From NCBI RefSeq assembly GCF_010470675.1, contig NZ_VOIQ01000012.1, positions 1 through 64,000 of the forward strand: DNA of 64,000 bases. Direction: 5' to 3'. A program made the position numbers and the translations under genes. Under the pieces are notes generated by a model. The model was not told the origin of the DNA, ran no database searches, and worked only from the letters and a program-made list of their open reading frames with translations. Position 1 is the first letter of the stretch. Each line of letters opens with the position of its first letter. The stretch is from Desulfovibrio sp. JC010. Its GTDB lineage: Bacteria > Desulfobacterota > Desulfovibrionia > Desulfovibrionales > Desulfovibrionaceae. Shown one piece after another: positions 1 to 64,000 of this stretch.

Positions 1-105
1 CTTTTCTCCAAAATAAACACAATTTTCCCTTCTGATCCCAAATCTGACTTTGGTCGCACAAACTTGAGCTTTTCAAATTAAATCGAACGGAAGAAAGCAT
101 AATAA

Positions 106-133
106 AACCCCGCTTTCCGAGAAAAGCGGGGTT
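106..133 (-). terminator. Rho-independent terminator hairpin (leftward)
   Basis: An 11-bp perfect stem (AACCCCGCTTT paired with AAAGCGGGGTT) closes a short loop. On the minus strand it is followed by TTTTATT, so it suits the end of the leftward flavodoxin-ferredoxin transcript that stops at 209. Bases 1-100 show no gene. Confidence 0.7.
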
Positions 134-146
134 AGTCAGCAATCTG

Positions 147-185
147 AACCCGCAAACATTTAAATGTTTGCGGGTTGTTCTTTTT
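147..185 (+). terminator. Palindromic terminator hairpin (rightward)
   Basis: Bases 147-176 form a perfect 30-base palindrome starting AACCCGCAAACAT, followed on the plus strand by GTTCTTTTT. It is oriented to stop a rightward transcript entering from before the window. With the hairpin at 106-133 it makes a facing pair between convergent genes. Confidence 0.6.
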
Positions 186-208
186 GTCACTCTCCATCAA
201 CACACGCT

Positions 209-1009
209 TCATATCTGGTTATTGGAGTGAATAATTTCTTTTAACGTAACATGACGATTCCTGAATCTGGCACTACTAACTTCACCTTTGATATGAATTG
301 CGCCTGCGGGACAATTATGGACACAGGCAAAACACATGAAGCATTTGTCGCTTAAAGCTATCTTTCCATTTTTCAGGTCCATTTCTATGTTGTTCACCGG
401 GCATACGCTGGCGCAAACCCCGCAATGGGTGCAGCTGTCATCCACATAGATATAATTCTCAATACCTTCTCCAACGACATGGACTTTTAATCTTTTTTTA
501 TTAAAAGGTTTTCCATCCCTTCTGAACATATAATTCATCGCCGCTTTATCTAGGCAGTTTTCTTTTAAGGTCCCTTTTTTTGAAGCGGCAATATCAGATT
601 TTATAGTTTCCAGATGTTTCTCAATCAGCTTTTTGGGTTCCTTTGCGACCTGCTTTTTCATATCGAAGGTGGGCAGGTAATTATCCACCATTTTGATTCG
701 GCTGATGTATGAGAATTCAAACCCTGCTTCATCAGCGATATCTGACAAGTGCTTGCCCACTGCACCGGAATAAATTCCGTAGGTTACAACGGCAAAAAGA
801 TAATCATAGTTGAATGTCGCTTTTTTCAAGAACTCCACGACATATGGAGGGACAGACCATGCATGGAGAGGAAAGACAATGCCGATTTTTTCATCACTGA
901 ATTCATAGGTTCCCTCTTTAACCATCTGGGGAATGGAACATAATTCTCCACCAATTGATTTTGCAATATAGAGGCTGTTGCCGGTTGCTGAAAAATATAA
1001 AATTTTCAT
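209..1009 (-). CDS. EFR1-family flavodoxin-ferredoxin fusion protein
   Basis: This 266-residue cytoplasmic protein has an N-terminal flavodoxin-like domain (residues 1-160; FSATGNSLYIA is the FMN phosphate-loop-like motif). A C-terminal two-cluster ferredoxin follows, with CTHCGVCASVCPV near residue 190 and CFMCFACVHNCP near 220, enough for two 4Fe-4S clusters. EFR1-type proteins are thought to move electrons between a flavin and iron-sulfur clusters; the redox partner is not evident. The start is supported by AAAGGAG seven bases upstream. It is divergent from the AraC regulator at 1204, which may control it; palindromes lie between them. A second protein of this architecture is encoded at 32600-33388. 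Confidence 0.88.
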   Translation of the reverse strand: MKILYFSATGNSLYIAKSIGGELCSIPQMVKEGTYEFSDEKIGIVFPLHAWSVPPYVVEFLKKATFNYDYLFAVVTYGIYSGAVGKHLSDIADEAGFEFSYISRIKMVDNYLPTFDMKKQVAKEPKKLIEKHLETIKSDIAASKKGTLKENCLDKAAMNYMFRRDGKPFNKKRLKVHVVGEGIENYIYVDDSCTHCGVCASVCPVNNIEMDLKNGKIALSDKCFMCFACVHNCPAGAIHIKGEVSSARFRNRHVTLKEIIHSNNQI

Positions 1010-1083
1010 TTGTTCTCCTTTCTAATAATTGAAACCGAAGCTGCGTACTTAATGGCAGCTTGCTTGAGAGACAGGGGGGCTCC

Positions 1084-1100
1084 TTCTTTTCTGAAAAGAA
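1084..1100. promoter_or_regulatory. Palindrome in divergent promoter region
   Basis: TTCTTTTC-T-GAAAAGAA is a perfect 8-1-8 palindrome between the divergent EFR1 and AraC genes. A second, wider inverted repeat (AGGCAGA at 1117-1123, TCTGCCT at 1147-1153) lies beside it. Either could be an operator; that is inference from position and symmetry only. Confidence 0.35.
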
Positions 1101-1203
1101 CATAGCTATCAAAATGAGGCAGAACTAGGCGTCATACTCTCGAAAATCTGCCTAATTGTATCGCTTGGTTGAGTTGTGTGTTTTGCAGTGCTATGTAGAT
1201 TGC

Positions 1204-2109
1204 ATGAGCAAGCAGCAAATAAAAGAACTGATTGAGAACAGGGTCAGCGCGGAAGGTTTGGTGGAAACCGGAATTAAGGGAGTGCAACTCTTTCGGGTTA
1301 CCCGGTCGATTCCCTGCGCTCCTGCGGTGTACGAACCCGTTGTGGTCGCAATTGTGAATGGTTCCAAAGAAGCCATATTGGACGGCAAGAGATATGTGTA
1401 CGACAGCAGTCAGTACATGTGCTGCTCCACGTCTATGCCGGTGGAGGCGGGCACACCTGCTGCTTCGTCTGACAATCCCCTGCTTGGAGTATATATTTCA
1501 CTGGATACGAAAGTGATGACCGAACTTGCAATTGAAATGGAAAGTGCTGCCGGAGCCATCCGAAAACCCAAAAGCGGCCCACTTCCGCAAGGCTTTGCTC
1601 TTGCTGACTGGGACAATGTATTTACGGATGCACTGCTGCGCCTGCTGCAATTGGATAACCCGACGGATACGGCTGTACTTGGGGAAGGGCGGTTGCGGGA
1701 AGTTTATTATGCCATTTTTAAAGGGGGTGCCGGGGAATCCGCTAGGCGTGCTTTCGGAGTGGGCAACGAAATCGCCCGCACAATTGAATATCTGTCTTCC
1801 CGCCTTAACGAAGTCCTCTCCATCGAAGACATGGCCGCACAGGTTGGCATGAGTCGGGCCGTGTTTCACCGCAAATTCAAGCAGGCCACCACCATGTCGC
1901 CCATTCAGTTTGTGAAGTCCATGCGGCTGAACAATGCGGCCATGAATATTGCCGGGGGAATGAATGTGAGCGAAGCAGCCTTGGATGTGGGCTATGCGAG
2001 TTCCTCTCAATTCAGCCGGGAGTTCAAACGCATGTTCGGTCTTTCTCCTAAACAGTGGGTCCAAACTAGGCAACTGCCCGCAGATTTTATGGCTGATCAA
2101 AGAAGATAA
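1204..2109 (+). CDS. AraC-family transcriptional regulator
   Basis: A 301-residue DNA-binding regulator. Residues about 20-190 match the AraC_N type of effector or dimerisation domain (IPCAPAVYEPVVVAIVNG region). The C-terminal 100 residues carry the double helix-turn-helix, with MAAQVGMSRAVFHRKFKQ as the first and GYASSSQFSREFKRMFG as the second, which is the AraC signature. I place the start at ATG 1204 because homologues usually begin close to this point. The frame is also open from a TTG at 1156, and neither start has a good ribosome-binding site. It is divergent from the flavodoxin-ferredoxin gene, its most likely target. The effector is unknown. Confidence 0.88.
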   Translation: MSKQQIKELIENRVSAEGLVETGIKGVQLFRVTRSIPCAPAVYEPVVVAIVNGSKEAILDGKRYVYDSSQYMCCSTSMPVEAGTPAASSDNPLLGVYISLDTKVMTELAIEMESAAGAIRKPKSGPLPQGFALADWDNVFTDALLRLLQLDNPTDTAVLGEGRLREVYYAIFKGGAGESARRAFGVGNEIARTIEYLSSRLNEVLSIEDMAAQVGMSRAVFHRKFKQATTMSPIQFVKSMRLNNAAMNIAGGMNVSEAALDVGYASSSQFSREFKRMFGLSPKQWVQTRQLPADFMADQRR

Positions 2110-2112
2110 AAA

Positions 2113-2146
2113 GGAAGCCCTCGGCAGAGATGCTGAGGGCTTTTAG
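2113..2146 (+). terminator. Terminator after AraC gene
   Basis: The stem AGCCCTCGGCA/TGCTGAGGGCT (2116-2126 and 2131-2141) is followed by TTTTAGTATT, just after the AraC stop codon. It also lies beyond the convergent minus-strand gene ending at 2149. Confidence 0.8.
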
Positions 2147-2148
2147 TA

Positions 2149-2484
2149 TTAAAGTCCGGGTAACATGAGGTGACTTTTGGCCTGCTGCCGTTTCCTGCGC
2201 TTCTGCATGGTTTTGGGATGAACCCCGAAGCGGAAACGACGGATGACGCATTCTTTTTCTTTACAATCACGGATAGCCTGACGGTCGCCCACAGTGCAGG
2301 CGAGGCAGTGGCGGCGGATGGCCCGGATGCAGGTGCGCTGCGATTCCTCGGTTTTGGGCCCGCGCAACTCATAAAGAGAGCAGTCGCTGTCCTCACATTC
2401 TCTGACAAGCTGCGGGCTGCCGCCCATGCACCACAGGCAGTAGGCTCGTATGGACTGATGAGGATTTCTTTTCCGTTCGCTCAA
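2149..2484 (-). CDS. Cys-rich protein with two tandem zinc-binding-type repeats
   Basis: A 111-residue basic protein built of two copies of one module of about 35 residues: IRAYCLWCMGG...VRECEDSDC and IRRHCLACTVG...IRDCKEKEC. Each repeat has four Cys in a C-x2-C-x(10-12)-C-x4-C pattern, suggesting one metal site (probably zinc) per repeat. Similar small Cys-rich proteins of unknown function occur in delta-proteobacteria and phages. Translation starts at TTG 2484, supported by GGAG six to nine bases upstream, which overlaps the end of the lipoprotein gene at 2497. It is therefore the last gene of the ECF/lipoprotein operon. Nucleic-acid binding would be a guess. Confidence 0.7.
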   Translation of the reverse strand: MSERKRNPHQSIRAYCLWCMGGSPQLVRECEDSDCSLYELRGPKTEESQRTCIRAIRRHCLACTVGDRQAIRDCKEKECVIRRFRFGVHPKTMQKRRKRQQAKSHLMLPGL

Positions 2485-2496
2485 GTTGTTCTCCGT

Positions 2497-2895
2497 TTAT
2501 TTCTTCTCTTTCTTTTCAAAGGTAATGGTCACTTCCCGTTTGCCCCATTCCTTTGCTGCTTTTGTATCCAGTCCCATATAGATGTCAATCTTATTGGTCC
2601 AGCGTTTATTCATTTTGTCTTTGACCAGATACTCTCCGGGGAGTCCTTCGATTTTTACTTTTGCGTTGTGTCCCAGTCCCTTGGGGATCAAATCACGTGA
2701 TACGGCGATGCATTTCATGCCCGGTTTGAGTTCATCCCCCCATGCGCCGAGAAAAGGGTGTTTTGAGGTCTGCGCCACGTGTGAAGTGTAGGCGGTGGAG
2801 GCAACTTTCATGGTTATTGTTTTTTCTTCACCAATGCATCCTGAAACGATGAAGAGAGCGGTTGCAATCAATAAAAGGGTTCTGAATTTACTCAT
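2497..2895 (-). CDS. 3D-domain lipoprotein
   Basis: A 132-residue exported lipoprotein: hydrophobic signal segment at residues 5-18 and a lipobox (IVSGC) placing the acylated Cys at about residue 20. Residues 30-125 match the 3D (Asp-Asp-Asp) double-psi barrel domain found in MltA and related murein-active proteins. Visible motifs include the TAYTSHV start, the VSRDLIPKG region and the terminal KIDIYMG with its conserved Asp. The family is linked to cell-wall binding or lytic transglycosylation, so a periplasmic cell-wall role is likely. It lies 24 bp behind the ECF ATPase gene on the same strand. Confidence 0.8.
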   Translation of the reverse strand: MSKFRTLLLIATALFIVSGCIGEEKTITMKVASTAYTSHVAQTSKHPFLGAWGDELKPGMKCIAVSRDLIPKGLGHNAKVKIEGLPGEYLVKDKMNKRWTNKIDIYMGLDTKAAKEWGKREVTITFEKKEKK

Positions 2896-2919
2896 GTCGA
2901 TTCCTGATATGTTTTGTAG

Positions 2920-3618
2920 TTAAAGTTCACACTGTCCGTAGTCGTGATCATCTTTGAAATTTGAGGCTCCGCGCAGGATTTTTCCTTTGCTGCAGGAGTA
3001 TTCCATATCTGTGACCCGTACCAGAAAATCAAGGTCATGGGAAACCACCAGCATGGCGATATCCAGTGAATTCAGTATGTCGATCAGCCTTTCGCGCATG
3101 GCCGGATCAAGGTCGTTGGTGGGTTCGTCCAGCACCAGTGCCTGCGGTTCCATGGCAAGTACAGTGGCGAGGGAAACCAGTTTTTTTTCACCGCCGGAAA
3201 GGCGGTAGGAAACCCGCTCTTCGTAGCCGGAAAGGCCGAGGGTGCAGAGGGTGTATTCGGCTATTTTGCGGGTTTCCTCCGGGGATTTGCCCAGATTGAG
3301 CGGACCGAAGGCCACGTCTTCCAGCACGGTGGGGCAGAAGAGCTGGTCATCGGCCTGCTGAAAAAGCAGCCCCACGCCTTGGCGCAGCTCCCGGAAATCC
3401 TTTTCTGATTTTATCTCCCGGCCCATGTAGCGGACCTGCCCGGACTGCGGCTTGAGTAAGCCCATGATGATGTGCAGCAGAGTGGTTTTGCCTGATCCGT
3501 TATGTCCGGTCAGGCCGATTTTCTGTCCCGCATTGAGGGCGAAGTCCGCGTTTTTGAGGACTTCGTTTCCGGGATAGGAAAAATTTATTTCATGCAGGGA
3601 AAATATGGGTGAACTCAC
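2920..3618 (-). CDS. Energy-coupling factor (ECF) ABC transporter ATPase
   Basis: A 232-residue CbiO/EcfA-type ATPase. Walker A is GHNGSGKTT (near residue 37), the Q-loop is LLFQQADDQLF, the signature is LSGGEKK and Walker B with the catalytic Glu is ALVLDEPTNDLD; the H-loop His follows in VSHD. It powers vitamin or metal uptake together with the T subunit, whose gene overlaps its start by 4 bp (translational coupling). No substrate-binding S component is encoded nearby, so the substrate (cobalt, nickel, biotin or another vitamin) cannot be assigned. Such AT modules can be shared by S subunits encoded elsewhere. Confidence 0.93.
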   Translation of the reverse strand: MSSPIFSLHEINFSYPGNEVLKNADFALNAGQKIGLTGHNGSGKTTLLHIIMGLLKPQSGQVRYMGREIKSEKDFRELRQGVGLLFQQADDQLFCPTVLEDVAFGPLNLGKSPEETRKIAEYTLCTLGLSGYEERVSYRLSGGEKKLVSLATVLAMEPQALVLDEPTNDLDPAMRERLIDILNSLDIAMLVVSHDLDFLVRVTDMEYSCSKGKILRGASNFKDDHDYGQCEL

Positions 3619-4388
3619 AGCGGAACCTCGATTTTATTAAACTCCAGAAAAATGAACAGGGCCACAAATCCCATGGTCGCAGTCAGCAGGGCCAGATCTT
3701 TTTTACCGACCCGGTAGCTGGTCAGGGTGTGAAAGGTCCCGGCAAAACCCCGGCAGAGCATGGCCTGCCAGACCCGCTGGGCCCGGTCAAGGCTGCGGAC
3801 CAGCAGCATGCCCATGAGCCACGCGTAGGTTCGGTAGGTACGCAGGTTGGTGCGGGGAACGAATCCGCGCATGGCGGCAGCCCGGCGTATGCGGGTGTAT
3901 TCGGTGAGCATTACGTGTACGTAGCGCCAGCTGAAAAGTAACAGCCTGCTGAGTTTTTCCGGCAGCTTTAGAGACTGCATGCCCGCGCCCAGTGTCTGCA
4001 CCTGCATGGTGGAGATGAGTGAGGTCATGGCAAGGATTACACCGTTTGATTTCAGGGTGATGACGGCGGTGTAGATAATTCCTTCCAGCGTGGCCGTGAA
4101 AGGGCCGATGTTGAAAACAGGTTCTCCGGGCCGGGAAAAGGGCAGGAAGCACCAGAGGAAGAGGATGAAGAAGTTTATGACCAGCAGCCGTTTAAGCAGG
4201 ACCTTGAATTGCAGCCGGGCTGCAAGGACAAAAAAAATCCCTGCCGCAAGTACGCTGACCGCTGCTACAAGGTTTGTAACCAATGCCCCGGCAAGGGAAA
4301 AAAGGAATGCACAGGCCAGTCTGAATCCGGGATGCATGGAGTGGATAATCGAGTCTGTGTAGGCAAATTGTTCAGTCAGCTGCTGCAA
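3615..4388 (-). CDS. ECF transporter T subunit (CbiQ/EcfT family)
   Basis: A 257-residue integral membrane protein with hydrophobic segments around residues 25-75, 90-110 and at the C-terminus. It has the CbiQ-family basic motif region (FVPRTNLRTYRTYAWLMG...SLDRAQRVWQAMLCRGF), where the conserved Ala-Arg-Gly-type coupling helices meet the ATPase. I choose TTG at 4388 because AGGAG lies six bases upstream; the frame is open further upstream to 4442, but that would run into the divergent methyltransferase promoter. It is the first gene of the leftward T-A-lipoprotein-Cys-rich operon. Confidence 0.88.
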   Translation of the reverse strand: MQQLTEQFAYTDSIIHSMHPGFRLACAFLFSLAGALVTNLVAAVSVLAAGIFFVLAARLQFKVLLKRLLVINFFILFLWCFLPFSRPGEPVFNIGPFTATLEGIIYTAVITLKSNGVILAMTSLISTMQVQTLGAGMQSLKLPEKLSRLLLFSWRYVHVMLTEYTRIRRAAAMRGFVPRTNLRTYRTYAWLMGMLLVRSLDRAQRVWQAMLCRGFAGTFHTLTSYRVGKKDLALLTATMGFVALFIFLEFNKIEVPL

Positions 4389-4464
4389 AATAATCTCCTG
4401 ATTTCGGCTTATCCGAGTAGCACGCATCCACATTCCATGCAATCTGAAACAAGTCTTGAGCTGA

Positions 4465-5172
4465 GTGAATTATGCGGCTATATCGGTCCTTATGACCAGA
4501 AACGCTGAATTGAAAAAAATAGTTGCCGAGGTTGGGGAAGACCTGATCTGGCGTCCGTTGTATGATTTTGAACAGACCCGGCTCGCTCAGGGGGTGGGGG
4601 ATGATATCGACGGCATAGATCCGGAATTCAAGGAACTTGACTTCACCGACAAAACCGTCTGTGACCTTGGCTGCAACATGGGCCATTTTTCCTTTTATGC
4701 AAGTGAACGCGGGGCAGTAGAAGTTGTCGGTTATGACCTGGAGCCCAAAGTCGTCAGCGGTGCTAAAAAGCTGGCCCGGCTTTATGGTGTGGACAACGTT
4801 GATTTCAAGGTTTGTAATTTCGCTTACGACGACCCTGAGCAGACTTTTGATATGGGTATGCTCATAGACATCCTCGGCAAGATCAACATCGGCAAAGGGC
4901 ATATGACCGCAATCCTTCTGGGTCTTGAAAAGCGGAGCGAGTCTGAAATGCTGCTTACTTTCCGTCCTGAATATTATGTGCAAAAACATTTCGGCCTGAC
5001 AGAGGATTATTTTTTGGAACTGTACCCCGAGGCCGAAATCAGGGACGGTTTGTTCAGTCTTCTTGATTTTGCCAAAGCTCTTTTTGTCGATAAATGGGAT
5101 ATGGATTACCTCTCCAGGCCGCATCCTGATGATGAGCAATACAAGCGCACCGTACATTTTAAGCGCAGATAA
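4465..5172 (+). CDS. SAM-dependent methyltransferase
   Basis: A 235-residue class I methyltransferase. The SAM-binding motif I is VCDLGCNMGHFSFYASERGA (near residues 65-85), followed by the acidic motif II VVGYDLEP and motif III-like FDMGMLIDILG. The fold resembles the CmoB/DUF1698 group, but the substrate is not identifiable. The GTG at 4465 gives the length shown; ATG 4492 is an alternative, and neither has a strong ribosome-binding site. It is divergent from the ECF operon with only about 75 bp between the starts. Confidence 0.8.
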   Translation: MNYAAISVLMTRNAELKKIVAEVGEDLIWRPLYDFEQTRLAQGVGDDIDGIDPEFKELDFTDKTVCDLGCNMGHFSFYASERGAVEVVGYDLEPKVVSGAKKLARLYGVDNVDFKVCNFAYDDPEQTFDMGMLIDILGKINIGKGHMTAILLGLEKRSESEMLLTFRPEYYVQKHFGLTEDYFLELYPEAEIRDGLFSLLDFAKALFVDKWDMDYLSRPHPDDEQYKRTVHFKRR

Positions 5173-5244
5173 CCTTGCTGCTCAGGCTGAAATGATTATT
5201 TAATTTTTCTGCTCGAATTTTGGTTTAAAATATAAGGAATTGAA

Positions 5245-5769
5245 ATGGCAAAAGAATATATTGAGATGACGGATATTGAGTACGTTGTTGAGGAAAAAGA
5301 CAAGAAGTCAGTTTATGTTCCGGGTATGGCTAAAGATATGATTATCGGCGGTCGCGATTCCGGGAATGTTTTCCTTTTTTCCCTTAATGATGAGCTGCGT
5401 AAATCCATCGCAGCGCAGGTGGCTGAAAAGCTCGGCCGTGAGTACGTTGTAGTCGGGCGCAGCGACGGCAACCCGGTGCTGGAAAAACTGGCCGAAGGCG
5501 ATAATCAGATTGTCAGCCTGCCGCGCGGTGCTGCCAAGTCCGAAAAAATGCGCGAACTGCTCAAGAATAACGGCAAGGTTATTTTCATCATGTGCGATTT
5601 CATGACCCTGCTCAATGCATCCGACGGCTCAGACGATGCCCGCGAACAGATTTCGCTCATGCTCAACCGCTTTGAGCCCAGCTTCATGGAAGCCGCGCAC
5701 CACATCGTGCGTTCTGATCAGACCGATGAAGAAATTCTGCAGGATGTTTTGGAAAAGATAGCTATTTAG
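5245..5769 (+). CDS. Protein with degenerate shikimate-kinase-like P-loop fold
   Basis: A 174-residue soluble protein, not confidently recognised. Residues 32-75 (IGGRDSGNVFLFSL then AEKLGREYVVVGR) have the spacing of the shikimate-kinase start (P-loop strand, helix, then a LG-x-x-F/Y-V-D-type segment). However, the GxxGxGK[ST] lysine is missing, so ATP binding is doubtful. The rest alternates predicted strands and helices and ends in an acidic helix. It may be a pseudo-enzyme; the similarity is my inference by eye. A good start lies at ATG 5245 after TAAGGAATTGAA. A small membrane-protein gene follows after 12 bp. Confidence 0.5.
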   Translation: MAKEYIEMTDIEYVVEEKDKKSVYVPGMAKDMIIGGRDSGNVFLFSLNDELRKSIAAQVAEKLGREYVVVGRSDGNPVLEKLAEGDNQIVSLPRGAAKSEKMRELLKNNGKVIFIMCDFMTLLNASDGSDDAREQISLMLNRFEPSFMEAAHHIVRSDQTDEEILQDVLEKIAI

Positions 5770-5781
5770 AGTTTTTGTAAG

Positions 5782-6135
5782 ATGAAAATAGATGAGCATT
5801 CATCACTTAGTTGGAAGTGCATAGCTTCATTTGGTTTTTTTGTTTATACTTTTAGTAGAGTAGATAGTTTTCCAAAGGAAACGTTGTTAATTCTCACGGG
5901 TATTTTTTCATATGCAGTGTATGACACTTTTATTGATTATGCGATTCCTCCCACGGCAAAGAAAATAATTCTCCTAAGTGCCTTTTCGCTGCCATTGGGA
6001 TTGTTGTATGTGTGCTTCGGTGGAACTGCTGATGAGTTTATGTTTAGTGTTGCTGCCGGGATGGGAGTTAAGGCTTTTCGGTGCGGATATGAATATTACA
6101 GATATCTTGTTCCTTTGTTTAAGAAAGGTGATTAG
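5782..6135 (+). CDS. Small hypothetical membrane protein
   Basis: A 117-residue protein I do not recognise. It has about three hydrophobic stretches (residues 12-25, 35-50 and 62-80) and a C-terminal aromatic, basic tail (GYEYYRYLVPLFKKGD), so it is probably an inner-membrane protein. It starts 12 bp after the preceding gene, has no strong ribosome-binding site, and is visibly more AT-rich than its neighbours. It ends just before a strong bidirectional hairpin. Confidence 0.5.
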   Translation: MKIDEHSSLSWKCIASFGFFVYTFSRVDSFPKETLLILTGIFSYAVYDTFIDYAIPPTAKKIILLSAFSLPLGLLYVCFGGTADEFMFSVAAGMGVKAFRCGYEYYRYLVPLFKKGD

Positions 6136-6152
6136 ATTGATTTAACAAAAAC

Positions 6153-6190
6153 AAAACCCGCAATCTTTCAAGATATTGCGGGTTTTGTTT
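6153..6190. terminator. Bidirectional terminator between convergent genes
   Basis: The stem AAAACCCGCAAT/ATTGCGGGTTTT has T-rich tails on both strands. It lies between the rightward small membrane-protein gene and the leftward DDAH-type gene. Confidence 0.8.
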
Positions 6191-6269
6191 TGAATGTAGT
6201 TTAAGCAATCTGTCTGCGAAGCTTTGCTTCGAGTCTTACGGATGAGGGAGGCCTGCGGGGTGCCGAAGA

Positions 6270-7052
6270 CTACCATCTTAAAGATAAACAGGTCAGCCCG
6301 CCGTCCATTTTGCGGAACTCCGACATATCAATAAAATCCGGTTTGAAGCCGTTTTTATCCAGCAGTTCGGCTGTTTTCGGGAACCCTTGCGGGGCGAGCA
6401 GCTTTTCTCCCAGATAGAGGCAGTTGGCGGAGTACTCCTCGCCTTCCGGTACGATGAGCTTTTTGAATCCGGCGAACTCTTCGCGCCCGGCAAAACGTGC
6501 GGACATGATCAGGGTTTCTTCATCAAGTGCGGAAAGCTCGGTCTTGAGGTGGGGCATGCCGTTATCAAAGGGAACCGCAACGGTCTTGTAGCCGAATCCG
6601 GCAGCTGCTCTGGCGAATTGCTCGCAGCCTTTTGCGTTGGTTCGGGAATCGATACCGACATAGAAAGTTTTGCCCATGAGCAGTACATCTCCGCCTTCCA
6701 TGAGTCCGCCTGCTTCCATGCGGATGATTTCACCGGTCTGGGCGACAAGGGCGGATTTAATCTCATTTACTTCTCCGCGCCTCGATTCTGCACCGGGGCA
6801 GGTCAGGAAAGCGGCGGTTCCGTCTGTGTGCGGGATCATGACCGCGGTGTCTTCCACGAACACAGAGTCCGGGTATGCTTCCACCGCAGGCAGGATTGTG
6901 ACGCTGATTCCGGCCTGCTGTAAATATTCAATGTAGCTTTTATGCTGGGCTGCGGTCAGTTCCATATCCGGACAGCCGAGGCCCGCTTCGGTGAGTCCCT
7001 GTCCGAGACTTTTTGCCGGGGTCCTGACAATTGCGTTGCTGAACATTTTCAT
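6270..7052 (-). CDS. DDAH/arginine deiminase-family hydrolase
   Basis: A 260-residue amidinotransferase-superfamily enzyme of the dimethylarginine dimethylaminohydrolase type. Expected active-site segments are present: PDSVFVEDTAV (substrate-binding acidic residues), GGLMEGGDVLL, the catalytic His in MPHLKTELS, and the nucleophilic Cys in DGGLTCLSLRW at the C-terminus. Known members hydrolyse methylarginines or arginine-like guanidines to citrulline plus an amine; the exact substrate here is unproved. It lies 6 bp downstream of the gene ending at 7059 and is probably co-transcribed with it. Confidence 0.87.
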   Translation of the reverse strand: MKMFSNAIVRTPAKSLGQGLTEAGLGCPDMELTAAQHKSYIEYLQQAGISVTILPAVEAYPDSVFVEDTAVMIPHTDGTAAFLTCPGAESRRGEVNEIKSALVAQTGEIIRMEAGGLMEGGDVLLMGKTFYVGIDSRTNAKGCEQFARAAAGFGYKTVAVPFDNGMPHLKTELSALDEETLIMSARFAGREEFAGFKKLIVPEGEEYSANCLYLGEKLLAPQGFPKTAELLDKNGFKPDFIDMSEFRKMDGGLTCLSLRW

Positions 7053-7058
7053 GCTCCT

Positions 7059-7517
7059 TTACTGGATGGTAGCGTCTTTCTTCTTCTGTTCTTCGGCAAT
7101 GAGTGTGAGCTTGGAACGGATGTAGGCACTGGCAATGTTTCCGGCTTCGTCGTCCTGTTCGGGGGCGAATGCGGCTATGTCGTCAGCGACCTGTTTTTCC
7201 ATGCGTTCGGATTCCATGAACATGATGTAAACCAGCACCAGCGCGGAATCGTTATCCGGGGTGCCGCTGCAGAGTTCTTCAATCTGGTTGCCGGGAACTG
7301 TTTCCAGCAGACGCTCCACAAACATGTTGGCCCATTTGTCGTAAAGGTCGGTGATGGGCGGGATCATGGATTTGATGTTGCGCACCGCGCCCTCGTCGAT
7401 GTTGGGCATGGTCATGGCTATGAACTCGCCAAGGGCGTCCTGACGGGCTTCCTCGTCGGCTGTGCATTTGTCCATGATGATCTTGTAGATATATTTTTTG
7501 ATTTCCGCTTCCTGCAT
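7059..7517 (-). CDS. Conserved hypothetical protein
   Basis: A 152-residue soluble, acidic, mostly helical protein that I do not recognise. It has no signal peptide, no Cys cluster and no obvious catalytic motif. The N-terminal half has a repeating amphipathic pattern (ALGEFIAMTMPNIDEG...MIPPITDLYDKWANMF) and the C-terminus is charged. The start is supported by AGGGGAT ahead of ATG 7517. It precedes the DDAH-type hydrolase gene by 6 bp on the same strand, so the two are probably one transcript. Confidence 0.6.
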   Translation of the reverse strand: MQEAEIKKYIYKIIMDKCTADEEARQDALGEFIAMTMPNIDEGAVRNIKSMIPPITDLYDKWANMFVERLLETVPGNQIEELCSGTPDNDSALVLVYIMFMESERMEKQVADDIAAFAPEQDDEAGNIASAYIRSKLTLIAEEQKKKDATIQ

Positions 7518-7705
7518 TTTTAAATCCCCTGTGCTGAAATTTTGTATATTCGGATGCCGACTGGTTACTAAAAAGAGGGGCCGCAGGCAACAGCATCTTG
7601 ATTCGTCTTAGCCTTTGGTGATAAGCCCGATACATATTAAAAAAATGAGCATTTTGTTACGCACGACAATATTCACGGCAGTTAATTTCAGGAGAATACA
7701 GATAA

Positions 7706-8470
7706 ATGGTTAATGGAAAAAAAGTTGTAATGGTTATGCCTGCTTATAATGCGGCTTCCACATTGAAGAAGACTCTGGACGAACTGCCTGCTGATGTGGT
7801 GGATGAAATCCTGCTGGTTGATGACTGCAGCCGTGACGATACTGTTTCGCAGGCGGAGAGACTCGGTATCAAGACCGTGGTTCATACCTGCAACACCGGG
7901 TACGGCGGGAACCAGAAGACCTGCTACCGCACCGCCCTTGAGATGGGCGCGGATGTGGTGGTCATGGTCCATCCGGACTACCAGTACACCCCGCTGATCA
8001 TTTCGGCCATGGTTTCGCCCATTGCCAACGGGGTTTTCGATTGCATGCTCGGTTCGAGAATCCTGGGTACCGGGGCGCGCAAGGGCGGTATGCCTCTCTA
8101 TAAGTATGTCGCCAACCGGGCGTTGACCTGTTTTCAGAATTTTATGATCGGTTACCATCTTTCCGAATATCATACCGGGTACCGGGCCTTTTCCCGCGAG
8201 CTGCTGGAAACAATTCCTTTTGAAGATAACAGCGATGATTTTGTTTTTGATAACCAGATGCTCTGCCAGATAATCTATTCCGGTTATGACATCGGGGAAG
8301 TGACCTGTCCGACCCGCTACATGGATGATTCCTCGTCCATCAGTTTTGCCCGGTCGGTTAAGTATGGGCTGGGTGTGTTGCGGTGTTCATATGAGACTTT
8401 GGGACACCGGCTGGGCTGGATTAAGAGTGAATTTTTGAAAGATGTACCCAAACGGGGGCAGGCGGAATAA
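7706..8470 (+). CDS. Family 2 glycosyltransferase (dolichyl-phosphate-sugar synthase type)
   Basis: A 254-residue cytoplasmic or membrane-associated GT-A enzyme. It shows the nucleotide-sugar motif VMPAYNAASTL, the DDCSRDDT motif, the metal-binding DxD-equivalent HPDYQYTP, GSRILG and the acceptor-site YHTGYRAFSREL. It probably transfers a sugar from a nucleotide donor to a lipid phosphate or glycan. CAGGAG precedes ATG 7706. The TPR membrane protein follows after 2 bp, suggesting that the two work together in glycoconjugate synthesis. Confidence 0.88.
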   Translation: MVNGKKVVMVMPAYNAASTLKKTLDELPADVVDEILLVDDCSRDDTVSQAERLGIKTVVHTCNTGYGGNQKTCYRTALEMGADVVVMVHPDYQYTPLIISAMVSPIANGVFDCMLGSRILGTGARKGGMPLYKYVANRALTCFQNFMIGYHLSEYHTGYRAFSRELLETIPFEDNSDDFVFDNQMLCQIIYSGYDIGEVTCPTRYMDDSSSISFARSVKYGLGVLRCSYETLGHRLGWIKSEFLKDVPKRGQAE

Positions 8471-8472
8471 TC

Positions 8473-10188
8473 ATGAGCGGTGCGAAAGTCGGAAATGAAA
8501 TGAAGAAGGCGTTGATTGCTTCGGCGATGCTCTGCGCGCTGGTGCTTGTTGTCTACGGGCAGTGCGGCGGTTTTGAGCTGGTCACTTATGATGACACCAG
8601 TTACGTGAGCAACAACCAGCGGGTCATGCAGGGAATCTCCGCCGAGAATATCGGCTGGGCTTTCAGTACCTTCCAGCTTTCCAACTACCACCCGCTGACC
8701 GTGGTTTCACATATGCTCGATACTTCCCTGTTCGGTGATTCGGACGGGGCACGCCATCTGGTAAATGTGTTTTTTCATCTCTGCAACGTGCTGCTGCTCT
8801 TTTTCTTCCTGCTTAAGGCTACGGCAAAGCTTGATAAAGACGGGCTGATACCCTCATTTTTTGTGGCCGCACTTTTTGCCGTGCACCCGGTGCATGTGGA
8901 GTCCGTAGCCTGGGTTGCCGAGCGCAAAGACGTGCTTTCCACCTTCTTCTGGCTCAGTGCCATGCACAGCTGGCTGGGCTGGGTCAGGGACAGGAATATG
9001 GGGTCCTACGGACTGACCTTTTTTTTCACCGGGCTGGGTATTCTGGCCAAGCCCATGGTGGTCACCCTGCCTGCGGCTTTGGTGCTGCTGGATATATGGC
9101 CGCTGAACCGGGTGGATTTAACAAAGAATCCTGCTGCGCAACTGGGTAAGCTGATTGCGGAGAAGTTGCCCCTGTTCGGGCTGTCCGTCCTTTCCTCTGT
9201 ATTGACCGTCATGGCCCAGCATGGCGGCGGAGCCATGCAGAGCGCGGAATCTTTTCCCTTGAGCCTGCGTATTTCCAACGCGCTTGTTTCCTATGTGGCC
9301 TATCTGGGTGAGCTGGTTGCCCCGGTCAATCTGGCGGTCTTTTATCCTTACCCGCACGATATCCCGTTCTGGAAGCCTGCGCTGGCGGCTTTGTTCATTG
9401 TTGCTGTATCGGCTGTTGCGGTCCGTTTTATCAGGAAATTCCCTCTCGGTGCGGTGGGCTGGTTCTGGTATCTGGGAACCCTTGTCCCGGTTATCGGGCT
9501 GGTGCAGGTGGGCGATCAGTCCATGGCCGACCGCTACGCCTATATCCCGTTCATGGGAATTTATATGATCATAGCTTTCGGGGCGGCCCGGCTGGTCCGC
9601 GAAGGCAGGGTTCCCGGCAAGGCTGCTGTTGCGTTTGGGACTGCCGTGGTGGCGGTTCTGCTGGTCGGGGCCTATACTCAGGCCGGACACTGGAAGGACA
9701 GCAAAGCCTTGTACACCCGCGCTTTGGCGGTGACCGAGAACAACCACCATATGCATTACAACTACGGCAACCTGCTGGAACGGGAAAAGAATCTTACTGA
9801 GGCGGCCAGGCATTTCAAGGCTGCGTTCAAGGCCGACCCTTCCCATTACAAGGCCATGAGCAGCCTTGCATCAATATTGAGCCGCAAGGGGAATCCCTAT
9901 GCCGCACTGGATCTTTACCAGCGGGCTTTGCAACTCAATCCGGATTACGCACCGGCTCTGGGCAACCGGGGTATCGTCTACATGCAGCAGGGCAAGTTCG
10001 AAGCCGCCATGGCCGACCTGCGCAAGGCGAGTGCGCTTGAGCCGCAAGAGGTCAACCATATGATCAACATGGGCTTGCTCTTCTATATGCGTGGTGACAA
10101 TGAGCACGCAAAGGAATGGTTGCGCAAGGCTCTGCAGATCGATCCGGATAATAAAATTGCGCGCAAGAATCTGGCTCTGATTCCCTGA
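8473..10188 (+). CDS. Polytopic membrane protein with C-terminal TPR repeats (TMTC/DUF1736-like)
   Basis: A 571-residue inner-membrane protein. About ten hydrophobic segments span residues 10-410, with GT-C-like periplasmic-loop motifs (TYDDTSYVSNN near residue 40; HPVHVESVAWVAERKD near 140). At least three tetratricopeptide repeats cover residues 430-565 (for example ALDLYQRALQLNPDYAPALG). The layout matches TMTC-like proteins, thought to be GT-C mannosyl- or glycosyltransferases acting on periplasmic proteins. ATG 8473 lies 2 bp after the GT2 stop; ATG 8500 is an alternative start. The GT2 gene upstream could supply its lipid-linked sugar donor (inference). Confidence 0.85.
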   Translation: MSGAKVGNEMKKALIASAMLCALVLVVYGQCGGFELVTYDDTSYVSNNQRVMQGISAENIGWAFSTFQLSNYHPLTVVSHMLDTSLFGDSDGARHLVNVFFHLCNVLLLFFFLLKATAKLDKDGLIPSFFVAALFAVHPVHVESVAWVAERKDVLSTFFWLSAMHSWLGWVRDRNMGSYGLTFFFTGLGILAKPMVVTLPAALVLLDIWPLNRVDLTKNPAAQLGKLIAEKLPLFGLSVLSSVLTVMAQHGGGAMQSAESFPLSLRISNALVSYVAYLGELVAPVNLAVFYPYPHDIPFWKPALAALFIVAVSAVAVRFIRKFPLGAVGWFWYLGTLVPVIGLVQVGDQSMADRYAYIPFMGIYMIIAFGAARLVREGRVPGKAAVAFGTAVVAVLLVGAYTQAGHWKDSKALYTRALAVTENNHHMHYNYGNLLEREKNLTEAARHFKAAFKADPSHYKAMSSLASILSRKGNPYAALDLYQRALQLNPDYAPALGNRGIVYMQQGKFEAAMADLRKASALEPQEVNHMINMGLLFYMRGDNEHAKEWLRKALQIDPDNKIARKNLALIP

Positions 10189-10221
10189 TTGAGTAATCAG
10201 CGGTTTTGACGTATCTCCATT

Positions 10222-10249
10222 GCAGGAGAAATAATAATGTTTCTCCTGC
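10222..10249 (+). promoter_or_regulatory. Hairpin sequestering a good ribosome-binding site; possible leader ORF
   Basis: GCAGGAGAAA pairs with TTTCTCCTGC. The left arm contains a strong Shine-Dalgarno sequence for ATG 10237, which opens a 28-codon frame (10237-10323) that overlaps the start of the DUF401 gene. The hairpin has no T-run, so it is a poor terminator. It may be a translational-control element; the leader peptide is speculative. Confidence 0.3.
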
Positions 10250-10289
10250 TGCGCTGGTCGTTAATCCTATTCCGCTCTCGGGGTGACTC

Positions 10290-11576
10290 ATGGAATTTCT
10301 TCACAATCTCCTGCCCTTATTAAAAATTCTTTTTGTTTTTATCTGCATGCTGGCCGGGATCAGGCTCCGCTTCGGCGTGGGACCGTCCATTCTGGCCGGG
10401 GGCGGGGTGCTGGCCCTTCTGACCTCCATGAAAATGGGCGAGGTACTTAAGGTCAGTGCTGAGGCCCTGCTGGATGATAAGACTGTTTTTCTGGCCCTCA
10501 TCGTGGCCCTGATCATGATCCTTTCCGGTCTGCTGGAGAAAACCGGGCAGGCGGCCCGCATAATGGAATCCCTGACCGGATACCTGAGAAGCCCCCGTCT
10601 GCGGCTGGTCTTCTTTCCGGCACTTATCGGTCTGCTGCCCATGCCCGGCGGGGCGATCTTCTCCGCACCCATGATTCAGGAGGCGGCCAACGGCCTTGAT
10701 GTTTCCGGACGGGATAAGGTGGTCATCAACTACTGGTTCCGTCATGTCTGGGAGCTTGGCTGGCCGTTGTATCCGGGTATGATTCTGGCCGCTTCCCTGT
10801 GCGGAATGAGTATTTTTGAATATATCGGCTACACTTTTCCGGGGGTTTTTGTCTGTATCGGATTGGGCTGTTTTTTCTATCTGCGACCTTCTGTCCTGCC
10901 CATGGCAAATAACGGTCAGGCTGCCGATGTTTCCGCCAACGGCCGCGATATCAGTAAAGTTGTCAAGGAAGGGTTGCCGCTTATTGTCGCCATCGCCGGG
11001 GCCTTTGTTTTTGAAACCGTACTGAGTCTTCTGTTTCCCGGCATCCCTTTTGAAATCGGGATTATTCTGGCCCTGCTGGGGGCGGTGTTTTGTGCTCTGT
11101 TTGCCAACCCCGGTTCATTTTCCATTATCCGGGGACTGCTGCTTGAAAAGCGGTTCCTGAACATGATCTTCATGATTGTCTGCGTCTTCGTGTTCAAGGA
11201 TATTCTCGGAGCCTGCGGGGTGGTTGATGAACTTGCCCGGCTGGCCGGAGGGGAAGCCGCACTTATTGCCGCCGCGGTGTTTGTGCCGTTTCTGGTGGGC
11301 TTTATCGCCGGGATAACACTTGCTTTTGTGGGTGCGGCCATGCCGCTTGTGGTCGGGCTGGTGCATGCTGCCGGTCTTGATTCACAGCTTCCGGCGTGGG
11401 CGGTGCTGTGTATGTTCAGCGGTTTTGCCGGGATCATGGCCTCACCGCTGCATATCTGTTTTCTGCTGACCTGCGAATATTTCAAGGTGGACATGGTCGC
11501 AGCGTGGAAAAAGGTTGTCATTCCCAGTTTGATGCTTATGTTGCTCGGAGTGGCGTACTTTTTGGTTTTATTGTAG
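10290..11576 (+). CDS. DUF401-family membrane transporter
   Basis: A 428-residue integral membrane protein with ten or more hydrophobic segments across its whole length. It has the DUF401 hallmark segments GLLPMPGGAIFSAPMI (near residue 115) and NYWFRHVWELGWPLYPG (near 150), and the C-terminal GFAGIMASPLHICFLLT. The family is distantly related to gluconate/citrate-type ion-coupled carriers; the substrate is unknown. The start follows GGGGTGACTC. A hairpin with a buried ribosome-binding site lies in its leader. Confidence 0.87.
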   Translation: MEFLHNLLPLLKILFVFICMLAGIRLRFGVGPSILAGGGVLALLTSMKMGEVLKVSAEALLDDKTVFLALIVALIMILSGLLEKTGQAARIMESLTGYLRSPRLRLVFFPALIGLLPMPGGAIFSAPMIQEAANGLDVSGRDKVVINYWFRHVWELGWPLYPGMILAASLCGMSIFEYIGYTFPGVFVCIGLGCFFYLRPSVLPMANNGQAADVSANGRDISKVVKEGLPLIVAIAGAFVFETVLSLLFPGIPFEIGIILALLGAVFCALFANPGSFSIIRGLLLEKRFLNMIFMIVCVFVFKDILGACGVVDELARLAGGEAALIAAAVFVPFLVGFIAGITLAFVGAAMPLVVGLVHAAGLDSQLPAWAVLCMFSGFAGIMASPLHICFLLTCEYFKVDMVAAWKKVVIPSLMLMLLGVAYFLVLL

Positions 11577-11637
11577 ATGAAAATCCCCTCGCGGGTAATA
11601 TAAAAAGGCCAGATAAAAAAAATCGGAGGAACAAAAT

Positions 11638-12147
11638 ATGTCCAATCCCATGGTACTGATGGAAACACCTGAAGGTGAAGTACTGATCGAACTTTTTGAG
11701 AAAGAAGCCCCCAAAACCGTAGAAAATTTTCTGCGTTACGTTGATGAAGGTTTTTACGAAGGAACCCTTTTTCACCGTGTTATCAATAATTTTATGATTC
11801 AGGGCGGCGGTTATGATTTCTCCATGAATGAGAAAGAAAACCATGCACCTGTTGAGAACGAAGCTGACAACGGCCTCCAGAATGAACTCGGAACACTTGC
11901 CATGGCCCGTACCATGGATCCCCATTCCGCCACTTCACAGTTTTTCATTAATGTGAAGGATAACGGTTTCCTTAACCACACTGCAAAGAACCCGCAAGGC
12001 TGGGGCTACTGCGTATTCGGTAAGGTTATCGACGGTATGGAAGCTGTTGAGAAAATCAAGAAAGTAAAGACCGGCTCCTACGGTCCCATGGATGATGTAC
12101 CGGTTGATCCCATCAGCATCATTTCCATGAAGCGTTTTGAAGACTAA
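11638..12147 (+). CDS. Cyclophilin-type peptidyl-prolyl cis-trans isomerase
   Basis: A 169-residue cytoplasmic cyclophilin (no signal peptide). Catalytic and ligand-site segments are intact: LFHRVINNFMIQGGG with the active Arg, LAMARTMDPHSATSQFFINV, and the late WGYCVFGKV. It catalyses proline isomerisation during protein folding. It resembles the PpiB class of about 165 residues. It has a strong GGAGG ribosome-binding site and appears to be a single-gene transcript ended by the hairpin at 12175. Confidence 0.95.
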   Translation: MSNPMVLMETPEGEVLIELFEKEAPKTVENFLRYVDEGFYEGTLFHRVINNFMIQGGGYDFSMNEKENHAPVENEADNGLQNELGTLAMARTMDPHSATSQFFINVKDNGFLNHTAKNPQGWGYCVFGKVIDGMEAVEKIKKVKTGSYGPMDDVPVDPISIISMKRFED

Positions 12148-12174
12148 TTCAAATAACGCTGTATTTGTTTTTAA

Positions 12175-12210
12175 GGCACCGGAAAGTGATACTTTCCGGT
12201 GCCTTTTTTG
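12175..12210 (+). terminator. Terminator after cyclophilin gene
   Basis: The perfect stem GGCACCGGAAAGT/ACTTTCCGGTGCC is followed by TTTTTTG, 27 bp after the stop codon. Confidence 0.92.
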
Positions 12211-12330
12211 TGCATGGCCTGCTTTGTTATACTTTTAGAATAACAGTTTTAAATATAAAATTTTTTTGCTATGTCTTTATGTGATTGGTGGAAATTGCAG
12301 TTTCTGAGTAAAATTGATCAGGGGTAACCA

Positions 12331-13437
12331 TTGGATAATTCTGAATTAACTATCCTCGTCATTGATGATGAAGATTTCGTACGGGAAACGATCAGCGACT
12401 ATCTGAGTGATTCCGGGTTCAATACCATTGACGCCTGTGACGGTGAAAAAGGGATTGAAGTCTTCAAGCGTGAAAATCCTGATGCTGTTCTGGTCGACCT
12501 GAATATGCCTAAAGTTGACGGATTCGGAGTCCTTGAGCATGTTACGGGTGAAAGCCCCGACACCCCCATCATCGTAGTTTCCGGTGCCGGACTCATTCAG
12601 GATGCCATTAAGGCGGTCCGGCTGGGAGCATGGGATTTCGTGACCAAGCCCATCGTTGATCTGAATGTCCTTGAGTATGCCCTCGGACGCGCTCTTGAGC
12701 GGGCCATGCTGATCAAAGAAAACCGCAGCTATAAGGAACACCTTGAAGCCAAGGTGGAGAAAAGGACCGAAGACCTGCGTAATGAGATTAAGGTCCGCCG
12801 TGAGGCTCAGGATGCCCTGATGGCTATTCAGGATGAAGTCATTGAGACTCAGAAAGAAGTCATCCTCACCCTCGGCGAAGTGGTGGAAACCCGCTCCAAC
12901 GAGACTGCAAACCATGTGCGCAGGGTGGCGGAACTGGCTTATATTCTGGCCCGCCGTTACGGTCTCAGTGAGGAAGAGTCCGATCTGCTGCGCCTTGCCT
13001 CACCCATGCATGATGTGGGCAAGATCGGCATTCCGGATACCGTGCTCAACAAGCCCGGCAAGCTTACTCCTGAAGAATTTGAACTGATCAAGACCCATAC
13101 CACCATCGGGCATGAAATTTTAAAGCATTCCGAGCGTCCCATAATGAAGGCTGCAGCCATTGTGGCCTACGAACACCATGAATGGTGGAACGGCAACGGC
13201 TATCCCTGCGGTCTTGCCGGAGAAGATATTCATATCTACGGACGTATAATCGGGATTGTGGATGTCTTTGACGCTCTCGGCAGTGAACGGGTCTACAAAA
13301 AAGCGTGGCCCATTGAGAAGATCAAAGAATATTTTGAGGAAAGCAAGGGTAAGCAGTTCGACCCGCATCTGACCGATCTTTTTTTCGAGAATGTAGACGA
13401 AATCCTGCAGTTGAGACGAACCTTTCCTGACGGCTAG
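12331..13437 (+). CDS. Response regulator with HD-GYP domain (c-di-GMP phosphodiesterase)
   Basis: A 368-residue two-component output protein. Residues 1-125 form a receiver (acidic pair in VIDDEDF, phosphorylatable Asp in AVLVDLNMP, Thr/Ser in VVSGAG, Lys in VTKP). A coiled-coil linker spans residues 125-180. The HD-GYP domain then carries HDVGKIGIPD, HTTIGHEIL, EHHEWWNGNGYP and the DVFDAL segment. The metal ligands and GYP are present, so c-di-GMP hydrolysis is likely. Translation begins at TTG 12331, with AGGGG six bases upstream. No cognate kinase is adjacent. Confidence 0.9.
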   Translation: MDNSELTILVIDDEDFVRETISDYLSDSGFNTIDACDGEKGIEVFKRENPDAVLVDLNMPKVDGFGVLEHVTGESPDTPIIVVSGAGLIQDAIKAVRLGAWDFVTKPIVDLNVLEYALGRALERAMLIKENRSYKEHLEAKVEKRTEDLRNEIKVRREAQDALMAIQDEVIETQKEVILTLGEVVETRSNETANHVRRVAELAYILARRYGLSEEESDLLRLASPMHDVGKIGIPDTVLNKPGKLTPEEFELIKTHTTIGHEILKHSERPIMKAAAIVAYEHHEWWNGNGYPCGLAGEDIHIYGRIIGIVDVFDALGSERVYKKAWPIEKIKEYFEESKGKQFDPHLTDLFFENVDEILQLRRTFPDG

Positions 13438-13463
13438 TCCTGCATTTTCAGATCCCCGGAAAT

Positions 13464-14114
13464 CTATCCTTTCAGTTTCTCCGCCAGCAGCGGTTCGGGA
13501 TGTTTCTTATTGCGGGCAAGACTCAGCGCGTCCTTGCGGCATTTGTTGGTGCATACTCCGCAGCCCATACATCTTTTGGGATTAATGCGCATGCGCTTGT
13601 CTCGCAGATTCATGGCTCCGAAGGGACAGTATTCCATACACTGGGCGCAGCCGATGCATTTGTGTGGATCGACAACGGCAATGTAGCCGGCAGGAATCAG
13701 CATGGGCATTTTGCTTTGCCCGGCTTCAATTGCGCAACAGCAACCGGGACAGCAGTTGCAGATGGTATAGAAAACTCCCTCATCTTCTTCCATGATACAA
13801 ATATAATGCACATGGCCTTTGGCGTTTCGCGTCTCCAGAGTCCTTATGGCTTCATCCATGCTGATGCGCCGTGAGTTTTCCGGGTGGTTTCTGGCTGCGA
13901 ATGAGGCGAACTCCTCTCCGGCGGACATGCAGATTTCCGCCTCTGATGCAGGTCTTTCCATTGATGCCCGGCAGGGAGATTCAAAAAGCACAACAGATTT
14001 ATCCGCACTGCTGTCCAGCAGTGCTTGCAGTAGCTTTTTCGCTTCTCGGGTGGGGATGAGCTTGCCGTGGAATTTTTTGGCAAAGTCATCCTTGAAATTC
14101 AGAATTCTTTTCAT
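13464..14114 (-). CDS. 4Fe-4S binding protein with N-terminal unique domain
   Basis: A 216-residue cytoplasmic iron-sulfur protein. Residues 1-130 form an uncharacterised domain ending in a Cys cluster (ICNCCPGCCCAIE, five Cys). Residues 135-200 form a bacterial two-cluster ferredoxin (CIGCAQCMEYCPFGA and CMGCGVCTNKCRKDA). It probably transfers electrons, with the extra Cys cluster possibly binding a third centre. ATG 14114 follows GGGAGAACC, a better start than the upstream ATG at 14135. It is convergent with the HD-GYP gene. Confidence 0.82.
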   Translation of the reverse strand: MKRILNFKDDFAKKFHGKLIPTREAKKLLQALLDSSADKSVVLFESPCRASMERPASEAEICMSAGEEFASFAARNHPENSRRISMDEAIRTLETRNAKGHVHYICIMEEDEGVFYTICNCCPGCCCAIEAGQSKMPMLIPAGYIAVVDPHKCIGCAQCMEYCPFGAMNLRDKRMRINPKRCMGCGVCTNKCRKDALSLARNKKHPEPLLAEKLKG

Positions 14115-14261
14115 GGTTCTCCCTTTTATAGACATAAAATATCAGAGCCCAAAAAAATAGTACAGTTTTTCCAGAAGCAACTTCACAATCCACTATGCTT
14201 ATGTCTATGCTGATCCTGTACCTGATAGCATATTCCTTCGGGAATTGAACAGGAGTTGTGA

Positions 14262-15737
14262 ATGGAAATTACAGTACGCAGACATGGGGATACAGTTGTA
14301 GTCGGCATGGCCGGAAGGGTTGATGCCTACGGGGCCGGGGAATTGGACCGGAACCTGAAAGATCTCCTTGCCGATGAAAAACTGGCCTGCATGGCTTTTG
14401 ATATGGCTGAGGTCCGTTACCTGAGCAGTGCCGGAATCCGCTCCATTGTGCGGACCATGAAAATTCTGCACAGCCGTAACGGCGCGCTGGCTCTCTGCGC
14501 GCTCTGCTCCTATTGCCGCAATGTGCTTGATACCGCCGGGATGACCCGCTCATTGAATATTTTCTCCACTCACAGCGAGGCCATGGATTTTCTGCAGTCC
14601 GTGCACTGGGAGCGGCAGGCCCTTGAAAACTGGGAACGCATGGAAACTGCGGATTCACCCATCGGGCAGTTTCGGTTTGTGCCCGGTGAAAATTCGCAGG
14701 CCGACTTGAAGGTCATCGGTTCCATTGCGGATATTTTTCATTCGCGGGTGGATGAAAGGCGGGTTTTTTCGCGTCGTTTTTCCCAGACAGAATATTCCAT
14801 CGGTGTGGGCGGGCTTGGTGAAGTCCCGGAAGATTATATGAAGGTGCTCGGGTCCATGATCACCATCGGCGGGACCATGGGCTGGCTGCCCACGGATGGT
14901 CACGACCTTGCTGATTTTCTGGTGCCGCGCAATGATACCGGATCGGTGCTGATCCGTACTCCCTTCAACCTGACTCTTTCCGGCGGTTTTAACGAATATA
15001 TAATGTTTGAATCTTCCGAAGAGGGCGGAACCACTCTGGACCGCCTTTATCGCGGTCTGTTTCTGCTTGCCCGGCGCAGGCGCAGGGATTTCAAGGGCGT
15101 ACTCGGTACGGCCGCATGGATGCAGACCAGTGAGCTTATGGCCGGAACCATGATGCGTTCCCCGGTGCGCGAATTCGCCCCGGAAAACAAACGGGCCATT
15201 ACCGACCCATCCAACAGCGGTGAGTGGTTCAAGCGCGATGTGCTGCCCCGGCACCGCGATGTGACCTGTTTGACCTGCGGGGTGGGAGTTGATCTTTCCT
15301 GTGACCTTTCGGTTTATGACCAGTCCGGGCTGTATGCAGCTTTTTATATTGACCCGGCAACTGCCGGAGACCGGGGGCAGATTCTCAATAATCACGGTGC
15401 TGTTTTCGAGCAGGTGCATATGCCTGAGAAAATGGTCTGTCTTGATAAAATGGTCCGCGAAGTCTCGGCAAAAGCGGAATTCAAGGATATGCGCAAACTG
15501 CGCGACAACACCCGCGTGACCCGGGCTTTTCTGGGGGTAAGTTATGTCCGCAGGCTGGTTCGGGACAGTGCCGGTTGGCAGGGTGTGGAGCTTCCGGTCA
15601 ACCGCAATATTGCGGAGAAGCGTTACCGCGAGGAGGCTGAGTTTCCTCTGGTTCCGGAAAAACGCGAGGCCGAACTGAGTAAATTCCAACGTTTTCTTGA
15701 GGAACAGCAGGCCAAGCACAGAGAGCATGGGAAATAA
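14262..15737 (+). CDS. STAS-domain protein fused to an uncharacterised large domain
   Basis: A 491-residue soluble protein. Residues 1-110 form a STAS (anti-sigma-factor antagonist) domain with the SSAGI motif at 55-59, whose Ser is the usual phosphorylation site. Residues 140-440 contain an alpha/beta domain I cannot name, with YSIGVGGLGEV near 178, PTDGHDLADFLVP near 210 and a CLTCGVGVDLSCD cluster near 340. The C-terminus is a charged coiled coil. The large domain might be a divergent PP2C or SpoIIE-like phosphatase, but its metal-binding Asp motifs are not visible. A partner-switching role is inferred from STAS only. Confidence 0.7.
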   Translation: MEITVRRHGDTVVVGMAGRVDAYGAGELDRNLKDLLADEKLACMAFDMAEVRYLSSAGIRSIVRTMKILHSRNGALALCALCSYCRNVLDTAGMTRSLNIFSTHSEAMDFLQSVHWERQALENWERMETADSPIGQFRFVPGENSQADLKVIGSIADIFHSRVDERRVFSRRFSQTEYSIGVGGLGEVPEDYMKVLGSMITIGGTMGWLPTDGHDLADFLVPRNDTGSVLIRTPFNLTLSGGFNEYIMFESSEEGGTTLDRLYRGLFLLARRRRRDFKGVLGTAAWMQTSELMAGTMMRSPVREFAPENKRAITDPSNSGEWFKRDVLPRHRDVTCLTCGVGVDLSCDLSVYDQSGLYAAFYIDPATAGDRGQILNNHGAVFEQVHMPEKMVCLDKMVREVSAKAEFKDMRKLRDNTRVTRAFLGVSYVRRLVRDSAGWQGVELPVNRNIAEKRYREEAEFPLVPEKREAELSKFQRFLEEQQAKHREHGK

Positions 15738-15819
15738 GTTGCCTGATACCTGCGCTTGCAGGTAAATAAGATTGAAAAGATTAAATGATCATAATGTGAT
15801 GAATCCTTAAGGAGGATAT

Positions 15820-16950
15820 ATGTGGTTTCGTCTGGCTGTAAGCCTGCTGCTGACGGCAGTTTTTTGTGTTCCGGCCTTTGCTGGGGAAAAGACCATCAAG
15901 GTCGGGGTGCTTTATAATCTTACCGGGGGGATGGCCGCCATTGACCGGCCCGGTCTGCATGGCATGGAGCTGGCAAAAGAGATTATTAATTCCGGGGGCG
16001 GCATTCTGGGACGTAAATTAAGTCTTGTTATTTCCGACTGCCGTTCAAATCTTGATTCCGCGGCAATGGCTTCCGAAGCACTGGCCGGGCAGGATAATAT
16101 GGTGGCGGTAATCGGCCTGAATGATACCGATTACGTAATGGCTGCGGCTCCGGCCATCACTGCCAAGGATCGTATTTTTATTACTGCCGGGGCGACCATG
16201 CAGAATCTGCCCTATATGTACGGCAAATATTTTTTCATGACCGCCTTCGGAGACAACATGCAGGCCCGGGCAGTAGCCAAGTTCGCCAGACGCAGGCTGG
16301 AAACTTCCCGTTGCTTTGTGGGTACTGATATTTCCAATGAATTCACCAAGACCCTTTCCAAATATTTTAAACGCCGTTACCGCAAGTATGGCGGAGCTGT
16401 TGTGGGTGAGGTCTGGTACAATTCCGGGGCACAGGAATATCCCCTGCCCAAAAGTGATGAAAAGGATCCGGACCTGATTTTTATGTCCTCAATTCCGCCG
16501 GACGCGCCCAAATACATTACGGAAGCCCGTAAAGCCGGATTCAACCAGCCCATTGTTTCCGGAGACGGTTTTGATACTCCGGGACTGCTGAATATCCCTG
16601 CGCAGTATGGACATTCAATTTATTTTGCCACCCACGTGGCTCTGGATAACCCGGAACCCATGGTGCAGGAATTCGTGGACAGCTATACCCGCATGTTCGG
16701 TGAAGGTCCTGAGTCAGGATTCGCCGCCCTCGGCTATGATACGGTCATGCTGCTGGCGCAGGCCATTGAAAAATCCGGGGTCGCCGAGTCTGAAAAGGTC
16801 CGCGAAGTTTTATCAAAAACCACCGGATTTAAAGGTGTGACCGGGGAGTTTTACTATCCTGAAGGGATACGTGTCCCCATGAAGACGGTGGATATTGTAA
16901 AATACGAAAACGGTACTTTCTCTTTTGTGGAGCAGATCAGTCCCAACTAA
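15820..16950 (+). CDS. ABC transporter periplasmic substrate-binding protein (branched-chain amino-acid type)
   Basis: A 376-residue exported protein with a classic signal peptide (hydrophobic core 3-17, AFA cleavage motif near 22). The mature part is a Peripla_BP_6/LivK-like two-lobed binding protein, beginning KTIKVGVLYNLTGGMA and containing the IGLNDTDYVMAAAPAI segment of the ligand cleft. No permease or ATPase genes are adjacent, so it may serve a transporter encoded elsewhere or act as a sensor. Strong AAGGAGG precedes ATG 15820. An aminopeptidase gene follows after 32 bp, hinting at peptide or amino-acid use. Confidence 0.88.
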   Translation: MWFRLAVSLLLTAVFCVPAFAGEKTIKVGVLYNLTGGMAAIDRPGLHGMELAKEIINSGGGILGRKLSLVISDCRSNLDSAAMASEALAGQDNMVAVIGLNDTDYVMAAAPAITAKDRIFITAGATMQNLPYMYGKYFFMTAFGDNMQARAVAKFARRRLETSRCFVGTDISNEFTKTLSKYFKRRYRKYGGAVVGEVWYNSGAQEYPLPKSDEKDPDLIFMSSIPPDAPKYITEARKAGFNQPIVSGDGFDTPGLLNIPAQYGHSIYFATHVALDNPEPMVQEFVDSYTRMFGEGPESGFAALGYDTVMLLAQAIEKSGVAESEKVREVLSKTTGFKGVTGEFYYPEGIRVPMKTVDIVKYENGTFSFVEQISPN

Positions 16951-16982
16951 CTCTTACTTCAGCTAACGGCATGGAGCAGTAG

Positions 16983-18488
16983 ATGGAATTCAGCATTGTC
17001 AGAGAACCTGCCTCCGCATGGTCTGCGGATGCGGTCATATTTTTTGCTTTCAAGGATGCGGACGAGTACTTGTCCGGATTTTCTTCATGGATGGCTTCCG
17101 ATGCGGACTGGGTTGCCGGGTCTCCGGCCCTTGGTGATTTTTCCGCAGAGCTGGGCGAATCTACAGTAATCTACGGCAGCGGTTCATCTGTGCAGCGGGT
17201 GCTGCTGGTTGGACTGGGCGAGGAAAAGGATTTCAGCGTGGAGAAGTTTCTTCAGGCTGTCAGCTCCGCTCTGCGTAAATGCCGGGAATTTAAATTTCGT
17301 ACCGTAGGTGTTCCGCTATTGGCTTTTGAGGGCATCAGTCTTGAGGATAAATTTGAACATTTCGTTGTTGCGGCCATTGAGGGACTTTATTCCTTTGATG
17401 AATTCAAATCAAAAAAGGATGAGAAAGAGGGCCTCCCTGAAACCGTTCGTTTTCTGACTGAGGAAGAACCTCCGCCGCACCTGTCCGAGATGCTGGTTAA
17501 GGGGCAGGCCGTGGGGATCGGCATGGGCTATGCCCGTGATCTGGTCAACCTGCCGCCCAACGTGGCCACTCCGGTTTATCTTGCTGATGAAGCCAAGAAG
17601 ATGGCCAAACAGTACGGTTTCAAGTTCAAGGCCATGAAACGCAAGGAAATCATCGACAAGGGCATGGGGGCTTATGCCTCAGTCTTTCGCGGGTCAAATG
17701 ACGAACCGCGCATGATCACCCTCGAATATTGCCCCAAGGACCGCGAAGGCCAGAAGCCGCTGGTGCTGGTTGGTAAAGGAGTTACCTTTGATACCGGGGG
17801 CATATCACTCAAGCCCACCGGATTCATCGAAGATATGAAGTGCGATATGGGCGGTGCTGCGGCAATTCTCGGTTTTTTCCGGGCCATCGGTGAAATCAAG
17901 CCGGACCTTCCGGTTGTGGGCATCCTGCCCTGCGCCGACAACATGCCCGATGCCAATGCCACCCGTCCGGGCGAGGTTGTGACCTCATTTTCCGGAAAGA
18001 CCATTGAGATTTTAAATACCGATGCCGAAGGCCGTCTGCTGCTTTGCGACGCCCTTGCTTATTCCGCCCGGTTTGAGCCGGCGGCCATCATCGATCTCGC
18101 CACCCTGACCGGGGGCTGCATTGTGGCTTTCGGCTGGAACGTGGCGGCGGTGATGGACAACTCCGCACACATGCAGAGTCTGGTAATTGAATCCGGTATG
18201 AGCGTGGGCGAGCGTTTCTGGCCCATGCCGCTTTGGGATATCTACAAGGAAGAGCTTAAGAGTGAAGTGGCCGACCTCAAAAATGTCGGTTCCCGCGAAG
18301 GCATGACTATCCATGCAGGAATGTTCCTCAAGGAATTCGTACCCGAAGACACTCCGTGGGCGCATCTCGACATTGCCGGGCCTGCATGGCGCAAGAAAAA
18401 GACTCCCGCAGGATCTGCCGGGGGGACCGGATTCGGTGTGCGGACTTTAGTGGAGATTGCGGAGCGCATTGATCTGGAAGATATGTAG
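16983..18488 (+). CDS. pepA: Leucyl aminopeptidase (M17)
   Basis: A 501-residue cytoplasmic metalloprotease of normal family length. The N-terminal macro-like domain covers residues 1-170. The C-terminal catalytic domain has the metal and catalytic residues in LVGKGVTFDTGGISLKP (Lys, Asp), EDMKCDMGGAA (Asp) and the M17 signature NTDAEGRL with Asp, Glu and the catalytic Arg. It removes N-terminal residues from peptides using two divalent metal ions. It lies 32 bp downstream of the binding-protein gene and is probably co-transcribed. Confidence 0.95.
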   Translation: MEFSIVREPASAWSADAVIFFAFKDADEYLSGFSSWMASDADWVAGSPALGDFSAELGESTVIYGSGSSVQRVLLVGLGEEKDFSVEKFLQAVSSALRKCREFKFRTVGVPLLAFEGISLEDKFEHFVVAAIEGLYSFDEFKSKKDEKEGLPETVRFLTEEEPPPHLSEMLVKGQAVGIGMGYARDLVNLPPNVATPVYLADEAKKMAKQYGFKFKAMKRKEIIDKGMGAYASVFRGSNDEPRMITLEYCPKDREGQKPLVLVGKGVTFDTGGISLKPTGFIEDMKCDMGGAAAILGFFRAIGEIKPDLPVVGILPCADNMPDANATRPGEVVTSFSGKTIEILNTDAEGRLLLCDALAYSARFEPAAIIDLATLTGGCIVAFGWNVAAVMDNSAHMQSLVIESGMSVGERFWPMPLWDIYKEELKSEVADLKNVGSREGMTIHAGMFLKEFVPEDTPWAHLDIAGPAWRKKKTPAGSAGGTGFGVRTLVEIAERIDLEDM

Positions 18489-18613
18489 GCTGTTTTTCAC
18501 CTTGCAGTCCAAGCGTATCCATGCAAATTTTAGTTTTTTGCGATGCACAATCGTAACGGCAAGATTACATGGTTTATTAAAATTCTTATATTCAAGCTTA
18601 CAGGAGCACACAC

Positions 18614-18895
18614 ATGGCAAGAGCAACAGCCCGTCATCTTTTGGTTAGTGATGAAGAAACCTGTCTGGACCTGAAAAAACAAATTCAGGACGGCGCAGAT
18701 TTTGGTGAACTGGCAAAACAGCATTCCAGCTGCCCCTCCGGACAGCGCGGCGGAGAGCTGGGTCAGTTCGGCCCCGGCCAGATGGTCCCGGAATTTGACA
18801 CCGTTGTCTTCAATGAAGCAGTCGGCGAAGTTCACGGCCCGGTAAAAACACAGTTCGGTTACCACCTGCTGATCATCGATAGCCGCGAAGATTAA
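18614..18895 (+). CDS. Parvulin-type peptidyl-prolyl isomerase (PpiC-like)
   Basis: A 93-residue single-domain cytoplasmic parvulin. It has the N-terminal [12 protein letters not shown] strand with the active-site His, the [22 protein letters not shown] loop region (conserved GG-x-LG-x-F) and the C-terminal [10 protein letters not shown]. The size equals PpiC, which isomerises prolyl bonds in folding proteins. It has a good CAGGAG ribosome-binding site and its own terminator. Confidence 0.93.
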
Positions 18896-18918
18896 ACAAA
18901 TCTTCACCGTTGTATGAA

Positions 18919-18955
18919 AAGAAGCCAGCCTCGTCGGAGGCTGGCTTCTTTTTTA
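18919..18955. terminator. Terminator between convergent parvulin and asparaginase genes
   Basis: The stem AGAAGCCAGCCT/AGGCTGGCTTCT is followed by TTTTTT on the plus strand. The T-run overlaps the stop codon of the leftward asparaginase gene. Confidence 0.88.
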
Positions 18956-19963
18956 AACACTCTCATCAGCAAAAATATCCTCAATCCGTTCACAGGGGCA
19001 TCCTGACCCCAGCAGCATTTGCAGGAGCAGGGTGGCCTTCAGTGCCGATAATCCCCCGGCGATGATGACCCCTTTCTGTTTCAGGTTTGCGGCTCCCCCG
19101 GGATAGGCGTAGATGGGCCAGACCCCGCCTTCCACGCAGCGGGTGCAGAGCACTACCGGAATTCCGGACTCAATGCATTTTTCGATTCCGGGTACGATTC
19201 CGGGAGGGGTGTTCCCGGCCCCGAAACCTTCGAGCACAATTCCTTTCGCCCCGCTTTCAAGCAGCTTTTCCAGTACAGTGGAATCCATGCCCGGATGGCA
19301 GCCCACCAGATGAACTTTGTCGGCCATTGCGGTGACCGGGAAGTTCAAGCGCGGTCTGCGGCCCGGTTTGGCGCGGGTCAGGATTACTGATTCTCCGGCG
19401 ATAAAACCTATTCTCCCGGTATTCTGGCCCACAAAGGGGTCCACGTTCAGGGAGCTGGATTTGATGGCGTTCTTGGCGGCGAAAAGCTTGTCGGCCATCT
19501 GGATGATGACATCTGTTCCTTCCGGCGGTGGCAGCAGGCAGGTGCGGATGGCGTCCACAAGGTTACGGACCCCGTCGTAGCCGGATTCATTGAAGTAGCG
19601 CATGGCTCCAGTGAGGATGACCGGCTTGGGTGAACGCACTGTCAAATCAAGAACGTAGGCGGTCTCGGCCATAAGGTCGGTGCCGTGCAGGATGACCGCG
19701 CCGAGCACTTGTTCTTCAGATAGAAATTCTTCTACATCATGGGCCAGCCCCAGCATTTTTTCCGGGCACATATGCGGACTGGGGATATCCGACCAGAGTA
19801 CCGGGCGGATTTTGATATCCTGTCCGTCCGGGGTAACCTCATTGAGCAGTTTGCTGAAATTGTCGTCCGGGACCACGCCTCCGGCATCGGGCTTTTCGCT
19901 CATACCGATGGTGCCCCCGGTAAAAATGAGGACGATTTCTCCTGAAATATTATCTGAACCCAT
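18953..19963 (-). CDS. Asparaginase (type I/II bacterial family)
   Basis: A 336-residue enzyme with both catalytic threonine motifs: FTGGTIGM near residue 15 and ILHGTDLMAETAYVL near residue 95, plus LTGAMRYFNESGYDG. It lacks a signal peptide, so it is probably cytoplasmic (type I-like), hydrolysing L-asparagine to aspartate and ammonia. The ATG is supported by GGAGAACAAG. The C-terminus contains extra Cys residues (GSGCPCERIE) not typical of the family. Confidence 0.92.
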   Translation of the reverse strand: MGSDNISGEIVLIFTGGTIGMSEKPDAGGVVPDDNFSKLLNEVTPDGQDIKIRPVLWSDIPSPHMCPEKMLGLAHDVEEFLSEEQVLGAVILHGTDLMAETAYVLDLTVRSPKPVILTGAMRYFNESGYDGVRNLVDAIRTCLLPPPEGTDVIIQMADKLFAAKNAIKSSSLNVDPFVGQNTGRIGFIAGESVILTRAKPGRRPRLNFPVTAMADKVHLVGCHPGMDSTVLEKLLESGAKGIVLEGFGAGNTPPGIVPGIEKCIESGIPVVLCTRCVEGGVWPIYAYPGGAANLKQKGVIIAGGLSALKATLLLQMLLGSGCPCERIEDIFADESV

Positions 19964-20165
19964 CTTGTTCTCCGTAAATAAAGTCTAGAGTAAATCTGGT
20001 AGCGCAGGAATCCTTGAATGGCAATGTTTGAGGGTTGGTTGTGCCGGTTCTGAATAATTAAAATTTGTCTGTTTTTATGTGCCGGGTGTGATATAGTAAA
20101 ACCATGTTTCCCGATTTATTGCTTTGGAGGGTACTTCAAGCGTGGCGGTTTTAGAAGGATATATC

Positions 20166-22109
20166 ATGCAGGGTGTTGAGTTTCTGGCTCAGGATTATCC
20201 CGGCGTAGTTGTAGGGCTTGATGAAAACAAGCGAGTTGTTTTTGTGGGCGGTGAAAAAGCAGCAAGCCTCGCCGGACAGCTTACTGCCGGGGAATATCTG
20301 GGGTTGCAGTCAAGCGGTCCGCTGCTTGAGGGGCTGGGCGCGTATGTGGATAAAGTAATGGAAATGGACCCCCTGCCCGCAGGAAGTTTTGAATCAATTA
20401 CCGCTGCCGGGGTAATTTTTTGGAAGGGCATATTTCATGATGATTCCGGGCTGATTATCCTTAAAGGTCAAATCAGTGCCCGTAGTGCTGAGTCAGGTTC
20501 TTCAGCAATGGGATTGCTCCGTGAGAAAGAGAAAATTTTATCCACCCTGCTGGGCAACCTGCCCGGCATGGCCTACCGCTGTCGCAATGATGTGGACTGG
20601 TCCATGGATTTCGTCAGTGAAGGCTGCCTTGAGTTGACCGGGTACAGTCCTGATTCTCTGCTGAACAACCGTGAAATTTCCTATTCCGACCTTATTCTGC
20701 CTCAATATCAGGCCCATGTATGGGAGTGTGTGCAGGAAGCCGTGCAGGACCGCGAATCTTTTGAAATGATCTACAAGATCAGGACCGCTTCGGGCGATGA
20801 AAAGTGGGTCTGGGAAAAAGGCGTGGACACTCGTGGCGAAGACGGAACCAGTGCCCTTGAAGGGTTTATTACCGACGTCACCCCGCTCATGCTGGCGGAA
20901 CAGGCCCTGCATCAGAGCGAAGAGCGTTATCGGCTTATGGCTGAAAAGACCGGGCAGCTGGTTTATGACTATGATATTGATAGCGGTAAGGTGGTCTGGT
21001 CCGGGGCGGTGCTGGAGATTACCGGGCATGAGGAGCATGAATTCCAGTCTGTGAACCTTGAGGGCTGGGAGGAACGGATTCATATTGATGACCGCGAAGA
21101 AGTGCTTCGGGAGCTGGAGGATTGTATCCGCGAAGTGCGTCCCTTTGTCTCGGTATACAGGTTCAGGCGTAAAAACGGCAGTTATCTCTATGTTGAGGAT
21201 GAGGGCAGTTTCCTGAAAAACGATCAGGGTATTCCGGTGCGCATGGTCGGCGTGCTGCGCGATTATTCGCACAAGATGAAGGTTCAGGAATTGATGATCC
21301 AGACCGAGAAGATGACCACTGTAGCCAGTCTTTCCGCAGGTATGGCCCACGAGATCAACAATCCGCTGGGCATCATCACCCAGTCGGCCCAGAACATCGA
21401 GCGCAGGCTGTCTACGGAACTTCCCGGAAATCTGGAAGTGGCTGAAAATATCGGGATATCGCTCGAGTCTGTGCGCAGATATCTCCATGAACGTAAAATT
21501 CTGACCATGGTGGAGGATATCAAGGAAGCCGGGGCTCGGGCGGCAAAAGTTATTGTAAATATGCTCAACTTCAGTCGCAAATCAGGGGACGAAAAAGATT
21601 TCTGCTCAGTACCTGATATTGTGGAGCGGGTCATTGAAATCGCTGACAGTGACCTCTGCCGTGAAGAGGGGTGCGATTTTCGTAAGATCAGCTTTGTTAA
21701 GGATTTTCAGGACAACCTGCCCCACGTGCTCTGTTTTTCCAGTGAACTGGAACAGGTACTGCTCAATCTGGTGCGCAACTCGGCCCAGTCCGTGATTGAT
21801 GCCGGTTGTGACGGTAAATACCCGGAAATCTCGATCAGGTCCTTCAGCAACAATGCCTACCTGACCATCGAGGTGGAGGATAACGGGCCGGGTATGGACA
21901 GCTATACCCGCAAGAAGGCATTTGAACCATTTTTCAGTACCCGAGCAAAAGGGGGCGCTGGACTGGGATTGTCCGTGGCTTACTTTATAATCACCCGTAA
22001 TCACGGCGGAACAATCAGGATCGATTCCGAGCCGGGCAGGGGTACAAAATTCACCATCCAGCTGCCGCGCGGCCCGGTTTCGGAGATATTTTCGCAGGGT
22101 TTAGTTTAG
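20166..22109 (+). CDS. PAS-domain sensor histidine kinase
   Basis: A 647-residue soluble sensor kinase with no membrane segments. A PAS-like N-terminal region (about 1-100) is followed by a PAS/PAC unit starting near 125 (LPGMAYRCRND, ELTGYSPDSLL), a second PAS_3-type unit near 255-380, a HisKA domain with the phospho-accepting His in MAHEINNPLGII, and a HATPase with N box LNLVRNSAQS, G1 VEDNGPGM and G2 GGAGLGLSV. I choose ATG 20166 because AAGGA lies six bases upstream; the frame also permits GTG 20142 or TTG 20124. No partner regulator is adjacent. Confidence 0.9.
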   Translation: MQGVEFLAQDYPGVVVGLDENKRVVFVGGEKAASLAGQLTAGEYLGLQSSGPLLEGLGAYVDKVMEMDPLPAGSFESITAAGVIFWKGIFHDDSGLIILKGQISARSAESGSSAMGLLREKEKILSTLLGNLPGMAYRCRNDVDWSMDFVSEGCLELTGYSPDSLLNNREISYSDLILPQYQAHVWECVQEAVQDRESFEMIYKIRTASGDEKWVWEKGVDTRGEDGTSALEGFITDVTPLMLAEQALHQSEERYRLMAEKTGQLVYDYDIDSGKVVWSGAVLEITGHEEHEFQSVNLEGWEERIHIDDREEVLRELEDCIREVRPFVSVYRFRRKNGSYLYVEDEGSFLKNDQGIPVRMVGVLRDYSHKMKVQELMIQTEKMTTVASLSAGMAHEINNPLGIITQSAQNIERRLSTELPGNLEVAENIGISLESVRRYLHERKILTMVEDIKEAGARAAKVIVNMLNFSRKSGDEKDFCSVPDIVERVIEIADSDLCREEGCDFRKISFVKDFQDNLPHVLCFSSELEQVLLNLVRNSAQSVIDAGCDGKYPEISIRSFSNNAYLTIEVEDNGPGMDSYTRKKAFEPFFSTRAKGGAGLGLSVAYFIITRNHGGTIRIDSEPGRGTKFTIQLPRGPVSEIFSQGLV

Positions 22110-22159
22110 CTGAAAGGTATTGGTTATGACGTCAAAGGGAAGTTGACGCCAGAAAAGGG

Positions 22160-22200
22160 AAAAGCCGGGAAGAGTCGTTGCAGCGACTCCTCCCGGCTCA
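22160..22200 (-). terminator. Terminator of typA (leftward)
   Basis: AGCCGGGA-AGAGTCG pairs with CGACTC-CTCCCGGCT with one small bulge. On the minus strand the stem is followed by TTTTCCC, matching the end of the leftward typA transcript. Confidence 0.75.
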
Positions 22201-22223
22201 ATTCATTTTATATTGCGGGCAGC

Positions 22224-24071
22224 TTATTTCTTGCCTGTGGCTTTAAGCTGCTTACCACGGTTCATGTGGCGTTTGGTTGCGGAAAGCTCGGCTTTGCGCA
22301 GACGGATGGATTCCGGGGTGACCTCGATGAGTTCGTCATCGCGGATGAAGTGCATGGCCCGTTCAAGGGTCATGGGGCGGATGGGGGTCAGGATTACAGC
22401 CTCATCCTTACCGGAAGCACGCATGTTGGTTAGCTTTTTCTCTTTGGTGGGGTTGATGTTGATATCATTATCCCGGTTGTGCTCACCCACGATCATGCCT
22501 TCATAAACCGGATCGCCTGCTTCGATGAACATTTCACCGCGCGGCTCAAGGTTGAAGATGGCGTAGGGTACGCCCTTACCCGCACGGTCAGACACGAGGG
22601 AACCGGTGTAACGGGAGGGGAAATCTCCACGGTACGGTTCATAACCTGCGAAAAGGGAGTTCATGATGCCGGTACCTTTGGTGTCTGTCAGGAACTCGTC
22701 ACGGTAGCCGATAAGGGCGCGGGCGGGTGCGGAAAATTCCATGCGCACTCGGCCTTTGCCGTTATTGACCAGGTTGGTCATCTTGCCCTTGCGGGTGGAA
22801 AGTTTTTCAGTCACCACGCCGAGGAAATCTTCTTCGCAGTCGATAAAGACCTGTTCCATGGGCTCAAGCTTCTGTCCGCCCTCGTTTTTGTAAATAACTT
22901 CAGGACGGCCCACGGAAAGTTCAAAACCTTCACGGCGCATGGTCTCAATAAGGATAGCCAGCTGGAATTCACCGCGGCCTTTGACGATGAAGCTGTCCTT
23001 CTCGTCGCTTTCCTCAACTTTTACTGCCACGTTGAGCAGGGTTTCCTTATGCAGTCTTTCACGGATTCTGGAAGACTGGACCAGCTTGCCTTCAAGACCG
23101 GCCATGGGTGAGGTGTTGATGGTGAAGCGCATGGAAACGGTAGGCTCGTCAACAGTGATGCGCGGCAGAGCCTTGGGAGATTCCTTGGTGCAGATGGTAT
23201 CGCCGATGGTGATCTCTTCAATGCCGGAAACAACAACGATATCACCAGGTTCAGCTGATTTTGTTTCAGCAAAAGAAAGTCCGTCGTAGGTCTGGATTTT
23301 GGTCAGACGCAGGGAAACATGTTCTTCTTTTTCATTGATGCAGAGCAGCGGTTCGTTCTGCTTGGCAGAGCCGTGAATGACTTTACCGATGGCCAGACGT
23401 CCGAGGTAATCGGAGTATCCGAGGTCGGATACCAGCATCTGGAAAGGTTCGCTTTCATCGTAAGAAGGACCGGGGACCTGTTCCAGAACGAGGTCCATGA
23501 GCGGGTGCAGGTTTTCACCTTTTTCTTCAAGGGTTTCCTGTGCGATACCGTCACGGCCGATGGCGTAGAGCAGGGGGAATTCGAGCTGCTCTTCGTTGGC
23601 GTCGAGATCGATGAAGAGGTCGTATACTTCGTCGAGAACCTCGTCCGGGCGGGCATCGCCACGGTCGATTTTGTTGATGACAACGATGATTTTGAGTCCT
23701 GCTTCAAGGGCCTTTTTGAGTACGAAACGGGTCTGGGGCAGGGGGCCTTCAGAAGCGTCAACCAGCAGGATGGCTCCGTCGGCCATGGACAGGGAACGCT
23801 CAACCTCACCTCCGAAGTCGGCGTGACCGGGGGTGTCGATGATGTTGATTTTTACGCCTTTCCAGTCCACAGCGCAGTTTTTGGCCGCGATGGTGATGCC
23901 GCGTTCACGTTCAAGGTCCATGCTGTCCATGAGGCGGTCATCGACTTCCTGTCCTTCGCGGAACAGGCCGCTCTGCTTGAACATACCGTCAACCAGAGTG
24001 GTCTTGCCATGGTCAACGTGTGCTATGATGGCTATATTTCTAATCTTTTCGTTTTGGATGCGATTTGTCAC
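22224..24071 (-). CDS. typA: Ribosome-associated GTPase TypA/BipA
   Basis: A 615-residue translational GTPase. It has G1 AHVDHGKTT, the switch I region RERGITI, G3 [12 protein letters not shown] and G4 NKID, then the EF-G-like domains II, III and V and the BipA-specific C-terminal domain (basic tail [16 protein letters not shown]). It acts on ribosomes, in assembly and stress adaptation. I place the start at GTG 24071, which has an excellent GGAGGAATCC ahead of it. The frame remains open to 24116, but that extension has no family counterpart. Confidence 0.96.
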
Positions 24072-24355
24072 GGATTCCTCCGGCGCCGGAGATTTGCCAA
24101 AAAAAGTCCCCTGCACGGTGGGTGCAGTCTAAAAACAGGGGCAAATTCTCAGCGGCTGGTTAAAGTAGAGATAAGGAGACGTTAGTTAGGGTATATTAGA
24201 ACGGCTGGCAAGGGAAAAAATGGGGTTTCAGGTGACATTCAGGCGAATTTTTGTCTGCTTCAGGGCCGGGCTTGCAATTAAGCGGCACTCTTTATATGAA
24301 GTTGCGCCCCGGTATGAATTACTTTATGTAGGGTGCATAAATTTAAGGAGCGCAT

Positions 24356-25096
24356 ATGCCTGAGAAAGATTTACGAGTGGAACTTCTGTCCATGACCCCC
24401 AATGCCCTTGAGCTGCTTTATGCTTCATTCCGCCAGTGTTATCATGCCGGATTTGTAGCCGATATGTGGCCCCGGCTGTTGGAAGGGGAGATTGCAAAGG
24501 AAAAGCAGGCCGATTTTGTTTCCAAGGTTCTTGAGTCCGGTCATGACAGCCCCATTGAGCATGTCAGTTTCACCTTCGCTATCGAAGGCATTTCCCGGGC
24601 CTGCTCCCACCAGATAGTGCGTCACCGCATTGCTTCATACTCCCAGCAGAGCCAGCGTTATGTGACTGAAAGTGACATGGATTACATCATTCCTCCGGCT
24701 ATTGCTAAAATTCCCGAAGCGCGGGAACGGTTCGAGAAGTTTATGGATGAGGTGGGCAGTGCCTATAAAGACCTGCGCGAAATTCTGGTTAATGCCGGGC
24801 GCGAGGATAAAGCCAACGAGGATGCTCGTTTTGTGCTCCCTCAGGCCGCTGAGACCAAGATTGTCATCACCATGAACTGTCGTTCGCTGATGCATTTTTT
24901 CAATCTGCGCTGTTGCCAGCGTGCGCAATGGGAAGTCCGCAAGATGGCTGATAAGATGCTCAAAATATGCAAAGACGAGTTTCCGGCTATTTTCCGCCAC
25001 GGCGGGGCCAGCTGTGAACAGCTCGGTTATTGCCCGGAAGCGGAGAGGTTCGCTTGCGGACGCTACCCTACCTTGAAAGAGCTGACCGGAAAGTAG
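24356..25096 (+). CDS. thyX: FAD-dependent thymidylate synthase
   Basis: A 246-residue flavoenzyme with the ThyX signature RHRIASYSQQSQRY (RHR-x7-S type) near residue 90 and the conserved HVSFTFAIEGISRAC helix and C-terminal Arg/His segments. It makes dTMP from dUMP with methylene-tetrahydrofolate and reduced flavin, replacing ThyA. AAGGAG precedes ATG 24356. It forms a single transcript with a strong terminator at 25182. Confidence 0.96.
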   Translation: MPEKDLRVELLSMTPNALELLYASFRQCYHAGFVADMWPRLLEGEIAKEKQADFVSKVLESGHDSPIEHVSFTFAIEGISRACSHQIVRHRIASYSQQSQRYVTESDMDYIIPPAIAKIPEARERFEKFMDEVGSAYKDLREILVNAGREDKANEDARFVLPQAAETKIVITMNCRSLMHFFNLRCCQRAQWEVRKMADKMLKICKDEFPAIFRHGGASCEQLGYCPEAERFACGRYPTLKELTGK

Positions 25097-25181
25097 ATCA
25101 GGCAGCTACATTATATAATAGTTACGCGAAATTTTTTTTACGCGATTATTTCTTAAGTTTTCTTCAGTGAAACAGCTCCGG

Positions 25182-25213
25182 GCCCGTCCTTTTTTTAGGA
25201 CGGGCTTTTTTTT
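25182..25213 (+). terminator. Terminator of thyX
   Basis: GCCCGTCCT and AGGACGGGC form a perfect stem around a T-loop, followed by eight T residues. Confidence 0.95.
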
Positions 25214-26079
25214 GGGGCTAAATCCGTCTGAAATCGTCTAAAATTGGCTGAAATCGGGAATAAGTCTGAAATTGGCAGTATCCAGCCCGTTTCGGTTGCA
25301 TTCAGGCTCCTTCAGTCTTTATGGTTAAGGTAAAATTAACGGGCATAATTGTTATTTTGATCAGAATTTAATAGTTCTTCTTTTCACAATTAACTTGGTT
25401 TTTGCCTTGTATCTGCTTATTTTAGCAGTAATTTTATTTGCCATACCCGGAATAGAGGTCCTCTGATTGATTATTCGATCAATCGCAGAGGGGTTTTGTT
25501 ACTGCTGTTGGTAAAAATTTTAAGTAGAAATCCTTTGTTTATAGGGTCTGCGGAGTGTCAAGTGTTGTAAATGTTAGTTTATTCAAGTGTTTATCTTTTG
25601 TTCTAAAGTGACAATTGGCTCAGCCCTTTATTTTACAGGCTTCTCAGGCATATTTATGGTGAGTGAAAATTTATAAATAAATTATGTTTTTTTGATTATT
25701 TTGAAAAAATAACGCTAAATCAGTTGGTTATGTTTCAAATGTCACAGGTGAGTTAAAAAGTTACTTATTGAAATAATGAGTAAGAAAAAATGTGACAATG
25801 AGAGAAATGAGGAAATTTTATGGAATTTGAAGATTTCTTATAAAATAGCTGTGGAAAAAGTTTTCCACAGCTGTTGATAAAAAGTGTTGTGATGTGGCTT
25901 AAGCTTGATTTCCCAGTGCTCGCCACGCTTTTCTGTCTCTGAACCAGATTCTCGCGGGTAAGGGGAAAGTTTATATAATACAATGTGTTAGGCTGTAGAA
26001 AACAAATGGGAAAACATTGCGTGTCCGTAGCCTTATCAAGAGTTGATACTCTCCTTCAATCTGACTTAGGTAACCCCTC
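25214..26079 (+). other. AT-rich intergenic region with DnaA-like boxes upstream of dnaA (possible replication origin)
   Basis: This gene-free stretch of 866 bp is strongly AT-rich (especially 25640-25860). Just before dnaA it contains inverted TGTGGAAAA/TTTTCCACA boxes (25850-25858 and 25861-25869) and a one-mismatch box TGTTGATAA (25872-25880). AT-rich DNA next to DnaA-like boxes and dnaA is the usual layout of a bacterial origin. Here dnaN and gyrB are not neighbours, so it may be only an autoregulatory region. A small hairpin (CCTCTGATTGATT...AATCGCAGAGG) lies at 25460-25490. Confidence 0.5.
25847..25872. promoter_or_regulatory. 26-bp perfect palindrome of two inverted DnaA-like boxes
   Basis: AGCTGTGGAAAA-AG-TTTTCCACAGCT is symmetric. 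Each arm holds a nonamer one base away from the DnaA consensus TGTGGATAA. It is about 200 bp upstream of dnaA, so it may serve origin firing or dnaA autoregulation. Confidence 0.6.
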
Positions 26080-27441
26080 ATGATGAGAGACAGCTGGAAT
26101 AAAATTTTAAAATTTCTTGAGAAGGGCCTGAACCCCGGTCTGTACAAAGTATGGATCAAGCCCCTGAAAGCGGAAGTGAGCAGCAATAGTATTAAATTGT
26201 ATGCTCCTAACGATTTCGTGGCCGCATGGGTCAGAGACCGTCTCATGGAAAATATCAAAGAAGCAGGCGAGCAGGTTCTCGGCACCAGCCCCAAGGTGGA
26301 GATTGGGGTGCGGAAGTCCGTAGAAAAGCCCGCAGCAAAGGCCGCTCCGGCCAAGCCTGCTGTAGCACGTCCGGTTCAGACAAGCATGGGGCTGCCCATG
26401 ATGTCTTCAGCCGTGGTTAATACCCGTATTCCCCGTTGGCGTTTTTCTTTCGATGATTTCGTGATCGGCGAGTCCAACAGACTTGCCTGTGCTGCATCCA
26501 GAAGTCTCTGCGACAACTCCCTGCCCGGTGATCAGCTCTTCATGAGCTCCGCACCCGGTCTGGGAAAAACCCATCTGCTGCATTCCATCGGCAAGAATCT
26601 ATGTGCTTCCAGTAACAAGAAGCACATTTCCATTGCCTGTCTTACAGCGGAAGAGTTTGCGAACAGAATGGTTCTGGCCCTGAAAGCGGGTGAAATTTCC
26701 CGTTTCAAGTCTGAATTCAGGGACAATGTGGACTGCCTGCTGCTGGAAGATATCCATTTCTTCCAAGGCAAGCAGAAGATGCAGGATGAAATTCTGGAAA
26801 CCCTGAAGAGCCTGCAGCTACGCGGTTCCAAAGTGGTCATGACCAGTTCTTTCCTGCCCCGCGAGCTGGACAAAGTTGATCAGCAGCTTGTTTCCCGTTT
26901 CAGTTCGGGGCTGCTGGCTCTTATTTCCACCCCGGATTTCGAGACCAGAAAGAAAATCGTTGAAAGCAAGGCCATGCGTCTGGGAACTCATGTTCCGGAT
27001 TCCATTTCCGAGCTGCTGGCGGACCGTATTACCACCGATGTAAGACAGCTGGAAAGCTGCCTGCAGAACCTCGTGCTCAAGGCAAGACTTTTAAACCGTG
27101 ATGTTTCGCAGGAACTGGCCTGGCAGGTATTGGAAAACTATTCCATTGCCAAGGCCGCGCCCAGCTATGATTCCATCGTGGATCACATCTGCAGTTCCTA
27201 CGAGCTTACACCTGAACAACTGCGTTCGAAAAGCCGTAAACGTCAGATCGTACTGGCCAGAAACACCGCTTTCTTCCTCGCCCGCAAACATACCGAACTT
27301 TCCCTCAAGGATATCGGAACCAGACTGGGCCGCAGACATTCCACAGTAATCAAAGGTATCACCAATATAGAACGCGAAATTTCCCTGCAGACTCCTCTCG
27401 GAAGGCAGTTGCAGGACACTATCGACAGACTGACTCCTTAG
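26080..27441 (+). CDS. dnaA: Divergent chromosomal replication initiator DnaA
   Basis: A 453-residue full-length DnaA. Domain I is residues 1-75, an Ala/Pro-rich linker 80-115, the AAA+ domain about 118-340 and the DNA-binding domain IV from 350. Walker A reads SSAPGLGKTHLL (usual GGVGLGKTHL) and Walker B LLLEDIHFF (usual IDDIQFL). The Arg-finger SRF and the sensor II segment DVRQLESCL are kept. Domain IV has a basic loop (KSRKR) and RRHSTVIKG in place of the common DHTTV signature. It should bind ATP and DnaA boxes. The sequence differences suggest a divergent or second DnaA. The start may be ATG 26080 or 26083. Confidence 0.88.
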   Translation: MMRDSWNKILKFLEKGLNPGLYKVWIKPLKAEVSSNSIKLYAPNDFVAAWVRDRLMENIKEAGEQVLGTSPKVEIGVRKSVEKPAAKAAPAKPAVARPVQTSMGLPMMSSAVVNTRIPRWRFSFDDFVIGESNRLACAASRSLCDNSLPGDQLFMSSAPGLGKTHLLHSIGKNLCASSNKKHISIACLTAEEFANRMVLALKAGEISRFKSEFRDNVDCLLLEDIHFFQGKQKMQDEILETLKSLQLRGSKVVMTSSFLPRELDKVDQQLVSRFSSGLLALISTPDFETRKKIVESKAMRLGTHVPDSISELLADRITTDVRQLESCLQNLVLKARLLNRDVSQELAWQVLENYSIAKAAPSYDSIVDHICSSYELTPEQLRSKSRKRQIVLARNTAFFLARKHTELSLKDIGTRLGRRHSTVIKGITNIEREISLQTPLGRQLQDTIDRLTP

Positions 27442-27449
27442 TCAGGCGG

Positions 27450-27592
27450 CCTAAAAGCATCAGCTGCTTTTTCGCTGCAAAAAAGCCGGAAAATCACGTA
27501 TCAATATACGTTTCGTTCCTGCTTTTTTGATCTTTAGCGTTTCAAAAATTCGAAAAAGAGTGACAGCTTCGTGCTGTTTGCTCTTTTTCGGG
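27450..27592 (+). terminator. Cluster of hairpins between dnaA and the DnaA-like gene
   Basis: Three stem-loops follow one another. AAAGCA/TGCTTT lies at 27452-27471. A longer one has arms AAAAAAGC (27479-27486) and GCTTTTTT (27521-27528) with an inner ACGTAT/ATACGT stem, and its T-run makes it the likely dnaA terminator. The third is CGAAAAAGAG/CTCTTTTTCG (27551-27590) enclosing ACAGC/GCTGT. Confidence 0.55.
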
Positions 27593-27675
27593 TTTGGGGA
27601 TATTCATTGCAACCGGTTTGGATATGTCTTTTGACGGTCTGTTTTTATCACAGGCCCTAATTGCAGAGGTAGGAA

Positions 27676-28368
27676 ATGAATTCCAACGTATGGAACTCCA
27701 TTAAGAAGAAGCTTCTTGTGCGCATAAATCCCGTGCTGGTCAGGGTCTGGGTGGAACCTTTGTCAGCGCGTTATGAAGACGGGATTGTGCAGCTTACCGC
27801 GCCCAACGAGTTCGTCATGAACTGGGTGCAGGAGCATCTGCTGGATCGCATCAAGGATGCGGCGCAGGAAGTGCTTGAGGTCAAGGTCGGGGTTACCATT
27901 GATTTGGAAAGCGGCAAAGAGGACCAGCCTCGGGAATTTATGACTGATGTGACCGCCTATTATGCCGTGAACGACATTCTGGACAGTATCAACAGGTTGA
28001 CCGGCATAGTGCGCAGCGCAAGACCTGTTGATTTTTGCGAAGAGTGTGCTGAGGCGGAAGCAGCAGAAACCGTCCAGAAGCTGGAAGTTCAGACCTTTGA
28101 TTCCATTCTCGATGCCGTGCTTGAAGCTTTCGGGGTGACTTTCCGTGAGCTTATGATGCAGGAAAATGAGCACGCTGTGCTCGCCCGCCGGGCCCTGTAT
28201 TACCTCTGCTACCGCTACGGCATCCCCGCAGATGTAGTGGCTCTGAACATGGATTGCACGGTCTCCGAAGTACGCAAGGGTGCCAAGATTCTCGAGTCTG
28301 AAATCTCCTCCGCCATCGATAACGGCGAAGACTTGGATGAGCTCTTGTTGAGAATCTTTCAGAAATAA
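27676..28368 (+). CDS. DnaA-like protein: domains I and IV without the AAA+ ATPase
   Basis: A 230-residue protein. Residues 1-75 match DnaA domain I of the neighbouring dnaA (VRINPVLVRVWVEPLSA, TAPNEFVMNWVQEHL). Residues 139-212 align with its domain IV helices (FDSILDAVLEAFGVTFREL; ARRALYYLCYRYGIPADVVAL; EVRKGAKILESEI). The whole AAA+ domain is absent. In the domain-IV-like part the basic loop KSRKR is replaced by QENEH and the box-recognition motif by MDCTVSEVRKG, so DnaA-box binding is probably lost. Domain I mediates DnaA self-association and DnaB contact, so it could modulate initiation. The ribosome-binding site is AGAGGTAGGAA. It may have its own promoter after the hairpins. Confidence 0.75.
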   Translation: MNSNVWNSIKKKLLVRINPVLVRVWVEPLSARYEDGIVQLTAPNEFVMNWVQEHLLDRIKDAAQEVLEVKVGVTIDLESGKEDQPREFMTDVTAYYAVNDILDSINRLTGIVRSARPVDFCEECAEAEAAETVQKLEVQTFDSILDAVLEAFGVTFRELMMQENEHAVLARRALYYLCYRYGIPADVVALNMDCTVSEVRKGAKILESEISSAIDNGEDLDELLLRIFQK

Positions 28369-28390
28369 TCAATATTTCAAATAAATAAAT

Positions 28391-28427
28391 CAAAACGGCA
28401 GCCCGTAAGGACTGCCGTTTTTTTATT
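28391..28427 (+). terminator. Terminator of the DnaA-like gene
   Basis: AAACGGCAG and CTGCCGTTT form the stem, followed by TTTTTTTATT on the plus strand. Confidence 0.92.
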
Positions 28428-28429
28428 AA

Positions 28430-28472
28430 GGATTCCAAAGGGGATTATCCCCTTTGGCCGCCGGAGGCGAAA
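28430..28472 (-). repeat. Short variant of a dispersed 3'-end palindromic element
   Basis: Read on the minus strand from the phoH stop: GCCTCCGGCGGC, then the palindrome CCAAAGGGGATAATCCCCTTTGG, then AATCCTTA. The order (GC-rich block, long palindrome, AATCC) is the same as in the elements at 33386, 35511 and 42283. It is placed just downstream of a gene's 3' end, like those. Confidence 0.6.
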
Positions 28473-28498
28473 TCAGATCGACAAAAGCGCGTAGCGCA

Positions 28499-29689
28499 TC
28501 ACAATCCTGTCTTCAAGACCATATCGGTAATAGGTCCGCGGGAGCGTTCGCCTTTGAGCACCATGTGGGCGTATTCTTTGTTGTTGCGTAGCTTTTTGAC
28601 CACCCAGTTGAGGCCGTTGTTGCTTTCGTTGAGGTAGGGGTTGTCCACCTGCCGGGTATCGCCGAGGCAGATGCATTTTACGCCTTCGCCCATGCGGGTT
28701 AAGAGCGAGCGTACCTCGGAGCGGGACATGTTCTGCATTTCATCGATGATGACCACGCAGTTCTCAAGGTTCATGCCCCGGATGTAGGCAATGGGCAGGA
28801 TCTCGAATTTCTTCTGGTTGAAGCGGAATTTATCGGAATCAGTATCCATGAAAATGCGGTTGGCCGGACGCTGTTCGTGCAGTTTTACGGTCAGGTCGCG
28901 TACGTAGCGCACGTAGGGTTGCATTTTTTCTTCCACGCTTCCGGGCAGGAATCCCATTTTTGCTCCGATCTCCCAGATGGGTTTGACCAGATAGACCTTT
29001 TCAAAAGGATTGTCCTTTTTTTCAAGGGCCAGATAAAGTGCGGAAGCCAGAGCCAGAAAGGTCTTACCGTATCCGGCTTCGGACTGGATGGATACAAGGT
29101 TGATGTCCTGATTGAGCATCAGCTCAAGGGCGAGGTTCTGGTAGATGTTGCGCGGTTTTACGCCCCAGACTTCGTGGGTGTAGGAAATTGTTTTGGTTTC
29201 TTTGTCGCCATAAAAAACCGGACTGCCGCTCTCCCAGCGGAAACTGTTCACGTAGGGTGTCTGTCCCTCGTCCACAAATCCGGTGTACATTTGCGAATCA
29301 GAACGGAAGGGGTCGGAATCTTTGTATTCTTCGCAGGTAAGGTTGTAAATTCCGGCCTTGATCTGGAGAATGCGGTCGTTGGTGACCAGTATGGGTTTTT
29401 CAATGGATGCGTTGAGGGCTTCCTTGAGTATGCGGTCATCCGGGCTGATATCGCCCAGCTTTTCGGCGAACTCCGGGGAAAGGATGTGTATTTTATCATC
29501 CTTGAGAATAGAACGGACCGCCTGAGAGACAATGTGTCCGATACGCGGATCTCGCTTGAGTTTATCCAGTTCGGTTATGACTGTGTAGGGAATGTGGACT
29601 TTGTTTTCCACCCCGTTGCGCAGAGCGGCGATGCATTTGGGATTTTCAATAAGTACGTTGGTGTCCAAAACGAAGTTCTTCTGACCCAT
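28499..29689 (-). CDS. PIN domain-PhoH ATPase fusion protein
   Basis: A 396-residue protein. The N-terminal PIN ribonuclease-like domain (about 1-130) has the acidic residues in VLDTNVLIEN, ITELDKLK and VTNDRIL. The PhoH P-loop ATPase follows, with Walker A QSEAGYGKTFLAL and Walker B VVIIDEMQNM. PIN-PhoH proteins are RNA-helicase/nuclease-type enzymes active in the cytoplasm. ATG 29689 is preceded by GAGGAGG; the open frame upstream to 29737 has no ribosome-binding site. Confidence 0.92.
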   Translation of the reverse strand: MGQKNFVLDTNVLIENPKCIAALRNGVENKVHIPYTVITELDKLKRDPRIGHIVSQAVRSILKDDKIHILSPEFAEKLGDISPDDRILKEALNASIEKPILVTNDRILQIKAGIYNLTCEEYKDSDPFRSDSQMYTGFVDEGQTPYVNSFRWESGSPVFYGDKETKTISYTHEVWGVKPRNIYQNLALELMLNQDINLVSIQSEAGYGKTFLALASALYLALEKKDNPFEKVYLVKPIWEIGAKMGFLPGSVEEKMQPYVRYVRDLTVKLHEQRPANRIFMDTDSDKFRFNQKKFEILPIAYIRGMNLENCVVIIDEMQNMSRSEVRSLLTRMGEGVKCICLGDTRQVDNPYLNESNNGLNWVVKKLRNNKEYAHMVLKGERSRGPITDMVLKTGL

Positions 29690-29716
29690 AAATCCTCCTC
29701 TTCTACGGTTATCCAA

Positions 29717-29749
29717 AAGAGAAAAGGCGACCCGCATTCAGGTCGCCTT
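29717..29749 (-). terminator. Leftward terminator upstream of the PhoH gene
   Basis: AAGGCGACC/GGTCGCCTT is followed on the minus strand by TTTCTCTTTT. It ends transcription arriving from the gene that stops at 29908. Confidence 0.75.
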
Positions 29750-29907
29750 GGCTATGAAAATAAATTCGTGATGTTCTGATGTAAGCAGGGATGCCCTGTG
29801 CTATTTTTCTTCATGATTTCAAGGTACAACATCATGAAGAGTTGGGAAAGGGATATTTGTTCTGTTTAGGTTAAGGTTTTGTCACACTGCTTCCTTTTGT
29901 ACGGCAG

Positions 29908-30495
29908 CTAGGCCTGCTCTGATTTGTTTTCTCCGATAATCATGCTGAATTCTTCAACATCCATGCCGTTGAAAATGTGTCCGTACTTGGCTACGGCTTC
30001 ATATGGATTTTTCTCGTATGCCTTGGCGAATTCGAGGTATTCTTTACCTGCTTCAACCAGACTGCTTAAGCCGCTTATGCCCCGGAAGTCATTGGCAAGG
30101 TCCGGGTTATCCTGAAAAAGCTGCTCAATCTTTTCTTTCTGCGGATGATCCCCCTTTACCCGCACGTTGCCGGAACTGTCGGTGGTCAGTTCTACAGGAG
30201 GGTCGGTGCTGATGTCGTTCTGTAGAAAGAGGACATTCACATCATCCTGAAATTTTTTGGTGCTTGTTTCCAGACCTGTCTTGAGGTCATCCAGAGAAAT
30301 TGATTGGCCCGGTGTGTACGGAATATTCATGTCTGAGAAAAAACTGCCTATGGAAGCAAGTTTCTTTGCGGAATCGGAAAGTGTTATCTTGTCCCCTGAC
30401 TGCTGCTCTTGCTGGGTTGTCTGAGTTCCTGCGCGGGACTGCTGGACTTCGCTGGCGGACTGGGTTGCGTATGCGGATTGGACGGAATTGATCAT
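29908..30495 (-). CDS. Hypothetical protein with a flagellar-regulator-like N-terminus
   Basis: A 195-residue soluble protein, not firmly recognised. The Gln/Ser-rich start followed by GDKITLSDSAKKLASIGSFF resembles the segment seen in many flagellar or anti-sigma (FlgM-like) proteins. The rest is acidic with charged helices and has no Cys or enzymatic motif. ATG 30495 follows GGAG at a spacing of six, which I prefer over ATG 30507. It stands alone between the MobA-MoeA gene and the PhoH gene, with its own terminator. Confidence 0.5.
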   Translation of the reverse strand: MINSVQSAYATQSASEVQQSRAGTQTTQQEQQSGDKITLSDSAKKLASIGSFFSDMNIPYTPGQSISLDDLKTGLETSTKKFQDDVNVLFLQNDISTDPPVELTTDSSGNVRVKGDHPQKEKIEQLFQDNPDLANDFRGISGLSSLVEAGKEYLEFAKAYEKNPYEAVAKYGHIFNGMDVEEFSMIIGENKSEQA

Positions 30496-30568
30496 TTTCG
30501 GCTCCATTATTTTAAGGAAAGTTTTTCCTGAGCCGAATCTATGCAGTAATTATGCCTGAAATAATCAG

Positions 30569-32494
30569 TTAAAACCTGAGCACCTGAACAATGCTTTGCA
30601 CTGGGAGTTTTCCGCAGTCAGCCGGGAGGATGATGATCCCGTTGCAAAGGCTCATAACCTTGCGGGCTGAAAGGGATTTATCCAGCAGCGGGTCAACGAA
30701 AATTTTTCCTTTTTTTTCAATGATCAGGCAGGGGCGCAGCTTTTCCCGGTCGCGTCCGCCTTTGAGTTCGTCGGTAAGAATTGCCGGGATGGTGGTGGAA
30801 ATTTCCGCCTTGCCCTGCAGCATGGAAAGCAGCGGATTGATGATGGTGTGAAAGGCGAGGTTCACTGCCACGGGCGGTCCGGGCAGTCCGATAACAATGG
30901 AGTTGCCCAGCTTGCACCCGAAGATTGATTTTGCCGGGTGCATGGCCAGTCCTTTGAAGATAGGTCTTCCTCCGGCCTGCTTAATGGAGTCGAAAACAAA
31001 ATCGCGGTTACCGGGCCCTGTGCCCCCGGTGGTGACGATTAGTCCGCAGTCACCGTTGGCCTGCATTGCTGCGGAAATGGCTTCCGGGGAGTTGGCGCAG
31101 GGCGAAATGCGCACATCATGAACCCCGTAACGGTTGCACAGGGATTTCATAAGAATGAGGTTGTCCGCCGGAATCAATCCGCATTCAGTCTTTTTTGCCG
31201 GATCGCAGAGCTCGTTGCCAACTGCCAGCACAGCCACTTTCGGCAGCGGGTTGACGGGAACAGAGCAAATCCCGGCGTAAGCGAGCAGGGCGGCGTTGCA
31301 GGGCGAAATGACTTTTCCTTTTTTTATGATGGTTTCGCCCTTTAAAATATCTGACCCGGTTCTGCGGATGAACTCGCCTTCGCTGACCGGTGAACTGATG
31401 CTGATGGTGCATTCGTCAGCCGCAACTTTTTCAAAAGGGATGACCGCGTCTGTGCCTTGCGGGATAATCCCCCCGGTGAGCACCCGTACAGCCTGTCCTG
31501 AGCTGTTTTTATCCGGCAGCGGGCATGATGGGCGTACTTCTCCGGAAAAGGCGAGCACAGCCGGATTTTCAGCAGATGCTTCTGTTGTACAGCTGCTGGC
31601 GACTGCGTATCCGTCCATGGCCGAGCGGTCGTGTTCCGGCAGGGAAATTCCTGAACACACGGTTTCGGCGGCTGCCAGCCCGGAGCAGTCCGTAACCGGG
31701 ACGTACCTGGCCTGTGCCGGGCGCAAACTTTTGCGAATGAGCTTCAGGGCCGCGCTGCGCGGGATGGAGCGCGGAAATTCATCCTGTCCGGCTTCTTCGC
31801 CGCTAAGTTTTTTGCGAATGCGGCTTAACTGGTCCGGGGTGTTTATATTGATGAATGTGTCCAGCTTTTGGTCCGTGTTTTTCAGCATATCCGTATCCAC
31901 GGTGCGGACTTTCACTTCCGGGAGGAAGCGGATGATCTGGAATATGTTCTGCTTCAGGTTTTGTTCTATAAAAGGCAGGCAGCGTTTGGAATAAACAGCG
32001 CAAAGCGGTTCATAGAATCCGTCCGGGTGGATGGGAATGACCACGTCGTCATCAGGTTCAACCCGGCTGAGCAGTTCGGCTATCAGTTCCCGGCTCAGGA
32101 AAGGGGAATCGCAGGCGGTGACGAATACGTGCTCTGTTTCAGTGTGGTAAAGGGCGGAGTGGATTCCGGTCAAAGAGCTGCGGGATTCGAAAATATCGTT
32201 CACCAGCCGAACATCAAGGTCCGGGTGGTTTTCCGGGTTGCGGGTGATGACAAAGGTTTCCGCAAAAAGTCCTTCAAGGGTGCGGATGATTCTGCTGACC
32301 AGTTTTTCACCGGAAATTTCAATGCATGATTTATCGGTCCTGCCCATGCGGCGGCCTTCGCCACCTGCTAGGATGGCAGCACTGATGCTGGGATATATTG
32401 CGTTGCTTCCGGTCATGTCTGTTTTATTGCACAAAAGGTAATTCAGTTCCATAACCTTTTTATTATGCTGAAAAAAGCCAGATGGAAGCCGCAC
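30569..32494 (-). CDS. MobA-MoeA fusion: molybdenum cofactor guanylyltransferase / molybdopterin molybdotransferase
   Basis: A bifunctional protein of up to 641 residues. The first ~235 residues form a MobA-type nucleotidyltransferase (AAILAGGEGRRMGRTDKSCI, then VTACDSPF) that attaches GMP to molybdopterin. From about 245 to the end it is MoeA: YVPVTDC, the DRSAMDGYA motif with the catalytic Asp, GTDAVIPFE and TTGGTGPGNRDFVFD. The fusion joins molybdate insertion with guanylylation in one chain, useful for formate dehydrogenases. Starts at 32494, 32452 or 32416 are all possible; none has a strong ribosome-binding site. It is divergent from the EFR1-like gene at 32600. Confidence 0.9.
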   Translation of the reverse strand: MRLPSGFFQHNKKVMELNYLLCNKTDMTGSNAIYPSISAAILAGGEGRRMGRTDKSCIEISGEKLVSRIIRTLEGLFAETFVITRNPENHPDLDVRLVNDIFESRSSLTGIHSALYHTETEHVFVTACDSPFLSRELIAELLSRVEPDDDVVIPIHPDGFYEPLCAVYSKRCLPFIEQNLKQNIFQIIRFLPEVKVRTVDTDMLKNTDQKLDTFININTPDQLSRIRKKLSGEEAGQDEFPRSIPRSAALKLIRKSLRPAQARYVPVTDCSGLAAAETVCSGISLPEHDRSAMDGYAVASSCTTEASAENPAVLAFSGEVRPSCPLPDKNSSGQAVRVLTGGIIPQGTDAVIPFEKVAADECTISISSPVSEGEFIRRTGSDILKGETIIKKGKVISPCNAALLAYAGICSVPVNPLPKVAVLAVGNELCDPAKKTECGLIPADNLILMKSLCNRYGVHDVRISPCANSPEAISAAMQANGDCGLIVTTGGTGPGNRDFVFDSIKQAGGRPIFKGLAMHPAKSIFGCKLGNSIVIGLPGPPVAVNLAFHTIINPLLSMLQGKAEISTTIPAILTDELKGGRDREKLRPCLIIEKKGKIFVDPLLDKSLSARKVMSLCNGIIILPADCGKLPVQSIVQVLRF

Positions 32495-32599
32495 TTATGC
32501 AAAACAGTTTACAACTTCCCCTTTCCCCCTGTACTTACTTGGGCAGAAAGTAAAGTCACTTGGCGGATGTCTTACTTATATAATGACATGGAGTTTTTT

Positions 32600-33388
32600 A
32601 TGTCCTGCAAGAAATTGAAAATGATCTGTTTTTCTCCCACCCGGACCACCCGCCGCATCCTTGATGCCGTAGCAGAAGGAGTCGGTGCCGGGCAGCTTGA
32701 AGTAATCGACCTGACCCGTGAGGATCAGCTGCCCGCAGACCTGAACTGTGATGATGATCTGGTGATAATCGGTGCTCCGGTCTACAGCGGACGTATTCCG
32801 CTTGCCGCCGTGGAGCGTTTTAAAGCCTTGAAGTCCTGTGGCACTCCTGTGGTTCCTGTTGTGGTTTACGGTAACCGTGCTTACGAGGATGCCCTGATTG
32901 AACTCAGCGATATTGCCACCGAAGCCGGATTCAAGACTGTTGCCGGAGCAGCTTTTATCGGCGAGCATTCTTTTTCCACCGAGAAGACTCCCATTGCGGT
33001 CAGCCGCCCGGATGAAGATGATCTGGTCAAGGCCCGTGAGTTCGGTAAATCCCTTGTCGCAAAATTCGCAGACGGTTCCCTTGCGACTTCCAGCGTCGAA
33101 GTGCCCGGCAACCGTCCCTACAAAGATCGTTCGCCCAAGGCTTCCGCTTCGCCTGTCTCCAACGGCGACTGTCAGCTCTGCGGAGCTTGCGAAAGGGTCT
33201 GTCCCACCGCAGCCATCTCCGTTGGAGCCATGGTTGAGACCGACCCGGATAAGTGTATTTTCTGTTGTGCCTGCGTTAAAGTCTGTGCCTTCGAGGCCCG
33301 TAAGCTGGAAGTGCCTAGGTTGCTGGAAGTCTCCCAGTGGCTGGCTGATAATTTCAGCGCGCGCCGTGAACCTGAAATTTTTATTTAA
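32600..33388 (+). CDS. EFR1-family flavodoxin-ferredoxin fusion protein
   Basis: A 262-residue protein. Residues 1-170 form a flavodoxin-like domain (CFSPTRTTRRI phosphate loop; IGAPVYSGRIPLAAVERF). The C-terminal ferredoxin has two 4Fe-4S motifs (CQLCGACERVCPTAA and CIFCCACVKVCAFEA). It probably shuttles electrons between flavin and clusters. ATG 32600 is supported by GGAG six bases upstream; the frame is open further upstream but overlaps the divergent MobA-MoeA start. It shares its architecture with the 209-1009 protein. Confidence 0.88.
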   Translation: MSCKKLKMICFSPTRTTRRILDAVAEGVGAGQLEVIDLTREDQLPADLNCDDDLVIIGAPVYSGRIPLAAVERFKALKSCGTPVVPVVVYGNRAYEDALIELSDIATEAGFKTVAGAAFIGEHSFSTEKTPIAVSRPDEDDLVKAREFGKSLVAKFADGSLATSSVEVPGNRPYKDRSPKASASPVSNGDCQLCGACERVCPTAAISVGAMVETDPDKCIFCCACVKVCAFEARKLEVPRLLEVSQWLADNFSARREPEIFI

Positions 33389-33461
33389 GGCCCTTCGGGG
33401 ACCCTGCCGGGGGCCTTAAACCCTTTTGCAAAAGGGTTTAAGAATCCCAAAACCTTTTAGT
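33386..33461 (+). repeat. Dispersed 3'-end palindromic element, copy downstream of EFR1-like gene
   Basis: Overlaps the end of the preceding gene. Order on the plus strand: GGCCCTTCGGGGACCCTGCC, GGGGGCC, the palindrome TTAAACCCTTTTGCAAAAGGG plus TTTAA, then GAATCCCAAAACCTTTTAGT. It is nearly identical to the elements at 35511 and 42283, and oriented the same way relative to the upstream gene. It can fold as a terminator-like hairpin. Confidence 0.75.
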
Positions 33462-33517
33462 TGGGGTTTGTGCTGTATGCGTTGGAGTATTGTCGTAGAC
33501 TTGGAGGAGTTTTGAGT

Positions 33518-33913
33518 ATGCGTAATTCTGCGCGGATTGTGGCTGTTGTGGTCCTGTTGTTGGCCTTTGGGTTATCCGGCTGTACCACGAGCAAGTGGAA
33601 CCGCTACGAACTCTACATGGGCCAGACCTATCAGGATGGAAAAAAGCAAGTCAGTTCAGAACGGTTTCAGGATTTTCTGAGTAAGCAGGTAACTCCCAAG
33701 TTCAGCGACGGTTATACTGTCTTGGATGCCCAAGGCTTCTGGGGCGGCAAAGGCGGTTTCACCTACTTCGAAAGAAGCAAGGTGATCATGATCGTATCTG
33801 AAGATAAGGATGCTGAAGCGCGCGTGGACGAAATCGCCAAAGCCTACAAGGAAGAATTTGATCAGGAATCAGTGCTGAAGATAGTCAGTCCTGTTGAGGT
33901 TGGGTTTAAGTAG
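33518..33913 (+). CDS. DUF3574-family lipoprotein
   Basis: A 131-residue lipoprotein: signal segment at residues 5-20 and lipobox FGLSGC placing the lipidated Cys near residue 22. The mature part matches the DUF3574 pattern (RYELYMGQTYQDG, FLSKQVTPKFSDGYTVLDAQG, SKVIMIVSEDKD). Its function is unknown. ATG 33518 follows GGAGGAG at about eight bases; TTG 33512 is a weaker choice. It is followed by the antitoxin-like gene after 66 bp. Confidence 0.78.
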   Translation: MRNSARIVAVVVLLLAFGLSGCTTSKWNRYELYMGQTYQDGKKQVSSERFQDFLSKQVTPKFSDGYTVLDAQGFWGGKGGFTYFERSKVIMIVSEDKDAEARVDEIAKAYKEEFDQESVLKIVSPVEVGFK

Positions 33914-33979
33914 GGTTATTCTATAATCGGAGCATAAAAGAGACTCAGCAAGGTCAGTATTGAAGGAGAGGACGTTTTT

Positions 33980-34222
33980 ATGAAAATTACAGCTGAAAAT
34001 TTTGATAAAAAATTTGATGATGGAGAAGACGTTTTTGACTTCTTGGACCTTGATTCTGTCAGTCGTTTAAATACTGAAATAATACAGGTGAATGTGGATT
34101 TCCCGGCCTGGATGGTGGCAGCCCTTGACCGCGAGGCCAAGCGTCTTGGAATCAACAGGCAGGCTGTAATCAAGACATGGATTGCGCATCGAATTGATCA
34201 TGGGCAAAATGCGGATTGCTAG
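33980..34222 (+). CDS. BrnA/CopG-type ribbon-helix-helix antitoxin (orphan)
   Basis: An 80-residue DNA-binding protein. The N-terminal FDKKFDDGEDVFDFLDL is typical of BrnA-like antitoxins. The RHH domain is VNVDFPAWMVAALDREAKRL followed by GINRQAVIKTWI. Such antitoxins repress their own operon and normally follow a BrnT toxin gene. The upstream gene here is a DUF3574 lipoprotein and no BrnT-like frame is visible in 33914-33979, so it looks solitary. AAGGAG precedes the ATG. Confidence 0.8.
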   Translation: MKITAENFDKKFDDGEDVFDFLDLDSVSRLNTEIIQVNVDFPAWMVAALDREAKRLGINRQAVIKTWIAHRIDHGQNADC

Positions 34223-34253
34223 CTGGTCAGTTTTTTCATATTTTTAACAAGGA

Positions 34254-34282
34254 CTCCCCCGTAACATAAAGTTACGGGGGAG
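34254..34282. terminator. Hairpin between convergent antitoxin and peptide-transporter genes
   Basis: The stem CTCCCCCGTAAC/GTTACGGGGGAG is very stable, with only weak T-rich tails (TCTTCATTTC on plus, TCCTTGTTAAAAA on minus). It probably ends both transcripts. Confidence 0.6.
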
Positions 34283-34312
34283 CTCTTCATTTCATACTTA
34301 TCAGAACAATCT

Positions 34313-35338
34313 CTACAAACTAATCCACTCATCCCGTTTATCTGCCAGATGGCAGCAGGTGCGGTGGTTCTCGCCGAGTTTCTTGTCCTGCGGGGCCTTC
34401 TCACGGCAGATATCCATGGCGTGGGCGCAGCGGGGGTGGAAGTGGCAGCCCTGCGGCGGATCGAGGGGCGAGGGGATTTCGCCTTTGAGCGGGGCGAAGT
34501 CCACGTCGCGTTTGTCCAGTCTGGGAACCTCGTTCAAGAGGGCCTGTGTGTAGGGGTGGAACGGTTTGCTGAACAGCTGCTCCACGGTTCCTACTTCGAC
34601 CACCCGACCGAGATACATTACCGCGATGCGATCCGAGATGTGCTCGACCACGCCGAGGTCGTGGCTGATGAACAGACAGGTCAGGTTCAGCTCTTTGCGC
34701 AGGGTCATGAACAGGTTCAGAATCTGGGCCTGAATGGATACGTCCAGCGCGGCTACTGATTCATCACAGATCAAACATTCCGGTTGCATGGCCATGGCAC
34801 GCGCAATACCGATTCTCTGGCGCTGACCGCCGGAGAACTGGTGCGGGTAGCGGTTTTTGTAGCTGGGGTCCAGTCCGCAGCGGAGCATGACATCAGCCAG
34901 ATATTTATTGAATCCGGCCTTGTCGGTCAGCCCGTGGTAGAGTGGTGCTTCACCGATGATCTGGTTGACCCTTTTACGCGGATTCAGCGAAGCAAAGGGG
35001 TCCTGAAAGATCATCTGCACATTGCGCGCGTAGTCCATGTGTTCATCGGAACTCATGTCCGCGACGTTTTGGCCCTTGTAGAAAATATCCCCGCCTGACG
35101 GATCGAGAATTTCGCAGAGCATGCGGCCCAGCGTGGATTTACCGCAGCCGGATTCGCCCACCAGTCCCAGCACTTCACCGGGCATGATGTCGAGGTTGAC
35201 GCTGTCCACGGCCTGAACCCGCTCTTCGCGCAGGTTTGAACCAAGCTTTTGTGCTATCTTACCCGCAAAGTCCAGCTTCTTAACGAAGACTTTGCTGAGG
35301 TCTTTGCAACTCAAAAATGGTGTAGTTTTATCTGACAT
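34313..35338 (-). CDS. Peptide ABC transporter ATP-binding protein (DppF/OppF family)
   Basis: A 341-residue ATPase with Walker [15 protein letters not shown], the signature [14 protein letters not shown], Walker [13 protein letters not shown] and the C-terminal oligopeptide-transporter domain with its Cys cluster ([14 protein letters not shown]), which may hold an iron-sulfur site. It energises peptide import with the DppD-like partner. I start it at ATG 35338 (GGAGGG upstream). The frame continues to 35401, but that extension is the translation of a dispersed repeat and is not family sequence. It is the last gene of the operon. Confidence 0.93.
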
Positions 35339-35349
35339 ATATTTGATTC

Positions 35350-35428
35350 CCTCCGGGGGCCAAAGAAACTTTTTGTAAAAAGTATTCTCTGGACTCTTCA
35401 AAAACTTTTATCGGGGCTTCGCCGCGTT
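35350..35428 (-). repeat. Dispersed palindromic element, inverted copy between oppD- and oppF-like genes
   Basis: On the minus strand: GCGGCGAAGCCCCGATAAAA, GTTTTTGAAGAGTCC, a stem of ACTTTTTACAAAAAGT type, then GGCCCCCGGAGGG. The flanking blocks match those of the element at 42283-42372 (GCGGCGAAGCC...GGCCCCCGG). It faces the copy at 35511-35582. Its sequence supplies the spurious N-terminal codons of the ATPase frame. Confidence 0.6.
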
Positions 35429-35510
35429 GTAAGTTAAAACTTGCGTGCGATGAAGCACACCCCAACGTGGGAAAACGTTATTTAAATCTATTTTGGACTT
35501 CTATCCCCAG

Positions 35511-35582
35511 CAGCAAAGCCTACTAAAAGGTTTTGGGATTCTTAAACCCTTTTGCAAAAGGGTTTAAGCCGCCGGAGGCAAA
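35511..35582 (-). repeat. Dispersed 3'-end palindromic element after the oppD-like gene
   Basis: Just downstream of the leftward stop at 35589. On the minus strand: TTTGCCTCCGGCGGC, the palindrome TTAAACCCTTTTGCAAAAGG plus GTTTAA, then GAATCCCAAAACCTTTTAGT. The core palindrome is identical to that of the copy at 33386. It may partly terminate the operon before the final ATPase gene. Confidence 0.75.
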
Positions 35583-35588
35583 TCTTTT

Positions 35589-36551
35589 CTATAAAGGATG
35601 ATGGCAGCGAACTATGCGTCCATTTCCCATATTTGCCCGTTCAGGGGCAACCATACATCGATCGTTAGCGTAGGGGCAGCGCATCCTGAAGGAGCATCCT
35701 TCGGGGATATTGATCAGCGACGGGGTCATGCCCGGAATCTGGAACAGCGGTTCGCCGCGCTTGTTGCGGCTGGGAACCGACCCGATCAGCCCGTGGGTGT
35801 ACGGATGCATGGGATGGTCGAGGATTTCCTCAACATTGCCCTGCTCGATAATCCGTCCGGCGTACATTACCGCTACCTTGTGGGCCAGTCCGGCTACAAC
35901 GGTGAGGTCGTGGGTGATCCAGATCAGGGCCATTCCGGTCTTGCGGCAGAGGGCCTGCATCTCGGCAAGAATCTGGCTCTGGATGGTCACGTCCAGCGCG
36001 GTAGTCGGTTCGTCGGCAATGATCAGGTCCGGCTTGTTCAAGAGGCCGATGGCGATGGCAACACGCTGGCGCATACCGCCGGAGAACTGGTGCGGGTAGG
36101 CCTTGATGCGTTCTTCCGGTGAGGGAATACCGACCATGGCAAGGGCCTCGATGGAACGGCGGCGCGCTTCGTCCTTGGAGACCTTTTCGTGGGCGGTGAT
36201 GGCTTCCATCATCTGGGTGTCGATGCGGAGCACCGGGTTCAGGGTCATCATGGGATCCTGAAAGATCATGGAGACCTTGGCGCCACGGAATTTACGCCAC
36301 TCTTCCTCGGACTGGCCGATGATTTCCTGTCCTTTGAATTTGACCGACCCCCCGGCGATTTCCCCCGGAGGATCAACAAGGCCCATGACCGAGAAACCTG
36401 TTACGGATTTACCGGAACCGGATTCACCCACAATGCCGACAATCTCGCCCTTGCCGATATCGAGACTGATGTCATCAACGGCCTTGGCAACCCCGGCACG
36501 GGTGTAAAAGTAGGTCTTGAGATTCTGTATGCTGAGAATATTTTCACTCAT
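35589..36551 (-). CDS. Peptide ABC transporter ATP-binding protein (DppD/OppD family)
   Basis: A 320-residue ATPase: Walker A GESGSGKSV, the signature FSGGMRQRVAIAIG, Walker B LIIADEPTTALD, and the C-terminal oligopeptide domain with conserved Cys (CSFRMRCPYANDRC). It pairs with the DppF-like subunit under the two permeases. Its start overlaps the permease stop by 4 bp (translational coupling). A gap of about 250 bp containing two facing repeats separates it from the next operon gene. Confidence 0.94.
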   Translation of the reverse strand: MSENILSIQNLKTYFYTRAGVAKAVDDISLDIGKGEIVGIVGESGSGKSVTGFSVMGLVDPPGEIAGGSVKFKGQEIIGQSEEEWRKFRGAKVSMIFQDPMMTLNPVLRIDTQMMEAITAHEKVSKDEARRRSIEALAMVGIPSPEERIKAYPHQFSGGMRQRVAIAIGLLNKPDLIIADEPTTALDVTIQSQILAEMQALCRKTGMALIWITHDLTVVAGLAHKVAVMYAGRIIEQGNVEEILDHPMHPYTHGLIGSVPSRNKRGEPLFQIPGMTPSLINIPEGCSFRMRCPYANDRCMVAPERANMGNGRIVRCHHPL

Positions 36552-37459
36552 TTTTTCAACCTCGGGTTCAGAACATCACGTAAGCGGTCACCAACAAGGT
36601 TGATGGATACGATGAGAACGAGCAGGGCTACACCGGGATAAAAACTGATCCAGTAGTAACCGGACTGCAGATATTTGAAGCCGTTGGCAATGAGCAGACC
36701 CAGCGAGGGCTGGGTGATGGGCATACCCAGTCCGAGAAAGGAGAGGGTGGCCTCAAGGGCGATGGCTCCGGCTACTTTCACGGTGGAGATAACGATCAGT
36801 TCCGGGGTACAGTTGGGCAGTACGTGTCCGAACATGATCCTGTTCCGGGGCAGGGCCAGACATTTGGCCGCTTCCACATATTCTTTGCGGCGTTCCACCA
36901 GCACGTTACTGCGGATGGCGCGGGCATAGTAGGCCCACTGCACAATGACCAGCGAGAGGATGATCTTATCAACCCCCTTGCCCAGTATGGCCAGAAGTAT
37001 CAGGGCCACCAGGATGGCCGGGAAACTCAGCTGTAAATCCACCACACGCATGATGAAGGAGTCCGTGCGCCCGCCGATAAAGGAGGCCCAGAGACCGATG
37101 ATGGAGCCGACGACCAGCGCGATGACGGTACTCACCACACCGACACCGAGGCTGATACGCAGCCCGTAGAGGATGGCACTGAGCATATCGCGGCCCTGAC
37201 TGTCCGTTCCCAGCCAGTAGGTGATGGATTCGTCCATGGATTTTTCGCCCGGTTCGAGCTTGGAATCCATGATGTCGATGGTCATCAGATCGTACGGGTC
37301 CTGCGGGGAGATGTACGGGGAAGCCAGTGCCACGATGATCATGATGCTGAAGATGATCAGCCCGATGGTGGCGACTTTGCTCTCAAAGTATTCTTTCAGC
37401 GATTGCAGGAGCAGGGATTCGTCCTTTTCCGGCTGCAGTATTTCTTGTGTTTGTGTCAT
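36548..37459 (-). CDS. Peptide ABC transporter permease (DppC/OppC family)
   Basis: A 303-residue inner-membrane permease. The N-terminal OppC extension is followed by about six transmembrane segments, with the EAA coupling motif in YVEAAKCLALPRNRIMFGHVL. It forms the channel with the DppB-like protein. Its start shares a base with the end of the upstream permease gene, so translation is coupled. Confidence 0.94.
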   Translation of the reverse strand: MTQTQEILQPEKDESLLLQSLKEYFESKVATIGLIIFSIMIIVALASPYISPQDPYDLMTIDIMDSKLEPGEKSMDESITYWLGTDSQGRDMLSAILYGLRISLGVGVVSTVIALVVGSIIGLWASFIGGRTDSFIMRVVDLQLSFPAILVALILLAILGKGVDKIILSLVIVQWAYYARAIRSNVLVERRKEYVEAAKCLALPRNRIMFGHVLPNCTPELIVISTVKVAGAIALEATLSFLGLGMPITQPSLGLLIANGFKYLQSGYYWISFYPGVALLVLIVSINLVGDRLRDVLNPRLKK

Positions 37460-38433
37460 TAATTCTGATCTCCAAGTCTTACTCGTGGGTCCAGAATGGA
37501 GTAGATGATATCAACTATTAAGTTGATGATGATAAACATGGTTACGGTGATAAGCAGGTAGGCCACGATTACCGGACGGTCGAGAACGCCGATGGAATCG
37601 ATAACCAGCTTACCCATGCCGGGCCATGAGAAGATTGTCTCGGTGACAACCGCGAATGCGATCAGTCCGCCGAACTCCATACCCAGTACGGTAACTACCG
37701 GGATCATGATATTTTTCATGACGTGCAGACCGATGATGCGGGTATTGGTCAAGCCCTTGGCGCGGGCGAATTTTACGTAATCCATCTGCAGGTTTTCCTG
37801 CACCCCAGCCCGGCTGAGCCTGATGGCCAGCGATGTCTTGAACAGGGCGAGGTTCATGGCCGGGAGGATCAGATGGCGGATGCCGTCCCAGCTTAAGAAG
37901 CTGACCGGAACGCCGAGTATCTCAACGGTTTCCCCGCGTCCTCCGGAGGGCAGCCAGCCCAGATAGACCGAGAAAATGATGATGAACATCAGCCCGACCC
38001 AGAAGGTGGGCAGACTGAAGCCCAGTATGGAAAACCGCATGATACTTCGCCCAAGCAGCGTGTCCGACTTGATCCCGGCGACCATACCCAGTGGAATGCC
38101 GAAAAATACAGCCATGAGCATAGCGGTTACGGCCAGCTCCATGGTGGCGGGCATGCGCTGCATAATCAGCTTGAGCGCGGGTTCGTTGTAGACAAAGGAG
38201 TTGCCCAGATCACCCTGTACCGCGTCCTTGAGGAAGCGCATGTACTGTTCGGGCAAGGGTTTATCGAGGCCGAGTTCCTTGATGGCGCGGTCCCTTTCCG
38301 CCGGGGTGGCGTCGGGAGCGATGAGGATATCCACCGGGTTCCCGATACAGAATACTCCGCCGAAGACCAGCACGGACATGACCAGCAGGACCACGACGGA
38401 TTGTGAAATTCTTCGAATCAAAAATGCGAGCAT
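37459..38433 (-). CDS. Peptide ABC transporter permease (DppB/OppB family)
   Basis: A 324-residue inner-membrane permease. The family N-terminus is AFLIRRISQSVVVLLVMSV; the periplasmic loop is followed by five further membrane segments and the EAA-type loop MDYVKFARAKGLTNTRIIG. Second gene of the operon, 71 bp after the binding-protein gene, with an attenuator-like hairpin between. Confidence 0.94.
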   Translation of the reverse strand: MLAFLIRRISQSVVVLLVMSVLVFGGVFCIGNPVDILIAPDATPAERDRAIKELGLDKPLPEQYMRFLKDAVQGDLGNSFVYNEPALKLIMQRMPATMELAVTAMLMAVFFGIPLGMVAGIKSDTLLGRSIMRFSILGFSLPTFWVGLMFIIIFSVYLGWLPSGGRGETVEILGVPVSFLSWDGIRHLILPAMNLALFKTSLAIRLSRAGVQENLQMDYVKFARAKGLTNTRIIGLHVMKNIMIPVVTVLGMEFGGLIAFAVVTETIFSWPGMGKLVIDSIGVLDRPVIVAYLLITVTMFIIINLIVDIIYSILDPRVRLGDQN

Positions 38434-38447
38434 CTATTTTGCTCCAG

Positions 38448-38480
38448 TAAAAAGGGGACGTACCAAGTACGCCCCCTTTT
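38448..38480 (-). terminator. Attenuator-type hairpin between binding-protein and permease genes
   Basis: On the minus strand AAAAGGGGGCGTAC pairs with GTACGTCCCCTTTT, then a short T-run. It sits between the first and second operon genes. In ABC importers such hairpins make the binding protein more abundant than the membrane parts. Confidence 0.7.
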
Positions 38481-38504
38481 GTTTAGACAATTTAAGTGAG
38501 CGTA

Positions 38505-40076
38505 CTATTTAGTGACTTTAATGTCGCGAGGCAGAGTGTAACCGTCGGTGCGGCCGTTGTACTCAAGTCCTTTCTTGGAACCCCAGACGTTTACCTGATA
38601 GTGAATGGGGATAATGCCCAGATCGCCGATACCCATTTCAGTGGCCTTGATGATCAGTTCGTTGTGCTTTGCAGGATCAACGGTGACCAGAGCCTTTTCG
38701 AGGGTGGCGTCAAGATCGGGGTTGGAGTAGCGGCCGCGGTTGGAGGAGCCGAAACCCTTTTCTTTATCGTAGGTGTGCAGCAGGGCACCGATGCAGTTGG
38801 ACTGTTCACCGGTATCAGTTGCCCAGCCTACGAGCATGAAGCTGAACTCAAGCTTGGAAGCGCGGCCGAAGTATACACTCTTGGGCATGGTGTTTACTTC
38901 AGTCTTGATGCCGATCTTGGTCAGCATCTGTGCGATGGCCTGTGCGATGTCGGCATCATTCACGTAGCGGTCGTTGGGACCGTGGATGACCAGTTTGAAA
39001 CCTTCGGGGTATCCGGCGTCGGCGAGCAGTACTTTTGCCCCTTTGGGGTCGTATTCTTCAGCCTTGAGGCGTTTGCTGGTGCCTTCGTAACCATCGGGAA
39101 CCATCTGGCTTGCGGGTACTGCAAGACCGTCCATGATGCGGCCGGCGATGGCGCGGCGGTTGATGGCCTTGGAGATGGCTTTACGCACGCGGAAGTCTTT
39201 CAGGGGGTTCTTGATTTTTTCACCGTTGTTACCGGATACGGTGGGGGAATCATCGCGGTCGGTATCGAGGTGCAGGTAGATCAGACGGGTGGAGGGAGAT
39301 TCGGAAAGGGTCAGCTTTTTGTTTTCAGCCAGACCGTCAACGTCTGCCGGAGGCACGAAGTTGATCATATCCACATCGCCGGACTTAAGTGCTGCTACAC
39401 GGGTACCGTCGTTGGTGATGGGGCGGACAATGATTTCTTCCCAAGGCATTTTTTCGCCCCAGTAGTTGTCATTGCGCTTGTAGATGATTTTATCACCGCG
39501 TTCCCATTTAACCAGCGCGTAAGGTCCGGTACCGATACAGGCTTTGCCGGAGTTGAAATCTTCAGTGGAAGCACCTTCAGCGTTCTTTTTGGAAATGATG
39601 GGGAAAGCCGCCATCTGACGGGGAAGAAGCGGAGCTGGTGCTTCAGTGGTGAAGCGGATGGTCAGCGGGTCAACAATGTCGATCTTCTGGATATTGGAAA
39701 CAAATCCGGTGAAGGAAGAAGGACTGTTGGGTACGTTGGGGATGCGTTCAATGGTGAATTTTACGTCTTCAGCAGTGAACGGGGAACCATCGTGAAATTT
39801 TACGCCTTCACGGAGTTTGAATTCCCATACATTGTCGGAAACCGGTTTCCAGGAAGTAGCCAGACCGGGCTGGAGTTTCTGCCTGTTGTCCTGACGGACC
39901 AGCTTGTCGAAAACATACAGGGACTGCATGTTGTTGGCTGAGACATTGTGGAAATGGGGGTCGAGAGAGGTGGGTTCACCTTTCAGGCCGAGGGTCAGTT
40001 TTTCTGCATGGGCCATGGTTGCTCCGAGGGTGAAGCAAGCCATGATAGCAAGAACAATCAATAGTTTTTGGCGCAT
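38505..40076 (-). CDS. Peptide ABC transporter substrate-binding protein (SBP family 5)
   Basis: A 523-residue periplasmic protein. The signal peptide has a hydrophobic core at residues 5-20 with an AHA cleavage motif near 25. The mature part is DppA/OppA-like: LTLGLKGEPTSLDPHFHN at the start, then FKLREGVKFHDGSPFTAEDV and the C-terminal YQVNVWGSKKGLEY. Likely ligands are di- or oligopeptides. AAGGAG precedes the ATG. It is the first gene of the five-gene importer operon; the plausible promoter lies in 40077-40180, which is AT-rich and gene-free. Confidence 0.94.
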   Translation of the reverse strand: MRQKLLIVLAIMACFTLGATMAHAEKLTLGLKGEPTSLDPHFHNVSANNMQSLYVFDKLVRQDNRQKLQPGLATSWKPVSDNVWEFKLREGVKFHDGSPFTAEDVKFTIERIPNVPNSPSSFTGFVSNIQKIDIVDPLTIRFTTEAPAPLLPRQMAAFPIISKKNAEGASTEDFNSGKACIGTGPYALVKWERGDKIIYKRNDNYWGEKMPWEEIIVRPITNDGTRVAALKSGDVDMINFVPPADVDGLAENKKLTLSESPSTRLIYLHLDTDRDDSPTVSGNNGEKIKNPLKDFRVRKAISKAINRRAIAGRIMDGLAVPASQMVPDGYEGTSKRLKAEEYDPKGAKVLLADAGYPEGFKLVIHGPNDRYVNDADIAQAIAQMLTKIGIKTEVNTMPKSVYFGRASKLEFSFMLVGWATDTGEQSNCIGALLHTYDKEKGFGSSNRGRYSNPDLDATLEKALVTVDPAKHNELIIKATEMGIGDLGIIPIHYQVNVWGSKKGLEYNGRTDGYTLPRDIKVTK

Positions 40077-40250
40077 TCAATACTCCTTTTTTCACTGTCT
40101 TATAAAACCAGCTCTAACTTACATAAATCTGATCTGAAATCAAGGTTTTGATTATTTAAGAATTAATGAATGCGGAAATATGGGCGCGGAATTTTTGTTG
40201 TTTCGTTGTGAAGGGGGAGGATTTTGATTAATCAATCAATGTCGAGTGTT

Positions 40251-40790
40251 TTATGTAACATAATGGCGGTGTTGTGATTGCTTTGTCGTCGCATCAATTA
40301 TTTGTCTCGAATTTTCAATTCTGCGTTGCAGTGGTCCGTTAATATTATGGAATGGAATGTTGCGTTGTTTAAGTTCCTTAATAAACAGCTGTTGCATGTA
40401 TTCTCGTTCTCCCGGCATGTCGCGTTGTCCGTCAGCTTTCCATTCAATATCTATGTCGCAAAGCAGGTAGATAGACGGCCCGAGATATTTAAGCTTTTGT
40501 TCAAGCCAGCCGGGATATTCATTGAAGTAGTGCTTGGCGTAGACAATTGATGAGATAATGTCGGTATCGCAGATGATCAGCTCCGCTCCTCTGGTTGCAG
40601 CTTCAGCTTCAAGTTGCAATTGGCCCTGCGCAATAGGGATTACGTCGTCTATGGTCAGGTTGCCGTCCTTCATTTTGAAGTACTCGCGCAGGTATTCTGG
40701 TACGGGGTCCACTTTGTAATGCTTGGCCAATGCTGCGGCGAGAGTTGATTTTCCGGTGCATTCGGACCCGGTGAGCACTACGCGGAGCAT
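40251..40790 (-). CDS. NadR-like nicotinamide riboside kinase / P-loop ATPase
   Basis: A 179-residue P-loop protein with Walker A GSECTGKSTL, the EYLREYF segment characteristic of the NadR kinase domain, and CDTDIISS. It resembles the C-terminal ribosylnicotinamide kinase part of NadR, without the adenylyltransferase or HTH parts. It probably phosphorylates nicotinamide riboside to NMN. It overlaps the end of the pnuC gene by 13 bp, so transport and trapping of the vitamin are coupled. Confidence 0.88.
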   Translation of the reverse strand: MLRVVLTGSECTGKSTLAAALAKHYKVDPVPEYLREYFKMKDGNLTIDDVIPIAQGQLQLEAEAATRGAELIICDTDIISSIVYAKHYFNEYPGWLEQKLKYLGPSIYLLCDIDIEWKADGQRDMPGEREYMQQLFIKELKQRNIPFHNINGPLQRRIENSRQIIDATTKQSQHRHYVT

Positions 40791-41398
40791 GCACGTTCCC
40801 GGTCGGCGCGGTAGGATTTAAGCCAACTGATGAAGCCGAGCACGGCCATAGCGGTGTAGACGGCCATAAGTCCGCTGTATCCGGTCCAGCCTTTGGCGTA
40901 ATAAATGCCGATATACATGACATCGGCAGTGATCCAGAGCAGCCAGTTTTCCAGATATTTTTTAGCCAGAAGATACTGGGCGATGAGTGAGATGATAGTG
41001 GTCAACGCGTCCCACCACGGGAAGGAGGCTTCGAGGTAGTTTTCCATGAGATATCCGGTGGGAATGAAGGCAGCAAGTCCGATCAAAGCCAGCCGCAGGC
41101 CGAGTTTACGGTCCACGCGTTGGACCTCGAGCGGGGTGTTGTCTCTGCCGCCGCGCAGCCATTGATACCAGCCGTAAAAGCCGAGCACCACGTAGACAAA
41201 TTGCAGGAAGGCATCGGAATAGAGTTTGCCCTGAAAGACAATGACCATCCAGATCCCCACACTGACGATGCCGAAGGGCCAGCAGAGCGGATTCTGACGC
41301 ACACTCAAAAATATGTAGATTAGCCCGGTGGCTATGGAAAGCTGTTCGCCGAGGCTCATGGAGTTTATGAAATTTATGATGAAGTTTATGAGTTCCAT
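40778..41398 (-). CDS. pnuC: Nicotinamide riboside transporter PnuC
   Basis: A 206-residue inner-membrane protein with about seven hydrophobic segments. It has the family pattern NPLCWPFGIVSVGIWMVIVF, FVYVVLGFYGWYQW and the C-terminal WITADVMYIGIYYAKGW, residues that line the substrate channel in PnuC structures. It moves nicotinamide riboside by facilitated diffusion; the downstream kinase traps it. The leader (41399-41582) shows no recognisable riboswitch by eye. Confidence 0.92.
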   Translation of the reverse strand: MELINFIINFINSMSLGEQLSIATGLIYIFLSVRQNPLCWPFGIVSVGIWMVIVFQGKLYSDAFLQFVYVVLGFYGWYQWLRGGRDNTPLEVQRVDRKLGLRLALIGLAAFIPTGYLMENYLEASFPWWDALTTIISLIAQYLLAKKYLENWLLWITADVMYIGIYYAKGWTGYSGLMAVYTAMAVLGFISWLKSYRADRERACSA

Positions 41399-41582
41399 AT
41401 CTGTCCTGAATTGTTCGATTGTTGTTTACCGGGCGGATGTTATCAGTTTCCGGTATAAAGTCCATTTGGCGCGCTGGCTGTTTTTTTAGATCTGTACTGC
41501 TTGGATTTGCTGTTGCTGTATATTTTAGGGTACAGATTGTTTTGCTATACGGGTATGAAATTATGAACCCAAGGAGAAAGTT

Positions 41583-42272
41583 ATGAAAACTCTCGGAATT
41601 CTCGGCGGTATGAGCTGGGAATCTACTATATCATATTATAAGAAGCTCAATGAAGGTGTGCGCGATTATCTGGGCGGGCTGCATTCCTGCCGCATGGTCA
41701 TGCACAGTGTTGATTTTGCTCCCTTTGCGCAGCAGATGGGGCAGAATGACTGGGAATCCATCACTGCCGGGCTGGTCAATGGAGCCAAATCCGTTGAAGC
41801 AGGTGGTGCGGATGCGCTGATCATCGCCACCAACACCATGCATAAAGCTGCCGCTGATGTGCAGGCGGCAGTTGATATCCCCTTGCTGCACATGGCTGAT
41901 GCAATTGCTGCGGGCGCAGAAAAGACCGGGGCCTCAAAGCTGGGTCTGCTGGGCACAGCTTTCACCATGGAACAGGATTTCCTGTCCCGTCCCTTGAAGG
42001 AAAAATACGGGCTGGATGTGATCGTACCTGATTCTGCCGGACGGTCCATGGTTCACCGCAGCATTTTTGATGAACTTTGCTGCGGAAAACTTATCGATAA
42101 GACCCGTGACGGATACATAAAAATAATTGAAGAAATGGCAGCGCAGGGTGCCGAAGCAATTGTACTCGGCTGTACCGAGATCGGGCTGCTGGTCAAGCCT
42201 GAAGATGTTTCAGTGCCGTTAATTGATACGGTTGAGGCACATGTTGAATTGGCTTTAAATCATATATTGTAA
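41583..42272 (+). CDS. Aspartate/glutamate racemase-family enzyme (YgeA-like)
   Basis: A 229-residue enzyme. It has the family start LGILGGMSWESTISYY; the first catalytic position is Thr in IATNTMHK where classical racemases have Cys, and the second Cys is present in VLGCTEIGLL. The Thr/Cys pair is characteristic of E. coli YgeA, an amino-acid racemase or epimerase. It is cytoplasmic and could make D-amino acids. AAGGAG precedes ATG 41583. It stands alone, and its 3' end faces the LysE gene across a dispersed repeat. Confidence 0.87.
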   Translation: MKTLGILGGMSWESTISYYKKLNEGVRDYLGGLHSCRMVMHSVDFAPFAQQMGQNDWESITAGLVNGAKSVEAGGADALIIATNTMHKAAADVQAAVDIPLLHMADAIAAGAEKTGASKLGLLGTAFTMEQDFLSRPLKEKYGLDVIVPDSAGRSMVHRSIFDELCCGKLIDKTRDGYIKIIEEMAAQGAEAIVLGCTEIGLLVKPEDVSVPLIDTVEAHVELALNHIL

Positions 42273-42282
42273 AGCTATAAAG

Positions 42283-42372
42283 CCAAGCGGCGAAGCCTTA
42301 ATAAAAAGTTTTGGGATTCTTAAACCCTTTTTTAAAAGGGTTTAAGGCCCCCGGCAGGGTCGCCGAAGGCAT
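42283..42372 (-). repeat. Dispersed 3'-end palindromic element between racemase and LysE genes
   Basis: On the minus strand, after the LysE stop: GCCTTCGGCGACCCTGCC, GGGGGCC, the palindrome TTAAACCCTTTTAAAAAAGG plus GTTTAA, then GAATCCCAAAACTTTTTATT and GGCTTCGCCGC. It is the most complete copy seen here, with the outer GCGGCGAAGCC block visible. Confidence 0.75.
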
Positions 42373-42374
42373 TC

Positions 42375-42989
42375 TTACTCAGTAGCAACAGCCACCCCTG
42401 ACCCGATCAAGACCGACCCGGCACAGCGGTTGGCGATTTTCCAGATTTTCGGGCTGCGGATGGCCGCGCGGCTGCGGTCTCCAAGCCATGCGTAGGCCAG
42501 CAGCACGGCCAGCACAGTGGGGATGATCGCGCTGATTACGATTACGGCATCGGTTGCGGTCAGATGCTGCAAATCCATAAAACCGGGCAGAAAGCCGCAG
42601 TAAAATGCGATGACCTTGGGGTTGCCCAGTGATACGCAGAGCCCGGCCAGAAAAGTTTTTCCCAGTCCTTTTTCTTCGGGCAGGGCAGTTTCTTCAACCA
42701 GAGGCGGCGGGGCCATCCAGCATTTGATTCCCAGATATATAAGATAGGCCGCGCCTGCCCATTTCAGAACCACAAATCCTGCCCCCAGTTTTTGGGCGGC
42801 AAACCCCATGCCTAAAAGTACCATGGTCAGGTAGGTGAAATCGCCCATGACAACGCCCACGCAATACAGGGCGGTGGATTTGAATCCACGTGCCACAGAC
42901 TGGGCGATTATTGACATGACTCCCGGTCCGGGAATCAGGGCAAAAATCAAGACTGCAAATATCAGTGCTATTGTGGATGTGACGGTCAT
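42375..42989 (-). CDS. LysE/RhtB-family amino-acid exporter
   Basis: A 204-residue inner-membrane protein with about six hydrophobic segments. The LysE-family start is ALIPGPGVMSIIAQSVARGF and the central loop CVSLGNPKVIAFYCGFLPGF is typical of RhtB-like exporters of amino acids. It may export an amino acid, possibly one handled by the neighbouring racemase (inference). GGAG precedes ATG 42989. Its last 96 codons are duplicated at 44824-45116. Confidence 0.92.
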   Translation of the reverse strand: MTVTSTIALIFAVLIFALIPGPGVMSIIAQSVARGFKSTALYCVGVVMGDFTYLTMVLLGMGFAAQKLGAGFVVLKWAGAAYLIYLGIKCWMAPPPLVEETALPEEKGLGKTFLAGLCVSLGNPKVIAFYCGFLPGFMDLQHLTATDAVIVISAIIPTVLAVLLAYAWLGDRSRAAIRSPKIWKIANRCAGSVLIGSGVAVATE

Positions 42990-43127
42990 TGCTTTACTCC
43001 ATTATTCTGGTTTCTGATTACTCCTGATGTTTTGTCCGGTCCAGCAATTTATCGTTGGCAGCACGGGCGGAGTGGTCTATCAATGGATGATCATAACCCT
43101 AACCGGACCCTTCTCTGGAATTAACGC

Positions 43128-44309
43128 ATGGCTGAAAAGCAATCCCTTCCCCTCCTCGAATTCATCACTTTATGCTGCGTGGTCTTCATGGCCGTGTGCA
43201 ACATTTCCGTTTACTACAGTCTGAATGTTTACCTGCAAGAGCTTGGATTTAATAAGACTGTTTCCGGATTACTGATAAGTGTCTATTCTCTTTCCGGCAT
43301 GTTCATGTATCTTACGGTCAGTAGTCGAATTACTGCCGTGAATGCCTACCGTTTCATGTTCGCAGGTATGGTGCTGGTCGGGTTCTGCGGTTGCGGATAT
43401 ATTTATTTGCATGATTTTTTACCGCTTCTGCTGCTGCGTATCGGGCAGGGGGTGGGCATCTTCATGCTGCTGGCTCCGTGTGTGGCAATTCTAGTCTCCA
43501 TGGTCAGTCAGAAAAATGTAGGCTCGGCATTCAGCCTTTATTCAACAGCCCTGCTGCTGCCCTATGCGGTCATGCCCCATGTGTCTGAACAGTTCGGAGC
43601 TCTGGTTGCGGGGCCGGAGTGTATTTATGCCGGGACTGCCGGGCTGATTCCGCTGGCGTTTTTGCTGACCCTCTTTCTTAGATTTCGAACTTCGCAAATA
43701 GCAAAGCACGTGCAGACAGAAGGTGAAACCGAAGCTGTTTCCATGCGCGAATCATACGCCAATCTGCTGCAGCTTAAGATCTTTTCAGTGCTGGCAGTGA
43801 ACGGTGTCTATTTTATGATTTTTACCGGGCTGTTCTTTTTGTTTCAGGATTTTGCCCATTCACGGGGCGTGTTTAAGGCCGGATATTTCTTTTCCTTACA
43901 GATGGGGGTGATGATCGCCATCCGTTTATTTGGCGGAGCTATTTTTGACCGCTTCTCCAAGCGCGGACTGATTGTGACCGCTTTTATGCTTACTGCCGTG
44001 GGTTTTGTGATGCTGAACGGATTGCATGATGAATCCATGCTCCTGCCCATCGCCGTTATATTCGGTACAGGCATGGGGCTTAGTGCTCCGGCTCTTAATT
44101 CACTGATGTTTGTAGTCAGTGAACCCCGTTTCCGCAGTTTTAATGTGAACATGATGATGTTTACCGTACACGCGGGGTCATTCTTCGGTCCGCTCATGGG
44201 TGGAATTGCCGTGGATTACATGGGTTATGACGGATTTTTAAATATTGCCGCTGCGGGAACCGTGGTTACGGCTATGGTTTTTATGCTGCTGGGGCGGGCG
44301 CAGGATTAA
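43128..44309 (+). CDS. Major facilitator superfamily transporter
   Basis: A 393-residue inner-membrane protein with twelve predicted segments and an MFS layout: the RxxxFDR-like loop (GGAIFDRFSKRGLIV) lies between segments 8 and 9, and the N-terminal half has the LRIGQGVGIFMLLAPC region. The substrate is unknown. It precedes a cytosine-deaminase-like gene by 60 bp on the same strand, so a nucleobase or related compound is a possible substrate (inference). Confidence 0.88.
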   Translation: MAEKQSLPLLEFITLCCVVFMAVCNISVYYSLNVYLQELGFNKTVSGLLISVYSLSGMFMYLTVSSRITAVNAYRFMFAGMVLVGFCGCGYIYLHDFLPLLLLRIGQGVGIFMLLAPCVAILVSMVSQKNVGSAFSLYSTALLLPYAVMPHVSEQFGALVAGPECIYAGTAGLIPLAFLLTLFLRFRTSQIAKHVQTEGETEAVSMRESYANLLQLKIFSVLAVNGVYFMIFTGLFFLFQDFAHSRGVFKAGYFFSLQMGVMIAIRLFGGAIFDRFSKRGLIVTAFMLTAVGFVMLNGLHDESMLLPIAVIFGTGMGLSAPALNSLMFVVSEPRFRSFNVNMMMFTVHAGSFFGPLMGGIAVDYMGYDGFLNIAAAGTVVTAMVFMLLGRAQD

Positions 44310-44371
44310 TTACTGGCTGGGAGATGAAAATGGGGCTATGCTGCCATGTTAATTAAAGTCAGGAGGCAGAA

Positions 44372-44812
44372 ATGTCGGATATGAAATTTATGGAAGAGGC
44401 TTACAAGCTGGCAAAGAAGAGCTTCGATGAAGGCGGTCTGCCCATCGGTTCGGTGCTGGTCCGTGACGGGGAAATTATCGGTAGCGGGCATAACCAGCGG
44501 GTGCAGAAGGGCGATCCCATTGCTCATGGTGAAATGGATTGCATCCGCAATGCCGGGCGGCAGAAAACATATAAAGATACGACGATTTATACCACCCTGT
44601 CGCCATGTATGATGTGTTCCGGCACAATCGTGCAGTTCGGAATCTCCCGGGTAGTTATCGGGGAGAACCGTAATTTCGGCGGTAATGAGGAATTCCTCAA
44701 GTCCCGTGGAGTTCAGGTGGATATTCTGGACCACCCCAAGTGCATTGAGCTGATGGAACGGCTGAAAGCCGAAAAGCCTGCGCTCTGGGCGGAGGATATC
44801 GGGGAAGATTAA
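44372..44812 (+). CDS. Cytosine deaminase-like (Fcy1-type) nucleoside deaminase
   Basis: A 146-residue zinc deaminase. It has the zinc-binding and catalytic motif AHGEMDCI (His and proton-shuttle Glu) and SPCMMCSGTIVQFG (two zinc Cys). The flanking GHNQRVQKGDPIAHGE and GENRNFGGNEEFLKSRG closely resemble yeast cytosine deaminase rather than tRNA adenosine deaminase TadA. It probably converts cytosine to uracil. AGGAGG lies upstream. Confidence 0.87.
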   Translation: MSDMKFMEEAYKLAKKSFDEGGLPIGSVLVRDGEIIGSGHNQRVQKGDPIAHGEMDCIRNAGRQKTYKDTTIYTTLSPCMMCSGTIVQFGISRVVIGENRNFGGNEEFLKSRGVQVDILDHPKCIELMERLKAEKPALWAEDIGED

Positions 44813-44823
44813 TTTTTTATTAA

Positions 44824-45116
44824 CTATTTAGTAGCAACCGCTACCCCGAAGCCGATCAGGACCGACCCGGCACAGCGGGTGGCGATTTTCCAGATTTTCG
44901 GGCTGCGGATGGCCGCTCGGCTGCGGTCGCCCAGCCATGCATAGGCCAAAAGGACAGCCAACACCGTGGTGATGATCGCACTGACAACGATTAGGGCATC
45001 AGTTGCGGTCAGATGTTGTAAATCCATGAAGCCGGGCAGAAAGCCGCAGTAAAATGCGATGACTTTGGGGTTGCCCAGTGATACACAAAGTCCGGCCAGA
45101 AAAGTTTTTCTCAGTT
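44824..45116 (-). pseudogene. Truncated duplicate of the LysE exporter (C-terminal 96 codons)
   Basis: From KTFLAGLCVSLGNPK to the stop, this fragment matches the intact LysE gene at 42375-42989 with seven amino-acid differences over 96 residues (by eye). It has lost the first ~108 codons and cannot start on its own. The homology ends at the stop codon of the SGNH gene (45119), where the upstream half has been replaced. It lies in the same orientation as the intact gene, so the two are direct repeats 2.4 kb apart that flank the MFS and deaminase genes. Confidence 0.88.
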
Positions 45117-45118
45117 TT

Positions 45119-46339
45119 TTACTTCGCAATTATTTTTGCAATTTTTTCAGCTATGATTTTATTCCCATTTGGTGAGACATGGCAAAAATCAATGTAAATC
45201 GGCCAGTCAGAATCAAAAGCGTGGGTCAGGTCATGAAAATAGTCCCTGCCTGCAGCCTTTTTTACGATTTCATTGTAGTAGTATGCATATAAAGATGGGG
45301 CGCATTCGGGGGATGATTCCAACTCTTGCAGTAAGTGGTTTCTGTAGGGAGAGCCTGCCCATAGTATTGGTTGCAGAAGTGCGATGAATCTAACTCCCTG
45401 TTTGTTGCATATGTCATTGACAACGCTGTATACATAGAGCTGTTCCTCTACACATTTGTCGATCAGTTTTTTACGTGACTCACTTAATTCACACGGAGCA
45501 AATAGTTCATTTATAATCTTTGAATCTGCTTTAGAGCTGGCACCGGTTTCCTTAGAAAGAGTTGAGGTGGGAGGGGCAGTTTTTGCTTTGTTAGAATCAG
45601 CCGCCATTTTCTTTTTTGAGAAATTGATTAGGCGTATAAAATTATTGACAAAAGTGTCGGTAAGTCCCTTGCCTGCAGCATTTAACAGACGATAAAAAAG
45701 TCCTTTTTCAGCTAGATCCATCTGCTTCTGTATGTTTTTTTCATAACTGTGGGTCATGTCGGTGGATTCTTGGAGCACCCCGTTATAGAAATCATTAACC
45801 CCATCGTAAAAAACAACAACTTCAGGTTTTTTCTTTTCCAGATGCAGCCTGTTTATCAGTAAAGCCAGTTCTTGCCTGCTTCTCCATGCACTTTCACCGA
45901 AGTTTTTGGAGCAGTAAGCCGGGTTCAGGTGTTCAAAATATGCCGGTATTGTATACTGGCTGGAAGATCCGGTTCCCCACATGGTTGACCCACCGAAAAA
46001 CCATATAGACTTTTTGTTGTTACAATGACTACTTTCAGGATTTATACGAAAACCGTTTTCATCAATTATGATGGTTTTTCCAGTGTATGGTTTTCTTCTC
46101 CATCCTACATATGAAGAATACGTAGAGGCGAGACTATCAAATTCCTGAAAATGTTTTTCAGCCCATGAAGTGTTCTTATAGTTGGGCAAGCGATATCTAT
46201 TATTTCCACGTGTCGAATGCGTATAGCTTTTGCGCTGTTCGAGAACTTTATCGACAAACAGCCCGGCCAAAAGATTCAGTGCGGCTATCAGCAGAAGCGT
46301 GATGAGCAGTATTATTCCAGTTGTTTTTAATTTGCTCAT
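45119..46339 (-). CDS. Membrane-anchored SGNH/GDSL hydrolase-like protein
   Basis: A 406-residue protein with one N-terminal membrane anchor (residues 8-30). The extracytoplasmic domain has the SGNH blocks: WFFGGSTMWGTG (nucleophilic Ser), VVFYDGVNDFYN (Asn) and the C-terminal DFCHVSPNGN (Asp/His). It may de-esterify or acetylate/deacetylate cell-surface glycans or lipids. ATG 46339 follows TGAGAAAATC; ATG 46369 is less likely. Codon choice is more AT-rich than that of its neighbours, so it may have been acquired together with the break in the LysE copy. Confidence 0.75.
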   Translation of the reverse strand: MSKLKTTGIILLITLLLIAALNLLAGLFVDKVLEQRKSYTHSTRGNNRYRLPNYKNTSWAEKHFQEFDSLASTYSSYVGWRRKPYTGKTIIIDENGFRINPESSHCNNKKSIWFFGGSTMWGTGSSSQYTIPAYFEHLNPAYCSKNFGESAWRSRQELALLINRLHLEKKKPEVVVFYDGVNDFYNGVLQESTDMTHSYEKNIQKQMDLAEKGLFYRLLNAAGKGLTDTFVNNFIRLINFSKKKMAADSNKAKTAPPTSTLSKETGASSKADSKIINELFAPCELSESRKKLIDKCVEEQLYVYSVVNDICNKQGVRFIALLQPILWAGSPYRNHLLQELESSPECAPSLYAYYYNEIVKKAAGRDYFHDLTHAFDSDWPIYIDFCHVSPNGNKIIAEKIAKIIAK

Positions 46340-46369
46340 GATTTTCTCATAAATATTTGTAAATTGCAT

Positions 46370-46684
46370 GGGTCTGATTACAGTAACCAGATTTGCGGCT
46401 TTCCAAGATTTTTAAAAATCTAGATTCTTAGAAGTTTCGCGTCTGTTATGTTTGGCTGCTTAAGTTTTGCTTCCTCAGGGCAGTTTACCTGGATTGCATC
46501 ACTTAGGTCTATGGCAGAGTTATGAGCTCAGAGGCTTGCTGATTGGGTAAAACATAAACAAAGACAAGACAATACTTTTAAAGGTAAGTCCAAAACTTTA
46601 GCAAAATCCATGGGAAGGGTTCTGGTGGTTTCGTGTGGGGAGGATTGCAATGTAGTTCGTAGTGATATCAGCAAAATTAGAAGC
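46370..46684. other. Gene-free region between SGNH gene and tRNA-Thr
   Basis: I see no convincing gene, conserved RNA or attachment repeat here. A frame at 46528-46773 overlaps tRNA-Thr and has no supporting features. The promoter of the SGNH gene probably lies at the left end. Confidence 0.5.
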
Positions 46685-46720
46685 AAAAAGCCCTGCTTTA
46701 TTTCTAAAGCAGGGCTTTTT
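46685..46720 (-). terminator. Terminator of tRNA-Thr
   Basis: AAAAAGCCCTGCTTTA and TAAAGCAGGGCTTTTT form a 16-bp perfect stem with a TTTC loop, eight bases beyond the tRNA 3' end. Confidence 0.92.
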
Positions 46721-46728
46721 ATATGCTG

Positions 46729-46804
<76 letters not shown>

Positions 46805-46912
46805 ACCTTTATATGGTGGCCTTCTTTGGCGATAATGCCGTATTCGGCACGCTCAACCGCTTGGCGGGAGCTTCGTCGAAAGCCTTAGAGAACCATTTTG
46901 AAAGATCATTGT

Positions 46913-46952
46913 GTCAAAAGAAAGGGTCGTAGTCGTAAAGGCTACGACCCTT
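46913..46952 (-). terminator. Terminator of tRNA-Pro
   Basis: AAGGGTCGTAG and CTACGACCCTT form the stem. On the minus strand the tail is TCTTTTGAC, just downstream of the tRNA-Pro 3' end. Confidence 0.85.
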
Positions 46953-46970
46953 GGGGTATCTTTTTTGACG

Positions 46971-47047
46971 TGGTCGGGATGAGAGGATTTGAACCTCCGA
47001 CCCCTTGAACCCCATTCAAGTGCGCTCCCAGGCTGCGCTACATCCCG
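46971..47047 (-). tRNA. tRNA-Pro (anticodon GGG)
   Basis: On the minus strand the acceptor is CGGGATG/CATCCCG, the D arm GCGCAGCCTGGGAGCGC, the anticodon stem CTTGA/TCAAG with loop ATGGGGT (anticodon GGG), the T arm GGAGGTTCAAATCCTC, and the encoded CCA end lies at 46971-46973. Confidence 0.95.
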
Positions 47048-47133
47048 ACGTCACGAAGAGAGGTTCTATGGAAATGTGACGTACAAGTCAACATCTTTTT
47101 TTAGAAAAGTTGAATTTCTTAAAAGTCCAATGA

Positions 47134-48438
47134 TTAGAACGATTGCGAAACACCGACCCGTACATGCCATGATTCGCCTGAAAAGGCCCAATCCATGCGG
47201 CCAAGGTATTTGTTCACGAATGCGGCAAGGCCGAATCCGGCATCGTATTTCATATCTGTGTGCAGTTCGGTCAGTGACCAGCGCGGGGCCACGCGGCCCA
47301 TTTCGCCGAAGAGGATGAACTGCAGCCAGTCCACCTTGACTATCTTCAGATCTTTTAGCGGGTTCCATTTGGGAATGTAGCGGTACTCGGCACTGTAGTA
47401 GATGGCGGCTTTGTCCCAGAAGCGGTTGTCATCAAAGCCGCGCATGCGGTACCGTCCGCCTAAGGTCGCACCTTCCCATGGCGGCGGCTTCTGGTCCGAG
47501 GCCACGGCACTGGTCCAGAATCCAAGGGCTATGACCCGCTGCCGGGCCATGTCGCTTTCCCCCAATGAAAAGAACTTCCCGTATTCAAATTCAAGGGATG
47601 TCCATGCATCCGAATGGGTCAGCCCGTCAAAACCCTGTGAAAGCTGTAAACGCTGCTTGCTTCCGCTGGAAGGGCTCAGGGGGAAATCGGTATTGTCGTA
47701 GCGGATACCCAGCCGTGCGCCTATACCCTTGTAATGGTGCTTGCCCTGTCCGTCTCCGTCGTCAACGTCCTGATGGCGGTAAAAGGGGGTGAATTCAAGG
47801 TAGGTCAGACCGTTTTCAAGCGGGTTCCAGCCCTCGTCCCATGCGGATGTTTGCTGTTCCACGGGCAACCCGTCTTTCAGGTTGTAGGTGATGATCGGAT
47901 TGTCTGCGGCTTTGCCCCATGGCAGCGCGTATTTGAAGGTGGCCTCGAACATGTTGTCGATGCCCCGGCCCCGGTAGCGATCGCTTTTTTGCGAATCATT
48001 GGAGCCGCCGCGCGGATCTTCCTGCGGAGCGTCATAAACCCAGAGGTCCGGGTAGGTTCCGTCAAGGGTGATAAAATCGAGGAAAAGTCTGTCTGTGAAC
48101 GGCATGCGCGCGTTGCTGACACTGCCGATAAACGAGAGGGCTTCCTTGCCGGAAGCGTAAGCGGTTCCGGCGATACTCATCTGCCCGTCCTGAAATCCGC
48201 TCATACTGGCGGCAATACCGCCTGCAAATCCGATCTGGTCCGAGCGGAAAGCATAGGGCATGATCAGCGATCGCTTTTCCTTGTTCTTTTCTTCCGGCTG
48301 GTCCACATCATGAAGCAGTGCCGGGCCGAAGGTGGGCTGCTGGGCATGGGACAGGGGACCAGTAAACAACAGGCAGCAAAATGCGATTGTTGCCAGCAGA
48401 ATCACTTTTGTTCTGTATGTTTTTATAAAATACTGCAT
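47134..48438 (-). CDS. Omp85-like outer-membrane beta-barrel protein (surface-antigen domain)
   Basis: A 434-residue exported protein: signal peptide with core at residues 12-27 and cleavage near SHAQ. The barrel half resembles the C-terminal BamA/TamA surface-antigen domain (GIGARLGIRYDNTDFPLSPSSG, ATLGGRYRMRGF, which carries the conserved G-x-R-x-RG-F loop). It ends in the aromatic SQSF. No POTRA domains are present, so it is a stand-alone barrel of the patatin-associated or DUF3943-like kind, role unknown. Confidence 0.85.
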   Translation of the reverse strand: MQYFIKTYRTKVILLATIAFCCLLFTGPLSHAQQPTFGPALLHDVDQPEEKNKEKRSLIMPYAFRSDQIGFAGGIAASMSGFQDGQMSIAGTAYASGKEALSFIGSVSNARMPFTDRLFLDFITLDGTYPDLWVYDAPQEDPRGGSNDSQKSDRYRGRGIDNMFEATFKYALPWGKAADNPIITYNLKDGLPVEQQTSAWDEGWNPLENGLTYLEFTPFYRHQDVDDGDGQGKHHYKGIGARLGIRYDNTDFPLSPSSGSKQRLQLSQGFDGLTHSDAWTSLEFEYGKFFSLGESDMARQRVIALGFWTSAVASDQKPPPWEGATLGGRYRMRGFDDNRFWDKAAIYYSAEYRYIPKWNPLKDLKIVKVDWLQFILFGEMGRVAPRWSLTELHTDMKYDAGFGLAAFVNKYLGRMDWAFSGESWHVRVGVSQSF

Positions 48439-48612
48439 GTCGTCCTGTCCCTGTGTAAGTGTTTACCTCAATATCGTATTTTGAAACAGTATTTTTTAAT
48501 CGGTTTTGATTGCGGTTCCCGTTGTTTGCGGGGTACACTTCAGGTGTATTCCCATTTATAGCGTCCGTGGCAATTTAACAGGAACCTATTTTTTAGCAGA
48601 GGACTGCACTGT

Positions 48613-51192
48613 ATGAGTTTGTTGGATTGGTTTCCTTTTTTCAAGAAGAACGATAAGCCGAAGCTTGACCCTGAAGAAGCGCGCAGACAGCTGACTGCCC
48701 GCTACAATCATTTCCGGCTGCTCATTCAGGCCAATACCAAGACCCATGAACATATTGCCGAACTTGAAGAAGCCCTGCGCGGGTTCCATCCTTACGGCAT
48801 GCATTATGTGCGCGCCCTGTGCACCCGCATTTCTATCACCACCTATAAAATGGTCAGGCATCTCAATGATTTGAATCCTGAGTCCTATGCCATGCTTTTT
48901 GACCGCTTCAAGGAGATTCAGGAGCAGGTCTCGCAGCAGATTGAGCCTGTTCATTTTTCCGGGGAAGGGGAATTGGTGCTGGATTTTGAGCGGGTGGGAC
49001 GCGATCAGGCCGACCTTTGCGGGCCTAAGATGGCCATGCTCGGCGAGGCCGGAAAAAGACTCGGACTGAATATCCCCGCCGGATTTGTAGTGACCACTGC
49101 GGCTTTTCGTAAATTCATGGAGCAGGGCGGTTTGCAGGACGAAATCGACCGTATCATTCAGGCTACGGATTTTGATAAGCGGGATGAGGTCTTTCAGGTT
49201 TCTTCACGGGTCATGCAGCTCATAATTTCTACAGATTTTCCCGAAGATATTTCAACGGCCATTATGGACGGCTACAAGCAGCTGCGCGATTCCCTGGGGC
49301 GGGAAGTCAAGCTGGCCGTGCGTTCCAGTGCCCTTGGCGAGGATGTGGAAGGTGCGGCCTTTGCCGGACAGTACCGTTCCATCCTGAATGTGGATTCCGC
49401 GTCCCTGCTCATGGCGGTGAAGGAGGTCATGGCCTCCAAATACACCATGCAGGCCATGGCCTACCGCAACAATCGCGGCATGAAAGACGAGGATGTGGCC
49501 ATGTGCGTGGGCTGCATTGAGATGGTGGAACCTGCAGCCGCCGGGGTGGCTTACTCGCGTAACCCGGTCAATGTGCGTGATGAGAATATTTCCATTTATT
49601 CGGTCTGGGGATTGCCGAGGGCGGTGGTGGACGGCTCCACGGAAACCGATGAATTTTCCGTGAAACGGGGAGCCGCGTTGGAAGTTGTTGAACGGCGGGT
49701 GGCCGAGAAGTGCGAAAAGTATATCTGCGATTCCGGTGAGGGGATCTGCCGCACCGAACTGTTGGACAGCTGCCGCATTGAACCTTCACTCAGTGATGAA
49801 CAGGCGGTGCTGGTGGCCGATGTTGCCGTGCGTATTGAGGAGCATTTCGGACCGCCGCAGGATATTGAATGGGCTTTGACTGAAGCCGGGGAATTCTACC
49901 TGCTGCAATGCCGCCCGCTTATGCTGGTGGATGACGAGGATGAGCATGGCGCAGGCAGTCTTGATCTGCCGAAACCTGTGCTTGCCGGGGGGCGTACGGC
50001 CAGTCCCGGCGTGGGTATCGGTCCGGTTTTTCCTGTCCGCAAAAGCGCGGATGCCCTTTCGTTCCCAGACGGCGGGGTTATGGTTCTGAAACAGGCTCTG
50101 CCTGAGCATGCGGCCCTGCTGGACCGTTGCAGCGCGGTGATTACCGAGCAGGGTGGTATGGCCGGGCATCTGGCTAACGTTGCCCGTGAATTCGGGGTTG
50201 CGGCTTTGTTCGGGGTCAAGGGAGCTTTGGATGCACTTTATGAAGGGCAGATTGTAACCGTTGATGCGGACGGGCACGGGGTCTATGTCGGTCCTGTAGA
50301 GCCTTTGCTGGTGGAAAAGCCCCGCAAGCGGCTCATGCGCGGAAGTCCGGTGCAGGCGGCCCTGCGTAAGGCGGCGCGGCATATTGTGCGTTTGAACCTG
50401 ACTGATCCTGAGAATCCCAATTTTAAGCCTTCAAATTGTAAAACCTACCACGATATTATGCGTTTCTGTCATGAGATGGCAGTGCGGGAGATGTTCGGAT
50501 TCGGCATCAGCGACGAATATATAATGGCCGCTTCAAAGCAGCTGATTTGTAATGTTCCCAAGCAGTTCTGGGTGCTTGATCTCGGTAACGGAGTCAGTCC
50601 GGAAGGTGAGGTCAATGACCGCTGCGTGTTTATGCAGCATGTGGAGTGCATCCCCATGCGCGCGCTCTGGGCAGGGATGCAGGCCGTGCCGTGGGAAGGT
50701 CCTCCGGCCATTCATGGCAAAGGGCTGATGTCGGTCATGTTCGAAGCGACCATGAATCCCAATCTGAATGTGGCTACCCGTTCCACTTATGATCAGAAAA
50801 ATTATTTCATGATTTCAAAGAATTATTGCTGTCTGCAATCCCGCTTCGGGTTCCATTTCTGCGGGGTGGAATCCCTTGTGGGGGAAAGGACTTCCGAGAA
50901 CTACGCCAGCTTTCAGTTTAAAGGCGGGGCCGCCAATCCCGAGCGGCGCAGGCTGCGGGCCAAATTCATCGGTTCAATCCTTGATGAACTGGATTTCCGG
51001 GTCCGTATCCGTGAAGACAACATGCATGCCCGTCTTGAGGGGCTGGAGCGTGCAGACATGGAGTATCATCTCAAGATACTCGGTTATTTAATCACTCATA
51101 CCCGGCAGCTGGATATGATCATGACCAACCCGGCGCAGGTGGAGCAGTACCGGGCGCGTTTTTTTAAGGATTTTGAGATTTTTAACGAGTGA
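48613..51192 (+). CDS. PEP synthase/pyruvate phosphate dikinase-like protein lacking the catalytic barrel
   Basis: An 859-residue cytoplasmic protein. Residues 1-115 form a helical N-terminal domain; about 120-445 form the ATP-grasp PPDK_N domain (GPKMAMLGEAGKRL, VRSSALGED, GVAYSRNPVN). Residues 480-570 form the swivelling phosphohistidine domain (VITEQGGMAGHLANVARE, with His). Beyond 590 the expected TIM-barrel PEP/pyruvate domain is absent, and about 270 residues of unrecognised sequence take its place. It could phosphorylate an unusual acceptor. The ribosome-binding site is modest (AGAGGA). Confidence 0.82.
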   Translation: MSLLDWFPFFKKNDKPKLDPEEARRQLTARYNHFRLLIQANTKTHEHIAELEEALRGFHPYGMHYVRALCTRISITTYKMVRHLNDLNPESYAMLFDRFKEIQEQVSQQIEPVHFSGEGELVLDFERVGRDQADLCGPKMAMLGEAGKRLGLNIPAGFVVTTAAFRKFMEQGGLQDEIDRIIQATDFDKRDEVFQVSSRVMQLIISTDFPEDISTAIMDGYKQLRDSLGREVKLAVRSSALGEDVEGAAFAGQYRSILNVDSASLLMAVKEVMASKYTMQAMAYRNNRGMKDEDVAMCVGCIEMVEPAAAGVAYSRNPVNVRDENISIYSVWGLPRAVVDGSTETDEFSVKRGAALEVVERRVAEKCEKYICDSGEGICRTELLDSCRIEPSLSDEQAVLVADVAVRIEEHFGPPQDIEWALTEAGEFYLLQCRPLMLVDDEDEHGAGSLDLPKPVLAGGRTASPGVGIGPVFPVRKSADALSFPDGGVMVLKQALPEHAALLDRCSAVITEQGGMAGHLANVAREFGVAALFGVKGALDALYEGQIVTVDADGHGVYVGPVEPLLVEKPRKRLMRGSPVQAALRKAARHIVRLNLTDPENPNFKPSNCKTYHDIMRFCHEMAVREMFGFGISDEYIMAASKQLICNVPKQFWVLDLGNGVSPEGEVNDRCVFMQHVECIPMRALWAGMQAVPWEGPPAIHGKGLMSVMFEATMNPNLNVATRSTYDQKNYFMISKNYCCLQSRFGFHFCGVESLVGERTSENYASFQFKGGAANPERRRLRAKFIGSILDELDFRVRIREDNMHARLEGLERADMEYHLKILGYLITHTRQLDMIMTNPAQVEQYRARFFKDFEIFNE

Positions 51193-51219
51193 TTATTTGA
51201 GGCGTTCAGTTGTAATTTA

Positions 51220-53898
51220 CTAACCGAAACTGATGTCACTTTGCTGCACATCATCACTGTTTTCAAAGGTGGCGATGAGTTTTTGTGCCCCTGCGCCGTC
51301 ACCGTCCCCATCATAATAGAGTTTGTCGTTTTCAAATACAAAATATGCGGACGTGGACCCGGATACGGTCATGGTCCCAGAGACCGTATCGTATGCTTTA
51401 AATCCTGCGAAGGTCTTATAGCCGGACATTCCTGAGAACGGTTCAAACAGCAGATTGTCTTCGCCGCTGTTGAAGTTGTCTATGGTGTCGGCATTTGTGT
51501 ATGTCCCGTATTTTATGGTCGTTACGGCTGAATCTTTCAGGTAAAATGTATCGGAACCTTCTCCAAGGTTGACTGTTTCGGAGCCTGAGGTGCTGCCGGT
51601 GAAAACATCACCGCTGTATCCGGTTGCAAAGAAGGTTTCTATGCTGCTGAATCCATATGTGTATGATCCGCTGGTGGCAACGCCTGTGCTGTTGTTGATG
51701 TTGATTGCGGCTGAAATCATGGCGCAATGCATGTTGTCTGTACCTTCTCCTGCATGCATTGTTGCGTTGCTGTTTCCTATCTCGAAAAAGTCGTTATTCT
51801 TAGTGCCGATAACAACTTCGATGTCGGTAATGGTGTCGTATTCACTCATGGGGTTCTGTCCCTCTAGCATTACCTTGCCATCGTCAAACTGGGCACTGAC
51901 ATATTTGTCGGTTATGCCAGAATAATCTACTGTGTCTATGCCGCCGCCTCCGTTATATACATCGTTTGCAGTGTCGTTATCTGTGAAAGTATTGGCACTG
52001 CCGTCACCGGTAATATTGTCGGCATATGCTGAACCGATGACGTTTTCTATTGAATTCAGGGTGTCATTGCCGTCTGCCCCGGTGGCGGTGTTTAAGGTCA
52101 GATCGACTGTGACACCGCCGCTGGCGTTTGCGTATGAGGCTGTGTCAATGTCTGAGCCGCCGTACAGTTCGTCATTCCCTGCTCCGCCTTCAAGAGTGTT
52201 ATTCCCTTCAAGGCCGTATAATGTGTCCACTCCGGCGTTGCCCTGTATTGTGTTGTCCGCACTATCGCCTTCAAGGTTATCTCCGGAACCGGAGCCTATT
52301 ATTCCTTCTACGTTGGTTATGGTGTCGATCCCGTGCGCTCCGCTGGTGGTGCCGTCTTTCAGACTAACGTTCACTCCGGTCATGGCACTGGCATAGGAGA
52401 CAAAGTCAATGCCGGCTCCGCCATCAAGGCGGTCGTCACCTTCCCAGCCTTCCAGGGTGTCGTTGCCGCCGTTTCCGAGCAGGGTGTTGGCGAAATAGTC
52501 ACCATCGAGTTCGTCATCGTGAGCGGAGCCTTCAATTCCTTCAATATTGGTCAGGAAGTCTGTTCTGCCGGATGTGCTGCCGAGATTGTTTTTTATGGAT
52601 GCGTTGACACTGCCGCCTGCATCAGCATAGGAGACAAAATCCACATCAGATGCCGCTCCCGTACCCCCGTCAATATAGTTGGTACCAGTGCCGCCGTTTA
52701 GGGTGTCCGAACCTTCCTCTCCATATAATGTGTCGGCTCCGTCACTGCCGTACATGATGTCATCTCCGGTTCCCCCATAGAGGGTATCATCTCCGCACTG
52801 ACCGTAGAGGGTGTCGCTGCCGCCAAGGCCTCTGATGGTGTCATTGGAGCTGCTTCCGGTAATGGTGTCGGCTTCAGCTGTGCCTTCTATCAGTCCGCTG
52901 CCGGTTATGTTGTGCGGGTCGGAAGTCGGTTCATCTTTTGAGCTGTCATTGTCATCGTTATTTTCGTCAGTATTTTCGAGAAGGGAGGTAATCTCGTCAT
53001 CGTCGTTTTTCTTTTCCTTGTCCTTCTCTTCGTCTTTTGGTGTCGGCTTTGGTTCAGGGGTGATTTCCGGTGGCAATCCTTTTTCGTCTTTTTCGCCTTC
53101 CTTTTCAGGTTTCGGCTCCACGGGCTGTTCTACTTTGTCTTCTGTTCCTTCAATGATTCCACCGCCCAGAATTCCGTCAGGGGAAAGAATATCCCCGCCA
53201 CCCGGAACTACATCTCCGGAAAGCTCTTCGCCGGATATGTCCTGTTCTTCTGGGAGGTCGTCATCCTGATTATCCTCACGCTGGTCACGGATATCCTGTT
53301 CCTGTCGGATGTTCGCAGGGGCAAGGTCCCGGAAATTCTGCAGTTCCCGTGCGGAGAGGGGGCGGACCTGACTGAGCAGGCCGGAGCCGCTGACATCGAC
53401 CATCTGTCCGGAAAATAGCTGGCGCATTTCCCCGGTGGCTTTACTCTGCAGGAGCATGGCTTTTCCGGCATGGATTTCTTCCACGCCGTGAATTTCGCCG
53501 TCCGGTCCTACCTCACTGAGGATGATGGTTCCACGGATGCCTATTGTGGCCAGCGGGGTGCCGACCTTGAAACGGTCTGGATTCTGTCTGGCAATTTCCC
53601 CGGTAACTATGCGGAATGTTCCTTGGGTTATGTCGGCAAGGAAATCACCGACCCCGGTGGAATCGTCATAAATATAATCGTCTAATGAAATACGGGAGTT
53701 TTCGCCCTGAGAGAGCAGGGTGTCATCAATAAGCCTGATTTCAACATTGCCGCCCGCAGCAGTAACCAGCTCCTCACCCTGATAGATGGGAGATCCGCTG
53801 CTGAGAATCCTTGCTCCTGAAGCTGATTCGGCAAAAGCTTCGCCCTTGAGTCCGGTTACAACACCGATTTCAACAAGGGGGGTGGCTTGTTCAGGCAT
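51220..53898 (-). CDS. FecR-domain plus RTX calcium-binding repeat protein (type I secreted)
   Basis: An 892-residue, very acidic protein. Residues 1-190 contain a FecR-like domain (SGSPIYQGEELVTAAGGNVE, FKVGTPLATIGIRGT). A Pro/Glu/Asp-rich linker spans 190-340. From about 345 many RTX nonapeptides (GGxGxDxLx; for example GGTGDDIMYGSDGADTLYGE) form calcium-binding beta-rolls. There is no N-terminal signal, as expected for type I secretion through a C-terminal signal. No ABC/MFP secretion genes are nearby. It is probably cell-surface or extracellular. GGAG precedes ATG 53898. Confidence 0.85.
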   Translation of the reverse strand: MPEQATPLVEIGVVTGLKGEAFAESASGARILSSGSPIYQGEELVTAAGGNVEIRLIDDTLLSQGENSRISLDDYIYDDSTGVGDFLADITQGTFRIVTGEIARQNPDRFKVGTPLATIGIRGTIILSEVGPDGEIHGVEEIHAGKAMLLQSKATGEMRQLFSGQMVDVSGSGLLSQVRPLSARELQNFRDLAPANIRQEQDIRDQREDNQDDDLPEEQDISGEELSGDVVPGGGDILSPDGILGGGIIEGTEDKVEQPVEPKPEKEGEKDEKGLPPEITPEPKPTPKDEEKDKEKKNDDDEITSLLENTDENNDDNDSSKDEPTSDPHNITGSGLIEGTAEADTITGSSSNDTIRGLGGSDTLYGQCGDDTLYGGTGDDIMYGSDGADTLYGEEGSDTLNGGTGTNYIDGGTGAASDVDFVSYADAGGSVNASIKNNLGSTSGRTDFLTNIEGIEGSAHDDELDGDYFANTLLGNGGNDTLEGWEGDDRLDGGAGIDFVSYASAMTGVNVSLKDGTTSGAHGIDTITNVEGIIGSGSGDNLEGDSADNTIQGNAGVDTLYGLEGNNTLEGGAGNDELYGGSDIDTASYANASGGVTVDLTLNTATGADGNDTLNSIENVIGSAYADNITGDGSANTFTDNDTANDVYNGGGGIDTVDYSGITDKYVSAQFDDGKVMLEGQNPMSEYDTITDIEVVIGTKNNDFFEIGNSNATMHAGEGTDNMHCAMISAAININNSTGVATSGSYTYGFSSIETFFATGYSGDVFTGSTSGSETVNLGEGSDTFYLKDSAVTTIKYGTYTNADTIDNFNSGEDNLLFEPFSGMSGYKTFAGFKAYDTVSGTMTVSGSTSAYFVFENDKLYYDGDGDGAGAQKLIATFENSDDVQQSDISFG

Positions 53899-54011
53899 AA
53901 TATCTCCGGGAATATGCCCTGTTAAAAAATTAAGGGTACTTAAAATCTATCACTTTTACATTAAGATGTGAATGTTTAATTATTCTTGGTATAGTTGTTC
54001 GTAATTATTAG

Positions 54012-54049
54012 AAAAGAAAACCCGGCGGAAGGGGAGTTCCGCCGGGTTT
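54012..54049 (-). terminator. Terminator of the DUF1538/PII operon
   Basis: AAACCCGGCGGAA and TTCCGCCGGGTTT form the stem. The minus-strand tail is TCTTTTC. It lies 77 bp after the zinc-ribbon gene. Confidence 0.88.
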
Positions 54050-54125
54050 GGTGGCTCAGGAAAGGATAAACCGGTCCCAGCCTGAGGTCTGTATGTTCCT
54101 TTTGCTTAAGGATTTTGGAAGTTTT

Positions 54126-54284
54126 TCAGACGCGGGGATTTTGCGGCGGCAGGTCTTTTCCGCATTTACGGCATTTCACGGTTTTGTCCTTGTTTTCAAG
54201 CCGTATGATGTTGACCTTGCCGCACTGCGGGCATTTGCGCTTGCGGTTAAATGCCGCCATGAGTGTTGAGTATATTCCCCACAT
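54126..54284 (-). CDS. Small zinc-ribbon protein (52 residues)
   Basis: A short frame with two CxxC pairs, CPQCGKVN (near residue 19) and CRKCGKDL (near 38), about 17 residues apart. This is the pattern of a minimal zinc ribbon, in a Lys/Arg-rich protein. The ATG follows AGGA at about eight bases; a second ATG at residue 9 is possible. It is the last gene of the receiver-DUF1538-PII-CBS operon, 66 bp after the CBS gene and before the terminator. RNA, DNA or protein binding are all possible. Confidence 0.7.
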   Translation of the reverse strand: MWGIYSTLMAAFNRKRKCPQCGKVNIIRLENKDKTVKCRKCGKDLPPQNPRV

Positions 54285-54350
54285 GGTATTATTCCTGCTT
54301 TTAAAGCTGGTTAAAGGTCTGTTTTTGCCATGCTTGGCTGCGGACCTGTA

Positions 54351-54746
54351 TTAAAGCAGGTCGTTATCAAGTATGAGTGACGACAGGGTTACCATGCCGA
54401 TTATTTCATTCATATGCTCCACCGGGGCACGGTGGATGCCGATGCGGTGGATCAGACGTACAGCATAACGTATATCCATCTGCGCGGGAACGGTAATAAT
54501 GGGCTTGGTCATGATTTCATAAACATAAACCTGTTCAGCCTCCCGTCCGGGTACGACCACATCCCGGACCAGATCATTAACAGTGACAATTCCCCATGCG
54601 TCATCCTTGCTGCGTTTGTTAACCAGCAGTTCGGATGCTTTGGACATGCGCATCTGTTCTGCTGCTTCCTTGGCGGTCGCCATGCCGTCGATGCTGACAA
54701 TCTCGGATTGCATCACATCCTGTACGCGGATAATCAGTGAACTCAT
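54351..54746 (-). CDS. CBS-domain-pair protein
   Basis: A 131-residue cytoplasmic protein consisting of two CBS motifs: IRVQDVMQSEIVSIDGM...WGIVTVNDLVRDVV and YEIMTKPIITVPAQ...IGMVTLSSLIL. CBS pairs bind adenosyl nucleotides (AMP, ATP, SAM) and regulate partner proteins. It is 12 bp behind the PII-like gene in the DUF1538 operon, so it may add a second nucleotide sensor for the membrane proteins. AAGGAG precedes its ATG. Confidence 0.88.
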   Translation of the reverse strand: MSSLIIRVQDVMQSEIVSIDGMATAKEAAEQMRMSKASELLVNKRSKDDAWGIVTVNDLVRDVVVPGREAEQVYVYEIMTKPIITVPAQMDIRYAVRLIHRIGIHRAPVEHMNEIIGMVTLSSLILDNDLL

Positions 54747-54758
54747 ATCTTTTCTCCT

Positions 54759-55106
54759 TTACAGGTAGCTGTCGCGGACCTTTTCCTTGAAGACTTCAAT
54801 CTGGCTTTCCATGCCGAGCACATTCTCCACGGGCAGCACAAAAGCGATTCCGGTGCCGGGCTTGTGGAACTCCCCGGCGGTCTTGATCGCATCCATGACC
54901 GGCGCGACCAGATGTTCTTCCAGCAGGAAGAGGACAATGTCGGTCTGGTCTTCGAGGGTAAGGCCGAAAAATGTCTTGGCCTCGCGCATTCCGGTTCCCC
55001 GTGCGGGGATGATGGTTGCTCCGGTGGCACCGACCTTCTTGGCCGCATCCACAATGGGATCGGTTTTGTCCGGTTTTACCGGGGCAAGGATGATCTTGAA
55101 TCTCAT
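54759..55106 (-). CDS. PII-like (GlnB-family fold) signalling protein
   Basis: A 115-residue protein with the PII ferredoxin-like pattern: KIILAPVKPDKTDPIVDAAKK, the ATGATIIPARGTG loop region and a C-terminal GTGIAFVLPVENVLGM. The T-loop Tyr of classic GlnB is not obvious, so uridylylation is unlikely. PII-like proteins bind adenine nucleotides and gate transporters or enzymes. It overlaps the upstream DUF1538 gene by 4 bp, pointing to DUF1538 as its target (inference). Confidence 0.82.
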   Translation of the reverse strand: MRFKIILAPVKPDKTDPIVDAAKKVGATGATIIPARGTGMREAKTFFGLTLEDQTDIVLFLLEEHLVAPVMDAIKTAGEFHKPGTGIAFVLPVENVLGMESQIEVFKEKVRDSYL

Positions 55107-55951
55107 AATTTTTCCCCCTGATTGGGCTTGGTTCCGCGCATTGTTGCTGCGCGGGAAATTTTATTCTTTTCTGCCGATGCTTTTGCGCTTCTCCGTTCAG
55201 CCATGAAATGTGTGTACTGAGCGTAACCCATGACGGTGATAATTGGAAACAGGCTGGCAAAGGCGATCAGGCCGAATCCGTCCAGTGCCGGATTGCGTCC
55301 GGGCACTGCTTCGGAAAGTCCCAGCCCCAGTGCTGCCACCAGCGGCACGGTCACCGTGGAGGTGGTTACCCCGCCGGAATCGTAGGCCAGCGGGATGATT
55401 TTTTTCGGGGCCAGAAAGGTCTGGATGATCACGATTACGTATCCCGCCATTATATAAATATAAAGCGGGGTTCCGGTGACGATGCGGAAAGCTCCCAGCG
55501 ATATGCCGATGGCCACTCCGATAGCAACCGTTATGCGCAGTCCCCACTGGCTGATCACGCCGCCGGAAACTTCCTTGGCCTTCAGGGCCACGGCCAGCAG
55601 CGAGGGCTCGGCTATGGTGGTGGAAAAGCCGATCATGGCCGCGAACAGGTAGACCCAGCCGTATGCGGTCCAATCAGAAATTGCGGCGACCCCGCCTTCG
55701 CCCGCCAGCAGCGAAGGCGCGGAGAGTTGGGTCGCCATGATCCGGCCTATCGGAAACAGCGCTTTTTCCAGGCCGATCAAAAACATTGCCAGTCCCAGCA
55801 CCACATATACGCCGCCGATAATCAGGCTGCGCAGATTGGGTATGGGCTGGCGCAGAACAAAGAGCTGAAAGCAGGTGATCAATGCCAGTATCGGGAGAAT
55901 ATCCCGGATAGTGGCAAGGAATACCGCTGAGAATTCAATCAGGAAGTCCAT
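55103..55951 (-). CDS. DUF1538 membrane protein (second copy)
   Basis: A 282-residue integral membrane protein. About seven hydrophobic segments hold the family motifs FSTTIAEPSLLAVALKAKE (near residue 115) and YDSGGVTTSTVTVPLVAALG (near 185), and it ends in a basic tail. These two segments recur in the paralogue at 56039-56839, so the pair could form a two-part channel or transporter. Substrate unknown. It lies 87 bp after the first copy. Confidence 0.87.
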   Translation of the reverse strand: MDFLIEFSAVFLATIRDILPILALITCFQLFVLRQPIPNLRSLIIGGVYVVLGLAMFLIGLEKALFPIGRIMATQLSAPSLLAGEGGVAAISDWTAYGWVYLFAAMIGFSTTIAEPSLLAVALKAKEVSGGVISQWGLRITVAIGVAIGISLGAFRIVTGTPLYIYIMAGYVIVIIQTFLAPKKIIPLAYDSGGVTTSTVTVPLVAALGLGLSEAVPGRNPALDGFGLIAFASLFPIITVMGYAQYTHFMAERRSAKASAEKNKISRAATMRGTKPNQGEKL

Positions 55952-56038
55952 GATCTCGCTTTCCTCTTTAAATAAAATTGTCCGGAGGGCGGGGGATGAA
56001 ACGCAGGGTATCTATAGCGTTTGCAAGCCCTCCGGATA

Positions 56039-56839
56039 TTAAAATACGGTCAGCCCGTAGCCCATTACAAAAATCATAGGCAGGAGGGAGGCAAAGGCGA
56101 TCAGCCCGAATCCGTCCAGCAGGGGGCTGCGGCCCTTGATTATTGAAGCCAGACCTACTCCCAGAGCCGCTACGAGGGGAACGGTGACGGTGGATGTGGT
56201 AACACCGCCTGCATCATAGGCAATGCCTACGATCTCTTTGGGAGCTATCAGGGTCATCAGCATAACAACCACGTAGCCGCCTATGATCAGGTAATGCACG
56301 GGCCAACCGCGCAATATCCGCAAAACACCGATTAATATCGCCACACCTACGGAGAAGGCCACTGAAAGGCGCAAGCCCAGTGCGTAGCGAGCCATTGATT
56401 CTTCTCCGGGGGCGATAAGATTTCCCCCGGCAGCAATGCTGGCAGCCTCTGCCGAGACGGCTATCAACGCAGGTTCCGCAACCGTTGTTGAAAAGCCGAG
56501 CAGAAAGGCGAAGCTCAGCAGCCAGAAGAGGCTTCCTTTGCGCGCAAGGGCCCGGGCCATTTCCTCCCCGACGGGGAAAAGACCCATTTCCAGGCCCTGC
56601 ACAAAGAGCATAAGCCCCAGAACCACGAGCAGACCGCCGAAAGCCACCTCTCCCATATTCGGCAGAGGCTGCCTGAGAACAACAATCTGGAAAAACGCGA
56701 TGACCAGAATAATGGGCAGCAGATCTTTGAAAGAGGTCCATATCTTTCCAAGAACTGCCCGCAGTATTCTTTTGGCACAGGGTGTCGGTTTGTTGCTGTT
56801 CTTCATTTGTTCCAAGATGATAAATAGTGTTTTGCTCAA
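56039..56839 (-). CDS. DUF1538 membrane protein (first copy)
   Basis: A 266-residue membrane protein with the same pattern as its neighbour: FSTTVAEPALIAVSAEAASI, YDAGGVTTSTVTVPLVAALG and DGFGLIAFASLLP. It differs by an N-terminal cytoplasmic extension. The start is TTG 56839, overlapping the receiver stop as TTGA, which suggests coupled translation; ATG 56806 is an alternative. The DUF1538 family has no assigned function. Confidence 0.85.
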   Translation of the reverse strand: MSKTLFIILEQMKNSNKPTPCAKRILRAVLGKIWTSFKDLLPIILVIAFFQIVVLRQPLPNMGEVAFGGLLVVLGLMLFVQGLEMGLFPVGEEMARALARKGSLFWLLSFAFLLGFSTTVAEPALIAVSAEAASIAAGGNLIAPGEESMARYALGLRLSVAFSVGVAILIGVLRILRGWPVHYLIIGGYVVVMLMTLIAPKEIVGIAYDAGGVTTSTVTVPLVAALGVGLASIIKGRSPLLDGFGLIAFASLLPMIFVMGYGLTVF

Positions 56840-57228
56840 CCAGCCCTGTCCATGCAGACCCGGCTGTTCTTTGCCGCGTCGTAAATCCTGTGGGTCAGGA
56901 TCTCCGTGTTGGCAGGCTTGAGCATAAAGTCGAATGCTCCGGCGTTCATGGAAGCAAGGGCGGAATCCATATCCGCATTGCCGGTCAGCAGAATTACTTC
57001 CACGCTGGGATGGCGGTTTTTGATGGTCTTCAAAACCTGCAATCCGTTCATCCCGGGCATTTTCATATCCAGAACCACTACCTGAAAAAGTTCTGTATCA
57101 AGCTTAAGCAGCCCTTCAGCCCCATCTGCGGCGGTGATAACTTCAACGCCCCTTCTGGTCAGTCGCTTGGCCAGTACAGAAGAAAAGCCTTCTTCGTCAT
57201 CTATGAGGAGTATTCGAATGTTTTTCAT
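56836..57228 (-). CDS. Single-domain response regulator heading the DUF1538 operon
   Basis: A 130-residue CheY-like receiver with all the key residues: acidic pair in LLIDDEEGF, phospho-acceptor Asp in VVVLDMKMPG, Thr in LLTGNAD and Lys in MLKPAN. There is no output domain. ATG 57228 is preceded by AAGGAGG. It is the first gene of the leftward operon and overlaps the first DUF1538 gene by 4 bp. Its closest relatives seen here are the three receivers at 59540-60771, probable products of local duplication. Confidence 0.92.
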   Translation of the reverse strand: MKNIRILLIDDEEGFSSVLAKRLTRRGVEVITAADGAEGLLKLDTELFQVVVLDMKMPGMNGLQVLKTIKNRHPSVEVILLTGNADMDSALASMNAGAFDFMLKPANTEILTHRIYDAAKNSRVCMDRAG

Positions 57229-57258
57229 AATCTTCCTCCTTGGCTTTACCCTGATAGT

Positions 57259-57274
57259 TACAATGAACATGCCA
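57259..57274 (-). promoter_or_regulatory. Possible sigma-54 promoter of the DUF1538 operon
   Basis: On the minus strand TGGCAT-GTTCA-TTGTA matches the sigma-54 consensus with the correct GG-N10 spacing, but has T instead of C at the -12 GC. It would start transcription about 20 bases before the receiver start codon, next to its strong ribosome-binding site. Confidence 0.4.
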
Positions 57275-57745
57275 AAAGCGTGCGGGATGTTTTGAAGTTT
57301 GCGGTATTGATTTTGTGTATAGAAATAAAGCTGTCTTATTTCAACATGTTGAGATGGTTGGTGAGGCTGAAAGATTAGGCGGAACTAACTTAAGTATGAA
57401 CTTTTTTTTGCTTTATCTCTTTGTTCTCTGTCAGTGGGAAGAGAATGGGGAGGAATGATCGGGGTGTTTTGTACCGTGGTGGGTCGATTGAGTCATCAAT
57501 CATTGTGAAAAAGCGCACAGTCTGGTGAGAAAAGTATTATTCGGGTCAAAGGGGGTGTTTTGTATCACCGGGGTAAAAAGTACCGAATAATTTTGTTTTA
57601 CAATGAGACTCAGTATAACTCTCTCTTGATGGTTTCCCCTACATTACTAATAAGCGCATTTCGTTGTTTGTGTTTAATTCCTTTTAAAACAGTGCCTTGT
57701 GTGTTTATAAATTGCCTGACTTGAGTCTCGTGCACCCTGCAGATC
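57275..57745. promoter_or_regulatory. Divergent control region with repeats
   Basis: No gene. It holds the direct repeat GGGGTGTTTTGTA (57461-57473 and 57552-57564), the inverted repeat GATTGA-GTCA-TCAATC (57486-57501), and GGTA-AAAAG-TACC (57572-57584). Their position 180-290 bp upstream of a sigma-54 promoter suits enhancer-binding sites for an NtrC-type activator, which is not encoded in this window. Confidence 0.45.
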
Positions 57746-57761
57746 TGGCACACCACTTGCT
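57746..57761 (+). promoter_or_regulatory. Sigma-54 (RpoN) promoter of the kinase-receiver-TauE operon
   Basis: TGGCAC-ACCAC-TTGCT fits the -24/-12 consensus exactly, with GG and GC ten bases apart. It is 69 bp ahead of the kinase start codon. A leader hairpin CCGCAG-TTTT-CTGCGG follows at 57780-57795. Confidence 0.85.
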
Positions 57762-57829
57762 CAATGGGTTTCAGGAGGCCCGCAGTTTTCTGCGGAGCTG
57801 AAACCAGTAGAAACCCAGAGTGGTGAACC

Positions 57830-59536
57830 ATGCAGACCGAAGCCAAGAAGACATACGACAAGCTTTCCCGGAAGATCGCACTTACCGTGATCACGGTATC
57901 ACTTGCGCCGCTGATTCTTGTGGGCGGTCTTATCTTCGACCAGTTCCGGTCCATCTACCGGGCCAAGGTTTATGCCCATCTTGCAGAGGTGGTGGATAAG
58001 CAGAATGACAATGTAAACAACTTTCTGAGCGAGAAGCTGGCCGAAGTCCAATATCTCACCCGGGTGTTTACCTACGAAGAACTCAGCGATCCGCAGACTC
58101 TGGAGCAGGCCCTGAAGGGCATGCAGCAGCAGTACGGGCGCATATTCGTTGACCTCGGAATTATTGATGAGAACGGATCGCAGGTAGCCTATGCCGGACC
58201 GTTCGATCTTCTGGGGGCGGATTACTCCAAGGCGGACTGGTACATAAATTCCCGGAACAAAAAGACCTGCATCAGCGATGTGTTCATGGGTTTGCGTCAG
58301 GCACCCCACTTTATCATCACCATTAACAACAGCAGTGCGGGCAAGCCGTGGACTCTGCGGGCGACAATCGACTTTCTCGCCTTTTCCAATCTGGTGGAAA
58401 ACGTTCACATCGGGGAGACCGGATATGCCTACATCCTGAACAAGGAAGGCGTTTTTCAAACCAGACCGCAGGTGGGTCGCAACAGCGATCTGGTGCTGAC
58501 TCCCTACGAGGATATTCAGCAGCCCACCCCCGGTGAAGGCGTTTCCATTCAGCTTTCCAAGGGCAGTGACGGGGAAAAGTATGTGACCGTTTCCTCCCTG
58601 CTGAAGAACGGGGACTGGAAGCTGGTTTATCAGCAGAACATGTCCGATGCATTTTCGGCCATGATCCGCAGTGAATTCATCACTCTTGTAATTTTCCTTT
58701 CCGGCGGGCTGGCGATCATTGCCATGGCTCTCTACCTCTCCCGGAAGCTGGTCACTCATATTGAATTTATCGATGACGAAAATGAAATGATGAACCGCCA
58801 GATGGTAGAGACCGGTAAGCTGGCCTCCATCGGCGAACTGGCCGCAGGCATTGCCCACGAAATCAACAATCCGGTGGCAATCATGATCGAAGAGGCCGGA
58901 TGGGTCAGCGATCTGCTGGAAGACGAGGGCAAGGAGATGTCCTCTTACACCGAAATCACCCGCGCTCTTGAGCAGGTGCGCACTCAGGGCGGACGCTGCA
59001 AGGACATAACTCACAAGCTGCTCAGTTTTGCGCGCAAGACAGATTCAAGGGTTGTGGATGTCTTCCTGCCGGAGCTGATTGAGGAAGTCCTGGAAATATC
59101 CATACAGCAGGCCCGTTACGCACAGGTCAACCTTTCGCTTGACCTTGACCGGAGCATGGGCCCGGTGCGGGCTTCGGTTTCCGAGCTGCAGCAGGTTTTC
59201 CTGAATCTTTTCAACAACGCCGTTCAGGCCATGGAAGCCGAGGGCGGGACCCTGAGTGTTTCCTGCAGGGCTGAAGGCGATGAAGCATATGTTTCCGTGG
59301 CGGATACAGGTCCCGGAATACCTGCCGCAAATTTGAGCAGGATTTTCGATCCCTTCTTTACCACCAAGCCGGTGGGCAAGGGGAGCGGGCTGGGACTTTC
59401 CATCTGCTTTGGGCTGATCCACCAGATGGGTGGGGAGATTGATGTTGAAAGCGGAGTGGGACAGGGAGCGCGGTTCAATATCCGGCTGCCTCTGCCCCCG
59501 ACCGGAACCGAACATGACGTTGAAAAGGAGGAATAA
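57830..59536 (+). CDS. Membrane sensor histidine kinase (dCache-type)
   Basis: A 568-residue kinase. First membrane segment at residues 17-36, a periplasmic sensor of about 250 residues (Cache-like pattern with FDLLGADYSKADWYINSR and GETGYAYILNKEGVF), second segment near 285-305, then a HisKA domain with the phospho-His in AAGIAHEINNPVAIMIEE, and a HATPase with LNLFNNAVQAM, DTGPGIP and KGSGLGLSI. It probably phosphorylates the receivers encoded directly downstream. It is the first gene behind the sigma-54 promoter. Confidence 0.93.
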   Translation: MQTEAKKTYDKLSRKIALTVITVSLAPLILVGGLIFDQFRSIYRAKVYAHLAEVVDKQNDNVNNFLSEKLAEVQYLTRVFTYEELSDPQTLEQALKGMQQQYGRIFVDLGIIDENGSQVAYAGPFDLLGADYSKADWYINSRNKKTCISDVFMGLRQAPHFIITINNSSAGKPWTLRATIDFLAFSNLVENVHIGETGYAYILNKEGVFQTRPQVGRNSDLVLTPYEDIQQPTPGEGVSIQLSKGSDGEKYVTVSSLLKNGDWKLVYQQNMSDAFSAMIRSEFITLVIFLSGGLAIIAMALYLSRKLVTHIEFIDDENEMMNRQMVETGKLASIGELAAGIAHEINNPVAIMIEEAGWVSDLLEDEGKEMSSYTEITRALEQVRTQGGRCKDITHKLLSFARKTDSRVVDVFLPELIEEVLEISIQQARYAQVNLSLDLDRSMGPVRASVSELQQVFLNLFNNAVQAMEAEGGTLSVSCRAEGDEAYVSVADTGPGIPAANLSRIFDPFFTTKPVGKGSGLGLSICFGLIHQMGGEIDVESGVGQGARFNIRLPLPPTGTEHDVEKEE

Positions 59537-59539
59537 ACC

Positions 59540-59971
59540 ATGATGGACGCAACTATTCTGTTCGTTGATGACGAGGTTGGATTTGTAGACGCAATGTCCA
59601 AGAGGCTTGCCAGAAGAAATATGACTATCCACACGGCTTATGACGGCGATCAGGCGATGAAGAGCCTTGGGGAGCATCCCGGTATTGAAGTTGTCATTCT
59701 TGATATGAAAATGCCGGGCAAGGACGGGCTTGAGGTGCTGCGCGACATCAAGCGGGATCATCCCATCGTGGAAGTGATCATGCTGACCGGGCACGCCACA
59801 GTGGAATCAGCCATCGAGGGTATGCAGAACGGTGCTTTCGACTACCTGATGAAGCCCTGCAACATTGATGATCTTACTGAAAAGATCAGGATGGCAGTGA
59901 AGCTTTATCATGACCATGAAGATGAAGAGGTTCAGGCCCGCATCGATGATATCACTCATCGCATGGCCTGA
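59540..59971 (+). CDS. Single-domain response regulator 1 of the TauE operon
   Basis: A 143-residue receiver: acidic pair in LFVDDEVGF, Asp in VVILDMKMPG, Thr in MLTGHAT and Lys in LMKPCN, then a charged C-terminal helix with no DNA-binding domain. AAAGGAGG in the end of the kinase gene serves its ATG. It probably receives phosphate from the kinase and acts by protein contact. Confidence 0.92.
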   Translation: MMDATILFVDDEVGFVDAMSKRLARRNMTIHTAYDGDQAMKSLGEHPGIEVVILDMKMPGKDGLEVLRDIKRDHPIVEVIMLTGHATVESAIEGMQNGAFDYLMKPCNIDDLTEKIRMAVKLYHDHEDEEVQARIDDITHRMA

Positions 59972-60005
59972 TCCGTTCGGGTAAACCATTTCCGAGGGTT
60001 TGAAA

Positions 60006-60422
60006 ATGACCAGTAGCGATAAGCAGATAAAACTTCTCATAGTCGACGACGAAGTCGGTTTTGCTGAAGTATTGCGCAAGCGTCTGGGGCGGCGGGGCAT
60101 TGAGGTTGAAACCGCATACAGAGGAGAAGACGCGGTCCGGATGCTGAAGGAAAAGCATTTTGACGTAGCCCTGCTTGATCTCAAGCTCGAAGGAATGGAC
60201 GGGATAGAGATTTTAAAGGTTTTCAAAATGCTGGACCCGGATCTGCCGGTTTTGATGCTTACCGGACACGGCTGCGAAAAGGCTGCTGCGGAAAGTGTCA
60301 GGCTGGGGGTTGCGGACTATCTTTCGAAGCCGATCGAGTTCAGCCTGCTGCTAGAAAAAGTAGAGCAGGCATACAACCGCAAGGAGGTGCCCGATGGACA
60401 GAATAAGGGTTCTTCTGGTTGA
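60006..60422 (+). CDS. Single-domain response regulator 2 of the TauE operon
   Basis: A 138-residue receiver: acidic pair in LIVDDEVGF, Asp in VALLDLKLEGMDG, Thr in MLTGHGC and Lys in LSKPIE. It has no output domain. I start it at ATG 60006 (GAGGG seven bases upstream) rather than at the TTG at 60000. Paralogous to its neighbours; note the LE in place of MP after the active-site loop. Confidence 0.9.
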   Translation: MTSSDKQIKLLIVDDEVGFAEVLRKRLGRRGIEVETAYRGEDAVRMLKEKHFDVALLDLKLEGMDGIEILKVFKMLDPDLPVLMLTGHGCEKAAAESVRLGVADYLSKPIEFSLLLEKVEQAYNRKEVPDGQNKGSSG

Positions 60423-60771
60423 TGATGAAGTTGATTTTTCCCGTGTCCTAGCCCGCAGGCTGGGAAGGCGGGGGCTGAACGTAATCACGGCTTCCGGAGC
60501 CGACGAGGCCGTACTGGCCCTGAAGGAACACCCGGTGGACGTGGTGCTGCTGGATATAAAAATGCCCGGCAGGGACGGAGTCCAGCTGCTTGGAGAAATA
60601 AAAAGGCAGTATCCCGGAATAGCGGTCGTAATGCTTACGGCCCACGCTGAATCGGATCTGATCATTTCCTGCATGGCTATGGGAGCCTGTGATTATCTCC
60701 TGAAGCCGACTGATGCGGATGAAATTGTCCTGAAGCTCAAGGATGCCGCCTTAGGATGTAACAACCAATGA
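60394..60771 (+). CDS. Single-domain response regulator 3 of the TauE operon
   Basis: A 125-residue receiver: acidic pair in LLVDDEVDF, Asp in VVLLDIKMPG, Thr in MLTAHAE and Lys in LLKPTD. It starts inside the preceding gene (AAGGAGG at 60381-60387), so translation is coupled, and it ends 16 bp before the TauE start. Three receivers behind one kinase suggest a branched or buffered phosphorelay. Confidence 0.92.
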   Translation: MDRIRVLLVDDEVDFSRVLARRLGRRGLNVITASGADEAVLALKEHPVDVVLLDIKMPGRDGVQLLGEIKRQYPGIAVVMLTAHAESDLIISCMAMGACDYLLKPTDADEIVLKLKDAALGCNNQ

Positions 60772-60787
60772 CAATGTGAGGATAACC

Positions 60788-62068
60788 ATGGGTTTTTTCA
60801 ATCAATGGGGTAAGTTTATGATGGCCGGGGCCGGATATATGGCCCGCTGGGAAATAGACAACGCCAAGGCAATCATGGGCAGCAGCAGGCTGCGTATGCT
60901 TCTGGGGTTGATGCTTATTCCCGTAATTCTGGGCGGTATCGCGTTCGCCGACGATATCGCGCCTATTCTGCCTGATCTGCTGGGCGGCAAAAAGTCCTAC
61001 AGCCCGGCTTTCTACAGCTTTGGTATTTTTATGGTTTCCATCGCCATCGGTATGGGAGCCGGACTGATTACCGGCTGTATCGGCGCGGGTGGTGGTTTTA
61101 TCATTGCTCCCGCTCTCATGAGTGCCGGGATCAAGGGTATTCTGGCCGTAGGTACCGATCTCTTCCACATTTTCGCCAAGGCGATCATGGGTAGCGTAAT
61201 CCACCGTAAGATGGGTAACGTTTCCGTGCCGCTGGCGGTGGTTTTCCTGATCGGGGCCATTCTCGGTGCCACGGCGGGCGGGATAATCAACCGTGTTCTT
61301 TATGAGATCAACCCGGTTCTCTCGGATGCATTCATCACTACCGTGTATTCACTCATGCTCGGCTTTCTCGGAAGCTACGCCATGATTGACTACCTGAAAG
61401 CACGCAAGTCCGACACCGGCGGCTGTGCCCACGGTGGCAGTGAAGGTGCCGATCTCGGCGCACTCTCAAAGTCCCTGCAGGGAATCAACTTTCCGCCCAT
61501 GGTCAAGTTTGATCAGGACCTCGTGCCCGGCGGACGCCAGATTTCCTGGGTATTCCTTGTTATCTCCGGCGCGCTGGTAGGTCTTGCTGCAGGTATCATG
61601 GGTGTGGGCGGCGGATTCCTGACCTTCCCCATCTTTGTCTACGTGCTCGGTGTTTCTTCCATGACCACCGTCGGTACCGACATCTTCCAGATCGTCTTTA
61701 CCGCCGGATTCGCTTCCATCAGCCAGTACGCCATTTACGGTTTTATCTTCTACACTCTGGCCATGGGCATGCTGCTCGGTTCCCTGCTGGGTATCCAGAT
61801 CGGCGCGCTGGTGACCAAGGTTGTCCCCGGAATCACCATTCGCGGCTTCTACGCCATGGCGGTGCTGGCCGGATTTGTAAACCGTATCTTCGCCCTGCCC
61901 GGCAAGCTCGGTGAAATGGGGTACATACCCATCTCCCCGGCCATGGGCAGCCTGCTGGACACAATCGGTATCTGGGCGTTCTTTGTGGTCATCGGCGGGT
62001 TCTCCGTCTGGGTAATCGGAACCTTCCTTATGAATATCAGGAACCTCAAGGTTGAGGAGGCACGTTAA
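60788..62068 (+). CDS. TauE/SafE-family permease
   Basis: A 426-residue inner-membrane protein. Two homologous halves each carry a Gly-rich motif (IGAGGGFIIAPAL near residue 100; MGVGGGFLTFPIF near 275), each followed by a GTDLF or GTDIF segment. There is a cytosolic loop with Cys/His (TGGCAHGG) in the middle and an extra N-terminal segment. The family moves sulfite, sulfonates or sulfoacetate-type anions, which fits a sulfur-metabolising host, but the substrate is inferred only. Start ATG 60788 (GAGG upstream). Confidence 0.9.
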   Translation: MGFFNQWGKFMMAGAGYMARWEIDNAKAIMGSSRLRMLLGLMLIPVILGGIAFADDIAPILPDLLGGKKSYSPAFYSFGIFMVSIAIGMGAGLITGCIGAGGGFIIAPALMSAGIKGILAVGTDLFHIFAKAIMGSVIHRKMGNVSVPLAVVFLIGAILGATAGGIINRVLYEINPVLSDAFITTVYSLMLGFLGSYAMIDYLKARKSDTGGCAHGGSEGADLGALSKSLQGINFPPMVKFDQDLVPGGRQISWVFLVISGALVGLAAGIMGVGGGFLTFPIFVYVLGVSSMTTVGTDIFQIVFTAGFASISQYAIYGFIFYTLAMGMLLGSLLGIQIGALVTKVVPGITIRGFYAMAVLAGFVNRIFALPGKLGEMGYIPISPAMGSLLDTIGIWAFFVVIGGFSVWVIGTFLMNIRNLKVEEAR

Positions 62069-62069
62069 A

Positions 62070-62756
62070 ATGATCGTCAACAAGAAAGAATTCACCGGCG
62101 GTTTTGCTCTGCTCGCTCTCTTCTTTGTGGTGCTGGCCGTCATGTTCCAGCCCATGTTTGAGGGCAAGAATGCCATGGCCTACCTTGATGCCATGTACAA
62201 TTCCATCTCCAAGGGATCGGTGAACTATATTCCCGACCTGCGTGAGAATGTGAAAACCATCAACGGCAAGGACGTAAGTCTTAAGCTCACCTATTCCACT
62301 GCGGTACAGGCTCAGCAGTCAGCAAAGCTGTTCGAAACCGCCGGAGTGCAGGCGGCTTTAAACGGCAAGGAGCTGGCAGTAAGCGGTTCCATCTCGGCCA
62401 TACTTGATTCCTGCCTTGATGATGCAGATCTCATGTATCACAACAAGGGCGGGGAAGTTTCCGACAAGTACGGTGTAGAGCCGCGCCGGGCCACCTTCAA
62501 CTGGTGGACCAGTCTCGGACTCATGGAGAAGGCCCTTAACGACCAGAGTGAGTTCAAGATGGCCAAGGTTTCTTCCACGGTCATGAAGAAGGGCGTGGAA
62601 ACCGCATACAATTATTATGAAATCGAACCCTTGAATATCATGGATGAGCTTTGGCTGGTCATCTTCTCACTGGTATTCTACGTGGTCTACACATTATGGT
62701 ACGGCTTTGCCATCCTCTTCGTATTCGAAGGATGGGGCTTGAATCTCGGCCACTGA
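62070..62756 (+). CDS. Conserved membrane protein of the TauE operon
   Basis: A 228-residue protein I do not recognise. One membrane segment lies near the N-terminus (residues 12-30) and one near the C-terminus (FSLVFYVVYTLWYGFAILFV). A periplasmic domain of about 150 residues sits between them. It is immediately adjacent to the TauE gene (1-bp gap), so it may be an accessory or sensor subunit of that permease. ATG 62070 follows GAGGAGG. Confidence 0.65.
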   Translation: MIVNKKEFTGGFALLALFFVVLAVMFQPMFEGKNAMAYLDAMYNSISKGSVNYIPDLRENVKTINGKDVSLKLTYSTAVQAQQSAKLFETAGVQAALNGKELAVSGSISAILDSCLDDADLMYHNKGGEVSDKYGVEPRRATFNWWTSLGLMEKALNDQSEFKMAKVSSTVMKKGVETAYNYYEIEPLNIMDELWLVIFSLVFYVVYTLWYGFAILFVFEGWGLNLGH

Positions 62757-62784
62757 TGCATTGACCTGATGCAATAGGCGGCTT

Positions 62785-62818
62785 GCACGGCCCGGGTACC
62801 TCCAGTGCCGGGCCGTGC
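62785..62818 (+). terminator. GC-rich hairpin ending the TauE operon
   Basis: GCACGGCCCGG and CCGGGCCGTGC form an 11-bp stem 28 bp after the last stop codon. The tail TCTTCAC is a weak T-run, but it is the only terminator candidate before the next gene. Confidence 0.6.
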
Positions 62819-62910
62819 TCTTCACAATATAAAAAACGGGGCTGTTATTATTGCGGAAAATGTTTACTCGGACCTGATTTCCCCCTATCCTTTAAGATGA
62901 GGGTATTACA

Positions 62911-64000
62911 ATGAATCTTCAGGAATATTACGACACCATAATGCAGCTGAGCCACGGGATAGTGGTTACCTTGGATTTGAACGGGGAAATCATCCACGGC
63001 AATACCCGGTTGGAGAAACTGACCGGATACTCCATGAAAGAACTGGCCGGTAAGGACTGGTTTGAGACGTTTGTTACACGGGATGAACGGGAAGATGCCC
63101 GCAGGGAAGTTTTCAATAAAGCAAAAGAAAACAGGATTTCTAAAATTTCCGGGGATATCCGCACTCGTGGCGGAAGCAAGATCTATATCGACTGGAATAT
63201 CAAGCAGCTTACGGATTCCAGATCCGAAGTGGTCAGTATCTTATGCGTCGGGCAGGATGTCACCACCCATATGCAGCGTCAGAAAGGGCTGCTCCACGAG
63301 CGTTTCACCCTCATTGAACGCAACAAGGAACTGAACTGTCTTTTTGAGATTTCCAAGCTGGGCGGTGATCTTGACCTGAACCTGAATGAAACTATGGACC
63401 GTATTGTCCAGATGATGCCTTCCGGGTTTCAGAGGCCGGAAAAGACCCACATTCGGCTGCGTATCGGAAACCTCAGCTGGGAGACTCCCGGATACCGTAA
63501 AACGGATAATTTTCTGGTGGAGGCCGTGGATGCCCACCGGGATATTCGCGGGACCATTACTGTGGCTGTAGAAGGCCCGGAAAACGGCAGCAGGCCGGTA
63601 TTTATCGATGATGAAAAAGACCTGCTTATGACTGCGGCCCAGCAGATAGCCATTGTTGTGGCTAAAAAAGAGATTAAATCCGCAGCAAAGGAATTGGAAC
63701 AGCAGTTGCGGCAGGCAGACCGTCTGGCCAAGATCGGACAGTTTTCCGCCGGGGTGGCCCATGAAATAAATGAGCCGCTCTCCAATATCCTCGGTTATGC
63801 CCAGTTGGCCCTGCAGACCCCGGAACTGCCGGAACAGGTGCGTATGGATCTGGGAATGATTGTGGATTCATCGCTGCACGCGCGGGAGATCATCAAGAAG
63901 CTGATGTTTTTCAGCAGGCAGCTGCCCCCGCAGTTTATTCCCACTGATCTCAACGAAACAATTGCCGAGGCCCTGCGGATCACCGAAACTGCGGCCAAGC
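62911..64000 (+). CDS. PAS-domain sensor histidine kinase (partial, runs off the window)
   Basis: An open frame of 363 codons with no stop before the window end. The N-terminal PAS/PAC domain (residues 1-120, LEKLTGYSMKELAGKDW) is followed by a GAF-like region (about 140-260), a coiled coil, and a HisKA domain with the phospho-His in AGVAHEINEPLSNILGY. The HATPase domain should follow beyond the window. GAGGG precedes ATG 62911. It may be functionally linked to the operon upstream, but it follows a hairpin and has its own start region. Confidence 0.88.
   Translation, partial: MNLQEYYDTIMQLSHGIVVTLDLNGEIIHGNTRLEKLTGYSMKELAGKDWFETFVTRDEREDARREVFNKAKENRISKISGDIRTRGGSKIYIDWNIKQLTDSRSEVVSILCVGQDVTTHMQRQKGLLHERFTLIERNKELNCLFEISKLGGDLDLNLNETMDRIVQMMPSGFQRPEKTHIRLRIGNLSWETPGYRKTDNFLVEAVDAHRDIRGTITVAVEGPENGSRPVFIDDEKDLLMTAAQQIAIVVAKKEIKSAAKELEQQLRQADRLAKIGQFSAGVAHEINEPLSNILGYAQLALQTPELPEQVRMDLGMIVDSSLHAREIIKKLMFFSRQLPPQFIPTDLNETIAEALRITETAAK

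What the first reader, a model, noticed from the sequence alone, without database searches (positions are those of the whole stretch)
27676..28368. A DnaA-like protein with domains I and IV but no AAA+ ATPase, encoded next to dnaA
Seen: the N-terminal ~75 residues match domain I of the adjacent DnaA, and residues 139-212 match its domain IV helices. The ~220-residue ATPase is missing, and both DNA-contact elements are altered (basic KSRKR became QENEH; the box-recognition motif is gone). Known: domain I mediates DnaA oligomerisation and DnaB loading. Inferred: this could be a built-in modulator of initiation, poisoning or bridging DnaA oligomers without ATP or DnaA-box binding. I know of no described system of this exact form.
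Basis: partly seen in the sequence, partly recalled or inferred. Interest (0 to 1): 0.75.

Follow-up and report, generated by a model that had tools for sequence, protein, structure and literature searches.

The report
DnaA-derived protein without its ATPase
A sulfate-reducing bacterial genus keeps a shortened relative of the replication starter DnaA that has lost its ATP-using motor and its usual DNA-box contacts but is strongly conserved, probably to modulate a second DnaA encoded next door and lying far from the likely replication origin.

Summary
ORF 27676-28368 (230 aa) has a DnaA domain I (DnaA_N E=2.9e-16), an unrelated linker and a diverged DnaA domain IV, supported by profile comparison, AlphaFold (pLDDT 88) and Foldseek (nine best PDB hits are DnaA, E 0.02-2). 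The AAA+ domain is absent; basic loop and box-recognition motif are replaced. It is no decaying dnaA: intact in 17 of 17 held genomes of the genus, always just downstream of the same dnaA, dN/dS about 0.09. It was found in none of 140 sampled genomes of other genera of the family.

One correction: the neighbouring dnaA is not the origin-linked one. A second DnaA lies in a dnaA-dnaN-gyrB-gyrA cluster at the GC-skew switch, clear in three of four single-contig genus genomes, weak in the fourth; the dnaA1/mini locus is about 0.7 Mb away in G016. The mini domain I is of DnaA1 type and equals DnaA1 at five partner-contact positions. Best explanation: an ATP-independent domain-I decoy or adaptor (inferred, 0.42). 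No listed paper describes it.

The parts
27676..28368 (+). mini-DnaA gene: 230 aa, domain I + linker + diverged domain IV, no AAA+
   Evidence: ORF; Pfam; AlphaFold and Foldseek; present in 17 of 17 held genus genomes
27676..27909 (+). domain I (residues 1-78): alpha1-alpha2-beta1-beta2-alpha3-beta3; W6, W25, F46, W50 invariant
   Evidence: DnaA_N E=2.9e-16; hhalign to DnaA1 E=8.3e-15; Foldseek 4tps; residue counts
27910..28089 (+). linker (residues 79-138), acidic in the 12 genomes scored, low-confidence model with one possible helix (93-113); no detectable relation to DnaA1
   Evidence: pLDDT under 50 for residues 81-136; no hhalign match; charges; dN/dS 0.18
28090..28365 (+). domain IV-like helical domain (residues 139-230): six helices, acidic, HTH segment VALNMDCTVSEV in place of the box-recognition motif
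   Evidence: Bac_DnaA_C best E 2.5e-5 among 17; pLDDT 88; nine best PDB hits are DnaA; charges
26080..27441 (+). dnaA1: full-length DnaA paralogue (453 aa) with AAA+; off-origin neighbour, same domain-I type
   Evidence: Pfam; TIGR00362 344.4 bits against cut-off 343.9; no GC-skew switch here
25850..25880 (.). three DnaA-box-like 9-mers 11 bp apart (TTTTCCACA -, TTTTCCACA +, TTATCAACA -) about 230 bp upstream of dnaA1
   Evidence: a TTWTNCACA box at -229/-230 in 11 of 12 genus genomes examined (6 of 12 also have the second strict box)
27551..27590 (+). long terminator-like hairpin between dnaA1 and the mini gene, one exact pattern match in this genome
   Evidence: fold z=-6.3 for 27445-27600; terminator scan; genome-wide pattern search
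27600..27675 (+). partly conserved stretch upstream of the mini gene (ATATTCATTGCA..CCGG) plus ribosome-binding-like AGAGGTAGGAA: candidate leader, promoter not proven
   Evidence: alignment of 12 intergenic regions; the sigma-70 scan found no promoter upstream of the gene

Best explanation
A genus-specific, ATP-independent paralogue of DnaA1 that works as a domain-I decoy or adaptor. Shown: it has a DnaA1-type domain I with the residues that in other bacteria contact helicase or regulators, no ATPase, no canonical DnaA-box contacts, an acidic domain IV, and strong purifying selection. Inferred: it binds what DnaA1's domain I binds (helicase, the DciA loader, a regulator, or DnaA1 itself). It would thereby reduce or redirect the helicase-recruiting or assembly activity of DnaA1, and possibly of the origin DnaA, independently of ATP state and DnaA boxes. 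Its repurposed acidic HTH domain would supply a second, so far unknown, contact.
For: Domain I of DnaA1 type: one clade with support 95/99, on the DnaA1 side of a long branch from DnaA2. Contact positions L21, W25, N44, F46 and W50 equal DnaA1 (17 of 17 mini proteins, N44 in 16 of 17; 12 of 12 DnaA1). In E. coli F46 contacts DnaB, and W25, N44, F46 and W50 matter for DiaA; B. subtilis SirA uses the counterparts of W25, N44 and F46 (PMC5448010, passages read; counterparts read off the alignment). dN/dS 0.036 in domain I and 0.060 in domain IV (medians of 10 and 7 pairs). Domain IV charge -7 to -12 in 12 mini proteins against +6 to +8 in the 10 of 12 DnaA1s scored. Adjacent, same strand, in 17 of 17 genomes. 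DciA is present in this genome.
Against: No interaction or phenotype data. Position 21, a Glu that contacts DnaB in E. coli, is Leu in both mini and DnaA1, so the partner may not be DnaB. The invariant DCTVS segment in domain IV could equally be a DNA-binding element of new specificity. A terminator-like hairpin separates the mini gene from dnaA1, so co-expression is not assured.
Confidence: 0.42

Rival explanations
1. A DNA-binding adaptor or transcription regulator: the domain IV HTH was re-targeted to a new sequence, and domain I tethers DnaA1 or helicase factors to those sites.
For: The HTH fold is kept and N191, D193, C194, T195, V196 and S197 are invariant in 17 of 17. Three of 17 cut-out domains show weak similarity to sigma-70 region 4 (best E 0.14).
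Against: Domain IV is strongly acidic (-7 to -12 in 12 genomes), and the place of DnaA's basic loop carries no K or R in 16 of 17 orthologues (the exception, L020, reads SEDTKEVR). No binding-site search was made.
Confidence: 0.27
2. A regulator of the origin-linked DnaA2 and oriC rather than of DnaA1.
For: The GC-skew switch lies at dnaA2-dnaN-gyrB-gyrA in the single-contig genus genomes examined (clear in G001, G003, G016, weak in G015), so initiation control should act there. F and W at the alpha3 contact positions look retained in DnaA2 (my reading of the sequences printed).
Against: The domain I of DnaA2 is very distant from that of mini and gives no DnaA_N match at E<=1e-5. In the 11 genus genomes where dnaA2 was located, mini is on another contig or more than 500 kb away.
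Confidence: 0.14
3. A function outside replication (for example a scaffold), using DnaA folds only as a chassis.
For: There is precedent for a DnaA-domain protein with another role: Streptomyces SCO2102, reported to carry a DnaA II domain (PMC9099993, passages read).
Against: Synteny with dnaA1 in 17 of 17 genomes, and the known partner-contact residues of domain I are retained.
Confidence: 0.13
4. A decayed dnaA duplicate without function.
For: It resembles a dnaA1-type duplicate that lost the ATPase.
Against: Intact in 17 of 17 genomes with dN/dS about 0.09 overall.
Confidence: 0.02

Closest known systems
DnaA initiator (TIGR00362; Pfam DnaA_N + Bac_DnaA + Bac_DnaA_C)
   Same: Shares domain I and the domain IV fold in the same order; its domain I is of DnaA1 type
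   Different: No AAA+ ATPase, no basic loop, no box-recognition motif; 36.8 bits against a 343.9-bit cut-off
Proteins carrying only a DnaA C-terminal domain: phage proteins in BFVD and perhaps the short NCBIfam models NF004687/NF004688 (PRK06030, 140 and 123 positions), which match domain IV of DnaA2
   Same: DnaA domain IV fold in a short protein
   Different: Fold matches only, best E 2.9e-3; none was shown here to have a domain I as well; no relative of the whole protein in phage records or viral contigs
NF005206 (PRK06672, hypothetical protein, 341 positions)
   Same: A family not named DnaA whose model matches mini residues 4-82 (E=1.6e-5)
   Different: The match lies at positions 193-271 of a longer model; mini's domain IV is not matched
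Domain-I-binding regulators SirA, DiaA, HobA, YfdR (PMC5448010 passages; YfdR paper seen in the listing)
   Same: What it may work like: control of DnaA through domain I
   Different: These bind domain I from outside; the present protein is itself a copy of domain I
Hda / HdaA
   Same: A DnaA-derived truncated paralogue that regulates DnaA (recalled)
   Different: Hda keeps the AAA+ domain and lacks I and IV (recalled); this is the reverse; no Hda model is among the four listed for the mini protein
DciA helicase loader
   Same: Its N-terminal domain resembles DnaA domain I in structure (recalled); weak Foldseek hits to V. cholerae DciA, E 0.32
   Different: No PF05258 match in the mini protein; DciA is a separate gene in this genome

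Membership tests
DnaA initiator | AAA+ ATPase domain with Walker motifs | tested here: not met
   No Bac_DnaA or AAA match in the mini protein, though found in the neighbour; linker unrelated to DnaA1
DnaA initiator | Score over the TIGR00362 cut-off | tested here: not met
   36.8 against 343.9 bits
DnaA_N (domain I) family | Score over the Pfam gathering cut-off and the domain I fold | tested here: met
   59.4 against 24.6 bits; fold match to 4tps and 2e0g
Bac_DnaA_C (domain IV) family | Score over the Pfam gathering cut-off | tested here: not met
   15.8 bits for the whole protein, 18.1 for the domain alone, cut-off 31.5
Bac_DnaA_C (domain IV) family | Six-helix domain IV fold | tested here: met
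   pLDDT 88; the nine best PDB hits are all DnaA, TM 0.61-0.75, E 0.02-2
Bac_DnaA_C (domain IV) family | DnaA-box contacts (basic loop, RDH-T-type motif; the contact role is recalled) | tested here: not met
   QENEH-type loop and DCTVS segment in orthologues
Hda | AAA+ domain related to DnaA | tested here: not met
   No AAA+ match and no Hda model among the four listed
DciA | PF05258 domain | tested here: not met
   No match; a separate DciA gene exists
DnaA-regulating proteins acting through domain I | Physical binding to DnaA domain I and an effect on initiation | not testable with these tools
   Needs protein and genetic experiments

The most novel reading that the evidence does not exclude
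This genus has a three-part DnaA system: an origin-linked DnaA2, an off-origin DnaA1 with its own conserved DnaA-box cluster, and a dedicated ATPase-less DnaA1 paralogue. The paralogue forms mixed domain-I assemblies or occupies domain-I partners, giving ATP-independent, box-independent control of replication initiation built from the initiator itself.
Probability: 0.33. Interest if true: 0.8.

Novelty: new variant of a known kind. Interest (0 to 1): 0.6.

Why it matters
The DnaA control known to me acts on its ATP state, on its sites, or through unrelated proteins that bind domain I or III. A conserved chromosomal paralogue made only of domains I and IV would be a natural experiment in which domain I signalling is separated from ATP and box binding. 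It also points to a family with two DnaA genes (two domain IV matches over the cut-off in 22 of 22 family genomes searched), where DnaA1 begins within the first 600 bases of contig 1 in 7 of them (G086, G089, G104, G117, G125, G151, G162) although it is not at the GC-skew switch where both sides were checked. That makes the division of labour between two initiators testable.

Tried and rejected
Decay of a dnaA copy: rejected by 17 of 17 intact orthologues and low dN/dS. Mobile or phage origin: tblastn found nothing at E<=1e-5 in 50,697 phage records or 72,556 plasmid records, and a viral-contig scan gave 44 pattern matches but no confirmed relative; structure search found phage DnaA-C proteins only as fold matches with E above 0.001; PHROGs gave two weak families of unknown function (best E 0.013). 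Linker as a remnant of the AAA+ lid: suggested by a TDV motif, not supported by hhalign (E=0.49 against 0.59 for a reversed control). Anti-phage defence: no PADLOC match. Known RNA element: no Rfam match in 25400-28600. A consensus sigma-70 promoter just upstream: none found by the scan, whose one hit lies at the gene's end, and my own search gave no consistent -35/-10 across 12 genomes. A mini-like gene downstream of dnaA1 in nine genomes of other genera: none seen by eye in the listed ORFs of 100 aa or more. A phylum-wide search for other ATPase-less DnaA_N proteins (296 genomes) listed only part of its matches, so it cannot exclude analogues. Short frames in other genera (G019, G169, G072) were checked and reach contig edges. 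The pdb_via library was not available.

Full report
What is there. The ORF at 27676-28368 encodes 230 aa. Pfam places DnaA_N at residues 4-65 with E=2.9e-16 and a weak Bac_DnaA_C at 142-181 (15.8 bits, below the 31.5-bit cut-off); the adjacent ORF 26080-27441 has all three DnaA domains. Only DnaA_N passes its Pfam cut-off in the mini protein, and no AAA+ family appears. A 17-row orthologue alignment (A1) compared with 12 neighbouring DnaA1 proteins by hhalign gives two collinear matches, domain I (E=8.3e-15, probability 98) and domain IV (E=4.9e-5, probability 68); the linker gives nothing better than a reversed control (E 0.49 against 0.59). With the domains cut out, domain IV gives E=2.8e-7, probability 93, and 17 of 17 orthologues match Bac_DnaA_C at E<=1, best 2.5e-5. 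Against my reading: profiles searched against PDB sequences find domain I but not domain IV of DnaA.

Fold. AlphaFold on A1 gave pLDDT 66 overall and pTM 0.41, about 70-85 in domain I and most of domain IV, and under 50 at residues 81-136. Foldseek against the PDB returned DnaA domain I (4tps, E=9.8e-5; 2e0g) and the M. tuberculosis DnaA-DBD (3pvp, E=9.7e-3, probability 1.00) for the same model. Domain IV alone folded at pLDDT 88.2, pTM 0.78. Its nine best PDB hits are all DnaA, TM 0.61-0.75, although no E-value is under 0.001. I take the domain IV assignment as established by sequence profile and fold together; neither alone would be decisive.

What was lost. In DnaA1 the basic loop reads SKSRKRQ in 12 of 12 genomes and the recognition segment RRHSTV in 12 of 12 (GRRHSTV in 11). 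In the 17 mini proteins the loop position reads QENEH, QETDH and the like, and the recognition position reads N-x-DCTVS in 17 of 17. Net charge of domain IV is -7 to -12 in the 12 mini proteins scored, against +6 to +8 in the 10 DnaA1 proteins where the script located the domain; two DnaA1 rows failed and were not scored. DnaA1 itself has R where the four DnaA chains in the printed alignments have D, a further reason to see DnaA1 as specialised.

What was kept. W6, W25, F46 and W50 are invariant in 17 mini and 12 DnaA1 proteins; N44 is kept in 16 of 17 and 12 of 12; L21 is shared by all. A review (PMC5448010, passages read) gives W6 as critical for E. coli domain I dimerisation, E21 and F46 as DnaB contacts, E21, W25, N44, F46 and W50 as important for DiaA, and W27, N47, F49 and A50 of B. 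subtilis for SirA. So the mini protein carries the same partner face as DnaA1 at these positions. The dimer patch is partly changed: K10 in 17 of 17 mini, L10 in 12 of 12 DnaA1.

Conservation. In the genus, 17 of 17 held genomes have the gene. In all 17 it lies just downstream of dnaA1 on the same strand (coordinates). In 149 genomes of the family, 9 of the genus and 140 of others, the profile found the full protein only in the 9. The other 102 genomes with a hit have partial matches, nearly all to domain I, in frames of 450 aa or more, the size of DnaA (not annotated one by one), except three short frames that reach contig edges (G019, G169, G072); 38 genomes had no hit. A very diverged homologue could be missed, since the same profile does not find DnaA2. 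Nei-Gojobori dN/dS (medians over those of 10 chosen pairs, of 66 possible, that gave a finite value) is 0.087 for the whole gene (9 pairs), 0.036 for domain I (10), 0.18 for the linker (8) and 0.060 for domain IV (7); DnaA1 gives 0.043 (10). Median synonymous distances are 0.7-1.3 for the mini gene, so the ratios are rough, but purifying selection on both domains is clear. The two named relatives are recorded as Desulfovibrio sp. and have contig lengths equal to contigs of G009 and G006. That the genus is what is now called Maridesulfovibrio, and that G016 (4,289,847 bases) is D. salexigens, is my recall.

The neighbour is not the origin DnaA. The genome holds a second full-length DnaA on contig 4, followed by dnaN, gyrB and gyrA (Pfam), the classical replication operon apart from recF (order as given in PMC5109545, passages read). 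In the sampled stretches of G016 the GC skew is positive from the record start to 2.0 Mb, negative from 2.2 to 4.21 Mb, and mostly positive again from about 4.24 Mb, so it switches within a few kb of dnaA2 at 4.234 Mb; the record start carries parA- and parB-like genes. At dnaA1, about 685 kb away, skew is uniform. In the window it is positive on both sides of dnaA1. With about 20 kb on each side, the switch at dnaA2 is also seen in G001 and G003, more weakly in G015, and in other genera in G151 and G125, less sharply in G104; it is not clear in G089. This is an inference about the origin, not a mapped origin. TIGR00362 scores DnaA1 at 344.4, just over its cut-off of 343.9, but DnaA2 at 298.6, below it.

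Origin of the gene. A tree of 53 domain I sequences puts all 17 mini proteins in one clade (95/99), on the DnaA1 side of a very long branch from DnaA2, but does not fix the place within the DnaA1-type sequences. It has only 80 columns, its bootstrap had not settled, and the tool warns of long branches meeting and of several long rows. The simplest history is one duplication of a DnaA1-type gene with loss of the ATPase, then fixation in the genus (inference).

The locus. About 230 bp upstream of dnaA1 lie three DnaA-box-like 9-mers 11 bp apart (window 25850-25880). A TTWTNCACA box sits at -229 or -230 in 11 of 12 genus genomes; G004 has none. In six genomes of other genera TTTTCCACA sits at -225 to -235 in four, and looser boxes at -231 to -263 in two. 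In 26 sampled G016 stretches (520 kb, 10 kb of it counted twice) it was the only cluster of three within 45 bp, against a background of 0.24 loose boxes per kb. In the 700 bases upstream of dnaA2 strict boxes number none (G000) and one (G016). Between dnaA1 and the mini gene is a long hairpin with a T-rich tail, with one exact match in this genome and exact matches in the loci of five other genus genomes (G003, G007, G009, G010, G016). The 70 bases before the mini gene are partly conserved. This suggests separate expression, unproven.

Mechanism. Most likely the protein competes for, or bridges, whatever DnaA1's domain I binds, independent of ATP and DnaA boxes, with the acidic HTH domain giving a second contact (confidence 0.42). 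The chief rival is a re-targeted DNA-binding adaptor (0.27), supported by the invariant DCTVS segment but weighed down by charge. The steps shown here are anatomy, likely descent, conservation and position; every binding step is inferred.

Literature. Full-text searches for DnaA paralogues, truncated DnaA, DnaA_N/Bac_DnaA_C and Desulfovibrio dnaA listed no paper that by title or abstract start describes such a protein or the two-DnaA arrangement in this family. Two listings were partial (15 of 1,358; 15 of 25). Beyond listings I read passages of PMC10384521, PMC5448010, PMC9099993 and PMC5109545. The library holds open-licence papers only, so absence there is weak evidence. Nearest in kind are phage proteins with a DnaA C-terminal domain, NCBIfam NF005206 with a DnaA domain I match in a longer model, and Streptomyces SCO2102, reported to reuse a DnaA domain II.

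Verdict. I rate it a new variant of a known kind, a DnaA-derived protein without AAA+, with real interest because it is conserved and tied to an unexplained second DnaA.

Noticed in passing
G000 contig 4:195855-197159 (L080:9855-11159); L076:3900-5204; L096:18222-19547; L109:18391-19665: 22 of 22 same-family genomes searched have two Bac_DnaA_C matches over the cut-off. The DnaA next to dnaN-gyrB-gyrA sits at the GC-skew switch in most complete genomes checked, yet scores below the TIGR00362 cut-off in this genome.
   Followed up: partly
window 25850-25880: Three DnaA-box-like 9-mers at 11-bp spacing about 230 bp upstream of dnaA1, conserved in the genus and traceable in other genera, although this locus is not at the GC-skew switch; strict boxes just upstream of dnaA2 are few.
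   Followed up: partly
window 27551-27590: Long, nearly perfect hairpin with a T-rich tail between dnaA1 and the mini gene; one exact match in this genome, exact matches in five other genus genomes with a variable loop, not matched in the rest of the loci.
   Followed up: partly
window 30569-32494 (-): One ORF joins a MobA-like nucleotidyltransferase and MoeA domains (Pfam NTP_transf_3, MoeA_N, MoCF_biosynth): probably a fused molybdenum cofactor enzyme.
   Followed up: no
window 33980-34222 (+): Small ORF with a weak CopG-antitoxin match (E=4e-4, under the curated cut-off); no partner was sought.
   Followed up: no
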